This document shows, one piece after another, positions 1 to 46,834 of a stretch of DNA of 46,834 nucleotides (positions are counted from its first letter, which is position 1; each line of letters opens with the position of its first letter). A program made the translations under genes and the position numbers. The notes beneath the pieces were generated by a model, which worked only from the letters and a program-made list of their open reading frames with translations, had not been told where the DNA came from and ran no database searches. The DNA is from an uncultured Lentisphaerota bacterium (lineage in GTDB: Bacteria; Verrucomicrobiota; Lentisphaeria; Victivallales; GWF2-50-93): assembly GCA_903872565.1 (NCBI GenBank), contig CAIQLG010000165.1, positions 1-46,834 on the forward strand, given 5' to 3'.

Positions 1-360
1 AAAAAATAATTTAAACACGTGATTATGTGCATGAAGTTACATCGGAATGTTTTTTTTCTGGAAAATGGATGGAGAAATGTAGGCGGTGTGATGAAAAGTT
101 TTTTTTGTAATCACAAAAAAATACTTTTCGAGCACCGTCTAATTAGCACCAACAATAATCGCATTTCTGATTTATTTTTCATCTTCCCAAACAAAAAGTT
201 TATTGGTTTCAAACAGGCGGACAAAACATCAAATAAGCAAATGCCGACTTTTGCCCATGCCAACTCCTCTCCCTTTTATACCTTAAAAGTTGATTTCTTT
301 CATAATCCAGAAGGAAAATCAAAAAATCGACTCTGCTTCAGAATGCGTCTTTTAGGGCGT
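1..360. other. Gene-free stretch at window start
   Basis: AT-rich DNA in which I see no supportable gene on either strand. A long open frame runs rightward through here and on into the antisense of the PIN remnant and abrB, but its composition is not protein-like. No clear terminator, repeat or RNA was recognised. Confidence 0.4.
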
Positions 361-500
361 TTAGCTCTTTGTTCTCAAATGTTTATCGGCGAACTGTCGA
401 GGGGCAAGAACAAAAACACCTCTAAAGCCGCAAGTTGCCAACAATGCCTTATCCCCAGAAATTATGAGATTTGCCCCGCTTGCAAGATCACAATCCTCAT
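361..500 (-). pseudogene. PIN-domain toxin remnant with internal deletion
   Basis: The remnant starts with an ATG overlapping the abrB stop (ATGA), as expected for a toxin translated after its antitoxin. The start reads MRIVI, the normal opening of a PIN toxin of the COG1569 type, but the aspartate and everything that should follow are missing. After a few codons the frame closes at a stop. In another frame the same DNA encodes a clear PIN C-terminus: ANLIISGDK, then LLATCGFRGVFVLAPRQF, ending at the TAA at 361-363. A family member has roughly 130-150 codons, so about 100 codons of the middle appear to be deleted and the ends joined out of frame. The product cannot be an active nuclease. The family assignment is from motif memory, not a search. 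Confidence 0.7.
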
Positions 501-760
501 TTATGCTCTCGAGCACGGGCAATGGCACTTGAAATATCTGAATGCTTCATGCCGGATGAACGTGCTTGATTTCTCGCTTTTCTGATAAGAGCATCGAACC
601 TTTCCATCGATGGCCGCTTAATTGTCTGGAGAATGACAACGTCATCTTCTCCAACAACTAAGAACTGCATACCAGTTTCAAGACCTAGGTGGATCCGGAT
701 TTCTTCGGGAATCACCACCTGTCCTTTCGACGACATTCGAGTTGTTGCAAGTGTTTGCAT
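497..760 (-). CDS. AbrB/SpoVT-type antitoxin
   Basis: This is a small DNA-binding protein of the AbrB/MazE swapped-hairpin fold. The diagnostic segment MSSKGQVVIPEEIR is near the N-terminus, followed by the LGLETGMQFLVV strand region; the C-terminal half is a charged helix that in such systems binds the toxin. I chose the ATG at 758-760 because GGAGG sits five bases upstream; an ATG four codons further up (772) lies on the upstream side of that site. It is the upstream member of a toxin-antitoxin pair, but the toxin that follows is a deleted remnant, so the antitoxin is now solitary. Autoregulation is typical of the family, and a palindrome lies just upstream. Confidence 0.85.
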   Translation of the reverse strand: MQTLATTRMSSKGQVVIPEEIRIHLGLETGMQFLVVGEDDVVILQTIKRPSMERFDALIRKARNQARSSGMKHSDISSAIARAREHK

Positions 761-777
761 TTGCGCCTCCATTTTAT

Positions 778-818
778 CTTACTGGTAAGAATATAACACC
801 ATTGAATAGTTTATACAA
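778..818 (-). promoter_or_regulatory. Putative abrB promoter and operator
   Basis: Read on the minus strand there is a -35-like TTGTAT (813-818), a 17-base spacer and a -10-like TATATT (790-795). Directly downstream is the palindrome CTTACTGGTAAG (778-789), placed where an autorepressor could bind between promoter and start codon. The promoter match is by eye and the operator role is inference. Confidence 0.45.
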
Positions 819-907
819 AGCATTTCATGGATATATTCAGCTATTAATTTTATTGAAAAGATTTGAGGTAGATTGCGGAATTAACTGGCTTCTTGATACA
901 AATCTAT

Positions 908-1282
908 TCATGTAAAAATATTTTTAAGGAAATCTGAGACTGGGCCGGCGTGCGAGTGAGTCGCTATTTCCTGGAGCTCGCCCTTGTCAAACCAGATGCC
1001 ATGGGCACTCTGGCATTTGTCTATTTCCAGACCTTTCCCGATCGGGATGACGACTTGGTTCATCCTCTTCCTGCAGACAGGGCATTTTTTTTCGCCCTTC
1101 TTCCCCGAATTATTTTTGTCTGAAAGGACTTTGTAGACTTGGGAGGATTCGCTTTTATCTCCAATGAGGAGCTCAAGTTCGCCCTCATCGAGCCATATTC
1201 CCCCGCATTTGTGGCAGTAGTCAATTTCGACATCCAGCATTTCAAGGACTAGCATTTCGATTTCACAGACGGGGCAGAGCAT
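908..1282 (-). CDS. Tandem zinc-ribbon (zf-TFIIB-like) protein
   Basis: This small protein has two copies of the same zinc-ribbon module. The first has LCPVC near the N-terminus followed by CHKCGGIWLDEGEL. The second has CPVC followed by C...HGIWFDKGEL, where a histidine replaces the second cysteine of the last knuckle. The CxxC...CxxCxGxWLDxGEL pattern is that of the zf-TFIIB family of bacterial proteins, whose role is mostly unknown. I chose ATG 1280-1282; a TTG nine bases upstream (1291) is possible but is closer to the AAAGG site than is usual. It follows the DUF3592 gene by about 5 bp, so the two are probably one transcript. There is no signal peptide. Confidence 0.75.
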   Translation of the reverse strand: MLCPVCEIEMLVLEMLDVEIDYCHKCGGIWLDEGELELLIGDKSESSQVYKVLSDKNNSGKKGEKKCPVCRKRMNQVVIPIGKGLEIDKCQSAHGIWFDKGELQEIATHSHAGPVSDFLKNIFT

Positions 1283-1287
1283 TTTAA

Positions 1288-1842
1288 TCAATAACCTTTA
1301 GGCGAGTTTCTGTTTTTCTTGCGGTAGAAACTTGAGAAGAAGTACAGGTGCAACGAAATAAGAATTAGAAGGACTCCAAGGACTGCCGGGAGAAATACCG
1401 GGGTTTTAAGTTCGGGATCTATAACAGTGTCCTGGGGATTCTCCGGGTCGTAATACACCGGAATTCCGTCCCCGATCGCATATTTGTCGAGGACTCCCTT
1501 GATCTTTTCAACAGTTCCCGAATAATACGCCTTGGAGGGCTTTAACAGATCGTATCCGAACGACGAAACTTTTGTCGAGTAGTATGCCGTGTCATGAACG
1601 AAGTATTCATATACGATATTGACGGCATAGAAGTTCTTTTTCGGTGTATTGTCTCCAGACATCATCTTGAGTGGCGTGGCAGCATTGTCTATTATGAACC
1701 CGTGAGTCATCGGCCATTTCTTATATTTTGAGGCATGTCTTATGTTCAAGATGCCATAGACGAGTACAGTGATGCCTGCCGTGAACAACAGGATCACTAT
1801 GAATCTCCGGATAAATGCGAATGTCTTGATAATTACGCTCAT
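1288..1842 (-). CDS. DUF3592-type membrane protein
   Basis: A 184-residue protein with one hydrophobic helix near the N-terminus (about residues 12-32) and one near the C-terminus (about 150-170), and a soluble domain between them. That domain carries the features of DUF3592 proteins: a KKWPMTHGFI opening strand, a VYEYFV strand, and a GIPVYYDPENPQDTVI segment near its end. The predicted location is the inner membrane with the domain outside or inside; function unknown. It is first in a two-gene minus-strand unit with the zinc-ribbon protein. Neither gene shows frameshifts. The identification is from recalled motif pattern. Confidence 0.65.
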   Translation of the reverse strand: MSVIIKTFAFIRRFIVILLFTAGITVLVYGILNIRHASKYKKWPMTHGFIIDNAATPLKMMSGDNTPKKNFYAVNIVYEYFVHDTAYYSTKVSSFGYDLLKPSKAYYSGTVEKIKGVLDKYAIGDGIPVYYDPENPQDTVIDPELKTPVFLPAVLGVLLILISLHLYFFSSFYRKKNRNSPKGY

Positions 1843-1982
1843 ATTAAAATCCGACCAAAATTATAATAATACGATGTTCACAGCAGAGATATTATCTGAA
1901 CTCGGTTCGTCTCACGTGGCGCACCTTCCTGTGAATATTCAAGTACAGGCTCAGTAAAAGACATGCTTTCCTGAACTTTTAC

Positions 1983-2010
1983 TGGACACATCCATATCTA
2001 ACAGTATAGT
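1983..2010 (+). promoter_or_regulatory. Putative sigma-70-type promoter of pyrE-secA
   Basis: TGGACA (1983-1988) and TATAGT (2005-2010) each match the consensus hexamers at five of six positions and are 16 bases apart. They lie about 40 bases before the pyrE start and are the best promoter-like pair in the interval between the divergent genes. Confidence 0.5.
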
Positions 2011-2051
2011 ATATGGCTTTTTGAAAAAAACAATAGGAATTGGGGTCAACA

Positions 2052-2615
2052 ATGACAGAAAAAGAGATTTTGAACATACTGACGGGGGCTGGCGCTCTTC
2101 TCGAAGGACATTTTCAACTCAGGAGCGGGCTTCACAGCGACAGGTTTTTCCAGGCGGCTCTTGTTCTTCAGTTTCCTGAAAAGGCGGAAAAACTATGCTC
2201 CAGGCTTGCAAGTTTTTTCAAGGATGAGAAAATAGATACTGTTCTTTCTCCGGCTGTAGGCGGGCTCGTTGTGGGACAGGAAATTGCGAAATTCGCAAAA
2301 TCCCGCGCGATTTTCGCGGAAAAGGAAAATGACAATCTTGTCCTGAGGCGCGGATTTGCCCTGTCGAAGGGGGAGAAAGTTCTTATTGCTGAGGATGTTG
2401 TGACAAAGGGAGGCAGAGTCAGCCAGTGCGTTGAGCTTGCCAGGAGTTTTGGCGCGGATGTCAGGGGCATAGCCGTAATTGCGGACAGGAGCGGAGGCAT
2501 CGAGTTTGATGTTCCGTTCAGGAGCCTTGTCAAGCTGAATCTTGCCACCTATGAACCTGATAAATGTCCTTTGTGCTCAGGAGGAGTTCCTCTTGTGAAA
2601 CCGGGATCAAAATAG
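2052..2615 (+). CDS. pyrE: Orotate phosphoribosyltransferase
   Basis: It transfers the ribose-phosphate of PRPP to orotate to give OMP, the fifth step of pyrimidine synthesis, in the cytoplasm. The type I phosphoribosyltransferase fold is clear: FQLRSGLHSDRFFQ near the N-terminus (substrate loop), SPAVGGLVVGQEIA in the middle, and the PRPP-binding VLIAEDVVTKGGRV signature around residues 115-128. I start at ATG 2052, which has GGGG six bases upstream; a TTG four codons earlier (2040) is a weaker choice. Length (187 residues) fits the short bacterial PyrE subfamily. A CPLC motif near the C-terminus is seen in some relatives. secA follows after 19 bp and is probably co-transcribed. Confidence 0.92.
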   Translation: MTEKEILNILTGAGALLEGHFQLRSGLHSDRFFQAALVLQFPEKAEKLCSRLASFFKDEKIDTVLSPAVGGLVVGQEIAKFAKSRAIFAEKENDNLVLRRGFALSKGEKVLIAEDVVTKGGRVSQCVELARSFGADVRGIAVIADRSGGIEFDVPFRSLVKLNLATYEPDKCPLCSGGVPLVKPGSK

Positions 2616-2634
2616 TAAGAAAAGGCGTTGAACT

Positions 2635-5622
2635 ATGTTAGGCTTGATTAAAAAAGTATTTGGTACCAAGTCCGATAGGGATATGAAGAAGCTGAGGCCC
2701 CTTGTGGGACGCATAACCGAGCTGGAGAAATCTTATCAGTCGCTTACGGACGACCAGCTAAAGGCTAAAACTCCCGAATTCAAGGAGCGGATCAATAACG
2801 GCGAAACTCTAGAAGACATTCTTCCCGAAGCGTTTGCGGTCGTCAAGAACGCCTGCCGGAGACAGGTAGGAAGCACTATAAACGTATGCGAGCACGAGCT
2901 CGTATGGGATATGATCCCTTTCGATGTCCAGCTCATGGGAGGTATAGTTCTTCACAGAGGCAACATCGGCGAGATGGCGACCGGAGAGGGCAAGACACTT
3001 GTCGCTACAATGCCACTTTATCTGAACGCCCTGACAGGCAAGAACTGCCAGCTTGTCACGGTCAACGACTATCTTGCGAAAAGAGACTCCGAGTGGATGG
3101 GGACAATATTTAGGTTTCTCGGCCTTACCGTCGGCTGCATCCAGAACGACATGAGTCCCTCTGAAAGGCGCGAGCAATATGCCATGGACATCACATATGG
3201 TACGAACAGCGAGTTCGGATTCGACTATCTCCGCGATATGGGAATGGCGTCAAATCCCAAGCAACTTGTCCAAAAAGACCACTATTATGCGATAATTGAT
3301 GAAGTTGACAGCATTCTCATAGACGAGGCCAGGACGCCGCTCATCATTTCCGGACCGGTGGCGGTCTCTACACATCAGTTTGACAAGTTTAAGCAACCTG
3401 TCGCCGAGCTTTTCCAGAAGCAGAGCCTTCTCTGTTCGAGACTGATAGCGGAGGCGAAGGAAGTTATAAACAGGGAAGACGCGCCGGAAGATGAAAAAGA
3501 GGACGCCTTCATCAAGCTTCTCCAGGTCAAAATGGGAATGCCCACCCACAAGCAGCTAATGCATATGCTGGAGGACGGCCCTACTCTCAAAAGGCTTGAG
3601 AAGACTGAGGCATTCGTAAGAACCGACAGCAACAGGGGGCTCCTGCAACAGGTGCAGTCGGAGCTTTATTTTGCCATTGATGAAAAGCACCATGATTCGG
3701 ATCTGACAGATAAGGGCAGAATAGCCATGAGCCCGGACAATCCGGAAATGTTCGTCATTCCGGATCTGCTTTTGGCGCTCCACGAGATAGACAATAATCC
3801 CGAACTGGGCGAGGATGAGAAGTTCAAGAGGAAGCAGGTGTTCCAGGAGGATTTCGCCAAAAAAAGCGAGTCCTTGCACAATATTTCACAGCTCCTGAAA
3901 GCCTACTGCCTCTACGAGAAGGATGTGACCTATGTCGTCCAGGACAACAAGGTACTAATAGTTGACGAGCATACCGGGCGTCTTATGCCGGGTCGGCGTT
4001 TCAGCGAGGGGCTTCACCAGGCGCTCGAGGCCAAGGAGGGAGTGAAGATCGAGAGGGAAACCCAGACCCTCGCGACAATCACTATTCAGAACTATTTCAG
4101 GATGTACGAAAAACTTGCAGGAATGACCGGGACTGCCGAGACAGAGGCCGGAGAGTTTCATCAGATATACAAGCTCGATGTTACAGTCATTCCAACAAAC
4201 AAGCCCTGCCAGAGAAAAGACAACAACGACTGCATCTACAAGACCAAGCGTGAAAAGTACCGTGCCATCTTGGACGAAGTGGCCGAATGCCACCAGAGGG
4301 GTCAGCCTGTTCTTCTCGGGACGGTATCCGTCGAAGTCTCGGAAGTCCTGAGCCGGATGCTGAAGAGGGAGAAGATCCCGCACAATGTCCTCAATGCGAA
4401 AAACCACGGATTCGAGGCGGACATCGTGGCCAGGGCCGGGCAGGCGGGAGCGGTGACCGTCGCCACCAACATGGCAGGAAGAGGAACAGACATCAAGCTC
4501 GGGCCGGGAGTAGCCGAAAGGGGCGGTCTCCATGTGATAGGCAGCGAAAGACACGATTCCAGAAGAATTGACAGACAGCTCAGGGGACGGTGCGCCCGCC
4601 AGGGTGATCCGGGATCTTCCAGATTCTACATCTCATTGGAAGACAATTTGATGCGACTTTTCGGATCCGACAGAATAGCAAACATAATGACGAAGTTCGG
4701 CTTCGAGGAGGGAGAGGAACTACAGCATCCTCTTCTCAACAGGTCAATAGAGACCGCCCAGAAGAGGGTCGAACAGCACCACTTCTCGATAAGGAAGCGG
4801 ACTCTCGAATATGACGACGTGATGAACAAGCACAGGGAGGTGATATACGGTTTCAGAAAAGATGTTCTTCTTTCCGAAGAGCCACGCATACAGCTTTTCG
4901 AGATAGTCAGAGACGAGGTCGAAAGCCGGCTGGACGAGGCGTACTTGAACAGCGGAAAGAGCGAAGTCGGAGTTGATCTGGATGTCCTGCTGACCTGGCT
5001 CAATGCGGTATTCCCGATCGGGTTCTCAAGGAAGGATCTTGGAGTGCAAGACAATGGTGCACCGCCGGAAAGGGAAATCCTCTGCGAAAAAATTATGAAT
5101 AAGATAGAGACTGTATACAAGGTGAAGTCCGAGTTGGAAACGCCTGAATCGCTGAAATGGCTTGAGAGAAGCATAATTCTTGAAGCCGTTGACCGTCTCT
5201 GGCAGGAACATCTGTATGCGATGGATCACCTGAGATCGAGCATAAATCTGCGTGCCTACGCCCAGAAGGATCCCCTTGTCGAATACAAACACGAGGCCTA
5301 CAAAATTTTTTCCGAGCTCATGAGGGAGATCAACCAGGAAATACTCATGAACATGTTCCGTTCCGCAACGACCATCGCGGCGTTTGAAAAACTCTTTGCA
5401 TCCCTGCCCCAGCAGCTCATCCACGATCAGATCGCGCAGTTTGGAACTTCGTCCAGTGCGACAGCCTCAACGTCGGCGGCCGCGCCCCCGGGAGAAGAAG
5501 GTGGGGAGGCTCCCGCCGAGGAGATGCAGATGACTTTTTCCAGGAATCTTCCCAAGGTGGGCAGAAACGATCTGTGTCCCTGCGGCACCGGGAAGAAATA
5601 CAAGAAGTGCTGTGGCAAGTAA
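2635..5622 (+). CDS. secA: Preprotein translocase ATPase SecA
   Basis: This ATP-driven motor pushes unfolded preproteins through SecYEG. The order of domains is complete: Walker A (MATGEGKTL, about residue 114), DEAD-type motif (IIDEVDSILIDEARTPLIISG, about 220-240), preprotein cross-linking domain, the second nucleotide-binding domain with MTGTAETE and GRGTDI, helical scaffold, and a C-terminal SEC-C zinc site (CPCGTGKKYKKCC). At 995 residues it is about 95 longer than E. coli SecA. The excess sits mainly in a charged insertion after the DEAD region (roughly 250-400) that I associate with PVC and Bacteroidetes SecA. It lies 19 bp after pyrE and converges on the aas-like fusion with only 26 bp between stops, without a visible terminator. 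Confidence 0.97.
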   Translation: MLGLIKKVFGTKSDRDMKKLRPLVGRITELEKSYQSLTDDQLKAKTPEFKERINNGETLEDILPEAFAVVKNACRRQVGSTINVCEHELVWDMIPFDVQLMGGIVLHRGNIGEMATGEGKTLVATMPLYLNALTGKNCQLVTVNDYLAKRDSEWMGTIFRFLGLTVGCIQNDMSPSERREQYAMDITYGTNSEFGFDYLRDMGMASNPKQLVQKDHYYAIIDEVDSILIDEARTPLIISGPVAVSTHQFDKFKQPVAELFQKQSLLCSRLIAEAKEVINREDAPEDEKEDAFIKLLQVKMGMPTHKQLMHMLEDGPTLKRLEKTEAFVRTDSNRGLLQQVQSELYFAIDEKHHDSDLTDKGRIAMSPDNPEMFVIPDLLLALHEIDNNPELGEDEKFKRKQVFQEDFAKKSESLHNISQLLKAYCLYEKDVTYVVQDNKVLIVDEHTGRLMPGRRFSEGLHQALEAKEGVKIERETQTLATITIQNYFRMYEKLAGMTGTAETEAGEFHQIYKLDVTVIPTNKPCQRKDNNDCIYKTKREKYRAILDEVAECHQRGQPVLLGTVSVEVSEVLSRMLKREKIPHNVLNAKNHGFEADIVARAGQAGAVTVATNMAGRGTDIKLGPGVAERGGLHVIGSERHDSRRIDRQLRGRCARQGDPGSSRFYISLEDNLMRLFGSDRIANIMTKFGFEEGEELQHPLLNRSIETAQKRVEQHHFSIRKRTLEYDDVMNKHREVIYGFRKDVLLSEEPRIQLFEIVRDEVESRLDEAYLNSGKSEVGVDLDVLLTWLNAVFPIGFSRKDLGVQDNGAPPEREILCEKIMNKIETVYKVKSELETPESLKWLERSIILEAVDRLWQEHLYAMDHLRSSINLRAYAQKDPLVEYKHEAYKIFSELMREINQEILMNMFRSATTIAAFEKLFASLPQQLIHDQIAQFGTSSSATASTSAAAPPGEEGGEAPAEEMQMTFSRNLPKVGRNDLCPCGTGKKYKKCCGK

Positions 5623-5648
5623 GTCCTATAACCGGATTTTACATATTT

Positions 5649-8600
5649 TCAGATGGAATTGTTTCCTGCGAGTTCACGGATGAGTTTTTGGTAGTCCGTC
5701 TTGCCGGTGCCGAGCAGGGGCAGTGATTCGAGCCTCTGCACCCTGCTTATCCTGTAGATATTGCTGAGGCCTGCGCCAGCCAATACCTCGTTGGCAATTT
5801 CCTTTGTGATGTCCATAGAAGTGAAAAGTACAAGTTCAGGCCGTATTCCTTCTTTTTCTACCGGCACAACTGCAAGATTCGAGCCTTCCTCGCCGGATGG
5901 CCATTTGGCCAACAGTTCCTCTTCTATGGCCGGCAGGCTCACCATTTCGCCGCCTATTTTTACAAACCGCTTCATCCTACCTGCAAGAACCAGGGTTCCG
6001 GAAGGAGAAAGATAGCCAAGGTCGCCTGTCGAGTACCATTTCACCCCTTCAATTTCAAGGAACGGATCAGGCTTGTTTCCGAGATATCCAGAGAATACAT
6101 TGTCACCTCTCACAAGAACCAGACCTCTCTGTCCGGCCTGCAATGGCTTGTGGGTTTCCGGATCCACGATGAGCATCTGGACACCCGGTAGAGGCTTGCC
6201 TACTCCCTCCGGCGGATCTCCGACGCGGTTCAGCGCCAGGAAGGGAGAACATTCTGTAATCCCATATCCTTCAATGAGAATTGCTCCATTCCCCAATGCA
6301 TCTATGGCCTGGAAAAGCGAGGCCGGCGCTTTTTCCGCGCCTACAACTATGATGCGCAGCGTCAGCAGTTCCTCTTTCGGGGCTTTCAGGATGGCGGTCG
6401 CAAAAGTTGGAGTGCCGAAGAGCATGGTAGCTTTCCATTTCCGGCAAGCTTCCGCCACTCTTCTGGAATCTGTCGGATTTGGATAGTAGGCCACCTTCAA
6501 GCCGCTTATCATGGGGAAGATTGTGCATGCGCTGAATCCGAAGGAGTGGAAAGGAGGAAGCATGGCGAGAAGTATGTCGTTGGTTTTGAAACTCACCGCC
6601 TCAAATACCGACCTGAGATTCGAAAGGATGTTGAAGTGGGAGAGCGGGACACCTTTCGGAGCCGACTCGGAGCCGCTCGTGAAAAGAATCACCACCGGAT
6701 CCTCGGGGCGGATTTTTCCCAGTCCCAGTTCGTCAATTATGTGGGAGTGGCTACGCCGGGCCAGCATGGCGGCGAACAGTTTTTCAGGAAGACCTATTCC
6801 ACTTCTCAGATCCTCTATGAATACAAGCATTGATTCAACTTCTCCGAAATCGGAAACCACAAGCTTGTCCAGAAATGCGCCGGAAGTGATGACTTTCCCT
6901 ATACCGGAAAGCTTCGCGGCGGTCTCCAGGTTTTTTCGTCCGACTGTCCAGTTCATCATCACCGGAACTTTCCCGGCCATCAGTGTTGCCATGATGCATA
7001 TTGCACTTCCGGTAGATGGAGGAAGCATGATGCCGAGCCTGTCTCCGGAAATTTTGCGGAAAATATCGGCAAGCACAAGGACAGTAATTTTCAGGTCGCG
7101 CCAAGTCATGACGCCCCTCAGATCATCGGCCATTGCCGGAATATCGCCCATCCTATCGCAGCAGATCAGGAAGGACTCTTGCAGAGTTGTTCCTTCGGGC
7201 GGCATGACGGGAAGTCTTTCCCCCGGCTCAATCCATTCTTGAGGAGTCTGCTGAATTGAGGCGGCTCTTGCTGATGCGGCCGCTCCCGAAGCGGCAATCA
7301 TCACATCCGCGACTGTCTTTATATCAGCTATTTCGACATTAACTGCGAAGTATTCATCCTCAAGCATGATCAGTATCTCTGTCTTCTTGAGGGAGTCTAT
7401 CCCAAGATCATCGGCAAGTCTGGCGTCGGGCTTGATCTTTTCTATTTCAATTTCCAGTTTCTTCGAGAGTGAACGGCGGACCGACTCGGAAAGTTGCGGA
7501 TCAACATTTGATATGTCTGGCAGCTTTTCAGTTGTTCCGCCCACAGAAGACCAGGACGGGGATTTAGTCCAGAAGTCCAGAGGAGTCAGCGTCATGGGCT
7601 CCTCCCCTCCAGCGTTGTAGAATGCCTCAAGGTAACGGTTTATGACGAGAGTATCATCGGTTCTCGGGAAATTTTCCGGGACGGATACGGATATTGTCAC
7701 ATCACGTCTTGGAGTGAGGAAAACCAGGTTGCGCAGGACTGCCAGGAATCCGGCCTTGGCGGCCTTGACAAAATCCGGGGAACCGTCGCCCGCCGCCGCC
7801 TTCGAAAATGAGCTTCCTCGAAGTCCTCTGGTTCTGACCATGACAACCTGCGTTTCAGGTGCGACACGGAGTAATCTGGAAACACCGGAGGCTGCTCCTA
7901 GGCGCTCCATGCCGGAAGATGTAAGACGGCCGGCCGGATACATGAGCACATTGTTTCCGGACTGCAGTGCCGAGATCGCGCCGGTCAATGTTTTCTCAAT
8001 CCTGATGCTCTTGTATCTGCTTGATCCGGCCTCCATGTCCGGTAGTGCGAATGCTCCCGTGAGTCTGATTACCGGAGCGAGGAGCTTGTCTTTGAAGAAT
8101 CTTTCAGTAACTACCGGACGAGGCGCGCAATGTTTCCACAGCCAGATTGTCAGGATCACCGGGTCTATCTCAGCAGGGTGGTTTGGCAGGATCAGGAGTT
8201 TTTTGGCTGGAGACGGCAGCTTGTCCAGCCCCTCGATCTTCACATTATAACGTATTGACAGGGCAATTTTTGCGCTGATACTTATGACAATCCTCAAAAA
8301 ACCGTTAATCTCTCCTGAGATCAGTGCGAGCACCATGAATCCTGAAAGAGCTGCAAGCGAGAGCAGTCCGAGAATTACGAACTGTGAGACAGGACTCAGC
8401 CATCCTTTGAATATGCAGATTCCCAGCGCGCCGCCTATCACGAACGAAAAAACGGATATCATTGCGCTCTGCAATGCCGCTCCCTCCCCTTCCTTGCCGA
8501 TGATTCTCACCAGCCTGAGATATTCGGCGTCGACAAGATTTGTGGCGCCACCGAAGAAAAATCCGAGTACCACAAGATATCCGGCCATTATGTAGTAAAC

Positions 8601-9515
8601 TGCTGACGGTGCGATGCCCATCTGGAGGCTGAGGGAAACTGTCTCCGGCATTGCGGCTACCATTGCGGTCATTCCCACACAAAGCCCCAGAGCCCAGATG
8701 AAACGGCGTCTTGCCATGGGAGGAGATGCCAGATTTCCGATTATGGATCCAAGTGCGGCATACAGCGACATGAGGCTGCATGCGGCCGCGCCGCCGAGTC
8801 CGGCCGCTTCCGCATAGGCTGTCATTGCGAGGGCAGTTGCTCCGGCTACGCCCCACAGGAGCGGGCTTGAAATCAGGTAGAGTGGGAACCTGAGCAGGAG
8901 CGATATGGTTTCAGCTCCAAGCTTATGAAGGGAATCCCTGAAAAGCTTTGGCTTTTCGGACTTGTATCGGCAGGGGATAGACACCGCCGCTGTCAGGAAA
9001 AACAATGCTACGGAGATCAGAGCTCCGGAACCCCTGACCTTTTCATATGCGAGCGTGCCGAAGTATGCCCCTGAAAGAATTCCACCCAGGAATCCGACCG
9101 ACAAATATGCGTTAATCGCAAATATCGAATGAACCCCGCGTTCAGCCTCGAGAGGGGCCGAGGACATTTTGCCAGCGCTGAATATTCCCATGGAGAAACC
9201 TACAGCAAAAAGGGCGGCCCAGACGGCAAGGGCGCTCGCATCGGCCAGCCCCGAGCCGAACATCACCGCGAAAGCCGCCCCGAGTGCTCCGACAAGCATC
9301 ACCTTCCATTTTCTCGATGATGCGGCGAAAGGCCCGGCGAGGACGTAGGCGAGGGTCGGCCCTAGCGTCATCAGTGATCCGACGGCCTGTATGACCCATG
9401 TCTTCGATCCGTTGGAGTATACTGCTTCGGAGAGATATGTCATGCCGAAGAACTTGGTGAATCCTAGGGCGAACGCCGCGGTAAAAGATGCTATAAGCAG
9501 AAATAAATAACTCAT
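5649..9515 (-). CDS. MFS flippase - PlsC acyltransferase - ACP - acyl-ACP synthetase fusion
   Basis: A 1288-residue fusion. Residues about 1-410 are a multi-helix MFS permease like the lysophospholipid flippase LplT. About 420-620 is a PlsC/LPLAT acyltransferase with NHPAEID (HX4D, about 445) and MYPAGRLT (about 525). About 670-740 is an acyl carrier domain whose DSL motif (LGIDSLKK, Ser about 707) is the phosphopantetheine site. About 770-1288 is an AMP-forming ligase with TSGSESAPKG (about 946), GYGITECSP (about 1085), the STGD motif and the catalytic lysine in GTGKTDY (about 1272). In E. coli lplT and aas are adjacent genes and recycle lyso-phosphatidylethanolamine. Here both are one polypeptide with an extra built-in carrier domain. 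The likely role is uptake and re-acylation of lysophospholipids at the inner membrane. The start is the ATG at 9513-9515, right before the first hydrophobic helix. Confidence 0.9.
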   Translation of the reverse strand: MSYLFLLIASFTAAFALGFTKFFGMTYLSEAVYSNGSKTWVIQAVGSLMTLGPTLAYVLAGPFAASSRKWKVMLVGALGAAFAVMFGSGLADASALAVWAALFAVGFSMGIFSAGKMSSAPLEAERGVHSIFAINAYLSVGFLGGILSGAYFGTLAYEKVRGSGALISVALFFLTAAVSIPCRYKSEKPKLFRDSLHKLGAETISLLLRFPLYLISSPLLWGVAGATALAMTAYAEAAGLGGAAACSLMSLYAALGSIIGNLASPPMARRRFIWALGLCVGMTAMVAAMPETVSLSLQMGIAPSAVYYIMAGYLVVLGFFFGGATNLVDAEYLRLVRIIGKEGEGAALQSAMISVFSFVIGGALGICIFKGWLSPVSQFVILGLLSLAALSGFMVLALISGEINGFLRIVISISAKIALSIRYNVKIEGLDKLPSPAKKLLILPNHPAEIDPVILTIWLWKHCAPRPVVTERFFKDKLLAPVIRLTGAFALPDMEAGSSRYKSIRIEKTLTGAISALQSGNNVLMYPAGRLTSSGMERLGAASGVSRLLRVAPETQVVMVRTRGLRGSSFSKAAAGDGSPDFVKAAKAGFLAVLRNLVFLTPRRDVTISVSVPENFPRTDDTLVINRYLEAFYNAGGEEPMTLTPLDFWTKSPSWSSVGGTTEKLPDISNVDPQLSESVRRSLSKKLEIEIEKIKPDARLADDLGIDSLKKTEILIMLEDEYFAVNVEIADIKTVADVMIAASGAAASARAASIQQTPQEWIEPGERLPVMPPEGTTLQESFLICCDRMGDIPAMADDLRGVMTWRDLKITVLVLADIFRKISGDRLGIMLPPSTGSAICIMATLMAGKVPVMMNWTVGRKNLETAAKLSGIGKVITSGAFLDKLVVSDFGEVESMLVFIEDLRSGIGLPEKLFAAMLARRSHSHIIDELGLGKIRPEDPVVILFTSGSESAPKGVPLSHFNILSNLRSVFEAVSFKTNDILLAMLPPFHSFGFSACTIFPMISGLKVAYYPNPTDSRRVAEACRKWKATMLFGTPTFATAILKAPKEELLTLRIIVVGAEKAPASLFQAIDALGNGAILIEGYGITECSPFLALNRVGDPPEGVGKPLPGVQMLIVDPETHKPLQAGQRGLVLVRGDNVFSGYLGNKPDPFLEIEGVKWYSTGDLGYLSPSGTLVLAGRMKRFVKIGGEMVSLPAIEEELLAKWPSGEEGSNLAVVPVEKEGIRPELVLFTSMDITKEIANEVLAGAGLSNIYRISRVQRLESLPLLGTGKTDYQKLIRELAGNNSI

Positions 9516-9696
9516 AATAAAACTCTACCACCTTCGGGACATAAATTCATAATTTTCGTAAGACACCCAGCAAATAACAGCTACAAATTACCCTGCACCT
9601 ATCTCAATTTCAATATAAGGATACAACGATTTTAACGGGGTCATTCGAGTTACTCTTTTAATCGTGATAAAAATTGTCCGGAGAAAGAATTATTCT

Positions 9697-10686
9697 TCAT
9701 TTGGATTGCTGATGATATTTTTCAACGGTTCGCAGGAAAACCTCTACATTTTGAACAGGAACACTTGGAGATAAATCGCAGCCTGTTGAAATTCTCCAGT
9801 TATCATATGACGAGTATTTTTTCAACAGTTCCATTGTTGTTTTTTCTATTTCCGGCTGATTGTCTAAAAGAAATAAGCGAGGATCTATATTGCCCATAAT
9901 CAACTTGTCATTGCCGATGCATTTAAAAGCATTGTCCAAATCCACTTCATTGCCAAAGTGGAATGCATCGGCATCCAGCTTTGAAATTGTTTCCATGTGC
10001 ATATTCACCGAACCGCAATTATGATATATGACGGAAAATTTATCGTCCTGTAAGGCCTGTATGATTTTTTGAAGATAAGGATTGGAAAATTCATTCATCA
10101 TATCCGGGGATATCATGGAGGTGGAAGGTTCTGCCAGCAATACTGCGGAAGCGCCTGCTGATTTATAGGCGGAAATGTATTCAATAAGAAAATTTGTCAG
10201 CCTTTCCAAAAAAGAATGGACTATTTCCGGTTCCGTCATGCTGTCAATCATGAAATTTTCAGAACCATTTAGGACTGAGCCCAAAGTATAAGGTCCTGTA
10301 GCCCCCACAATCAGTGGTTGTTCTATGTTGGGGGCGGCAAGACTTACCGCTTCTATCAGGGGAGTGGTAATCTTGTTATCAACCTTCGGAAGCAGGGCAT
10401 CTTGCAACTCATGAACATCATTATATAATGGGCTGCCCAACTCGGGGAAGGTATTATCGGTAATATGGTATTCCATTCCAAAAGCCGCTGCTTCGCACCA
10501 CAGTTCAGTCATGCGAATAACCGCACTGACAGGATATGAGTCGGAAGTCTCAATCAGAAATTGTTTTTGTTTTTTGCTGTTGTTCAAAAGTTCGGACAAC
10601 ACTATGGGAATCTTTTTTGCAAACGGATAAAAGACACATGGCATTGCGTTATTATGCGGTTTTATCTTTTCAAGAATTGAATTCAT
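9697..10686 (-). CDS. URO-D-family (MtaA/CmuA-like) methyltransferase
   Basis: This 330-residue protein has the uroporphyrinogen decarboxylase fold but lacks the N-terminal arginine signature of true HemE that I would expect. It has the zinc-ligand set of the MtaA/CmuA methylcobamide methyltransferases: His222 and Cys224 in YHNCGS, and Cys303 in STGCDLSP. Other family segments are VGATGPYTLGS, a glutamate-containing LAEPSTSMIS, and MGNIDPRLFL. Such enzymes move methyl groups between a corrinoid protein and a thiol. I chose ATG 10684-10686, preceded by AAGGA at good spacing; a TTG 16 codons upstream is the alternative. No corrinoid protein or activator gene is adjacent, so the substrate cannot be inferred. 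It lies about 100 bp downstream of the Ntn hydrolase on the same strand. Confidence 0.8.
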   Translation of the reverse strand: MNSILEKIKPHNNAMPCVFYPFAKKIPIVLSELLNNSKKQKQFLIETSDSYPVSAVIRMTELWCEAAAFGMEYHITDNTFPELGSPLYNDVHELQDALLPKVDNKITTPLIEAVSLAAPNIEQPLIVGATGPYTLGSVLNGSENFMIDSMTEPEIVHSFLERLTNFLIEYISAYKSAGASAVLLAEPSTSMISPDMMNEFSNPYLQKIIQALQDDKFSVIYHNCGSVNMHMETISKLDADAFHFGNEVDLDNAFKCIGNDKLIMGNIDPRLFLLDNQPEIEKTTMELLKKYSSYDNWRISTGCDLSPSVPVQNVEVFLRTVEKYHQQSK

Positions 10687-10787
10687 CCCATCATCCTTTT
10701 TAACATAAAATATATTCTCGGCGACGGTTTTCAACGAGTCCGGACGACTTAAAATTGAAAGTTAAAAAAACACGCGAATTTTGACCG

Positions 10788-12242
10788 TTATTTTTTTGGA
10801 GCGATGAAGAAAAGTGTCCAGGGATTGTTCTCGAGGTTGCGCAGATACGGCTGCTGCCATTTGTATTCCGGGTTCGCATTGAAAAACGCATCATCCCAGG
10901 TGAATATCGAACCGTCGGGATGGTTGAATCTGGCCCACAAGAACATGTTCTTCGCGAGTTCGGAAGTTGTGACTATCCCGTCATCCGCCCCTAATGGCAC
11001 CGCTTTCGGCTGGCAGACTTCATATCTCGCCATGATGTTGTTCGGTCCCGGAGTGGAAACACCCGTGAGAGGATCTGTCTGGTCCGCAAGGAATTCCTTT
11101 GCCTTGTCCACATCTACAAGGCCCTTGTTGCCGTCGAGCAAGGCGAACCAGCGCATCCGTCTGAAACTGGAATTGTTCGTGCAGTTGAAGTTGAACGGCC
11201 AAAGACCGCCGTTCGAGACATCCCAAAGCGATTTACTGCATTCTTCTCGGATCATCTTCGAGTCGTCAACGAAGTTTTGTCCGTCATAGTAGCCGTCCAT
11301 GGAGCGATAGAAGGCGACGTTTTTGCAGGCGAGCTCGATTTTGGCTATTTCATTTGTATTGTTGTCGCCGACAAGCCAGGTGCAGGGGTAGCCTCCGTTG
11401 TTTCCTGTGCGCAATATCCTGTAGAAGTCATCGATCGTCTTGGCATATTGCGTCGCCTTCCTGACTCGGACAAACTCGGGGATTCCGTTCACATCGTAGC
11501 CCTTGGCTTCGGAAATGCACGTTTCGGTGATCATCAGCCCGTAGGATGTGATTGCAAAATCCGTGCCACTCTGAATGAGGCCGGGTGATCCGCCCTGCAT
11601 AAGCATCCTGGCGCCCTTGGTCGGTTTTATATCGAGAATGATGTTGTCATACTGGCACATCAAATAGTAATCCCAGGTGTTGTGTGCGATGACGACGCCT
11701 CCTGTCTTTGTCGCAGAGCCGGTCGCTATGAATGCCGAACAACGCATCCTCTCGCCTTTCGGGATGCTGCGTAAAAGCCTATTATTTGCCTGGCCGAACG
11801 ATGCCTGGCTGAAATATGTGCCCAAGTCAAGGCCTGCGTTAAGTGTGATAATATCCGTTAGGTCGTAGCCGCTAGTCCCTGCTTTTTCCATCCCCTTGAC
11901 TATACCCTTCATTTCATCGAGGTATTCCTTATCAACCTTCGCGACTATATAATCTTCAGCGGCCTTCCGGTAGTCGTCCCAAGTTTGTGTAGTTTCGTTG
12001 GCAAGCTTGACCTTGAAGACAGTGATATATTCTTCGATGTCCTTGGCCATCAGATATCCCATCTGCTCGCCGCGCTTCTTGGCGCTTCCCTCGATGTGGA
12101 GATAAATCCATCCCCCCTCCTCCTTGCGGAAGCCCTTGCCGTATGTGATAGTGCCGTCTTCCTGTCCCGAGGCGGAAATGGAAACTAATCCGATTGTAAA
12201 TGCTGTAATAAAAGCGATAGCTTCGAGAGATATTTTTTTCAT
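10788..12242 (-). CDS. Secreted C45 / phospholipase B-like Ntn hydrolase
   Basis: A 484-residue protein with a Sec signal peptide (MKK, a hydrophobic stretch, then ISASG about residue 22-26), so it is exported. The body resembles the acyltransferase/peptidase C45 and phospholipase B-like group of N-terminal nucleophile hydrolases. A RMRCSAF segment precedes a long beta-rich region (VIAHNTWDYY, SYGLMITETC, GYPCTWLVGD), and Cys168 is the likely nucleophile. In this family the chain self-cleaves just before the cysteine and the new N-terminus attacks an amide or ester acyl bond. The substrate is unknown: acyl-amino acids, lipids or small peptides are all possible. No frameshift is seen. The RBS region AAGGAG lies a few bases upstream of the ATG at 12240-12242. 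Confidence 0.75.
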   Translation of the reverse strand: MKKISLEAIAFITAFTIGLVSISASGQEDGTITYGKGFRKEEGGWIYLHIEGSAKKRGEQMGYLMAKDIEEYITVFKVKLANETTQTWDDYRKAAEDYIVAKVDKEYLDEMKGIVKGMEKAGTSGYDLTDIITLNAGLDLGTYFSQASFGQANNRLLRSIPKGERMRCSAFIATGSATKTGGVVIAHNTWDYYLMCQYDNIILDIKPTKGARMLMQGGSPGLIQSGTDFAITSYGLMITETCISEAKGYDVNGIPEFVRVRKATQYAKTIDDFYRILRTGNNGGYPCTWLVGDNNTNEIAKIELACKNVAFYRSMDGYYDGQNFVDDSKMIREECSKSLWDVSNGGLWPFNFNCTNNSSFRRMRWFALLDGNKGLVDVDKAKEFLADQTDPLTGVSTPGPNNIMARYEVCQPKAVPLGADDGIVTTSELAKNMFLWARFNHPDGSIFTWDDAFFNANPEYKWQQPYLRNLENNPWTLFFIAPKK

Positions 12243-12392
12243 TTGGCTACTCCTTTACAAAAGAATTATATATATTTTTTCCTCTGATCTGCGATTTTCT
12301 ATATGCTTTAAAATAAATTATACCCCGTGTAAAAATCGCTCTAAGAGCCATTTTTTACAAGTCAATAATTCTTATCTCATTAGTTATGTGGA

Positions 12393-12483
12393 ATTTACAA
12401 TATTTCAAAGGGGTCAGACCCCTTTCAGGAACATTTGTTTATCCCAATTACCAGTTTGTATGGCATTTACAATATTTTAAAGG
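12393..12483. repeat. Palindrome and imperfect direct repeat
   Basis: AAAGGGGTCAGACCCCTTT (12407-12425) is an almost perfect palindrome of the kind found as REP-like sequences next to genes in many environmental genomes. A 19-base unit starting ATTTACAATATTT occurs at 12393-12411 and again at 12465-12483 with one mismatch. The second copy lacks the palindrome. This is non-coding DNA between the Ntn hydrolase gene and the IS-disrupted fragment. Confidence 0.6.
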
Positions 12484-12510
12484 TACAAGACATTTTTCAG
12501 CACCACCACT

Positions 12511-12954
12511 TCATTTGGGCTCTTCCAATGGCACCGCCTTGTCATCCTTACATTCCTTTATGTATTCAAGTAACTTTGCTTTTCCTAAATTATTATCTTT
12601 ATCCTCTGATTCATTTTTATCTTTTGGAGAAATAAATATGAGATAACGATATTCAGACCACGCGCTTTCTCCAAGGCTGTTAATAGCCTTTACACGCCAA
12701 CGAAAGATTGAGGATCTAAAAGTATACGAATAATATGGAATATTCGCTTTTTTCTCATAAGATTGCCACCTCCCAGGGAGGCGCTCATCTATTTCTATCG
12801 TATATCTCATTGGATATTTCCCTGAGGATGGATACCATCTAAAATCTACGAGACGGGGTTGATGTTTAAATATAAAATTATCATAGGGGAATATTAATAC
12901 TGGAATTGTCGGCTTACCGTCTTGAGATAATTTTTCTGTTCCAAATGGATTTTC
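12511..12954 (-). pseudogene. 3-prime fragment of fibronectin-III-like protein, cut by ISL3 element
   Basis: An open frame with fibronectin-III-like pattern runs from the insertion sequence boundary to 12511. It reads PTIPVLIFP, then LVDFRWYPSS, RYTIEID and FRWRVKAINSLGESAWSEYRY, the classic last-strand motif of an FN3 domain. It ends in a charged tail. The first ATG in frame is at 12808-12810, in the middle of the domain, so the ORF beginning there is not a natural start. The frame continues upstream into the IS right end and is in the same frame as the transposase stop. The 5-prime half of the original gene was not found on the other side of the IS, so the insertion was probably accompanied by a deletion. 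Likely once a secreted or surface protein. Confidence 0.55.
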
Positions 12955-14471
12955 GGTTCTTTCTGGATTTTTGTTCCTATTTTCATTATTTCATGAAGCC
13001 TTCTGGTATTTGTTTTCGGCTATTGTCACTCCAAGTTCAACCATCGTCAGCAGGTCTCCGGTTGCAACTCTGACCTTTCCAAAAAAGTAATTCATGTTTT
13101 TATATCCGAAGCCCCTATACAGCACTCTTTTCACTACATTGTTCATTCCTTCGACCATGCCATTCGTGATCGGATGGTCAAAGTAATTCAGCATGTACGG
13201 CTTCCATTTTGTCAGTCGCCCCGCAAGCTTCCTGAAAGGTTCAAGCCGGCTTCTCCGGCAATATGATATGTATAAATTAAGTTGTTTTTCAGCAGTATTC
13301 TTGTTATCATGAGTAAAAATGGAATCAAACTGGTCTTTGAGTTGATAGGCCAGAGCCAGATCCTTGTTCAGCTCGAACAGGTTTTCAAGCCGCCACTTGT
13401 CATGTTCCTCCGGATCGGTCTTGAGTAGCAGCCAGCGCTGGTTGAATATGAATTTCCGGTCCTCCGTGTCGGCCGTCGCCTGCGCCAACTTCCTGACTTC
13501 CTCGACAGCCTCGTTCACATATCCTTTGACATGGAAGCGGTCAAAGACTATCGGCACTTTAGGGAGCACCCTTTTAACTGCTTTCTTGTAGCATGCGGCC
13601 ATGTCCATGCAGACGGCCTCGATTTTTCCCAGCACTTCCTTTCCAAGAGAACGCAGAAGGCGAGAAGCCACCTTGCAACTGCGGCCCTCTTCAATCGCAA
13701 GTATGCGCCCTGTTTCCAGGTCGTAGATGATTGTCGCGAAACGCGGACGGACAACCCAGACCCACTTCCTTGAGAATTTCCGCTTCCTCGTGCGCCTTTT
13801 TGCCCCTCGTTTGTTTTTATCTCTCTTTATCGGCACTGGGATTTTAACAAGCGCCTTAGCCTCTTCCCGACGGACCATTATCTCGTCAATCCCAATATAC
13901 CTTATGCCGAAAAGAGAAACCCTATGATCATCATTCCGGTGGCCAATCCATGCCGCGTCAATCTCGTATAATGCCATTTTGTCAATCTTCATGTGCAACG
14001 CAACATCAGTAACTGCAATCCTGTCACAAAGCGATGCACACAATTGCTCGAACATCACGGTGTGCCTGCGATACGGCCTTATCCAGTCCAGGTGCTCAGT
14101 GACCACCTTCCGGCACTTTTTGCAAAGAAAGCGACGCTGGCTGAATACAACGTAGGTTATGCGGTGCCACTGGCTAAGATGCCGCACCGAACGTTCAGGC
14201 AAACAACCTTTGCGCCAAGTCACAACGGTTCCACATACGCCACAACAGGATGCTTTCGAATCAAGAGGGACAAGACGCAAATATAGATCCTGACCACAAA
14301 ACCATCTTTCTTCGACTTCCCAACCTTGAAATTCAAGACACTCTGACATACATTGATTATCACACACGGGGGGACATTCCTTTCGGTATTTGGTTTCTTG
14401 GGAAATTCAAAATATACGACAGGATGTCTCCTTTTTTAACTCATTTTAGGAACAACTTTCCATAAAGAGGC
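12955..14471 (-). mobile_element. ISL3-family insertion sequence
   Basis: About 1517 bp containing one transposase gene. Candidate terminal inverted repeats are 12955-12979 and 14447-14471: 25 bases with 19 matches, sharing TTGTTCCTA at the inner side and TCTTT near the tip. The tip GGTTCTTT resembles termini I recall for ISL3 elements. No 8-bp target duplication is visible (GGATTTTC on one side, ATAAAACC on the other), so the element is old, or it recombined, or the boundary is off by a few bases. The coding sequence is intact. The element lies between a truncated FN3-like gene and the groEL terminator. Confidence 0.65.
12991..14349 (-). CDS. ISL3-family transposase
   Basis: This DDE transposase has the ISL3 layout: an N-terminal zinc-binding region (CCGVCGTVV, then RRFLCKKCRKVV), a helix-turn-helix, and the catalytic domain. 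I place the acidic triad in YIGIDEIMV, in VCMDMAACYKKAV and in NGMVEGMNNVVKR near the C-terminus. Between them are the conserved IVFDRFHV and the KRVLYRGFGYKNMNYF tail of the family. The frame is full length (about 452 residues) and open, so the enzyme could be active. ATG 14347-14349 is chosen; a GTG six codons upstream (14367) is equally open, and neither has a strong ribosome site. Confidence 0.9.
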   Translation of the reverse strand: MSECLEFQGWEVEERWFCGQDLYLRLVPLDSKASCCGVCGTVVTWRKGCLPERSVRHLSQWHRITYVVFSQRRFLCKKCRKVVTEHLDWIRPYRRHTVMFEQLCASLCDRIAVTDVALHMKIDKMALYEIDAAWIGHRNDDHRVSLFGIRYIGIDEIMVRREEAKALVKIPVPIKRDKNKRGAKRRTRKRKFSRKWVWVVRPRFATIIYDLETGRILAIEEGRSCKVASRLLRSLGKEVLGKIEAVCMDMAACYKKAVKRVLPKVPIVFDRFHVKGYVNEAVEEVRKLAQATADTEDRKFIFNQRWLLLKTDPEEHDKWRLENLFELNKDLALAYQLKDQFDSIFTHDNKNTAEKQLNLYISYCRRSRLEPFRKLAGRLTKWKPYMLNYFDHPITNGMVEGMNNVVKRVLYRGFGYKNMNYFFGKVRVATGDLLTMVELGVTIAENKYQKAS

Positions 14472-14711
14472 ATAAAACCTCTCTGTTTTAAAGACATAAT
14501 ATCATAATCCTAATATGCTGAACCCGTTCCTCTGAGTGCTATCTATTATCCCAGGGTCAATGCAGCTAATTTAAGAAAGAAAATACGCACGCTGAAGCTG
14601 TGAACTCCAACAATTTTTCCTTTCATTGACCTAGTGGAATTTCCATAATGGCATACAATATCCTCTCGGTGTCGGATTTCAAAGAATTGAATTAGTGAAA
14701 TTGGTGGACAT

Positions 14712-14743
14712 AAAAAAAACGCGCGAAATTTCTTTCGCGCGTT
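14712..14743 (-). terminator. Intrinsic terminator of groESL
   Basis: On the minus strand, just past groEL, an 11-bp perfect stem (AACGCGCGAAA with TTTCGCGCGTT) closes a four-base loop and runs straight into a run of eight T. This is a textbook rho-independent terminator, 26 bp after the groEL stop. Confidence 0.92.
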
Positions 14744-14768
14744 ATGATTCGAGTAGGTATGATTCGGA

Positions 14769-16448
<1,680 letters not shown>

Positions 16449-16457
16449 TTATTTTTA

Positions 16458-16754
16458 TCAACCGAGAACGGCGAGAATGTCGCTGGAGCTGAGAATTTTG
16501 TACTCTTTGTCGTCGTACTTGATGTCTGTCCCGCCGTATTTGCTTGTGAGGACGATGTCACCGACCGCCACTTCGAAAGGAATCTTCTTCCCTTCGTCCG
16601 TCAGTTTTCCGGTACCCAGTGCCACAACTTTGGCCTCCTGAGGTTTTTCCTTTGCGGAATCCGGGATTACGATGCCACCTTTAACTTGTTCTTTTTCTTC
16701 AACCGATTCTACAAGAACACGGTCTCCGAGCGGTTTGATCTTCACTTTACTCAT
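16458..16754 (-). CDS. groES: Co-chaperonin GroES
   Basis: The 10-kDa heptameric lid of GroEL. All hallmarks are present in 98 residues: [11 protein letters not shown] at the start, the mobile loop [14 protein letters not shown], and the closing [22 protein letters not shown] very strong ribosome site (AAGGAGG) precedes the ATG at 16752-16754. A possible -10 hexamer TAGAAT lies further upstream, but no convincing -35 or CIRCE element is seen. The interval to dnaK contains a repeat rather than an obvious heat-shock operator. Confidence 0.97.
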
Positions 16755-16800
16755 TTCTACCTCCTTAGATGTTTGTTTTGAGTGTGTAAAAATATTCTAT

Positions 16801-17000
16801 GCCATCATGGCCTGAAACTTTCAACATCCAACACGTAGCATTCAATCTGCTACAAACTCTAAATCCCAAGCATTAAATCCTAAACAATAACCAATTACAA
16901 AATCCAAATATCAAAACAAAAAAACGAGTTTTCCATTTGCTTTTTTATTTTATTTTTTGAATTTGTTTAGAATTTAGATATTCATATTTAGGATTTGTGT
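16801..17000. repeat. AT-rich inverted-repeat element between groES and dnaK
   Basis: The 268-bp gap is very AT-rich. AAATCCTAAA (16875-16884) is matched by its exact inverse TTTAGGATTT (16987-16996), and segments such as AATCCAAATATC on one side resemble the inverse of GATATTCATATTTAGGATT on the other. The pattern (short AAATCC/AATATC words with inverse copies around an A/T-rich centre) is a dispersed intergenic repeat type rather than coding DNA. A related-looking block closes the window at 46721-46811. Exact limits are uncertain. Confidence 0.5.
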
Positions 17001-17022
17001 TGCAGGCAAAGCCCGCCTCAGA

Positions 17023-18966
17023 TTATTTTTCATCAACTACTTCTGCGTCAACAACTTTTTCGCCACCTTTTCCTCCACTGGAATCTTCCTGTCCACCGGG
17101 CTGTTCCTGGAATCCGGCACCCGCGTCTCCGGGTCCACCACTTTGCTGCTGTCCCTTCTGCTGGGCACCCGCATGCTTGTATATCTCCTCGCCGAACTTC
17201 ATCAGGGTTTCCTCGAGTTTTTTCATTGAATTCTTCATTCCTTCGAGATCATTGGACTCCCTGGCCTTCTTGAGATTTGATATGCCTTCTTCGACTGAGG
17301 ACTTTATTTCGGCCGGAATCTTTTCGCCGAACTCCTTGATCTGCTTTTCTGTCTGATATATCATCATGTCGGCCTTGTTGGTGGTCTCTACCCTGTCGCG
17401 CTCTTCCTTGTCCTGACTGGAGTGTTCTTCGGCGTCTTTGACCATATTCTTAATTTCGTTCTCGCTGAGCCCCGAACTCGCTGTGATGGTGATCTTCTGC
17501 TGTTTTCCGGTCCCGAGATCCTTGGCTGTCACGTTGAGAATTCCGTTCGCGTCAATGTCGAAAGTCACTTCTATCTGCGGAACTCCTCTCGGAGATGGTG
17601 GCAGACCCTCGAGGCGGAAACGCCCTATGCTCTTGTTGTCCTTGGCCATTTCTCTTTCACCCTGGAGCACATGTATGTCGACTGAAGTCTGGCCATCCGC
17701 CGCGGTGCTGAATATCTCACTTTTCCTGGTCGGTATTGTGGTATTCCTCTCTATGAGCTTTGTCGCGACCGATCCAAGCGTTTCTATTCCGAGAGAGAGA
17801 GGTGTCACATCTAGAAGAACTATGTCCTCCACCTGTCCTGTCAGAACTGCACCCTGTATTCCGGCTCCAACAGCAACTACCTCGTCCGGATTTACACCCT
17901 TGTGCGGTTCTTTCGAGAATATTCTCTTTACTACATCCTGTACGCGTGGCATCCTCGTCTGCCCGCCGACCAGGATAACTTCATTCATCGCCTTGATTTC
18001 CAGCCCCGAATCCTTGATACAGTTATTGACAGGTCTCACCGTTTTTTCCACAAGATTGTCCACTAACTGTTCGAGTTTGGCCCTGGACAATGTCTGGGTG
18101 AGATGTTTTGGTCCTGTCGCATCCGCAGTGATGAAAGGAAGGTTTATTTCGGAATTCTGGCTTGTCGAAAGTTCGCATTTAGCCTTTTCAGCAGCCTCCT
18201 TCAACCTCTGGAACGCCTGCGCATCCTTCCTTAGATCCACTCCGTTCTCCTTCTTGAACTCATCAACGAGCCAGTCTATTATGATCTTGTCAAAGTCATC
18301 GCCCCCAAGATGAGTATCGCCATTAGTGGCTTTGACTTCGAACACGCCTTCGCCAATCTCGAGTATTGAAATATCAAAAGTTCCTCCGCCAAGGTCATAT
18401 ACTGCTACAATTTCGTCCTTTTTCTTGTCGAGACCATATGCGAGTGCCGCCGCTGTAGGCTCATTGATTATTCTCTTCACGTCGAGCCCTGCTATTCTCC
18501 CTGCGTCCTTAGTCGCCTGCCGTTGGCTGTCGTTGAAATATGCGGGCACAGTTATCACTGCCTCCTTGATAGACTCTCCGAGATATGCTTCGGCATCGGT
18601 CTTGAGCTTCTGAAGTATCATCGCGGAAATTTCAGGCGGCGAATACGTTTTATCATTGATTTTGACATTAGCGTCGCCGTTTTTCGCCTCTACAACTTCG
18701 TATGGAACCATTTCAATTTCATGTTTTACTTCGCCAAATTTGCGTCCCATGAAGCGCTTGATCGAGAAAACCGTGTTTTTTGGGTTTGTAACGGCCTGCC
18801 TTTTGGCGGTCTGGCCCACAAGTCTCTCTCCAGTTTTCGTGAATGCAACTATCGAAGGTGTCGTACGGGCACCTTCCGCATTTGGTATTACAACCGCTTC
18901 GCCATTCATCATCACGGCCATGCAACTGTTGGTCGTTCCAAGATCTATTCCAAGTATTTTTCCCAT
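17023..18966 (-). CDS. dnaK: Hsp70 chaperone DnaK
   Basis: An ATP-dependent Hsp70. The nucleotide-binding domain has [10 protein letters not shown] at residues 5-14, the [13 protein letters not shown] segment as [13 protein letters not shown], and [14 protein letters not shown]. The substrate-binding domain follows ([33 protein letters not shown]), then a helical lid and a Gly/Gln-rich tail ending EVVDEK. The real start is ATG 18964-18966, with GGAG nearby; the frame is open four codons further up. At 647 residues the length is normal. No grpE or dnaJ is nearby. It is transcribed in the same direction as groES-groEL, 268 bp upstream of them, so this is a chaperone cluster, perhaps with a second promoter in the gap. 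Confidence 0.97.
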
Positions 18967-19128
18967 ATGAATCTCCAATCATTAAAGGTATTATTGTTTT
19001 ATCACGGATTGTGGAGCAGGTGCCATGCCATATAAATTTGTTTATCTGTAACTAATTAATAATAAATGAGATATAAATATCAATGTTTTTTTAAAAAAAT
19101 GTGGAAGACCTTATTGGCGCAGTTTTTC

Positions 19129-19211
19129 GACCCCTCCTGCGACATAATGTCGCACAACTGGGACTTTTTAGTAACCGTCAAATCTGGTAGTTTGAACCTA
19201 AAAAGTGGGTC
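19129..19211. repeat. Nested palindromes upstream of dnaK
   Basis: Three inverted repeats occur in 83 bp. TGCGACATAATGTCGCA (19138-19154) is a perfect 8-bp palindrome around one base. ACTTTTTAG (19163-19171) pairs with CTAAAAAGT (19198-19206), with CAAA/TTTG inside. GACCC (19129-19133) pairs with GGGTC (19207-19211) around the whole block. It sits between vapC and dnaK, about 170 bp before the dnaK start. It could be a regulatory site or a dispersed REP-like element. It does not resemble CIRCE. Confidence 0.6.
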
Positions 19212-19232
19212 AAGCCTTGATGAGGATAATTT

Positions 19233-19625
19233 TTATTGTGCCAATATTATCTCTATGTCGTATTTGGAGAATTTTTTGTCGGCTGTTATTATTGGCATTT
19301 TTTCAATTTGCGCCTGTGCAATAAGAAGTCTGTCAAATGGATCATTGTGGTGATGTGGGAGGGAGGCGACTTTCAAGGCATGGATAAATTCAACTCTTAT
19401 TGTGGTAAAACCACATTTTGGAAAAATGAACATGAAAAAATCTTCGATATTCGATGGCAGTTTGATTTTCCCAAGTGAATATTTGATGGATAATTCCCAG
19501 GCACTAGCTGTAGATATGAAAACTTGATTTTCAGAAGCTTCTATCATCTGCACAGCCTGTTCAGACAATCTTTCCGGCTCAGCGATCCACCAAATCCAGA
19601 CATGAGTATCGAGAATGAATCTCAT
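19233..19625 (-). CDS. vapC: VapC-type PIN-domain toxin
   Basis: This 130-residue PIN-domain ribonuclease is the likely toxin of a type II system. The acidic residues are in place: Asp in ILDTHVWIWW (about residue 6), Glu in SAWELSIKY (about 44), and Asp in NDPFDRLLIAQA (about 94-97), followed by IITADKKF. The DTHVWIWW opening and HHHNDPFDR motif mark the COG3744-like group usually paired with Phd/YefM antitoxins, as here. The start overlaps the antitoxin stop by 4 bp (ATGA), so translation is coupled. The product would cleave RNA in the cytoplasm; the target is unknown. No mutation is seen. Confidence 0.9.
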   Translation of the reverse strand: MRFILDTHVWIWWIAEPERLSEQAVQMIEASENQVFISTASAWELSIKYSLGKIKLPSNIEDFFMFIFPKCGFTTIRVEFIHALKVASLPHHHNDPFDRLLIAQAQIEKMPIITADKKFSKYDIEIILAQ

Positions 19626-19852
19626 GAATAGAACATCCTGTTTATTTTGGGATCTTCATCATCAAAGTCATCAGGTATTTGAATCTTGCCTCTGGCAAAT
19701 CCACCTACTCTTTTTTTTTGAGATGATTCAATTGATGTCAACTTTGCCACAGGTTTCCCAGATTTTGCTATTGTCACTTCTTCGCCAGCCGCAACACGTG
19801 CAAGCAAACTCGAAAGATGCGTTTTTGCCTCATGAATATTGACTGAAATCAT
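19622..19852 (-). CDS. Phd/YefM-family antitoxin
   Basis: A 76-residue antitoxin. The N-terminal Phd/YefM fold is clear from ISVNIHEAKTHLSSLLARV and EEVTIAKSGKPVAKL; the C-terminal tail (FDDEDPKINRMFYS) is the toxin-binding part. I chose ATG 19850-19852, preceded by AAGGGGGA at six bases; an ATG nine codons upstream (19879) has no such site. It is first in an operon with vapC, overlapping by 4 bp. Two tandem 12-bp repeats just upstream (19881-19904) are candidate operator sites for the autoregulation typical of the family. Confidence 0.88.
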   Translation of the reverse strand: MISVNIHEAKTHLSSLLARVAAGEEVTIAKSGKPVAKLTSIESSQKKRVGGFARGKIQIPDDFDDEDPKINRMFYS

Positions 19853-19880
19853 AGACAATCCCCCTTTTTGGCTTAACATG

Positions 19881-19904
19881 GACTAAGTCAAGGACTAAGT
19901 CAAG
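19881..19904. promoter_or_regulatory. Tandem 12-bp repeat before phd-vapC
   Basis: GACTAAGTCAAG occurs twice head to tail (19881-19892 and 19893-19904). On the minus strand each unit contains TTGACT, a good -35 hexamer, so the repeat may supply the -35 box and an operator at once. No good -10 was found at the right distance. Role inferred from position. Confidence 0.45.
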
Positions 19905-19910
19905 TAACAC

Positions 19911-21689
19911 TTATTGTTTTCTTGTGATAATCCAGTTGCCGACCACGAGAACATCGAGTTCTGAGTTGAGATAGACATCAATTGAATCGCAGGCACCGAG
20001 GACGATCGGAAAGCCGTGAAGATTGAATGAGGTGTTCAAAACTGCGGGGATTCCGGTTTTTTGATAAAACTTGGAGATGATGTCGTAAAATTCCGGGTAT
20101 ATTTTGGGGTTCACTGTCTGTGCGCGGGCAGTCTTGTCCGCCTGATGGACACCAGCAATTATTTTGTCCGCCATTTCAGGTTTCACATTGAAGGTGAACA
20201 TCATATATGGTGAATAACAAGTTTTTATACTTTCGGGGAGATCCACGGCAAGTTCGAGTTTATCCTCGAGAGCCGCCGGTGCGAACGGCATCCAGAAATC
20301 GCGCTTCTTGATTGCTGCATTGATTTTATTTATGATTTTGACATCGTCCGGCGAGGCTAGAATAGAGCGGTTTCCGAGTGCTCTCGCCCCAAATTCCATT
20401 TTCCCTGTACAGCGGGCGATGATTTTGCCAGCAATAAGCAGTTCCACTATTTTTTCATTTATGTTTTCAAAATGCTTGAAGTTCACTTTGTCAGCATATT
20501 TTTTCTTGGCCTCATCAATATCGGAACTCCCTTCTGGTCCCAGACAAAAATCGCCGAATTCTATGTCAGGTGAGTTTTTCCCCCTCGCTTCCTGATATGC
20601 GAGGAATGCCGCTCCGAAGGCATTGGTCTCATCTCCGCAGGATGGAAAGACATTTACGAATTCAACTTCTGGGAGTTCTGAAATGAGCTTATTGGCCTTG
20701 ACATTCATGAAAAAGCCGCCGGAAAGAAGAATTTTCCTTATCCCAGTCTTTTTGATACCTGCCTTGATCCAGTTCAGCGCCACATCCTCGGCCATCAGTT
20801 GCAGCCCGGCCGCAAGGGTGTCAAAACGGATATTCAATACGGATTTGAAGAGATCCTCTATAAGCTTCTGCTTTTCCACACCACGCGAATTTTGCACATT
20901 CTCATATTTCTCGCCATTTGTGAAGATGAGTCCATCCTTGTGGTCGAATCCGACAAACTGCATTATTATTTTTTTTGCGACATTCGCATACTTTAGTTGG
21001 GCATAAGGTGCCATTCCCATGAGTTTGTATTCGTGTTCGTGAGGCATAAACCCCATTATGTATGTTATGTGAGCATAGATGCACGCCGGGGAAAATGAAT
21101 CGGAAGCCGCTATTTCGGTAAGTTTGCCGTTCTCTCCAATAAAGACTGCGCTGGTTCTGCCATCACCACCACCGTCAAGGCTAAAAACTAGATATTTTTC
21201 GTCCTTATTTTTTGCGAGTCCATAATATGCGGATGCGGCATGAGACAGATGATGGTCATAACGTTTTTCCTTCTTGTCTAACCCGACCTCTTTCAAATAA
21301 TCCTCGAGAACCTTTTCTTTTTTGGGCTCTTCTGAAATTTTAGAGAATTTCTTGATTCCAATCCCTGCCTTTTCCGCGAATTTCGCAAAAATGTTCCCAG
21401 AGGAGCCAAACCAGTCTTTTTTTATCTTGTCATAGCGGTTATGGAACTTTTGCAGATCTTCTTCGCGACTCTGAGCTATTTTAGAGTTTTTGCCACCTAT
21501 AGCAACGACATCTATGTCTTTCATTTCAAGATTTTGCGAGTCCAGCGCAGCCTGGATTGAAAGAACCGGAAACCCGGGCTGGTTTTTAACTTTCGACAGC
21601 CTTTCCTCCTGAACACCAAAAACAGCCTTATTGTCCTTCATCAGAACGACAGAAGAGTTAAGACCGGTATTTATTCCTAAAATGAGCAT
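19911..21689 (-). CDS. NodU/CmcH-family carbamoyltransferase
   Basis: This 592-residue enzyme would transfer a carbamoyl group from carbamoyl phosphate to a sugar or other hydroxyl. The two domains of the NodU/CmcH/TobZ family are complete. The N-terminal Kae1-like ATPase domain has GINTGLNSSVVL, HHLSHAASAYY (metal-binding histidines about residue 145-150), SLDGGGDG and LSGGFFMNVKAN. The C-terminal domain has MEFGARALGNRSILA, WMPFAPA and VLNTSFNLHG. It stands at the edge of a glycosyltransferase/methyltransferase region, so decoration of a surface glycan is the simplest role, but the acceptor is unknown. It is transcribed away from the glycosyltransferase at 22530. The ATG is at 21687-21689. 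Confidence 0.9.
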   Translation of the reverse strand: MLILGINTGLNSSVVLMKDNKAVFGVQEERLSKVKNQPGFPVLSIQAALDSQNLEMKDIDVVAIGGKNSKIAQSREEDLQKFHNRYDKIKKDWFGSSGNIFAKFAEKAGIGIKKFSKISEEPKKEKVLEDYLKEVGLDKKEKRYDHHLSHAASAYYGLAKNKDEKYLVFSLDGGGDGRTSAVFIGENGKLTEIAASDSFSPACIYAHITYIMGFMPHEHEYKLMGMAPYAQLKYANVAKKIIMQFVGFDHKDGLIFTNGEKYENVQNSRGVEKQKLIEDLFKSVLNIRFDTLAAGLQLMAEDVALNWIKAGIKKTGIRKILLSGGFFMNVKANKLISELPEVEFVNVFPSCGDETNAFGAAFLAYQEARGKNSPDIEFGDFCLGPEGSSDIDEAKKKYADKVNFKHFENINEKIVELLIAGKIIARCTGKMEFGARALGNRSILASPDDVKIINKINAAIKKRDFWMPFAPAALEDKLELAVDLPESIKTCYSPYMMFTFNVKPEMADKIIAGVHQADKTARAQTVNPKIYPEFYDIISKFYQKTGIPAVLNTSFNLHGFPIVLGACDSIDVYLNSELDVLVVGNWIITRKQ

Positions 21690-21731
21690 ATCTCAGACCT
21701 TTCTTTTTAACGGATTTCTCCATTTCAAATA

Positions 21732-21976
21732 TCAATTTTTCCCTTCTTCCTCAAGCACTGACACCAATTCACTGATATTGTCCCCCAAAATACCCTTTTT
21801 TAGACCAAGATTTCTGGATTCCGTGCAATACTGCCTTGAAGCACATGTATTGGTGACATCATCAATTCCCTTTCTGAGAGCCTCGTTGACCACCATTTTG
21901 GAAGGGCGATGAAGGGGACTGATAGCTTTCTCGCCTTCTCTAGGACATCATCATCAATTGCAACAGTTGTTCTCAT
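21732..21976 (-). pseudogene. Frameshifted VapB-type antitoxin, no toxin
   Basis: The N-terminus MRTTVAIDDDVLEKARKLS is the ribbon-helix-helix opening of VapB-like antitoxins. The frame then drifts into unrelated sequence. One base out of phase the rest of the family continues: HRPSKMVVNEALRKG, then an RNLGLKKGI segment, then NISELVSVLEEEGKN and a stop at 21732-21734. A single-base deletion (or two-base insertion) near codon 20 explains both halves. The toxin that should follow is absent: the carbamoyltransferase starts... ends its coding on the next position of this strand at 21689. This is therefore a relic of a toxin-antitoxin locus. The assignment is by recalled motif. Confidence 0.7.
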
Positions 21977-22038
21977 GCACACACAGTAGCATCACTTAAA
22001 ATGATGTAAAGTCATCATTATTGAAATCCTGTTTTTTG

Positions 22039-22153
22039 GTAATGCGTCAGTCTTTGGCGATGGAGGGCCACGCTCTCTGTCGTGGCCTTAGGCAGACGCG
22101 ACGGAGCGCGTCCCTCCAACAAGGTCATTTGCCGGAAAAGACTGATGCATTAC
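22039..22153. repeat. Structured palindromic element, copy 1 (two hairpins with complementary loops)
   Basis: Outer arms GTAATGCGTCAGTCTTT (22039-22055) and its inverse (22137-22153) match at 16 of 17 positions. Inside, TGGAG (22061-22065) pairs with CTCCA (22114-22118) and encloses two hairpins: GGCCACG/CGTGGCC (22066-22087, loop CTCTCTGT), a seven-base linker, and GACGCG/CGCGTC (22095-22112, loop ACGGAG). The two loops can pair over six bases with one G-U. A second copy lies at 34837-34958. Non-coding. It occupies part of the 550-bp gene-free stretch 21977-22529 together with the element at 22333-22459. Confidence 0.8.
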
Positions 22154-22332
22154 TTATGTATTTCTATTTTTTTATTGCAAAAACGGTTGTCAATGCGATA
22201 TTCAACATGACAAAAGTCCTTATTTTCAAAGGAAAATACGTGATTTTGTATTTTAATCGTTTGCGTCACTTGCGCCGCTCGCGTTAAGAAATTAAACGCT
22301 AAAGACGCAATAGTCACTATAGTATAAAAATA

Positions 22333-22459
22333 TTGAGTCCAAGGCCAATGTTGCTAAGTTAAGCCTGAATTTGAGTAACTCGGGAAATCTCTCCGAGGAA
22401 AGTCGCGGGGTGGTACCCCGCGTTACTTGGCTTAACTTAGTGACATTCAGTCCAAGGCC
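22333..22459. repeat. Second structured palindromic element flanked by direct repeats
   Basis: Outer inverted arms 22349-22365 and 22429-22445 share CTAAGTTAAGCC and match at 15 of 17 positions. Inside, AGTAAC/GTTACT (22374-22379, 22422-22427) encloses two hairpins: CTCGG/CCGAG (22379-22397) and CGCGGGG/CCCCGCG (22404-22422). Immediately outside are 14-base direct repeats, TTGAGTCCAAGGCC (22333-22346) and the same with one change (22446-22459), like a target duplication. The plan is the same as the 22039 element, but the sequence is unrelated. A smaller GTAGG/CCTAC hairpin follows at 22488-22501. Confidence 0.75.
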
Positions 22460-22529
22460 TGTTATGTTCCTGTCTGACATTTCGCAGGTAGGGATGCCTA
22501 CGCTACTTTCCAAATATACTGGTGTAAAC

Positions 22530-23687
22530 ATGCATTTTGTAATTGACGGAACTTCGGCAATAAATACCATAAGGGCAATCCAGCGCTATAACTGGAATCT
22601 GATAACTGAAATGGCCGGGATTGACAATGAAAATGAGTTTTCACTGCTCTACCTTGGCTACAGGCCTGAAATGACGCTTCCCCCGGTGACAAATCCCAAT
22701 TTCCATCCTGTAAACTCTTCCATATCTGGAAAATTGCTTAATTTATCCTGGAAGTTTACTTCTTTTCCAGACATTTCATTCTGGGTTAAAAAGCCTTTTG
22801 ATCTTGTCCATTTTCCGGGTGGTTCCGCGTATATCCCCAATAATTGCAAAGCCGTTCTTACAACACTTCACGGTTTCCACTATTATGCAATACCTCAACA
22901 CACGGAATTCTCTGGCAGATATTTGGTTATTAAAAACCTTGAAAAGACTATTAAAAACTCAACCAATTTCATCACAGTCTCAGAAAACAATAAAAATGAG
23001 CTGATAAGATTCTGTGGTGTTGTACCTGAAAAAATTACTGCTATCCCACTCGGCATAAGTCCCGAATTCAGGAAATATGAACTTGACGACGAAATTAAGA
23101 ACAAAATAAGGAAAAGGTATTCACTGAGGAATAAAAAAATCGTCCTATTCGTCGGGGCACTTGAACCACACAAGAATATTCATGGAATTATTGAAGCATA
23201 TAGTCTCCTTGATGGCATTGCAAAAAATAATTTAGACCTGGTTTTTGTGGGTTCCAAGACTAAATATCAGGACAAGTATCAGAATTTGATCAGACAATTT
23301 GGTATAACCGACAATGTTAGATTCATTGACTATATTGTACCCGGCTCGATAGACTTGGCGTACATATACAACCTTGCCGAACTTTTTATTTTTCCAACAT
23401 TTTACGAGGGTTGGGCATCTCCCCCCCTGGAGGCCATGAAATGTGGGGTTCCGGCAATCGTGTCAAATATTCCATCATTGATAGAATCCACGGGTGGAAT
23501 AGCGACATATTGCGATCCGTATAATCCGGAGGATATTGCAGAAAAGATGATGGAAGTTCTTTCCGACCGTTCCAAATGTCAAAAGCTCAAGCAGGATGGT
23601 TTGCAATTCTCATCGGAATATACATGGAGAAGATGTGCGGAGAAAACTCTACACTTATACAAGAGACTCTTATTGCAGATAAACTGA
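22530..23687 (+). CDS. GT4-family glycosyltransferase
   Basis: This GT-B fold sugar transferase has 386 residues. The N-terminal half opens MHFVIDGTSAINTIRAI. The C-terminal donor-binding domain has KKIVLFVGALEPHKNIHGII and FPTFYEGWASPPLEAMKCGVPAIVSNIPS, the EX7E motif that binds the nucleotide sugar in GT4 enzymes. I chose ATG 22530-22532 because it begins at the first beta strand. The frame is open 53 codons further back, but that part is translated repeat DNA (arms and hairpins), so it is not credible. The ribosome site is weak. Probably adds a hexose to a surface polysaccharide. It is followed after 34 bp by a methyltransferase on the same strand. Confidence 0.88.
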   Translation: MHFVIDGTSAINTIRAIQRYNWNLITEMAGIDNENEFSLLYLGYRPEMTLPPVTNPNFHPVNSSISGKLLNLSWKFTSFPDISFWVKKPFDLVHFPGGSAYIPNNCKAVLTTLHGFHYYAIPQHTEFSGRYLVIKNLEKTIKNSTNFITVSENNKNELIRFCGVVPEKITAIPLGISPEFRKYELDDEIKNKIRKRYSLRNKKIVLFVGALEPHKNIHGIIEAYSLLDGIAKNNLDLVFVGSKTKYQDKYQNLIRQFGITDNVRFIDYIVPGSIDLAYIYNLAELFIFPTFYEGWASPPLEAMKCGVPAIVSNIPSLIESTGGIATYCDPYNPEDIAEKMMEVLSDRSKCQKLKQDGLQFSSEYTWRRCAEKTLHLYKRLLLQIN

Positions 23688-23721
23688 AGTGTGATGAAAT
23701 ATTAAAATATGTTTTAAAGCT

Positions 23722-24477
23722 ATGGAACAGCATATAAAAATCAATGCCGATGCCTATGACTCAGACAATGGAACTCTAGCAAATCCTTCGAAAGCGGAAA
23801 ATATTTATGAGTCTATATTCCATTTCAACGTCCCGGGAAATGCAGTGCTCCTAGATGTCGGCTGTGGTAATGGAGCTTATATGCAAAAAATTGGCTGCCG
23901 TCTTGTCGGATTGGATATATCTGCCAACAATATAAATAAGGCGAGAATACTTCTGCCGGATGCTCTATTCGCCGTCGGACTATCGGAAAGACTGCCTTTT
24001 AAATCGCAAAGTGTCGATATAGTTCTTTTTGCCGCCGTACTCCATCATCTTTCCGACTGGAGAGAAGGCGTTTCCGAAGCTATCAGGGTACTCAAACCAG
24101 GCGGGCACCTTTTTATATTGGAATCAAACAGCATTGGTATTGCCCCTCTGCTTCCACTGATAATACCATTCAATACGTTGAGAAAAATCCTTCATTGCTA
24201 TCCCGAACATGAAAAAAATGCGGGCAGGATATCTATACTTTCATTGCACTATTATCTGATAAATAACGGTATGAAAATTCAATTGGAATTCGGTTCAGGA
24301 TATTTTTTGGATCTTTTGGTACAAGCCTTGTCGAAACGGCTTCCATCCAATGTAATAACTCAATACATACTAAACGTAATCTCCAAATATTCAAATAAAA
24401 TGATGAATAAAACTCCACATCATAAAAGGGTATACCAATATATAATGTCAACCAAACCTTCACAAAATAAACTATAA
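23722..24477 (+). CDS. Class I SAM-dependent methyltransferase
   Basis: The Rossmann methyltransferase core is in the first two thirds of 251 residues: LLDVGCGNGAYMQ (motif I, about residue 43-55), VGLDIS (acidic loop), DIVLFAAVLHHLSDWREGV (motif IV/post-IV) and IRVLKPGGHLFILE (motif VI). The C-terminal third is helical and lacks recognisable substrate motifs. It belongs to the methyltransf_11 type, which methylates small molecules and sugars. It lies between a GT4 glycosyltransferase and the damaged radical SAM gene on the same strand, so a role in glycan modification is likely but not shown. Confidence 0.85.
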   Translation: MEQHIKINADAYDSDNGTLANPSKAENIYESIFHFNVPGNAVLLDVGCGNGAYMQKIGCRLVGLDISANNINKARILLPDALFAVGLSERLPFKSQSVDIVLFAAVLHHLSDWREGVSEAIRVLKPGGHLFILESNSIGIAPLLPLIIPFNTLRKILHCYPEHEKNAGRISILSLHYYLINNGMKIQLEFGSGYFLDLLVQALSKRLPSNVITQYILNVISKYSNKMMNKTPHHKRVYQYIMSTKPSQNKL

Positions 24478-24519
24478 TGAATCAAGATTCTGACTTCTGG
24501 AAAAAGGAAAACAGATAAA

Positions 24520-24771
24520 GTGTTGAAAGTTGTTTTTTTAGAGCTTACAAATCATTGCAACATGGATTGCTCTTTTTGTTCCAATCAGCTGATAACCAGG
24601 CCTAGAGGGTTTATTTCTCCTTCTTTAGCAAAAAGAGTTATTGACCAGCTCCGAGAGATGGATTTTAAGGGTACTCTCATAACTTCACTTATGGGCGAGC
24701 CTCTGCTTCATCCCGACATCAAGGATATCCTGCTATATTCTGATACAAAAGACGATTTCAGAAATCATTGA
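24520..24771 (+). pseudogene. N-terminal fragment of radical SAM/SPASM protein
   Basis: A GTG-started open frame encodes the start of a radical SAM enzyme: FLELTNHCNMDCSFC holds the three iron-sulfur cysteines (CxxxCxxC) at about residues 13-20, followed by the SAM-contact strand MGEPLLHPD near residue 65. The frame stops at 24769-24771, about 80 codons in, at the point where the second strand of the barrel should begin. The continuation is in another frame directly downstream (see 24776-25297). The missing part of the barrel makes the enzyme non-functional unless it is rebuilt by an unseen event. Confidence 0.75.
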
Positions 24772-24775
24772 TGAT

Positions 24776-25297
24776 ATGTTTAGTGGGACAACAAAATATT
24801 CCAGTAAAGAGCTAAAAGGAAAAGCCAATATTCATATAGATAAATTTTTTCAAGGGAATCAATATCTCGATACCTTTTACATTCCTTTGACTTCCAATAT
24901 TTCCATAGTGCTGAAACGGGCTAATACATGGAAAAACAGCCTGCTGCCTGGGGACTGCTCAGTAATCCCGAAGATTTCAGGGCATTACAATTATTTTAGC
25001 ACCTCGCTTGGAATATTATGGGACGGACGTGTTACTGTATGCTGTCAGGATTTTGATGCACAGCTTATAATTGGAGACGTTACCAAGAATTCTATCATGG
25101 AAGTTATCAAAAGCAAAAAAATATCCAAGATGCGTTCTATGGAGAAAAAAGGAATATTGGTAGATAAGCATTGTCAGATTTGCAAGGGTAAAATACAGAG
25201 GAATGGGCAAAATTTTCGAATGATAAAACCCCAACCGCTAATCAATAGGATATATGAATTGATCAATAGGATAAATGTCAGACTAAAAATCGATTGA
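24776..25297 (+). pseudogene. C-terminal SPASM fragment of the same radical SAM gene
   Basis: This frame is open from shortly before 24771, overlapping the end of the N-terminal fragment. It carries the second half of a radical SAM/SPASM protein: SLGILWDGRVTVCCQDFDAQLIIGDV followed by KHCQICKG, the cysteines that bind auxiliary iron-sulfur clusters. The segment that normally links the two halves (barrel strands 3-6, roughly 60-100 residues) is absent, so the gene suffered an internal deletion plus frameshift. The ATG at 24776 is probably not a genuine start. Such enzymes in glycan clusters often catalyse sugar or peptide modifications. The next gene is on the other strand. Confidence 0.72.
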
Positions 25298-25358
25298 AAG
25301 CGGGTGGTATTTCTGTTTTGATTTTAAAGACTGATCTGTTTTAGATGATCAGGAAGGC

Positions 25359-26498
25359 CTATGCTGTGACATCAGTCAAGCTTTTATATATGTAGTATGT
25401 TTTCTCAGCCATTTTGTCCCAGGAGAAATCCTGCGCTCTTTTTTCAGATTTGAGTTCCAGTTGATGGCGATATTCCATATTGTTGAACAAAAGTTCAAAC
25501 CCTTTGACTATCTCATCGGAATTTTCCGGGTCGACGGTATGAGCAAAGCCATTGGCTATTTCTTCAAGCGAGGTTGTATTCGATGTCAAAACCGCTTTTC
25601 TGTTCCCCATTGCCTCAATAACTGGCATTCCGAATCCTTCATAGAGTGAAGGATATACTACGAAGAGGGCGCCTTGATATAACGCGTTCATCTCAACAAA
25701 TGAATCCCATCTAACAATAATCACATCATCAGTTGAAGCTCGTATTCTCATAGAAGTCTTGTCTCCAACACCTGAAATCACTAGTTTCAATTTCCCAGGC
25801 TCAGGATTCGTCTTATTAAACGATTCAATTGTTTTTTGCATATTTTTTCTTGGTTCAAAAGTTCCTACAGGGAAATAGACATATCTTGTCTTTTCAAGCC
25901 CAAACCTGCTTAACAAGGCATTCAACTTTTTCATTTCATAATTTTCAGGTGTATCGCATCCATGATAAATCACGTCTATCTTGTTTTCAGATATTCCAAA
26001 TTGTTCCATGATATCAAGTTTTGTGTGATGAGAAATTGCAATGATTTTATCTGCAAGCTTAATATTTACAGGCAAAAGTGTTTTGTATCCATATTCATTT
26101 AATTCCCTGCCGGATTCCGAGAAATATTCCGGATGTTTCAGGTAAGTTAAGTCGTGTACTGTAAGTATCTTCTTGGCGCCTGAAATGGCAGGCAATGAAA
26201 AGTGTGGAGAATGGAAAACATCCACATCTTTGTAAAACCATGACAAATCAGGGATTCCATATTTTATCCATGCCCTATTGAGAAGCTTTATTGGGAAACA
26301 TATTTTTTTAACATCACATTCCAATAGGAAATCTGGAGGAGCGCATTTCTCTCTAAAATAAATGTTTAAAAAAGCCAGCTTATCATTGTCTTTCTTGACC
26401 TTTTGACATAGTAGGGGCAAAAACCTTAAAAGATAATTATATATGCCTCCGCCTTTACTGGCATGGAAAAGCAAAGATGCATCAAATAAAATATTCAT
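25359..26498 (-). CDS. GT4-family glycosyltransferase
   Basis: A complete 379-residue GT-B glycosyltransferase. It opens MNILFDASLL with a GGGIYNYLLR donor-loop region, has ILTVHDLTYLKHPEYF near residue 115 and IIAISHHTKLDIMEQF near 155. The C-terminal domain has YFPVGTFEPRKNMQKTIESF and VVYPSLYEGFGMPVIEAMGNRKAVLTSNTTSLEEI with the EX7E motif. This is the mannosyl/rhamnosyl-transferase-like subgroup (WbpY/MtfB type), inferred from the HDL and EPRKN motifs. It faces the broken radical SAM gene and is divergent from the next methyltransferase. No ribosome site is obvious. Confidence 0.9.
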   Translation of the reverse strand: MNILFDASLLFHASKGGGIYNYLLRFLPLLCQKVKKDNDKLAFLNIYFREKCAPPDFLLECDVKKICFPIKLLNRAWIKYGIPDLSWFYKDVDVFHSPHFSLPAISGAKKILTVHDLTYLKHPEYFSESGRELNEYGYKTLLPVNIKLADKIIAISHHTKLDIMEQFGISENKIDVIYHGCDTPENYEMKKLNALLSRFGLEKTRYVYFPVGTFEPRKNMQKTIESFNKTNPEPGKLKLVISGVGDKTSMRIRASTDDVIIVRWDSFVEMNALYQGALFVVYPSLYEGFGMPVIEAMGNRKAVLTSNTTSLEEIANGFAHTVDPENSDEIVKGFELLFNNMEYRHQLELKSEKRAQDFSWDKMAEKTYYIYKSLTDVTA

Positions 26499-26745
26499 GT
26501 ATTTTTACCCGCGAGTCATAATTTTTTCCCATAATAAAATCCATCTATGTCATGGAATATATCCGTTTCAAAATGGAAATCAAAGCCCTACTTCTCACTC
26601 CTGGCGGGAAAACCGCCTTAATCTTTTAAAGATTTTGTTCTTGAAAGCAGATTCTCACACATTTATATTGAAACTCTCCAAAGAGTATTGGCCAAATTTT
26701 AATATGATAATATGATAGGATAACAGAGTGTTTTAAGATGTTATT

Positions 26746-27531
26746 ATGAGACAACTAATTAAAAATTTTATTGCTCTATTCCCCGGTGGAAATAGCATCC
26801 TTAAGTATCAGTTTCATATAAGGGAAAGATTCCGTATTCTTCGAATGGGAGATGTAAAAGATGTATTTACGCATTACTACAAAATGAATGAATGGGGAGA
26901 CAAGGAAAGTGTTTCTGGACCAGGTTCGACAATTAATTATACTAAAAACATCAGGAAAGAAATTCCTATAATAATCAGCCGTCTTGATATCAGAACTATT
27001 TTTGATGCACCTTGTGGTGACTATAATTGGTTCCGCTTGATTCCAAGGAGCAGTTCAATCAATTACATAGGAGGAGACATCGTTGATCCTCTGGTGGCCA
27101 GGAATCAGGAAAAATATGGGGATCATAATACCAGATTCATTGTTACTAACATTATAAAAGAACGCCTGCCTCAGGCAGATTTATGGCTTTGCCGCGATTG
27201 CTTTCCCCATTTTTCCAATAGGGATATATTCCTGGCAATCAATAATTTTCTGCGGAGTGATGTTCGATATATACTTACTTCAATATATCCAAAAAGTAAT
27301 AATAACATTAATACTACAACAGGTTCTTATCGTGATTTAAACCTTGAGTTGCCACCATTTTGTTTTGGTAAACCACTTCTTTATATCGATGATTGGATAG
27401 AAGGCCATCCTGTCAGATCTTTGGCACTATGGGAAAGAAAAGAGCTGCTAAAAACACTTGCTTCCAATAAAATGATGAAACAAACATTGAAAATGGATGG
27501 AAGCGTGGACATCGACGAACAAAACAGATAA
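26746..27531 (+). CDS. SAM methyltransferase of a small sugar-cluster family
   Basis: A 261-residue protein of a family common in glycan clusters. It has YYKMNEWGDKESVSGPGSTINYTKNIRKE near the N-terminus, then IFDAPCGDYNWFRLIP (motif I of a Rossmann methyltransferase, about residue 85-100), YIGGDIV and LWLCRDCFPHFSNRDIFLAI. The family members I recall share the EWG...SGPGS and DAPCGD motifs. Substrate unknown. It is followed by an opposite-strand methyltransferase with only 50 bp between stops. No ribosome site is obvious and the stretch is AT-rich, suggesting acquired DNA. Confidence 0.72.
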   Translation: MRQLIKNFIALFPGGNSILKYQFHIRERFRILRMGDVKDVFTHYYKMNEWGDKESVSGPGSTINYTKNIRKEIPIIISRLDIRTIFDAPCGDYNWFRLIPRSSSINYIGGDIVDPLVARNQEKYGDHNTRFIVTNIIKERLPQADLWLCRDCFPHFSNRDIFLAINNFLRSDVRYILTSIYPKSNNNINTTTGSYRDLNLELPPFCFGKPLLYIDDWIEGHPVRSLALWERKELLKTLASNKMMKQTLKMDGSVDIDEQNR

Positions 27532-27581
27532 CTGTCATCTTGACGGCTATATCTAAAATAAGGGTTCTTATTGAAGTTCCT

Positions 27582-28397
27582 TCATGTTTTTTCCCCAATA
27601 AAAACAAATTTTGTCGAAAAAATAGCGTCGCCTAAAGGAAATAACCCTTCATAAAACTTTATTCTACAATTCTTAAATCCTGACTTTATAGCCTGATAAT
27701 ATAATTTTCTAGGTGTAATCAATGCACAGTGACCTCCTTCCATATCAGCCCATGCGTGTTTCCATTTGAAAGGATTTTTCAGGAAAAAAAGACAAAACAT
27801 CCTACGTACCCAAACACCAAGACGAACACGCAGTTCATTGTCTGTGCCAATAAAAGCAGTTCCTCCTGGACTAAGCATTCTGTATATGTTATTTAAGAAT
27901 AATTCCTGATGTGGTATGTGTTCAATTACATCGCAAGAAACTATAACATCAAAAGACTGATCATGAAATTCATTTCCCAGGGCATCTCCTAGCTGAAGTG
28001 TCATTTTAGAACCAAGTTCGCTTAGGATTTTCTGTCCCATTGATACATTCTTCGAATTGTAATCAATTCCTGTTACATCATGTCCCATCTGTTGCAATCT
28101 ATAACCTATCTGTCCAAGCCCACATCCTAAATCCAGAACACGGCTTTTTCGAGTTATGCAATTCCTTATTTCAGTTGCAAAGTTATCAATCCGTTTTAAG
28201 TTCATATTCCGGTACTTGACATAATAATCATAATCTTTGCCAATAAGATTTATAATATCGGCACTTTCTTCAACCCCAAAATAAAATGATTTTGAAAATT
28301 CAATTTGAGTTTCTTCCGGCTCCCAAAATCTTGAAACAAATTCGAGTTCCCTACAGGCAAGAGGATTTCCAGCCTTTTCAAAAATTGTCTTCTCCAT
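27582..28397 (-). CDS. Class I SAM-dependent methyltransferase (UbiG-like)
   Basis: A 271-residue protein with the Rossmann core in its middle: VLDLGCGLGQIGYRLQQMG (motif I, about residue 90-108), VTGIDYNSKNV (acidic loop), FDVIVSCDVIEHIPHQELFLNNI and YRMLSPGGTAFIGTDN. This is the methyltransf_23/UbiG type, methylating small molecules or sugars. An N-terminal helical extension of about 80 residues and a C-terminal extension are family-variable. Like its neighbours it probably modifies a surface glycan. It converges on the upstream methyltransferase and is divergent from the Cys-rich protein. Confidence 0.85.
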   Translation of the reverse strand: MEKTIFEKAGNPLACRELEFVSRFWEPEETQIEFSKSFYFGVEESADIINLIGKDYDYYVKYRNMNLKRIDNFATEIRNCITRKSRVLDLGCGLGQIGYRLQQMGHDVTGIDYNSKNVSMGQKILSELGSKMTLQLGDALGNEFHDQSFDVIVSCDVIEHIPHQELFLNNIYRMLSPGGTAFIGTDNELRVRLGVWVRRMFCLFFLKNPFKWKHAWADMEGGHCALITPRKLYYQAIKSGFKNCRIKFYEGLFPLGDAIFSTKFVFIGEKT

Positions 28398-28546
28398 CAG
28401 TAGTATCCCAAAATTAATTAAACAAAATCAAATGGTTATGACTATCATCATTTTCAATTTTTACAATATTTGATTTCTGAACTTATCATGTTATTTTACA
28501 CCGACTTATGCATTATTATTTTTTCAACGTTGGGACAGCAATGAAC

Positions 28547-28570
28547 TACCTCGACGCAAGCATCGAGGTA
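28547..28570. repeat. Perfect 8-bp hairpin before the Cys-rich gene
   Basis: TACCTCGA (28547-28554) pairs with TCGAGGTA (28563-28570) around an eight-base loop. The GAGG that could serve as ribosome site for the ATG at 28582 lies in the right arm, so the hairpin could hinder translation. It could equally be a dispersed REP-like palindrome. No T-run follows. Confidence 0.6.
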
Positions 28571-28581
28571 TCGAAGAATCA

Positions 28582-29046
28582 ATGAAGACAAGAAAAAATA
28601 CTTTTTCCAGCTCAGGTTCCAGGGATTATCTTGACTTTGTCTCAGATTTTATTCAAATTGCCATTGGAGCAAAGGAAAAAGACGGACGTGAAAGGAGATT
28701 TGAGTATAAAAATAGCAAAATCCCGAGGTATGGCCTATGTGGTGCCACTGAAAACCTCGTAAAAACAGAATGCTGTGATACCTGGATATGTGACGATGAA
28801 GACAAATATGTGATGTTTTCCTACGAAAGGAACAGTTGTCACAGGAATCACGACAGATATACTCTTTGCTCATACCGCCATAAAGAAAAAGATCCAGGAC
28901 ACTGGAAAACCTGTGAAAAGTGCAAAAAAGAACAAAAAAGTGACATTGAGATGTTTGCACATATGGGGACGGATGAATATAATTTCGAATATCTCGATGA
29001 AATACCTTCATCTGAGTCAAAAAGGTGCCAGAAATGCTCTGGATAA
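28582..29046 (+). CDS. Cys-rich conserved protein, frameshifted near the end
   Basis: A 154-residue protein with several zinc-knuckle-like cysteine pairs: YGLCGAT, CCDTWIC, NSCHRNHDRYTLC, TCEKCKK and, at the end, CQKCSG. I recall a conserved uncharacterised family with the CCDTWICDDED...NSCHRNHDRYTLC core. The reading frame stops right after CQKC. One base out of phase the DNA continues INQGKEGYVVSPGNKYTCSFC and on to a stop at 29160-29162; the second CxxC would complete a four-cysteine zinc site with CQKC. A one-base deletion is the simplest explanation, so the full gene was probably 28582-29162. Function unknown. The start is ATG 28582 with a hairpin just upstream. Confidence 0.65.
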   Translation: MKTRKNTFSSSGSRDYLDFVSDFIQIAIGAKEKDGRERRFEYKNSKIPRYGLCGATENLVKTECCDTWICDDEDKYVMFSYERNSCHRNHDRYTLCSYRHKEKDPGHWKTCEKCKKEQKSDIEMFAHMGTDEYNFEYLDEIPSSESKRCQKCSG

Positions 29047-29185
29047 ATCAAGGGAAGGAAGGTTATGTGGTGTCGCCAGGCAATAAATATACTTGTTCTT
29101 TTTGTAATGATACAAAAATACCAGACTTTACCAAATCCAATAAATTTTCTGACAAATCTTGAATTTTAACTAAAAGGTTTAGACT

Positions 29186-30991
29186 ATGAAAAAAATCAAA
29201 CTCGTCCTTGTTGCCGTGTGTACTCTTGTGTTGACGGGCTGTTCGACATTTGCAGGCGCAAAAAATGGAGACTATTATTATGGCATAGGACAGACTCAGG
29301 AATCCGAGAAGAACTATTCCAAAGCCTTGAAGTCATATTCTAAGGCCGCCGCACTTTATGTAGATGAAAAAGAGACTGCAAAACTTATTCTTGCCAAAGA
29401 CGGCTTGTACCGAACAAAAAGTGTACTCCATGATTTTGCATATTCCCTCTCCAAATTCAAATCGAGCATAAAAAAGAAATATCCCTGGGCGACAAAGGAC
29501 GACATAGATGGCTGGCTGAACACCAAGAAACCATTTGTTACGATGGACATGGACGGTGGCAAAACCTACTACAATACCGGCGAAGTTGACAACCTTAAAT
29601 ACAGAAACCAGGACATCATGGACGCAAACAACGGATATCATAAGAATCCAATGAAGAAATTCATGGATCTTATGCTCAACACTTATGTTAAAACGGACTA
29701 CAGCAACTTCACCATTCCATATGACCGCCCAATGGATCTCCTTGCGGACATCCAGCTTGTCATCAAAAAATCAAAACTTCCGAAAAATGGGGACGGAATT
29801 GTGCGCGTTTGGTGGCCGATGCCAATAAATACCGGTTGCCAGAATTCGATTGTTGTAATATCCCTCGAACCCTCTGAATACATTGTTCAGCAGACAGATC
29901 CAAATAGCGACATAGGAATCTGCTATTTTGAAATTCCGATTGCCAAGATCGAAAAGGAACTTGTTATCCGTTCACAGGTAAGATTCAAGCATTATCAGCA
30001 GAGGTTCATAATTGATCCCGGAAGCATCCAGGCCTACGACACAGGAAGCGATCTGTATAAAAAATATACGGCACCTACCTTGAACACGGCCATAACACCC
30101 GAAATACAGGCCCGGGCCAGGCAGATTGTAGGCTCTGAAACAAATCCATATCTCGCCGCCAAACTGCTGAATGACTATATTATAGCGAATGTGGACTACT
30201 CCTTTCCCGAATATGATGCCGTGGATGCCTATAGGACACCTTTGTCCACATACGTTGAGGAGCACCAGTTCGGGGACTGCGGATTTCAGAGCGTATATTT
30301 CAGTGCGATGTGCAGAAGCATCGGAATCCCGGCGAGAGCCGCCGGAGGATTCCAATATTTTACAGGAAAACCTCAAAGTCATTTTTGGGCCGAATTCTAT
30401 CTCCCCGAGCCATACAACGGCTGGATACCTGTTGATGTGACCGCCTCAGAAATGTCAAATGAGGTTATAGAATATTCCCAGGAGGATGTGAAGGCTTTCA
30501 GCGACTACTTTTTCGCCCAGCAGGATCCTATGAGAATGGTGACGCAAAACGATGTTGATGTTCCCCTATCCCCGGAATCCGAAGATGGTAACTATTATTT
30601 CAAGGCCTGCCTGCAGGATCCTGTTATACTGTTTTACAGTTCCGACAAGATAGTAACAGCGTTTTCGAGCGAAAGAAAACTTTTATTGAACGGAACTTAC
30701 TCTTTCAACTATGAAAATGCGATCGCGGCAAAATCGGGAATTGAGATCCAGCTGAATGCGACAGATTTCGGCCTCGAACTTTTCAACGAGAAGACAAAGT
30801 TTCAACTAAAGGACAACTATCTCGGGAAAGACATCACCAAAAAACTTGAGGTCAAGGAATTCAACGCTGGAAAAACAACTGTGACCCTTATTTTGCCAGA
30901 AAATATTCAGAACATAGCATACAAACTTGCCTGTATCCCTCTCAATGGAGAAGAGAAAATTTCCACCAGATGGGTCATTATCAACAAGTAA
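29186..30991 (+). CDS. Lipoprotein with transglutaminase-like domain
   Basis: A secreted 601-residue lipoprotein. The signal peptide ends in the lipobox LTGC (Cys about residue 19). A short repeat-like helical region (YSKALKSYSKAAALY, TPR-like) follows. A transglutaminase-like cysteine-protease fold lies around residues 320-420, with the triad Cys365 in FGDCGFQSVYF, His399 in SHFWAEFYLP and Asp417 in WIPVDVTAS. The rest, before and after, is beta-rich. The likely site is the inner face of the outer membrane or the periplasm; the reaction is peptide or amide hydrolysis or crosslinking of an unknown substrate. Good ribosome site (AAAAGG). It stands alone on the plus strand. Confidence 0.88.
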   Translation: MKKIKLVLVAVCTLVLTGCSTFAGAKNGDYYYGIGQTQESEKNYSKALKSYSKAAALYVDEKETAKLILAKDGLYRTKSVLHDFAYSLSKFKSSIKKKYPWATKDDIDGWLNTKKPFVTMDMDGGKTYYNTGEVDNLKYRNQDIMDANNGYHKNPMKKFMDLMLNTYVKTDYSNFTIPYDRPMDLLADIQLVIKKSKLPKNGDGIVRVWWPMPINTGCQNSIVVISLEPSEYIVQQTDPNSDIGICYFEIPIAKIEKELVIRSQVRFKHYQQRFIIDPGSIQAYDTGSDLYKKYTAPTLNTAITPEIQARARQIVGSETNPYLAAKLLNDYIIANVDYSFPEYDAVDAYRTPLSTYVEEHQFGDCGFQSVYFSAMCRSIGIPARAAGGFQYFTGKPQSHFWAEFYLPEPYNGWIPVDVTASEMSNEVIEYSQEDVKAFSDYFFAQQDPMRMVTQNDVDVPLSPESEDGNYYFKACLQDPVILFYSSDKIVTAFSSERKLLLNGTYSFNYENAIAAKSGIEIQLNATDFGLELFNEKTKFQLKDNYLGKDITKKLEVKEFNAGKTTVTLILPENIQNIAYKLACIPLNGEEKISTRWVIINK

Positions 30992-31118
30992 TTGGTTTTT
31001 TCCGCTAGCCAATAAACTCTGGTGCCCTGTTAAAGTTAGGATAAAATTATCGGCAATCCTGGAAAACCCAGTTTTCCCTGCTAAATTACGGTTTCTTAAA
31101 TTTTAAGGAGGGAAACAA

Positions 31119-31385
31119 ATGGATTTCTGGGACAATCACGGAATATTTTTTATAATATTTTTATTTTTTTTCCCGAGGCTGACAATGCTTATTGCCACAG
31201 TCTGGGGAGGTTTTCTATGGTGGATCGGATGGATTTTCGCGCCACGCCTGCTTGTGGCGATACTCGCGACCAATTCATACTGGAACACCAATAAGATTGT
31301 AGTTGTTCTCACATGGATTTGGGCGCTTGGCGGCGAATCCTGCGAGAAGGGTGGAATAAAAATGTTTGGAAGCAGAAAAAAATAG
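31119..31385 (+). CDS. Small two-helix membrane protein
   Basis: An 88-residue protein, mostly hydrophobic: one helix around 8-28 (FFIIFLFFFPRLTMLIATVWG) and a second around 30-70 with tryptophans, followed by a polar tail GGIKMFGSRKK. A very strong ribosome site (AAGGAGGG) precedes the ATG at 31119. It looks like a real gene because of this site and the tight linkage: its stop lies 11 bp before the aldehyde dehydrogenase start. I recognise no family with confidence. Inner membrane by hydrophobicity. Confidence 0.6.
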   Translation: MDFWDNHGIFFIIFLFFFPRLTMLIATVWGGFLWWIGWIFAPRLLVAILATNSYWNTNKIVVVLTWIWALGGESCEKGGIKMFGSRKK

Positions 31386-31395
31386 GAGATGTTTT

Positions 31396-32826
31396 ATGGC
31401 GGAATCATTCCCGGTAGTGAATCAAATTATGGAAAGGGCTTCGGAAGCCGCAGCTATTTTCAGCCAATATGATCAGGAACAGGTGGACAAAATTGTCAGA
31501 GCCATATATCTCGTGGGGTTTGACAATCGTATAAAACTTGCGAAAATGGCGGCAAAGGAGACCGGACTCGGAAAATGGGAGGACAAAGTCATGAAAAATG
31601 TCCTCGCCACTCAGTTTGTATATGAGGATATAAAGAATCTCAAGACTGCCGGAATTATCAACGAGGACATTCAAAATGGCATAACCGAAATAGCGCAGCC
31701 GCTCGGGCCGATACTTGCCGTCATTCCTGTAACCAACCCGACCTCCACCACGCTATTCAAAATACTTATAGCTCTAAAGACGAGAAACCCCATTATCATA
31801 AGTGCACATCACAAGGCGCTCGAATGCTGCCGCGAGACCGTCCGCATATGTTATGAGGCAGCGCTCAAGGCGGATGCCCCTGAAGACTGCATAATTTTCT
31901 TTGATAGAGGCTCCCGCGAAGAAACTCACGCATTGATGTCAGACAAACGGCTTTCACTCATCCTCGCAACTGGAGGGGAAAGTGTGGTGAAGGCAGCATA
32001 CAGCTCGGGAACTCCAGCCATCGGCGTCGGCCCGGGAAATGTCCCGGTCTTCATTGAAAAATCAGCCGACATCAAATTTGCGGCGGAACAGATTTTCATG
32101 TCGAAGACATTTGACAACGGGACAGTCTGCGCAAGTGAGCAATCTATCATAGTGGAAAAGGAAACTTCTGCGAGATTTGAGGAGGAGTTCAAAAAGGTCG
32201 GAGCATATTTCCTCAACGCGGAAGAAATAAGGAAAGTTGAAGCAATAGCATATGATAAAGTTAAAAAAGTGATGAACTCGGACATCATCGGCCAGCCGGT
32301 GAAGGTTATAGTCCAGATGGCCGGCATAGATGTCCCCAAAGACACCACTCTCCTCATAGCACAATTGACGGGAATAGGACCCGAATACCCGCTTTCATTT
32401 GAAATTCTTGCCCCAATTCTTGCATATTACATAGTGGATGACTTTGTGCTTGCAGTAAACAGATGCATTGACCTCAATTATCTTGGAGGCCTGGGACATA
32501 CAGCCTCGATATTCTCGAACAACGAAGAAAGAATAAAAGAATTCTCGATGCTCATGAATGCGGGCAGGATTCTAGTGAATATGCCGTCGTCACAAGGCGC
32601 GGTCGGAGGAATGTTTGATAAGCTCAATACTTCATTCACTCTCGGTTGCGGAAGTGGAGGAAGAAACATAACTACGGACAATGTCAGCGCCAAGCACCTA
32701 ATCAACATCCAGAGGGTATGCAAACGCCGCATGAACGAGAGGATGGAGCATTTCGATGGCAAGCTCTATTTCGATGAAAATATCAAATCCGAACAGATAG
32801 AAAAAATTTACAATAAAAATTATTAG
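31396..32826 (+). CDS. CoA-acylating aldehyde dehydrogenase (AdhE N-domain-like)
   Basis: A 476-residue enzyme like the aldehyde dehydrogenase half of AdhE and like MhpF/EutE/PduP-type acetaldehyde dehydrogenases, which turn an aldehyde, CoA and NAD+ into acyl-CoA and NADH, or the reverse. Landmarks: [21 protein letters not shown] near residue 105-125, [27 protein letters not shown] around 195-220 (nucleotide-binding), the catalytic Cys245 in [13 protein letters not shown], and [12 protein letters not shown] near 360. The alcohol dehydrogenase half of AdhE is absent. The start is ATG 31396 with TAGGAG upstream; the frame is open 10 codons earlier into the neighbouring gene. It is the middle of a probable operon with the small membrane protein and the STAS gene. 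Confidence 0.85.
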
Positions 32827-32837
32827 GAGTTGAGAAA

Positions 32838-33152
32838 ATGGAAAAAGACAAATGTTCCTACAGTATAAGTGAAAACGAAAGCAAACTTGAAATCTTTTTT
32901 TCCGGAAGGATGGAGACGAATTTCATAAATGATGAAATGGAGAAAATCCTCGCAAAAGTCAGGAAATGCAAAAATGATGTGAGGATAGACCTTGCCGGAG
33001 TGGAATACATCTCCTCGTCTTTCCTCAGATTATGTGTATGTGTGGCAAAAGGCGATAATACTGGGAAAAGAAAAGTTTCCGTCACAAAGGTGAATCCTTC
33101 GGTAAAAAAAGTCTTTAAAATTGCCGGGCTTGGTGCAATGATCGAGGAATAA
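32838..33152 (+). CDS. STAS-domain anti-sigma-factor antagonist
   Basis: A 104-residue single STAS domain like SpoIIAA/RsbV. The regulatory helix start YISSSFLRLCVCVA carries the serine that, in such proteins, is phosphorylated by an anti-sigma kinase. The preceding DVRIDLAGVEYIS strand and the closing KKVFKIAGLGAMIEE helix fit the fold. It lies 11 bp after the aldehyde dehydrogenase gene and so is probably co-transcribed. No anti-sigma factor kinase or phosphatase is adjacent in the window, so the partner is encoded elsewhere. A partner-switching signalling role is an inference from the fold. Confidence 0.88.
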   Translation: MEKDKCSYSISENESKLEIFFSGRMETNFINDEMEKILAKVRKCKNDVRIDLAGVEYISSSFLRLCVCVAKGDNTGKRKVSVTKVNPSVKKVFKIAGLGAMIEE

Positions 33153-33252
33153 GAGCAAGCTGACGGATTGGTTATTTTCTGCATATCTTTTTGATTTGCA
33201 ATAATCCATCAATCCAATCATCCATGGAACGATTTTAATAAATCGAAAATAC

Positions 33253-34839
33253 ATGCGTTACGCGATAATTTCCGATATTCACGCAAATAGACAGGCTTTG
33301 AAGGCTGTCCTCACCGATATCCAGGGCATCGGAGCCGAAAAAATAATTTGTCTCGGAGACCTCGTGGGATATGGACCATGCCCGGAAGAAGTCCTTGAAA
33401 CAGCCTACAGCAGAATTCATCATTTTGTCCTTGGAAACCATGATGCAGTTGTGTGCGGGAAAATGTCATCTGACCTGTTCAACGACAGAGCCAGGAAAAT
33501 AATAGACTGGACGGTTTCGGTACTCAACGAAAAGGCATCAAGATTCTTCAAGAGTGTTCCTCTTGTTCTTGTTGGAAATGATTTCAGATGCACCCACGGC
33601 GAGTTCCAGGATCCGGGCCGATTCGGATACATAATAGACGAAAAGGAAGCGAGTGAATCATTTGCCTCGTGTTCCGAAAAAATTCTCTTCGCAGGCCACA
33701 GCCACAGCCCATGTATCTTCGTGATTGGAGAGAGTAAAATACCGCATCTGATAGAATCCCAGGATTTCACGATCGAAGATGAAAAAAGATACATAGTCAA
33801 TGCCGGTTCCGTTGGCCAGCCCAGAGACAATGACATAAGAGCGTCCTACTGCATATTTGACACTTCTCAACAATCCGTAATGTTCCGGAAAGTGCCTTTC
33901 GATATTGATTCATATTGCGCCGACCTCCAGAAAAGGAAAATCCCGGAATCAGCCAGCTATTTTATTGGAATTTACAGAAATCAGCCAGTCCAGCCAATCA
34001 GAGACATCCTGGATTTCGGCAGAGTGAAGGCGGAAGATGCCGTGAGAACCGCCGCAGATGTCAAAAACCTCGAGGAAACAGTCAAAAGCCTGAGAAAAAC
34101 CGTCATAATACTTGTTCTTCTCTTCCTTCTTGTCGGCGGTGCTACCGCCACGGGAATATACAAGTACGTGGAACACAGCGAGAATACAAAGCAGGAACTA
34201 TCGGTCAAAAATATCGAGAAGGAAAACGAACTCACTCAAAAAACGGTTGAACTCAGCAGAACCGAAAGCGAACTCAGCAAATTTAAGAAGACTATTTACA
34301 TACCGACCGGAGATTCACTAATAAAAGATTTCAAGCCGGATCAGGAACTGGTTTCAATGCCGAAGAAAGTTGGTAAAGTTTCGCACACCCATCCCGCTGG
34401 AATATGGACTGTCACTGTAACCAATCCAGAACAGCAGACTGTCACCATCGAAACCATAAATGACAAGAAATACGGTGAGATAAATGTTTTCAGGATAGTA
34501 TCGAATGAACCAACATTGCTGGAAATCGCGTCGGCACCTGTAGATGCAAAAGCTGGAATGAGGTTTACTTCAAACTGCCAGATGAGACAAAAAGGGCTCG
34601 AAACCGGGTTTGTCGGTATTTATTTGGAAGAGGAACTTGGATCCGGTGTGAAAAAAATACTGGAACAGAACATACCGGAACTGAGGAAATATACTTCAAA
34701 ATGGACTTCCGGAACGTCTGTCACTATTCTAAAGAAAGATCCCATTTTGGAAGCGGGCAAACTCCGTTTTGTAATCCGTGGCCAGTTCAAGGGCGAAATC
34801 TTCGTCAGAAACTGCAGCCTAAAGGAAAAAAATAAATAA
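33253..34839 (+). CDS. Metallophosphoesterase - TM - extracytoplasmic domain fusion
   Basis: A 528-residue chimera. Residues 1-240 are a calcineurin-like metallophosphoesterase of the YfcE/diadenosine-tetraphosphatase type: SDIHAN (residue 7), LGDLVGYG (about 34), LGNHD (about 58), CTHGEF and FAGHSHSP. All metal ligands are in place. A transmembrane helix follows at about 283-305 (VIILVLLFLLVGGATATG), then a coiled coil to about 350. The last 170 residues are beta-rich and resemble a jelly-roll carbohydrate-binding domain (WTVTV, WTSGTSVTIL, GEIFVRNCSL). The topology implies a cytoplasmic esterase tied to a periplasmic sensor or binder. Such a fusion is unknown to me. The last codon overlaps the repeat at 34837. 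Confidence 0.78.
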   Translation: MRYAIISDIHANRQALKAVLTDIQGIGAEKIICLGDLVGYGPCPEEVLETAYSRIHHFVLGNHDAVVCGKMSSDLFNDRARKIIDWTVSVLNEKASRFFKSVPLVLVGNDFRCTHGEFQDPGRFGYIIDEKEASESFASCSEKILFAGHSHSPCIFVIGESKIPHLIESQDFTIEDEKRYIVNAGSVGQPRDNDIRASYCIFDTSQQSVMFRKVPFDIDSYCADLQKRKIPESASYFIGIYRNQPVQPIRDILDFGRVKAEDAVRTAADVKNLEETVKSLRKTVIILVLLFLLVGGATATGIYKYVEHSENTKQELSVKNIEKENELTQKTVELSRTESELSKFKKTIYIPTGDSLIKDFKPDQELVSMPKKVGKVSHTHPAGIWTVTVTNPEQQTVTIETINDKKYGEINVFRIVSNEPTLLEIASAPVDAKAGMRFTSNCQMRQKGLETGFVGIYLEEELGSGVKKILEQNIPELRKYTSKWTSGTSVTILKKDPILEAGKLRFVIRGQFKGEIFVRNCSLKEKNK

Positions 34840-34958
34840 TGCGTCAGAGTTTTTCTGCAAATGGCTTTTTTGGAGGGACGGCTTCCACGCCGTCCACTCG
34901 TGGTCGGGGTGGAACCCGACCCTCCACCCAAGCAAAAAAACATTAAACTGACGTGTTA
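34837..34958. repeat. Structured palindromic element, copy 2
   Basis: Outer arms start TAATGCGTCAG (34837) and end with CTGACGTGTTA (34948-34958), inverse with two mismatches. Inside, TGGAG/CTCCA (34871-34875, 34922-34926) encloses GGACGGC/GCCGTCC (34876-34895, loop TTCCAC), the seven-base linker ACTCGTG and GTCGGG/CCCGAC (34903-34920, loop GTGGAA). The two loops are exact complements. The left arm, inverted, matches the right arm of copy 1 (22112 onward) at 33 of 41 positions by my count, so the copies are in opposite orientation. It abuts the stop codon of the metallophosphoesterase fusion. Confidence 0.8.
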
Positions 34959-35032
34959 CGAAAAAAGCGGATTCATTACAATAATAATATTAAAAACCTA
35001 ATTGTTGTGCAATATTAAACAAAAAAGCATTT

Positions 35033-36247
35033 ATGAAAATTGCCCATTTAATACCGCAATTCTATCCGCATATAGGCGGTGCGGAAATTTGTATCCATAA
35101 TGTATGCATGACTCTTGTTGAGCAGGGGCATCAGGCTGTTGTAATAACCACCACACTGCCACCTGAAGATCCCCCCAACCTGCCATATAAGATCGAATAC
35201 CTGTGGGAAAAAACCGGGGGGCTCTTCAGAAATCTCCCATATTTTGTCGGAAAGACCTACCTCCATATGGCACTCTCCAAACTCCAAAAAAAATATAAAT
35301 TTGATCTTTGGCAGGTAACAAATGGCTGGCCTCTCGGTGTTTTTGCCATAGATTTCTTTAAAAAAAATAGAATCCCATGTGTTCTACGTTGTTGCGGAGA
35401 TGATATTCAGAAATTTCCAGAAATTAACTATGGAATGAGGCTGGATGAAGAAATTGACGCCCTTGTGACGGAAACATTTGGGCTATATGACGGGTATGTT
35501 GCACTGACTGAAAGTGTCAAAAATGAATATCTTAAACTAGGAATTTCCGAAGATAAGATCAGAATAATTCCAAATGGGGTTAACCTTGCGAAATTCGCAA
35601 GTTTGACCACCGAAGGAAAGGATAAAATCCGAAAAGATTTTGGATTGAGCGAATCTCAAATCTTGATTATTACAGTCGGACGTTATCATCCGAAAAAAGG
35701 ATTCGATCTGATCCCTGACATTGCAAAAAAACTTAGGGAGAACGGAACAGATTTCAGATGGGTGATAGTTGGCAGGAATGTCTGCGAAATTCGCAAAAAA
35801 CATCCGGATTGCGAGTCTCTCGGAATAATCTTTGTCGAAAAATTCGCGAATTCTGCAGGAAAGGATGTTTTCTCTCTTCCATCACAAGAACTGATAGAAC
35901 TTTACTGTTCGGCGGATATTTTTGCATTTCCCACACTTATTGAGACATTTGGGATGGTACTTGTGGAGGCGATGGCGGCTGGCCTTCCGATTGTCACCAC
36001 CGAAGCCGAAGGAGTCAAAGATGTCATTCAAAATGAAATAAATGGTGTCAAATCTGAACCAGGAAACACTGTGAAATTTACGGAACTCCTCCAAAAAGTC
36101 ATAACTGACAATGAATTGCGCCAGAAACTTATCAAGGGAAGCCTGGAAAGCTCGAAAAGATATGACTGGAACAAAGTTGTTTCAGAATACATTGATTTTT
36201 ATTTGGTGGCATTAAATGTTAGCCACAATAAAGCACATCTACCATAA
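35033..36247 (+). CDS. GT4-family glycosyltransferase
   Basis: A 404-residue GT-B glycosyltransferase with a complete family pattern: MKIAHLIPQFYPHIGGAEICIHNV at the start (nucleotide-binding glycine loop), a GYVALTESVKNEYLKLGI segment near 165, ITVGRYHPKKGFDLIPDIA near 225, and the donor motif ADIFAFPTLIETFGMVLVEAMAAGLPIVTTEAEG with EX7E. It probably transfers a hexose to a lipid-linked or surface glycan. It starts 75 bp after repeat copy 2 without a clear ribosome site and converges on maf 28 bp away. It stands apart from the glycan genes at 22530-28397. Confidence 0.9.
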   Translation: MKIAHLIPQFYPHIGGAEICIHNVCMTLVEQGHQAVVITTTLPPEDPPNLPYKIEYLWEKTGGLFRNLPYFVGKTYLHMALSKLQKKYKFDLWQVTNGWPLGVFAIDFFKKNRIPCVLRCCGDDIQKFPEINYGMRLDEEIDALVTETFGLYDGYVALTESVKNEYLKLGISEDKIRIIPNGVNLAKFASLTTEGKDKIRKDFGLSESQILIITVGRYHPKKGFDLIPDIAKKLRENGTDFRWVIVGRNVCEIRKKHPDCESLGIIFVEKFANSAGKDVFSLPSQELIELYCSADIFAFPTLIETFGMVLVEAMAAGLPIVTTEAEGVKDVIQNEINGVKSEPGNTVKFTELLQKVITDNELRQKLIKGSLESSKRYDWNKVVSEYIDFYLVALNVSHNKAHLP

Positions 36248-36275
36248 ATGTTTCATCCCAATTTTAATATTTTTT

Positions 36276-36866
36276 TCATACTTTTCGACAGCTGTTCCCG
36301 AACACGTGATGGAGTGCAACGAGAAGTTTTTCCTTTGGAAGGCCGACAACGTTGGTGAAGGAGCCGTTTATTGATTCTATAAGCATGTCTCCATGTTCCT
36401 GAATCGCGTATGCGCCAGCTTTTCCAAGAACATTTACTTTTCCAACATATTCCTTTGCGGTTTCAACAGTAAAATTCCTCATTTTGACCTCGGTTGTATC
36501 TCCGAAGACGCATTTTGTGGATTTTTTTCTCAGTATTATGGTGACAGCGGTCAGGACACAATGGGTTTTTCCCGAGAAAGACATCAGCATTTCAAGGGCA
36601 TGTTTGCTGGAGCGTGGTTTTCCGACCGATCTGTTTTGGAATTCAATGACAGTATCTGCTCCCAAAACGGGCAGGTCTGGATATTTTTCCGAAACAGAGA
36701 GTGCCTTTCTGAACGAATTTTCGAAAGCTGTCTGGGAAAAATATGGGTTGGCCGACTCGATTTCCTCTATTTCTGGTCTGACTGTGCAAAACGGAATGCC
36801 GAGTTTGCGGAGGATTATTATCCTCTGGGGAGATTCCGAGGCAAGGCAGATGTTATACTGTGTCAT
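36276..36866 (-). CDS. maf: Maf-like nucleotide pyrophosphatase
   Basis: A 196-residue house-cleaning enzyme that hydrolyses modified or non-canonical nucleoside triphosphates to monophosphates. The Maf fold motifs are present: ICLASESPQRIIIL at the start, VLGADTVIEF around residue 68, VGKPRSSKHALEMLMSFSGKTH, and GKAGAYAIQ...SINGSFTNVVGLP at the C-terminus. The N-terminal SP(R/Q)R motif has Gln where Arg is usual (SPQR). The length is typical. It is last in the minus-strand run that starts at ftsK, 41 bp after the AmaP-like gene. Cytoplasmic. Confidence 0.9.
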   Translation of the reverse strand: MTQYNICLASESPQRIIILRKLGIPFCTVRPEIEEIESANPYFSQTAFENSFRKALSVSEKYPDLPVLGADTVIEFQNRSVGKPRSSKHALEMLMSFSGKTHCVLTAVTIILRKKSTKCVFGDTTEVKMRNFTVETAKEYVGKVNVLGKAGAYAIQEHGDMLIESINGSFTNVVGLPKEKLLVALHHVFGNSCRKV

Positions 36867-36907
36867 TTGAATCAGGAAATTTGAAACTATTACTTCTAAG
36901 AGCCTAT

Positions 36908-37366
36908 TCAGTCTGCTGAAGAAGGTATTTTCTTTACGCTGATATTTACGCTTTTTACGGAGCTGATCCCTAGACGTTCGTTCATTGTATCAAGGATTTT
37001 AACCTGCAGCATTTCCATTGTGCCGGTGAGCGGATCTTCCCGGTCGATTATAGTTGTTGTGATATCTATGGAGAGAATCTCCTTCTCCTTTACCAGATAA
37101 ATTTTGTCGAGTCTGACATTGGTGAACGAAGCCGAGGCTATTCTGACTATGTCGGCAATTGCGCCCGCCGAGAAGAATATTTTCCCCTTTTCAGCTCTGA
37201 TAGTTATTCCGGGGCATCTGTTGGCGTTCGAGAAAAAGACGAAAAATATCAGTCTGGTGAAGAGTGCCAGCACAAAGAATACAACCACACCTGCTATGAA
37301 GCCATAGTTGAAATTAGAAAGTACCTTGTCTCCGGATTCCGTGAAATAATTAAGTATGAAAGACAT
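36908..37366 (-). CDS. AmaP-like Asp23/Gls24 membrane anchor
   Basis: A 152-residue protein with one helix near the N-terminus (about 22-45, GFIAGVVVFFVLALFTRLIFFVF), followed by a soluble domain containing GKIFFSAGAIADIVRIAS. This resembles AmaP, the membrane anchor of the Gram-positive alkaline shock protein Asp23. Its start codon overlaps the stop of the asp23-like gene by one base, which supports the partnership. In Firmicutes the pair forms an envelope-stress complex at the membrane. Here it sits in an otherwise Gram-negative-looking context. Confidence 0.65.
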   Translation of the reverse strand: MSFILNYFTESGDKVLSNFNYGFIAGVVVFFVLALFTRLIFFVFFSNANRCPGITIRAEKGKIFFSAGAIADIVRIASASFTNVRLDKIYLVKEKEILSIDITTTIIDREDPLTGTMEMLQVKILDTMNERLGISSVKSVNISVKKIPSSAD

Positions 37367-37785
37367 TAGTTGTCTCCTTCTATGTTTTCATCATCGAGTT
37401 CCTGGATGATGACATTGATGCATGTCACCCCCATTCCAGTCATTTTTTCGATTTCCTGCATGACAGCCGACTGTATGTTGGCGGCTATGGTCGGGACGTG
37501 GGTTCCATATGCGAGAATAACCTTTACATCTATCGAGACGCAATCTCCATTTATATCCACACCTATGGCGCGATCTCCGATTTTCTTGCTTCCAATGATC
37601 TCGGCAATATTGTCAACGAGCGTACTGCCGGCAAGCCTGATTACTCCGTTTACGCTCAATGTAGCCTTTCTCACGATGGAGGCTATTACATTCTCATGTA
37701 TCCTGATCACGCCAAGCTCGGTGCCGTCTTCCTTTATAGTACCCGGCATTTTGCTGGTCTGAGTTTTTTTCCTGAAATCCTTCAT
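37366..37785 (-). CDS. Asp23/Gls24-family protein (YqhY-like)
   Basis: A 139-residue Asp23/Gls24 fold protein: LGVIRIHENVIASIVRKATLSVNGVIRL is the classic N-terminal signature, followed by VSIDVKVILAYGTHVPTIAANIQSAVMQEIEKMTGMGVTCINVIIQELD. The position directly after accC is the one YqhY holds in Bacillus, where it affects acetyl-CoA carboxylase activity. This suggests a link to lipid synthesis or envelope control. It lies 14 bp after accC and overlaps the AmaP-like gene by 1 bp. Confidence 0.88.
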   Translation of the reverse strand: MKDFRKKTQTSKMPGTIKEDGTELGVIRIHENVIASIVRKATLSVNGVIRLAGSTLVDNIAEIIGSKKIGDRAIGVDINGDCVSIDVKVILAYGTHVPTIAANIQSAVMQEIEKMTGMGVTCINVIIQELDDENIEGDN

Positions 37786-37799
37786 TTTTCAGATCTCCT

Positions 37800-39173
37800 C
37801 TATTTGTTTTCCTGCGTCTTGTGGAACTGCCCCGAATTTAGGACATTCTCGAGATATCCGGTGTCATATTTTCCTTCTATGAAGTCTCTCGAATTCATTA
37901 TGAACTGCGTGAAAGGAATCGAGGTTTTGACTCCTTTAATCTCAAACTCCTCAAGTGCCCTGTTGCATCTTGCGATCGCCTGTTTCCTGTCGTCGGCATG
38001 TACAATGAGCTTTGCAATCATGCTGTCGTAGTTAGGGGAAATGGTGTATCCGGAATATACGTGTGAATCCACTCGGACGCCGAATCCGCCAGGAGGACAG
38101 AAAAGTGCAACTTTGCCGGGACAAGGAGAAAAGTCGTTGTACGGATTTTCCGCATTGATACGGCATTCTATGGCGTGTCCCCTGAACTGGATCTCCTTCT
38201 GTCTCAAACTGAGTTTTTCCCCCATTGCAATTTTTATCTGCGCCTTGACGAGGTCAACTCCTGTGACTTCCTCGGTGACCGGATGTTCCACCTGTATTCT
38301 GGTGTTCATCTCCATAAAATAGAAATTCTTGTTCTTGTCCACAAGGAATTCTATTGTTCCGGCGTTGAAATATTTAACAGCCTGTGCCGCTCTTACCGCA
38401 GTTTCTCCCATTTTTTTTCTGAGGTCCACTCCGATGAACGGTGACGGAGATTCCTCAATGAGTTTCTGGTGTCTTCTCTGGATACTACAGTCCCTTTCTC
38501 CAAGATGGACTACATTTCCGTGTTCATCGGCGAGTATTTGGAACTCAATATGTCTTGGATTCTCAAGAAATTTCTCGATATATACGGATGAGTTTCCAAA
38601 AGCTTTTTCGGCCTCGAGTTTTGCCGCATTAAAACCCCTTATCAGGCTTGCCTCATTATGTGCTATCCTCATTCCCTTCCCACCACCGCCGGCAGATGCC
38701 TTGATTATCACCGGGAATCCAAGTTTTTTTGCAACTTTTTTGGCAGTGGCCTCATCTGGAACCTCTCCGTCACTTCCTGGTGTGACCGGTATTTTCACCT
38801 TTTTCATGGTTTCTCTTGCGTTAACCTTGTCGCCCATTGCAGTTATCTGTTCGGGGCCAGGTCCTATGAATTTAATATCACAGCTTCTGCAGACTTCTGC
38901 AAAATGCGCATTTTCCGCAAGAAAGCCGTATCCGGGGTGAATGGCATCCACATCGCATATTTCGGCTGCGCTTATGATTCTCTGTATCATCAGATAGCTG
39001 GAAGAAGGCGGAGGTGGTCCTATGCAGACGGACTCGTCGGCCAGATGCCTAAACATGCTGTCCGCATCGGCAGATGAAAAGACAGCCACCGTTTTTATGC
39101 CCAGTTCCTTGCAGGCGCGTATTATGCGGAGGGCTATCTCGCCTCTGTTGGCAATCAATATTTTGTTAAACAT
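37800..39173 (-). CDS. accC: Biotin carboxylase subunit of acetyl-CoA carboxylase
   Basis: It uses ATP and bicarbonate to carboxylate the biotin on AccB, the first half-reaction of fatty acid synthesis. The N-terminal biotin carboxylase domain begins [18 protein letters not shown], the ATP-grasp domain has [13 protein letters not shown], and [25 protein letters not shown] contains the catalytic Glu/Arg. [11 protein letters not shown] follows in the C-terminal domain. I chose ATG 39171-39173 with GGAG just upstream; the frame is open 25 codons further but that part is not family-like. At 457 residues the length is normal. It follows accB by 19 bp. Confidence 0.96.
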
Positions 39174-39192
39174 ATTTTCTCCGTGGCCTTTA

Positions 39193-39654
39193 TTACTCCA
39201 GGGCAAAAAGAGGCTGGCCGAATTCCACCGGCTGGGCATTTTCAACAAGGATTTCTTTTATTATTCCAGTCTTTTCAGCCTTGATCTCATTCATTACTTT
39301 CATAGCTTCGATTATGCATACTACGGTGTCGGGCGTAACCTTCGAACCGACTTTCACAAAAGATTCCGCTTCTGGACTAGGTGCCTTGTAGTATGTTCCT
39401 ACTATCGGGGAGTCAATTGTGTTCTTGCTGACAGGATTTTCAACTTTTGGAGTTTCTTCCCTGACCGGTGAATTCTTGGTTTCGGTTGGTCTTTCTTGCG
39501 TTGGAACCACCGAGGGCTGCGGAAGCATATTTTGGACTATTGCATGTCCTCCCCTTCTGATGCAGAGATGCATGTCTTCCCCCTCAATTTTGAATTCAGT
39601 CAAATCGTGTTCGGACATTAGCTGGACAATGGTTCTTATTTCGTCAATTTTCAT
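39193..39654 (-). CDS. accB: Biotin carboxyl carrier protein
   Basis: A 153-residue carrier of the biotin group in acetyl-CoA carboxylase. It has a helical N-terminus, a Pro/Thr-rich linker ([20 protein letters not shown]), and a C-terminal biotinyl domain with [18 protein letters not shown] and the modification motif [10 protein letters not shown], where the lysine takes biotin. Its start directly follows the aroQ stop codon (no gap) and accC follows 19 bp later, so the order aroQ-accB-accC is an operon, as in many bacteria. Confidence 0.96.
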
Positions 39655-40101
39655 TTATTTCACCTTGTTTATATTATTAAGAAGGGCTCTGAGAGCCCAT
39701 TCATAGCCTTCTATGCCAAGCCCGGATATCACGCCTTTGCATGCCGAAGCAGTCATGGATTTATGCCTAAATTCCTCCCTTGCGTAAATATTGCTTATAT
39801 GAACTTCGATGGCCAGTATTCCGACCGCCTCAAGAGCGTCATGGATGGCGATGCTTGTATGAGCATATGCGGCAGGATTGATAATTATCCCCTTTACAGC
39901 CTCGTTTTTGGCTGCCGCGATGCGATCAACTATATCACCCTCGTGGTTGGACTGAAAAAATACTATTTCCACCTCATTTTCAGCAGAGATCCTTCTAAGT
40001 TTCTCTTCCAGTCCTGCCAGTGTTTCAGAACCGTATATCTCCGGTTTTCTCGTTCCCAGCATCTGGAGGTTTGGTCCGTTGACAACAAGTATTTTCATCA
40101 T
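39655..40101 (-). CDS. aroQ: Type II 3-dehydroquinate dehydratase
   Basis: Converts 3-dehydroquinate to 3-dehydroshikimate in the shikimate pathway. A 148-residue flavodoxin-like dodecameric enzyme: VVNGPNLQMLGTRKPEIYGSETL holds the catalytic Arg and Tyr, QSNHEGDIVDRI, INPAAYAHTSIAIHDAL (conserved His), and VHISNIYAREEFRHKSM. The length is typical. A GTG or ATG pair (MMK) starts it. It directly precedes accB with no spacer, an arrangement seen in several bacterial genomes (aroQ-accB-accC), and it follows the rodZ-like gene. Confidence 0.96.
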   Translation of the reverse strand: MMKILVVNGPNLQMLGTRKPEIYGSETLAGLEEKLRRISAENEVEIVFFQSNHEGDIVDRIAAAKNEAVKGIIINPAAYAHTSIAIHDALEAVGILAIEVHISNIYAREEFRHKSMTASACKGVISGLGIEGYEWALRALLNNINKVK

Positions 40102-40208
40102 AGAAATATTAGGCCTTCATTTTAAACAAAGAGCAAGATACAACCTGGAGCTTTTTTTTCAATAGGTAAATTGTAAATATCACTGAACTTGAGGAAGTTG
40201 AAACTACT

Positions 40209-41195
40209 CTATTTGTTCTGAGTTTTTTTGCCTTCCAGCTCAAGTTCGGTCATGTTTATGAACTGGGAATATTGGAAGTTTTTCTTGATTTTCAGGGAAA
40301 CCGCCTTGTTCAATTCGGGATCAATCTGTTTTTGGGCGGGATCAATCTGTTTTAAAACCTTTTTGGTGGAGCCTTCATCTTTTACATAATGTTGATAATA
40401 TATGTATGAAAGTGTTCCGGCAAGTATGATTGCAAGCACAAAAACAATAATTCCAGTCATAAGGGCCGTTATCTTTTTCTCCTCATCCATATTGACCTGG
40501 CGCCCTCTGTGGATCTGTTCGAGTATTGCTTCAGGGACAGGCTTGTTTTTCTGTCTGCTCTCGAAATCGTGCAGTATCTCTGCTTCGCGATTCTTGATTT
40601 TATAACAGTCACAGAGAGTTCTTAGATAAGCTGTGGTGAATACAGGTGCCGGCAAAGCAGAAAATTCGTTTCTTTCTATCGCCTCTATGTACTGTTTGGA
40701 TATCTTGGTTCTTATCGAGACCTGATCCAAACCAAGATTGAGCCGTACCCTGGCTTCTTGAAGAATTTGCCCCGGAGTTATTTCCCCGTGGGTAAGTGTC
40801 CTGTTCTGTGTGGACTGCTGGAGATGAGAAGATGAATTTTCAGACACATCCATTTGAATTTGAGTTTTATCATATTTGTCAGATTTATTGCCCTGGAGAA
40901 CCACTTTAGGCTTTACTTCATTGGTATTTTTCTCCTTGGCAGCCAGTTTATCTTCAATTTTTACTGTTTTTTCATCCGTACTAGTTTTTTTTATCTCTGT
41001 CTCTATAGATTCTGTCTTATTATTATCTTGCTTTTTTTCATTGCTTTCAATCTTCTTGTTTATCAGTTTGACAGGTTTTTTTTCATCGCTAAAATGTAAA
41101 ATATCAGACTCAGTCTTAATTACAGACTCAGATTTTTTTTCGGTTTTTTTCGCAACTCCGCCCGCCTCGAACAAATCTTCGTGAAGATTACTCAT
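40209..41195 (-). CDS. RodZ-like helix-turn-helix membrane protein
   Basis: A 328-residue protein in three parts: an N-terminal low-complexity charged region (about 1-130), an HTH_25-like domain with GQILQEARVRLNLGLDQVSIRTKISKQYIEAIERNEFSALP around 145-190 and YLRTLCDCYKI, and one transmembrane helix at about 245-268 (ITALMTGIIVFVLAIILAGTLSYIYY) with a short external tail. This is the layout of RodZ, which links MreB to the membrane and sets cell shape. The long charged N-terminus before the HTH is unusual, since in RodZ the HTH comes first. It lies between ftsK and aroQ. Confidence 0.75.
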   Translation of the reverse strand: MSNLHEDLFEAGGVAKKTEKKSESVIKTESDILHFSDEKKPVKLINKKIESNEKKQDNNKTESIETEIKKTSTDEKTVKIEDKLAAKEKNTNEVKPKVVLQGNKSDKYDKTQIQMDVSENSSSHLQQSTQNRTLTHGEITPGQILQEARVRLNLGLDQVSIRTKISKQYIEAIERNEFSALPAPVFTTAYLRTLCDCYKIKNREAEILHDFESRQKNKPVPEAILEQIHRGRQVNMDEEKKITALMTGIIVFVLAIILAGTLSYIYYQHYVKDEGSTKKVLKQIDPAQKQIDPELNKAVSLKIKKNFQYSQFINMTELELEGKKTQNK

Positions 41196-41347
41196 AATTT
41201 TATCTGATCCATGAAATTTCAGTTTTTAATTGTAACCGTTCAAACAGCAAATATAATAGTGATTTTTTGCAAATCAATTATTTTCATATCTTTCAGTGCC
41301 AGAGAAAAACCTTGACACTTTGCAACCAATAGACGCAAAATATTCAA

Positions 41348-43705
41348 CTAATCTTCATCATCTTCTACAGGGCTTTTTCCATCGGTTTCCACAAGAATTT
41401 CCCTTTTTGCGCTCGCCCCTATGGCTGGTCCCACAAGACCTCTATGTTCGAGTGCCTCTATGAGTTCTGCCGCCTTGTTGTATCCTACCTTCAGTTTTCT
41501 CTGCAAATAACTTGTGCTGGCCTTGCCATCCGTAAGTATGACTTCGATGGCCTGTTTGACAAGATCGTCATCTCCATCCTCCCAGTATTTTGCGAATTTC
41601 GCAGAACTGTCCATTTCTGGGAAAAGGGAGTCACCACCGGGAATCGGTACAGGCTCCGTGGTAAGGACATTATTGTCGAAGTCCTGTTCTACCTGATCTG
41701 ACACAAAAAGGACAACTTTCTCTATTTCCCTGTCAGACACCCAGGTACCCTGAATCCTTTCGAGATTGGAAGATCCAGGCGGTATTATGAGCATGTCGCC
41801 TTTGCCAAGAAGTTTTTCGGCTCCCTTTCCGTCAATGATGACCTTGCTGTCAACGATAGAGGAAACTTGAAGTGCAATCCTTGTCGGCATGTTTGCCTTT
41901 ATCACACCGGTTATTATGTTCACTCTGGGAGTTTGTGTTGCCACTATCATGTGTAGTCCCGCAGCACGCCCTTTCTGGGCGATTCTTGCTATGCAGATCT
42001 CGACATCTTGTTTAGCGTCCGTCATCATAATGTCGGCAAGCTCGTCAATTATTATGACAACATATGGCATTTTCTGTGGGATCGGTTTATTGTCTTCATC
42101 AAAAAGCTCCTCGCTAGTGATTGGACGTTCGTTGAACGACTGTAGATTTCTCGCCTTGAGCTTTGAAAATATCTTGTATCTTCTCTCCATCTCGTTTACA
42201 GCCCAGTGCAGTGCGGCAGGAACTTTTTTCGGGTTGGTTACCACCGGTGTTATAAGGTGTGGAAGAGTGGAATAATAGTTGAATTCCACCATTTTCGGGT
42301 CAACCATTATTATTTTCATGTCGAATGGGGAGAATTTGTAGAGAAGGCTTAGAATTATAGTGTGTATGCAGACACTTTTCCCGCTTCCTGTGGCTCCGGC
42401 GATGAGCAGATGGGGTGCCCTCGTCAGATCCAGAATGGAAATTTTACCGGACACTTCCTTCCCAAGTATCACAGGTACTTCGGCCTTGGAGATCTTCCAG
42501 GATTCCGACTCCATTATAGCCCTCAGCGGAATTGTCGCAATGGTGCTGTTTGGCACTTCGATGCCGATCGTATTCTTCCCCGGGATTGGTGCCTGTATCC
42601 TTATGCTTTCCGCCTGTAAATCCATTGAAATATTGTTTGCTATGCCTGTGACCTTATCCACTTTCACACCTGGCGACAAAGAGATTTCAAATCGGGTCAC
42701 ACGCGGACCTGTCACATGGTCAACCACCTGGCCATCAACCTTGAAACTGTCGAGAGTCGCCTGTAGCACTTTTTTCGACGCGGAGATAATATCCAAGCTT
42801 TCACCGGCAACCTCCTTGCCTTTTTCAAGCAGCGAAAGCGGAGGAAGGGCATAATCTACATTTCCATAGTTCTTGACTTTTTTTGAAGGAGGCGGAATTT
42901 TAACCTTGGGGTTCTTTTCTTCCTCCTCTTTCGCCTCTTTTTCCTTTTCCATCTGTACTGCGGTTGAAGCTGCCTTTTCCAGTTCTTTCTGCTTAAGCTC
43001 CTCCTCTTTTTTTCTTCTCAGTTCCTGGACTTTCTCTTCCTGCTCCTTGAGCCGTGTTTCACGAAGTTCTCCAACCGGATTGTCAACAAGAATTTTTCTT
43101 TTTTCAATATATGCCTTGATCACCGACTGCCAGTCGCACAGCCATACAAATACAAGGCCGCTCAAAAGGAAAACCATTCCAACAACAAAAGTCCCCACGG
43201 TTCCTATGAACCCAGTTATCAGGCCGGCACCCCTGGAGGCCAGTGGAGCTGCAAGCTTCTGCCCTATCACACCGCCGGAAAGCGCGGAGGAGGGGACTGT
43301 ATCGGAGCCGATCCCTAGATAGTTGGTGATGAAGCAGAAGTGTTCCGGAAACATTCCAAAAAGGATTGTTATGCCTATGACAACTGCAATCGCCGACCCG
43401 AGAAATCCCCTTCTTGAAACAGGAATTCTCAAAAGCGGACGCAAAAAGCATATCGCCACGAAAAGCAAAATCGGATATGAAGCAACTCCGAAGAAATAAA
43501 GCACTGTGCATGAAAAATATGCACCGGCAGGCCCGATCCAGTTCAAGGCAGGCCCTGGCATCCCACCATCAATAATGGAGAAATCCCCGGAATTGTGCGA
43601 TAACAATGCAAAAAAAACTAGGATTATCCCGATAATTACGAATATGTGGGAGAAACGGAATCCCACATGCCTATCTGCAGTCTCTATTTTTGTCTCGTCA
43701 GCCAT
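41348..43705 (-). CDS. ftsK: DNA translocase FtsK/SpoIIIE
   Basis: A 785-residue septal DNA pump that sorts chromosome ends during division. Four membrane helices lie in the first 190 residues, followed by a charged linker (residues 200-280), the alpha domain, the RecA-like motor with Walker A IAGATGSGKSVC (about 437-444) and Walker B VVIIIDELADIMM (about 555). Conserved TQTPRVNIITGVIKANMPTRIAL follows. The gamma winged-helix domain is at 700-770 (AIEVILTDGKASTSYLQRKLKVGYNKA). No frame damage. It is the first gene of the minus-strand run; no clear ribosome site is seen before the ATG. Confidence 0.96.
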   Translation of the reverse strand: MADETKIETADRHVGFRFSHIFVIIGIILVFFALLSHNSGDFSIIDGGMPGPALNWIGPAGAYFSCTVLYFFGVASYPILLFVAICFLRPLLRIPVSRRGFLGSAIAVVIGITILFGMFPEHFCFITNYLGIGSDTVPSSALSGGVIGQKLAAPLASRGAGLITGFIGTVGTFVVGMVFLLSGLVFVWLCDWQSVIKAYIEKRKILVDNPVGELRETRLKEQEEKVQELRRKKEEELKQKELEKAASTAVQMEKEKEAKEEEEKNPKVKIPPPSKKVKNYGNVDYALPPLSLLEKGKEVAGESLDIISASKKVLQATLDSFKVDGQVVDHVTGPRVTRFEISLSPGVKVDKVTGIANNISMDLQAESIRIQAPIPGKNTIGIEVPNSTIATIPLRAIMESESWKISKAEVPVILGKEVSGKISILDLTRAPHLLIAGATGSGKSVCIHTIILSLLYKFSPFDMKIIMVDPKMVEFNYYSTLPHLITPVVTNPKKVPAALHWAVNEMERRYKIFSKLKARNLQSFNERPITSEELFDEDNKPIPQKMPYVVIIIDELADIMMTDAKQDVEICIARIAQKGRAAGLHMIVATQTPRVNIITGVIKANMPTRIALQVSSIVDSKVIIDGKGAEKLLGKGDMLIIPPGSSNLERIQGTWVSDREIEKVVLFVSDQVEQDFDNNVLTTEPVPIPGGDSLFPEMDSSAKFAKYWEDGDDDLVKQAIEVILTDGKASTSYLQRKLKVGYNKAAELIEALEHRGLVGPAIGASAKREILVETDGKSPVEDDED

Positions 43706-43801
43706 ATGTCAGTTAAAATAAATGTGTATTTCAAAGTTCGAAACCTAAATCTGATACATTAACATGAAAATTCAACTGAAAAAAATTGGCAGGGTCAATT
43801 T

Positions 43802-43836
43802 ATTTATTCAACTTTAATTTGAATGTTGGAATAAAT
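43802..43836. repeat. Imperfect inverted repeat upstream of PHP gene
   Basis: ATTTATTCAAC (43802-43812) and GTTGGAATAAAT (43825-43836) pair with one bulged base around a 12-base loop. It sits in the gap between ftsK and the PHP gene, about 90 bp before the latter. It could be a protein-binding site or chance in AT-rich DNA. Confidence 0.35.
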
Positions 43837-43928
43837 TCCATTACTTTCATCAAATAATCCATTATTCAGCTCGATGTTGAAAGAAATGTTAGTTCCGGGG
43901 CAACCGGTTAAAGGCAAAGGAGATAATT

Positions 43929-44858
43929 ATGTCATGGTTCAAAGGAAATATTCATTGTCACAGCAATAGCAGCGACGGGCGTGAAACTGCTGAAAACGCT
44001 GCAAAGTTCTACAAATTCAACGGATATGACTTTGTCGGACTTTCGGATCATAACTTTGTTACTTCCGCCGAGAACTATGCAGCCAAGGCAGGAATTCTCG
44101 GAATTCCGTGCTGTGAATTCACGGCATCCGAATACTGCCACGTCGTAGGGGTGAATATGAAGAATCCCGTGTCGCCGGGAAAAAAAGGATATGATTCAAA
44201 GCCAGTAATGAAAGGTTTCTCTGCGGAAGAGTCGCTGAAAATCAGGATTCTCCAGGATGGAGTTGATAAAATAAATGGAAACGGCGGAATTCCCGTCCTA
44301 TGCCATCCCTTCTGGTTCTGGGCATATGACTGGAAAATTGCGGCCGCCGTAAAAAACTGGAAGTTCTTTGAAATCTGTAACGCCGCTCCAGATTGCAACA
44401 GCTATCCGACACCCACAAGTTCCCCCGGAGATGAAATGTGGGACAAGCTTCTCAGCGCCGGTCACAAGGTTTTTGGTGTCGCCAGCGATGATGCGCACGA
44501 ATATTTTTCACCTTACAATCCGCATTCTCCGTGTGCCGGAAGGGGGTTCATCGTTGTAAAAGCCGACAAACTTGGGGTTAAGTCGATTGTCAGAGCAATT
44601 CTTGCCGGTGATTTTTATGCTTCAACTGGTGTTGAACTTGACGAATATGAGACAAGTAAGAAGCAAATTAGGATCAAAATAAAAAGATATGCCCAGGAAA
44701 TAGTTTCGTTCCAGTTTTTTGGCAAAAATGGAAAGGAGGTCGCAAGAACAAGTGGACTTGAGGCGGTATATGAAATCGGAGGTTCCGAAGGATATGTGAG
44801 ATGCAGAATGGCGAGCAGCGCAGGCACTTATGCCTGGACCCAGCCTGTGTTCGTGTAA
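43929..44858 (+). CDS. PHP-domain phosphoesterase
   Basis: A 309-residue PHP-type metal-dependent phosphoesterase. The metal ligands are in the expected order: NIHCHSNSSDG at the start (HxH), FVGLSDHN near residue 38, CCEFTASEYCHVVGV near 60-75, VLCHPFWFW near 125, FEICN near 145, and GVASDDAHEY near 185. The C-terminal third is beta-rich. PHP proteins hydrolyse phosphate esters such as histidinol phosphate or trypanosome-like diphosphonucleotides; the exact substrate is unknown. The ribosome site AAAGGAGA is strong. It lies alone between ftsK (other strand) and tRNA-Ala. Confidence 0.87.
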   Translation: MSWFKGNIHCHSNSSDGRETAENAAKFYKFNGYDFVGLSDHNFVTSAENYAAKAGILGIPCCEFTASEYCHVVGVNMKNPVSPGKKGYDSKPVMKGFSAEESLKIRILQDGVDKINGNGGIPVLCHPFWFWAYDWKIAAAVKNWKFFEICNAAPDCNSYPTPTSSPGDEMWDKLLSAGHKVFGVASDDAHEYFSPYNPHSPCAGRGFIVVKADKLGVKSIVRAILAGDFYASTGVELDEYETSKKQIRIKIKRYAQEIVSFQFFGKNGKEVARTSGLEAVYEIGGSEGYVRCRMASSAGTYAWTQPVFV

Positions 44859-44915
44859 ATCTCAAAGAAGGTCAAAAATCTGGAACCCAATTTACTGTCT
44901 TCTGGATTTTTTTTC

Positions 44916-44943
44916 TTGTAAAACACGGATGACAGGCTAGATT
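44916..44943 (+). promoter_or_regulatory. Possible tRNA-Ala promoter
   Basis: TTGTAA (44916-44921) and TAGATT (44938-44943) lie 16 bases apart, ending 24 bases before the tRNA. They match the sigma-70 hexamers at four to five positions. A weak visual match. Confidence 0.35.
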
Positions 44944-44967
44944 GCTGTACTTCAGATACTGTTTAAT

Positions 44968-45042
44968 GGGGCATTAGCTCAGTTGGATTAGAGCACCACG
45001 CTGGCAGCGTGGGGGTCAAGGGTTCAAGTCCCTTATGCTCCA
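44968..45042 (+). tRNA. tRNA-Ala (GGC)
   Basis: A full cloverleaf can be drawn in 75 bases: acceptor GGGGCAT with ATGCTCC, D-stem GCTC/GAGC, anticodon stem CCACG/CGTGG with loop CTGGCAG (anticodon GGC), T-stem AAGGG/CCCTT with loop TTCAAGT, and the discriminator A. The G3-U70 pair in the acceptor, the main identity element for alanine, is present. The CCA end is not encoded. An integrase gene starts 83 bp downstream in the same direction, so the 3-prime end is the likely attachment site of an integrative element. Confidence 0.97.
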
Positions 45043-45093
45043 ATACCCTTTTATAATCCATTGTAAATCAAGTATTTATGAAGTGTTATGTAA

Positions 45094-45120
45094 TATAATG
45101 TGACTAATATGAGACTAATA
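45094..45120 (+). promoter_or_regulatory. -10 box and direct repeats before the integrase
   Basis: TATAAT (45094-45099) is a perfect -10 hexamer just before the integrase start, without a good -35. GACTAATA occurs twice, at 45102-45109 and 45113-45120, 11 bases apart, one helical turn. They may be integrase or repressor sites. Confidence 0.4.
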
Positions 45121-45125
45121 AATTA

Positions 45126-46223
45126 ATGAAAAAAGCAAAACATGAAAGTTTATGCCTAAGAAAGGGCTGCTGGTATATCGATTTTTATTTACCAAAAGAG
45201 TTTGGAGGTAAAAGAATAAGATGCAGTCTCAATACTACTGATCTTGAAAGGGCAAAATATATCAGGGACGTAAACATCAATCCCATATTGAGCAACCTTG
45301 CCTCAATCGATGTGCTTAATAAAATATCAGAGCAAATCTACAAACTTAAAAATGAATCCATGTCATCAATAGAACATATTAATAAGAGGTTACAGTCATC
45401 AGACAGGATACTGTCGGTAAGTGAGTGTGTTGAAAAATACCTCAAACACCTGAAGAGCTCTTCTATCAGACCTCTGACCTTTAAAAATTATGGATGTGGG
45501 CTAAAGCCATTTATAAAGGTGGTTGGAGGCAATACCAGGATTGATATGATAACAAAGGAAAGTGCAATAAAAGTCAGAGAATATCTCATTAAAAAGGGAC
45601 TAGGAGGGAATAGAATTAAATTCATTTTTATGGTAGTTAGGGGGCTCCTCGAGTGGTGCTCCATGGAAGGATTGGTTTCACCCTTGGTAAAGGAGAACCT
45701 TAAAATTCCACTACCGCAATATAGGGCAGAGCACACTTCAATGATCCCACGTGGCAAGGCTGATGCTGCTATGAAATGTAAGGATAGTTGGACATTATCC
45801 CCAAGATTTGCGAGATATACTGGAATGAGGAGGGCAGAAATACTCAGAATCACAGCAAACGATGTAATTGAACTCCACGGCATAAAATGTATTCAGATTG
45901 ATGAAAGAAGCAAAACTCATGAACGTCGAATAGTCCCGATTGCAGAAAAACTTATGCCATACCTCAAGGATTTGTCGGAGTTGATGAAAAACCGGAAAAT
46001 GTGTGACGGTTACAACATCAAATTGAAAGATATTGAAGGATGTGAGAAATGCTCATTCCACTCATGGCGCGTTTATGCCAACACATGCATGATGGAGGCT
46101 GGAGTTGACCAGGCAGTTAGAATGAAAATCTTAGGACATAGGGCTTCCAAGTCAGAAGTTCACATCGGATATACCTCTGTCCAGATTTCCCAAATGAAAA
46201 AAGCAGTGGATTTGATACCGTGA
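45126..46223 (+). CDS. Tyrosine recombinase (integrase)
   Basis: A 365-residue site-specific recombinase. The N-terminal AP2/SAM-like DNA-binding part ends around residue 190, with core-binding KNYGCGLKPFIKVVGG. The catalytic domain has the Arg of RYTGMRRAEILRI (about 235), the Lys of DERSKTHERR, the HxxR of FHSWRVYANT (about 318), the GHRASKS of ILGHRASKS and the nucleophile Tyr in HIGYTSVQ near the C-terminus. All catalytic positions are present, so it could be active. It starts 83 bp after tRNA-Ala in the same direction, the usual layout of a genomic island or prophage integrated at a tRNA. The rest of the element lies outside the window. Confidence 0.92.
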   Translation: MKKAKHESLCLRKGCWYIDFYLPKEFGGKRIRCSLNTTDLERAKYIRDVNINPILSNLASIDVLNKISEQIYKLKNESMSSIEHINKRLQSSDRILSVSECVEKYLKHLKSSSIRPLTFKNYGCGLKPFIKVVGGNTRIDMITKESAIKVREYLIKKGLGGNRIKFIFMVVRGLLEWCSMEGLVSPLVKENLKIPLPQYRAEHTSMIPRGKADAAMKCKDSWTLSPRFARYTGMRRAEILRITANDVIELHGIKCIQIDERSKTHERRIVPIAEKLMPYLKDLSELMKNRKMCDGYNIKLKDIEGCEKCSFHSWRVYANTCMMEAGVDQAVRMKILGHRASKSEVHIGYTSVQISQMKKAVDLIP

Positions 46224-46421
46224 TTTTGCCAAAACTGCAGAAATTGGAGAAAAAACTATAAAAAAGCGGTAAAGGAATAGATAAGAGAATAGGATAAAGA
46301 AATACCTTCATTAAAAAACTACATAAGAGGTATTATGTAGCCAAAGAGGGGGTAAAAAACAGGGGGGGATAGGCGAAAAAGGCACTTTTTGAAGGGTGAA
46401 AAACACCCTGAAAACGGCATT

Positions 46422-46616
46422 TGATATCACCTGAAAAATAGGCTCCACCAATGTGATATCACCCTAATATTCGATACTTGACACCTACTAACCTGAACTT
46501 ACTGGAAGATATCTGGAACTATCCCGCTTTTGAACTGATATCATACTGCCTTGAAAATCCTCACAACGGCACCTGGACAGGAGAATAGCCTTAATGGAAG
46601 ATTTGAATGATATCAC
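46422..46616. repeat. Array of TGATATCA palindromes downstream of the integrase
   Basis: TGATATCA occurs at 46422, 46454, 46536 and 46608, three of them extended by C. A fifth GATATC sits in AGATATCT (46507-46514). Spacings are 32, 53, 29 and 72 bases. Such a density of one 8-bp palindrome in 195 bp is far above chance. Repeated short palindromes next to an integrase suggest binding sites for an excisionase, a repressor or a replication initiator, but which one cannot be told. Confidence 0.6.
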
Positions 46617-46734
46617 CAGCAAGAAATATTCTGGATGACTTCTTGGAAAACCTCCCTCGCTGACGCTCGGTCGGGACTATCTCCCCCCTTCCCCCCATAC
46701 CTATCAAGCTAAGGATTTTTGAATATCCAATAAC

Positions 46735-46811
46735 GAACACGGAATATCCAATTCCCAAGTTTATTTCTGTCCTTCATCGGTTGGAGATTGAGAGTTGGAT
46801 ATTGGGTGTTC
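46735..46811. repeat. AATATCCAA inverted repeat at window end
   Basis: GAACACGGAATATCCAA (46735-46751) and the inverse of 46795-46811 match at 15 of 17 positions. A further GAATATCCAA lies at 46721-46730. This is a dispersed-type intergenic repeat; a loosely similar block precedes groES (16801-17000). It may extend past the window. Confidence 0.5.
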
Positions 46812-46834
46812 ATTTTCCCTTTCTCCTTTTCCTG

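Follow-up and report, generated by a model that had tools for sequence, protein, structure and literature searches.

The window analysed here, a 46,834-nt stretch of contig CAIQLG010000165.1 from an uncultured Lentisphaerota bacterium (assembly GCA_903872565.1), holds two look-alike elements in which a pair of hairpins is enclosed by inverted arms, and it raises the question of whether this layout is that of a folded RNA or of mobile DNA. The initial annotation had left both open, proposing a folded three-way junction with kissing loops that would belong either to a mobile palindromic element or to a structured RNA. We now consider it highly probable that the elements are composites, with the ends of an IS66-type MITE and a REPIN interior, in which the unit was likely moved by an IS66 transposase, encoded at another place in this genome, after a RAYT had likely placed the REPIN. 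REPINs are inverted pairs of REP hairpins, and RAYTs the transposases described with them (Bertels and Rainey 2011, PMC3116915; Nunvar 2010, PMC2817692).

The window copies and their number in the genome

Two look-alike elements are indeed present where they had been placed, with the bounds of copy 2 now set at 34836-34959 (Table 1), and every feature described for them was found in both copies: the common arms, an inner stem of TGGAG/CTCCA and a pair of hairpins. From the outside inwards, each copy consists of 13-bp inverted ends, short arms and a core of 54-56 nt, within which the order is GGAG, a 7-bp hairpin, a linker, a 6-7-bp hairpin and CTCC. The earlier description of one 7-bp and one 6-bp hairpin per copy holds overall, except that the second hairpin of copy 2 has 7 bp (GGTCGGG/CCCGACC); similarly, the CTCTGT given as a loop of copy 1 is contained in a first loop that is really 8 nt long (CTCTCTGT). 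The termini of copy 1 are GTAATGCGTCAGT and ACTGATGCATTAC, with 0 and 1 mismatch relative to GTAATGCGTCAGT, and those of copy 2 have 2 mismatches in each 13-bp end.

Table 1. Positions of the two composite elements and their parts in the window. E-values are from covariance model R1, which was built from 34 cores that include those of copies 1 and 2.
Feature	Position	Strand	Description
Composite element, copy 1	22039..22153	.	115 bp; IS66-type MITE shell and class b REPIN core
Copy 1 left terminal inverted repeat	22039..22051	+	GTAATGCGTCAGT
Copy 1 right terminal inverted repeat	22141..22153	-	reads GTAATGCATCAGTCTTTTCCGGC inward
Copy 1 REPIN core	22062..22117	-	class b, GGAG heads, CTCYGT loops; E 5.1e-11
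Copy 1 REP 1	22062..22087	+	GGAG, GGCCACG stem and 8-nt loop
Copy 1 REP 2	22095..22117	-	GGAG and hairpin, CTCCGT loop
Composite element, copy 2	34836..34959	.	124 bp; IS66-type MITE shell and class a REPIN core
Copy 2 left terminal inverted repeat	34836..34848	+	ATAATGCGTCAGA
Copy 2 right terminal inverted repeat	34947..34959	-	GTAACACGTCAGT
Copy 2 REPIN core	34872..34925	+	class a, GGAG heads, TTCCAC loops; E 5.2e-13
Copy 2 REP 1	34872..34895	+	GGAGGGACGGCTTCCACGCCGTCC
Copy 2 REP 2	34902..34925	-	GGAGGGTCGGGTTCCACCCCGACC

Upstream of copy 2, a calcineurin-like phosphoesterase frame (33253-34839) takes its stop codon, TAA (34837-34839), from the first bases of the element; thus, the insertion may have trimmed or replaced the original end of this gene. 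A scan for a simple intrinsic terminator around copy 1 (21600-22500) found none.

The covariance-model search that had been suggested for the genome recovered the two-hairpin core at 88 or more distinct places, far more than the two copies first seen, such that the element is multi-copy and spread through the genome in the manner of a REPIN. The count is a lower bound, because 150 of 1960 candidates were scored, and it results from merging 145 model matches into 88 distinct places, as most matches score on both strands. The underlying alignment comprised 33 cores found by pattern together with that of copy 1; it omitted opposite-strand duplicates, two chance matches (L072 and L053:2558) and a core with an insertion (L076), and interrupted cores such as L017, L028 and L029 escaped its search pattern. 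Simple pattern searches of the genome gave a similar picture: the first hairpin of copy 2, 24 bases long, is found at 23 places with up to 3 mismatches (0 for the reversed control), and the 13-bp end ACTGACGCATTAC at 80 places when up to 1 mismatch is allowed, compared with 9 matches to its reversed pattern. Within the window, TAATGCGTCAG alone at up to 2 mismatches showed no enrichment (14 matches, 10.2 expected); unlike single ends in the window, end sequences are enriched genome-wide and in pairs.

The outer layer and its partner element

Inverted ends GTAATGCGTCAGT/ACTGACGCATTAC, both no more than 170 bp away, enclose 54 of the at least 88 core places, where 0.26 would be expected by chance from shuffled flanks. 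Five further core places have one shell end and 29 have none; among the latter, five lie in another shell and two beside a RAYT gene, and many look like eroded shells when judged by eye. Target duplications could be assessed at 53 of the 54 two-ended places, the remaining one being too near a contig end. The bordering 8-mers share a mean of 5.70 of 8 bases, compared with 2.57 for mismatched pairs (n = 53), and 28 of the 53 pairs are identical at 7 or 8 positions, against an expectation of 0.27. Mean identity between the flanks is 0.712 at a length of 8 and at most 0.447 at every other length from 3 to 12, and from this sharp peak we conclude that the family inserted with an 8-bp target duplication. 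The window copies themselves have weak duplications (3 of 8 bases identical for copy 1, 5 of 8 for copy 2), leaving their age or their exact ends uncertain.

Of three matches to IS66 transposases in the genome, one belongs to an apparently complete IS66 element of 2863 bp (G000:C121:10417-13279) with a perfect 35-bp inverted repeat, GTAATGCGTCAGTCTTTTCCGGCGCATAGAGGCGG, which opens with the 13-bp end of the shells and is bordered on both sides by the duplication AATTCAAT. Its 500-aa product passes the cut-off of the curated IS66 transposase model NF033517 (198.5 vs 180 bits), and the right arm of copy 1 is identical to the element at 22 of its first 23 bases. Such closeness is uncommon: with up to 2 mismatches allowed, those 23 bases are matched by an end of only 10 of the 92 paired-end shells in the genome, at least one of them counted through the element's own end, which indicates that most shells have drifted or stem from a related element. 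A second IS66 copy, on contig C385, encodes a TnpC that is 85% identical, and one of its ends was found at up to 1 mismatch.

As a side observation, the C121 element carries a DUF6788 gene beside tnpC (L034, 3002-3301), whose counterpart in the C385 copy is 65% identical. It also has an open reading frame of 191 aa with no Pfam or NCBIfam match (L034, 772-1344). Typical IS66 elements have tnpA and tnpB genes.

Elements of the IS66 family have ends of 20-30 bp that open with GTAAGCG, and 8-bp direct repeats (PMC11946415). Because the ends are paired, 8-bp duplications border them and an IS66 element with the same ends resides in the genome, we identify the outer layer as an IS66-type MITE, in which the shared ends extend over the outer 13 bp and the 8-bp repeats hold for the family as a whole. 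The proposal of a mobile palindromic element is therefore borne out in two layers, the outer one with IS66-type ends and 8-bp duplications and the inner one a REPIN. Neither an empty shell nor a new transposition event was seen.

The REPIN interior and its RAYT genes

The core divides into two REPs, each made up of a GGAG head and a hairpin, the stem being about 7 bp long and the loop usually 6 nt. The two REPs are alike in kind and lie on opposite strands, so that the core has the two inverted REPs, each a head tetranucleotide plus a hairpin, of which a REPIN consists. Two classes are represented in the window, class a (copy 2) with a TTCCAC loop and class b (copy 1) with a CTCYGT loop. The GGAG head differs from GTAG, which is named as the most frequent head in PMC8266576.

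A transposase associated with the copies had been suggested as a further check, and two kinds came to light: the IS66 element with the same ends, and RAYTs accompanied by the same REPIN classes. Five genes in the genome exceed the cut-off of NF047646 (REP-associated tyrosine transposase); four are adjoined by head-plus-hairpin repeats, and the fifth, on contig C38, has a shorter-stem repeat on both sides. The RAYT gene on contig C286 (90.3 vs a cut-off of 80) is the one adjoined by the REP class of copy 1: one class b REPIN lies about 10 bp past its stop codon, and another lies over the first codons of the longest frame, ahead of the matched domain. Both of these REPINs are naked, with 7/5 and 6/6 mismatches out of 13 at the positions of the shell ends. 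A genome scan with Y1_Tnp (PF01797) missed this gene, at 20.5 bits against a cut-off of 23, and NF047646 caught it. On contig C305, a second RAYT gene (96.3 bits) has GTAG-headed REPINs, termed class c, on both sides.

No RAYT gene adjoined by class a REPINs was found among the NF047646 matches in this assembly, the completeness of which is 93.57. The nearest cases are RAYT homologues in two other MAGs (L108 and L147), whose genes have class a REPs within or around them. The L108 and L147 proteins are 48% and 45-47% identical to the C286 protein, respectively, and L108 has both TTCCAC and CTCCGT/CTCTGT REPs. At these two loci (L108, 3488-4048; L147, 4001-5401), REPs were also noted within the RAYT gene or between its duplicated pieces.

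The 92 paired-end shells of the genome divide into 27 with class a cargo, 31 with class b, 12 with class c and 22 that are other or unclear, with no REPIN recognised in them, the last group including some chance pairs of ends. Duplications with 7 or 8 of 8 bases identical border 16 of 27 class a, 14 of 31 class b, 2 of 12 class c and 3 of 20 other shells. The 24-nt inner arm TCTTTTCCGGCAAATGGCCTTTTT, at up to 5 mismatches, is present in 15 of 27, 16 of 31, 4 of 12 and 0 of 22 shells in the same order, and in 0 of 1840 shuffled controls. Class c REPINs are mostly found elsewhere: 1 of 30 sampled has both shell ends, with 12 of the 30 lying near contig ends.

Pairing, origin and spread of the composite

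The stem covariation noted between the two window copies is real. Overall, 95.9% of 611 stem cells are paired, compared with 85.3% in shuffles, and 80 are changed on both sides, with slid alignments never above 49.9%, much of this signal being owed to the single split between classes a and b. In 48 stretches from named genomes, we considered hairpins with a GTGKAA loop and a CTCC tail and excluded 50 that were matches to the search pattern; 30 of the remaining 42 are fully paired, in 9 stem sequences, against 7.2 with shuffled partners (maximum 15 in 1000 shuffles). The corresponding figure of 80 of 92 was set aside in favour of 30 of 42, as 50 of those 92 are the search pattern itself.

The complementarity of the loops, which had been read as a sign of kissing, follows from REPIN symmetry, by which one loop sequence recurs in the two REPs, once on each strand. 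Loop cells are still paired in 92.6% of cases, and the whole-loop covariation score, strong at first sight, reflects mostly one split, class a versus class b. Within classes (17 + 17 sequences), 1 loop change is compensated, 6 are one-sided and still paired, and 15 are broken; stem changes within classes number 7 compensated, 10 one-sided and 25 broken (34 sequences). The within-class loop test is a weak one, since stem changes too are mostly broken and 92.6% of loop cells pair, and it leans against kissing loops, for which we see no support beyond REPIN symmetry. In single-stranded DNA folding, copies 1 and 2 are far more stable than 200 shuffles (z -7.1 and -5.6, respectively), and the minimum-energy fold of both is one long hairpin, with the REP halves paired together, in place of the three-way junction. 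Kissing loops and the three-way junction were set aside accordingly.

How such a composite may have been put together can be outlined from these features. The TnpC of the IS66 element would move the short copies in trans; for MITEs, action of a full element's transposase on short copies is usual. The REPINs would have entered the shell by RAYT action on its folded apex, several times, rather than by recombination. Both REPs keep the loop that a RAYT would be expected to read, on opposite strands, and the apparent kissing-loop match may be a by-product of this retention; the hairpins would then act as single-stranded DNA during REPIN movement and not as RNA. TnpAREP enzymes bind single-stranded REPs and cut them beside the structure; in E. 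coli the cuts are made at CT dinucleotides (PMC8266576). Entry by a RAYT fits both this mode of cutting and the REP dimers housed in palindromes (PMC3733652). The composite was likely spread by an IS66 transposase, with the REPINs acquired earlier and more than once.

Selection for an RNA with a three-way junction and kissing loops would account for the covarying stems and for the between-class covariation of the loops, most cells of which remain paired, although inverted symmetry alone predicts the complementarity of the loops. Their changes within classes are mainly broken (1 compensated vs 15), though those of stems tend likewise, and the lowest-energy DNA fold is the long hairpin. Rfam has no match for the element, its sole match in the window being a tRNA, and the ends and target duplications indicate mobility of DNA; we therefore regard the RNA reading as very improbable. 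Equally doubtful is a plain REPIN or BIME family moved by a RAYT, in which the outer arms would be nothing more than conserved flanks of the REPIN. A class b RAYT gene does occur in the same genome, as this explanation would predict, but the copies that adjoin it lack the shell ends. Those ends match the ends of a full IS66 element and have 8-bp duplications next to them, and REPIN classes unrelated to each other occur between the same arms.

For the entry step, the leading alternative retains the IS66-type MITE shell and has the hairpins arise or be exchanged by recombination or gene conversion between palindromes, without a RAYT. Classes a and b have a common GGAGGG start and arm junction, and mixed interiors and deletion products do occur (L037, L070), which speaks for such exchange. 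It sits poorly, however, with classes c and d (the latter from a relative described below), which differ in heads, stems and loops and each have copies beside a RAYT of their own, and with the class a REPs that are found without this shell in named genomes. We consider recombination unlikely and favour entry of the REPINs by RAYT action.

One type of shell carries three REPIN classes in this genome and a fourth in a relative. We tentatively suggest that the folded apex of IS66 MITEs might serve as a landing pad for RAYT-moved REPINs, refilled repeatedly by whichever class the genome holds; the result would be a two-transposase composite in which the class a and b REPINs of this genome may now be spread mainly by a double-strand (DDE) transposase and not by the RAYT. 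The usual view of REPINs is that they are passive, vertically inherited and dependent on a single transposase, domesticated and acting on single strands. If REPINs are carried by IS66 shells, a second and quite different route of REPIN spread exists, and REP copy number and position are therefore not readable as RAYT activity alone. The interiors of MITEs are often unexplained, and REPIN cargo would be a source for them; the same shell with four REPIN classes makes a clean test case.

REPINs, RAYTs and MITEs are all known kinds of element. The present elements resemble REPIN/RAYT systems in their inverted REP hairpins, short head, many copies and RAYT with the same REPs beside it, and differ from the REPINs described in the sources cited above in that most of the class a and b copies found here sit in an IS66 shell with 8-bp duplications. 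They are like IS66-derived MITEs, judged by the IS66 features given in PMC11946415, in having 8-bp repeats, GTAA-type ends in common with an IS66 element of the genome and a length that leaves no room for their own transposase gene; unlike these, the interior is no recognisable remnant of an IS deletion but a REPIN with its own dedicated transposase family. With MITEs in general (PMC10969869) they share being non-autonomous and short, with inverted repeats at both ends; the terms IS66, REPIN and RAYT do not occur in the main text of that review. There is precedent for REPIN dimers inside palindromes, namely the GTAG-15 dimers of Anabaena variabilis and the CGTC-1 dimers of Halothiobacillus (PMC3733652), where, as here, REP dimers lie within a longer palindrome of shared consensus. 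In section 7 of that paper, the palindromes are tied to no insertion sequence and target duplications are not discussed, whereas the present shell is linked to IS66 and its cargo comprises several REPIN classes. Searches of open-access PMC text showed no account of an IS66 MITE with a REPIN in it, within which the IS66 shell, its duplications and its multi-class REPIN cargo appear to be undescribed.

The shell has a distribution beyond this genome. When the own genome is counted, a 17-base end at up to 1 mismatch is present in 14 of the 137 genomes from the order and in 7 of the 8 from the family, with single matches being near noise (three genomes show one reversed-control match each). A class a shell occurs in genome G001 (L093). 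In G006, shells carry a fourth REPIN class, the GTAG-headed class d, with 8/8 duplications at L282 and L283, and a further shell (L257), also with a perfect duplication, has a different hairpin interior. A RAYT gene with class d REPs on both sides (L319) occurs in G003, which belongs to the same genus as G006. In a groundwater Lentisphaerae MAG (L152), a GTAG REPIN lies beside one perfect end, with the flanks GAATCAAC/GAATCAGC identified by eye. The class a 24-mer, at up to 2 mismatches, is found in 3 of 60 genomes, own included; class a REPs are thus patchy among near relatives, though present in named genomes, where the 24-base REP of copy 2 also occurs and class a REPs lie without this shell. 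Matches to class a REPs come from Verrucomicrobia, Lentisphaerae, Kiritimatiellales, Pelagicoccus, a Phycisphaerales MAG, a MAG labelled Eisenbacteria and other MAGs. Separately, RAYT-like matches with E up to 0.001 number between 11 and 19 in each of G003, G005, G006 and G007, a rich set with many REP classes.

Several other repeats with hairpin cargo were observed along the way. About 190 bp from copy 1, the window contains a member of a second mobile-looking family (22347-22447), with 19-bp inverted ends (AATGTTGCTAAGTTAAGCC) and an interior of two inverted hairpins with GTAAC heads; an 11-bp direct repeat, AGTCCAAGGCC, lies at its left end and one base past its right end. Among 30 loci, out of 39 places in all, this family has at least 10 distinct copies; several of these show direct repeats, roughly 10-12 bp long by eye. 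The family follows the same plan of ends plus facing hairpins in a different type of transposon. Class a REPINs also lie in a different shell, with arms AAGTCTTTCCGCA / TGCGGAAAGACTT (L005, 1501-1554; L021, 571-624; L022, 571-624; with a partial REPIN at L017, 601-624, and in interrupted form at L195, 143-233), and the class a REPIN therefore travels in another repeat too. A third repeated context, CTTAACCGGCT..GGGACT / GCCATACGGCATTCC (L221, L222, L230, L231 and others), encloses 15 of 30 sampled class c REPINs when a loose pattern is used. Finally, at L038, L041, L046 and L058, a 55-bp palindrome, GTAATGCGTCAGTAACCTCGCC..GAGGCATTAC, is nested at one shell end with small changes.
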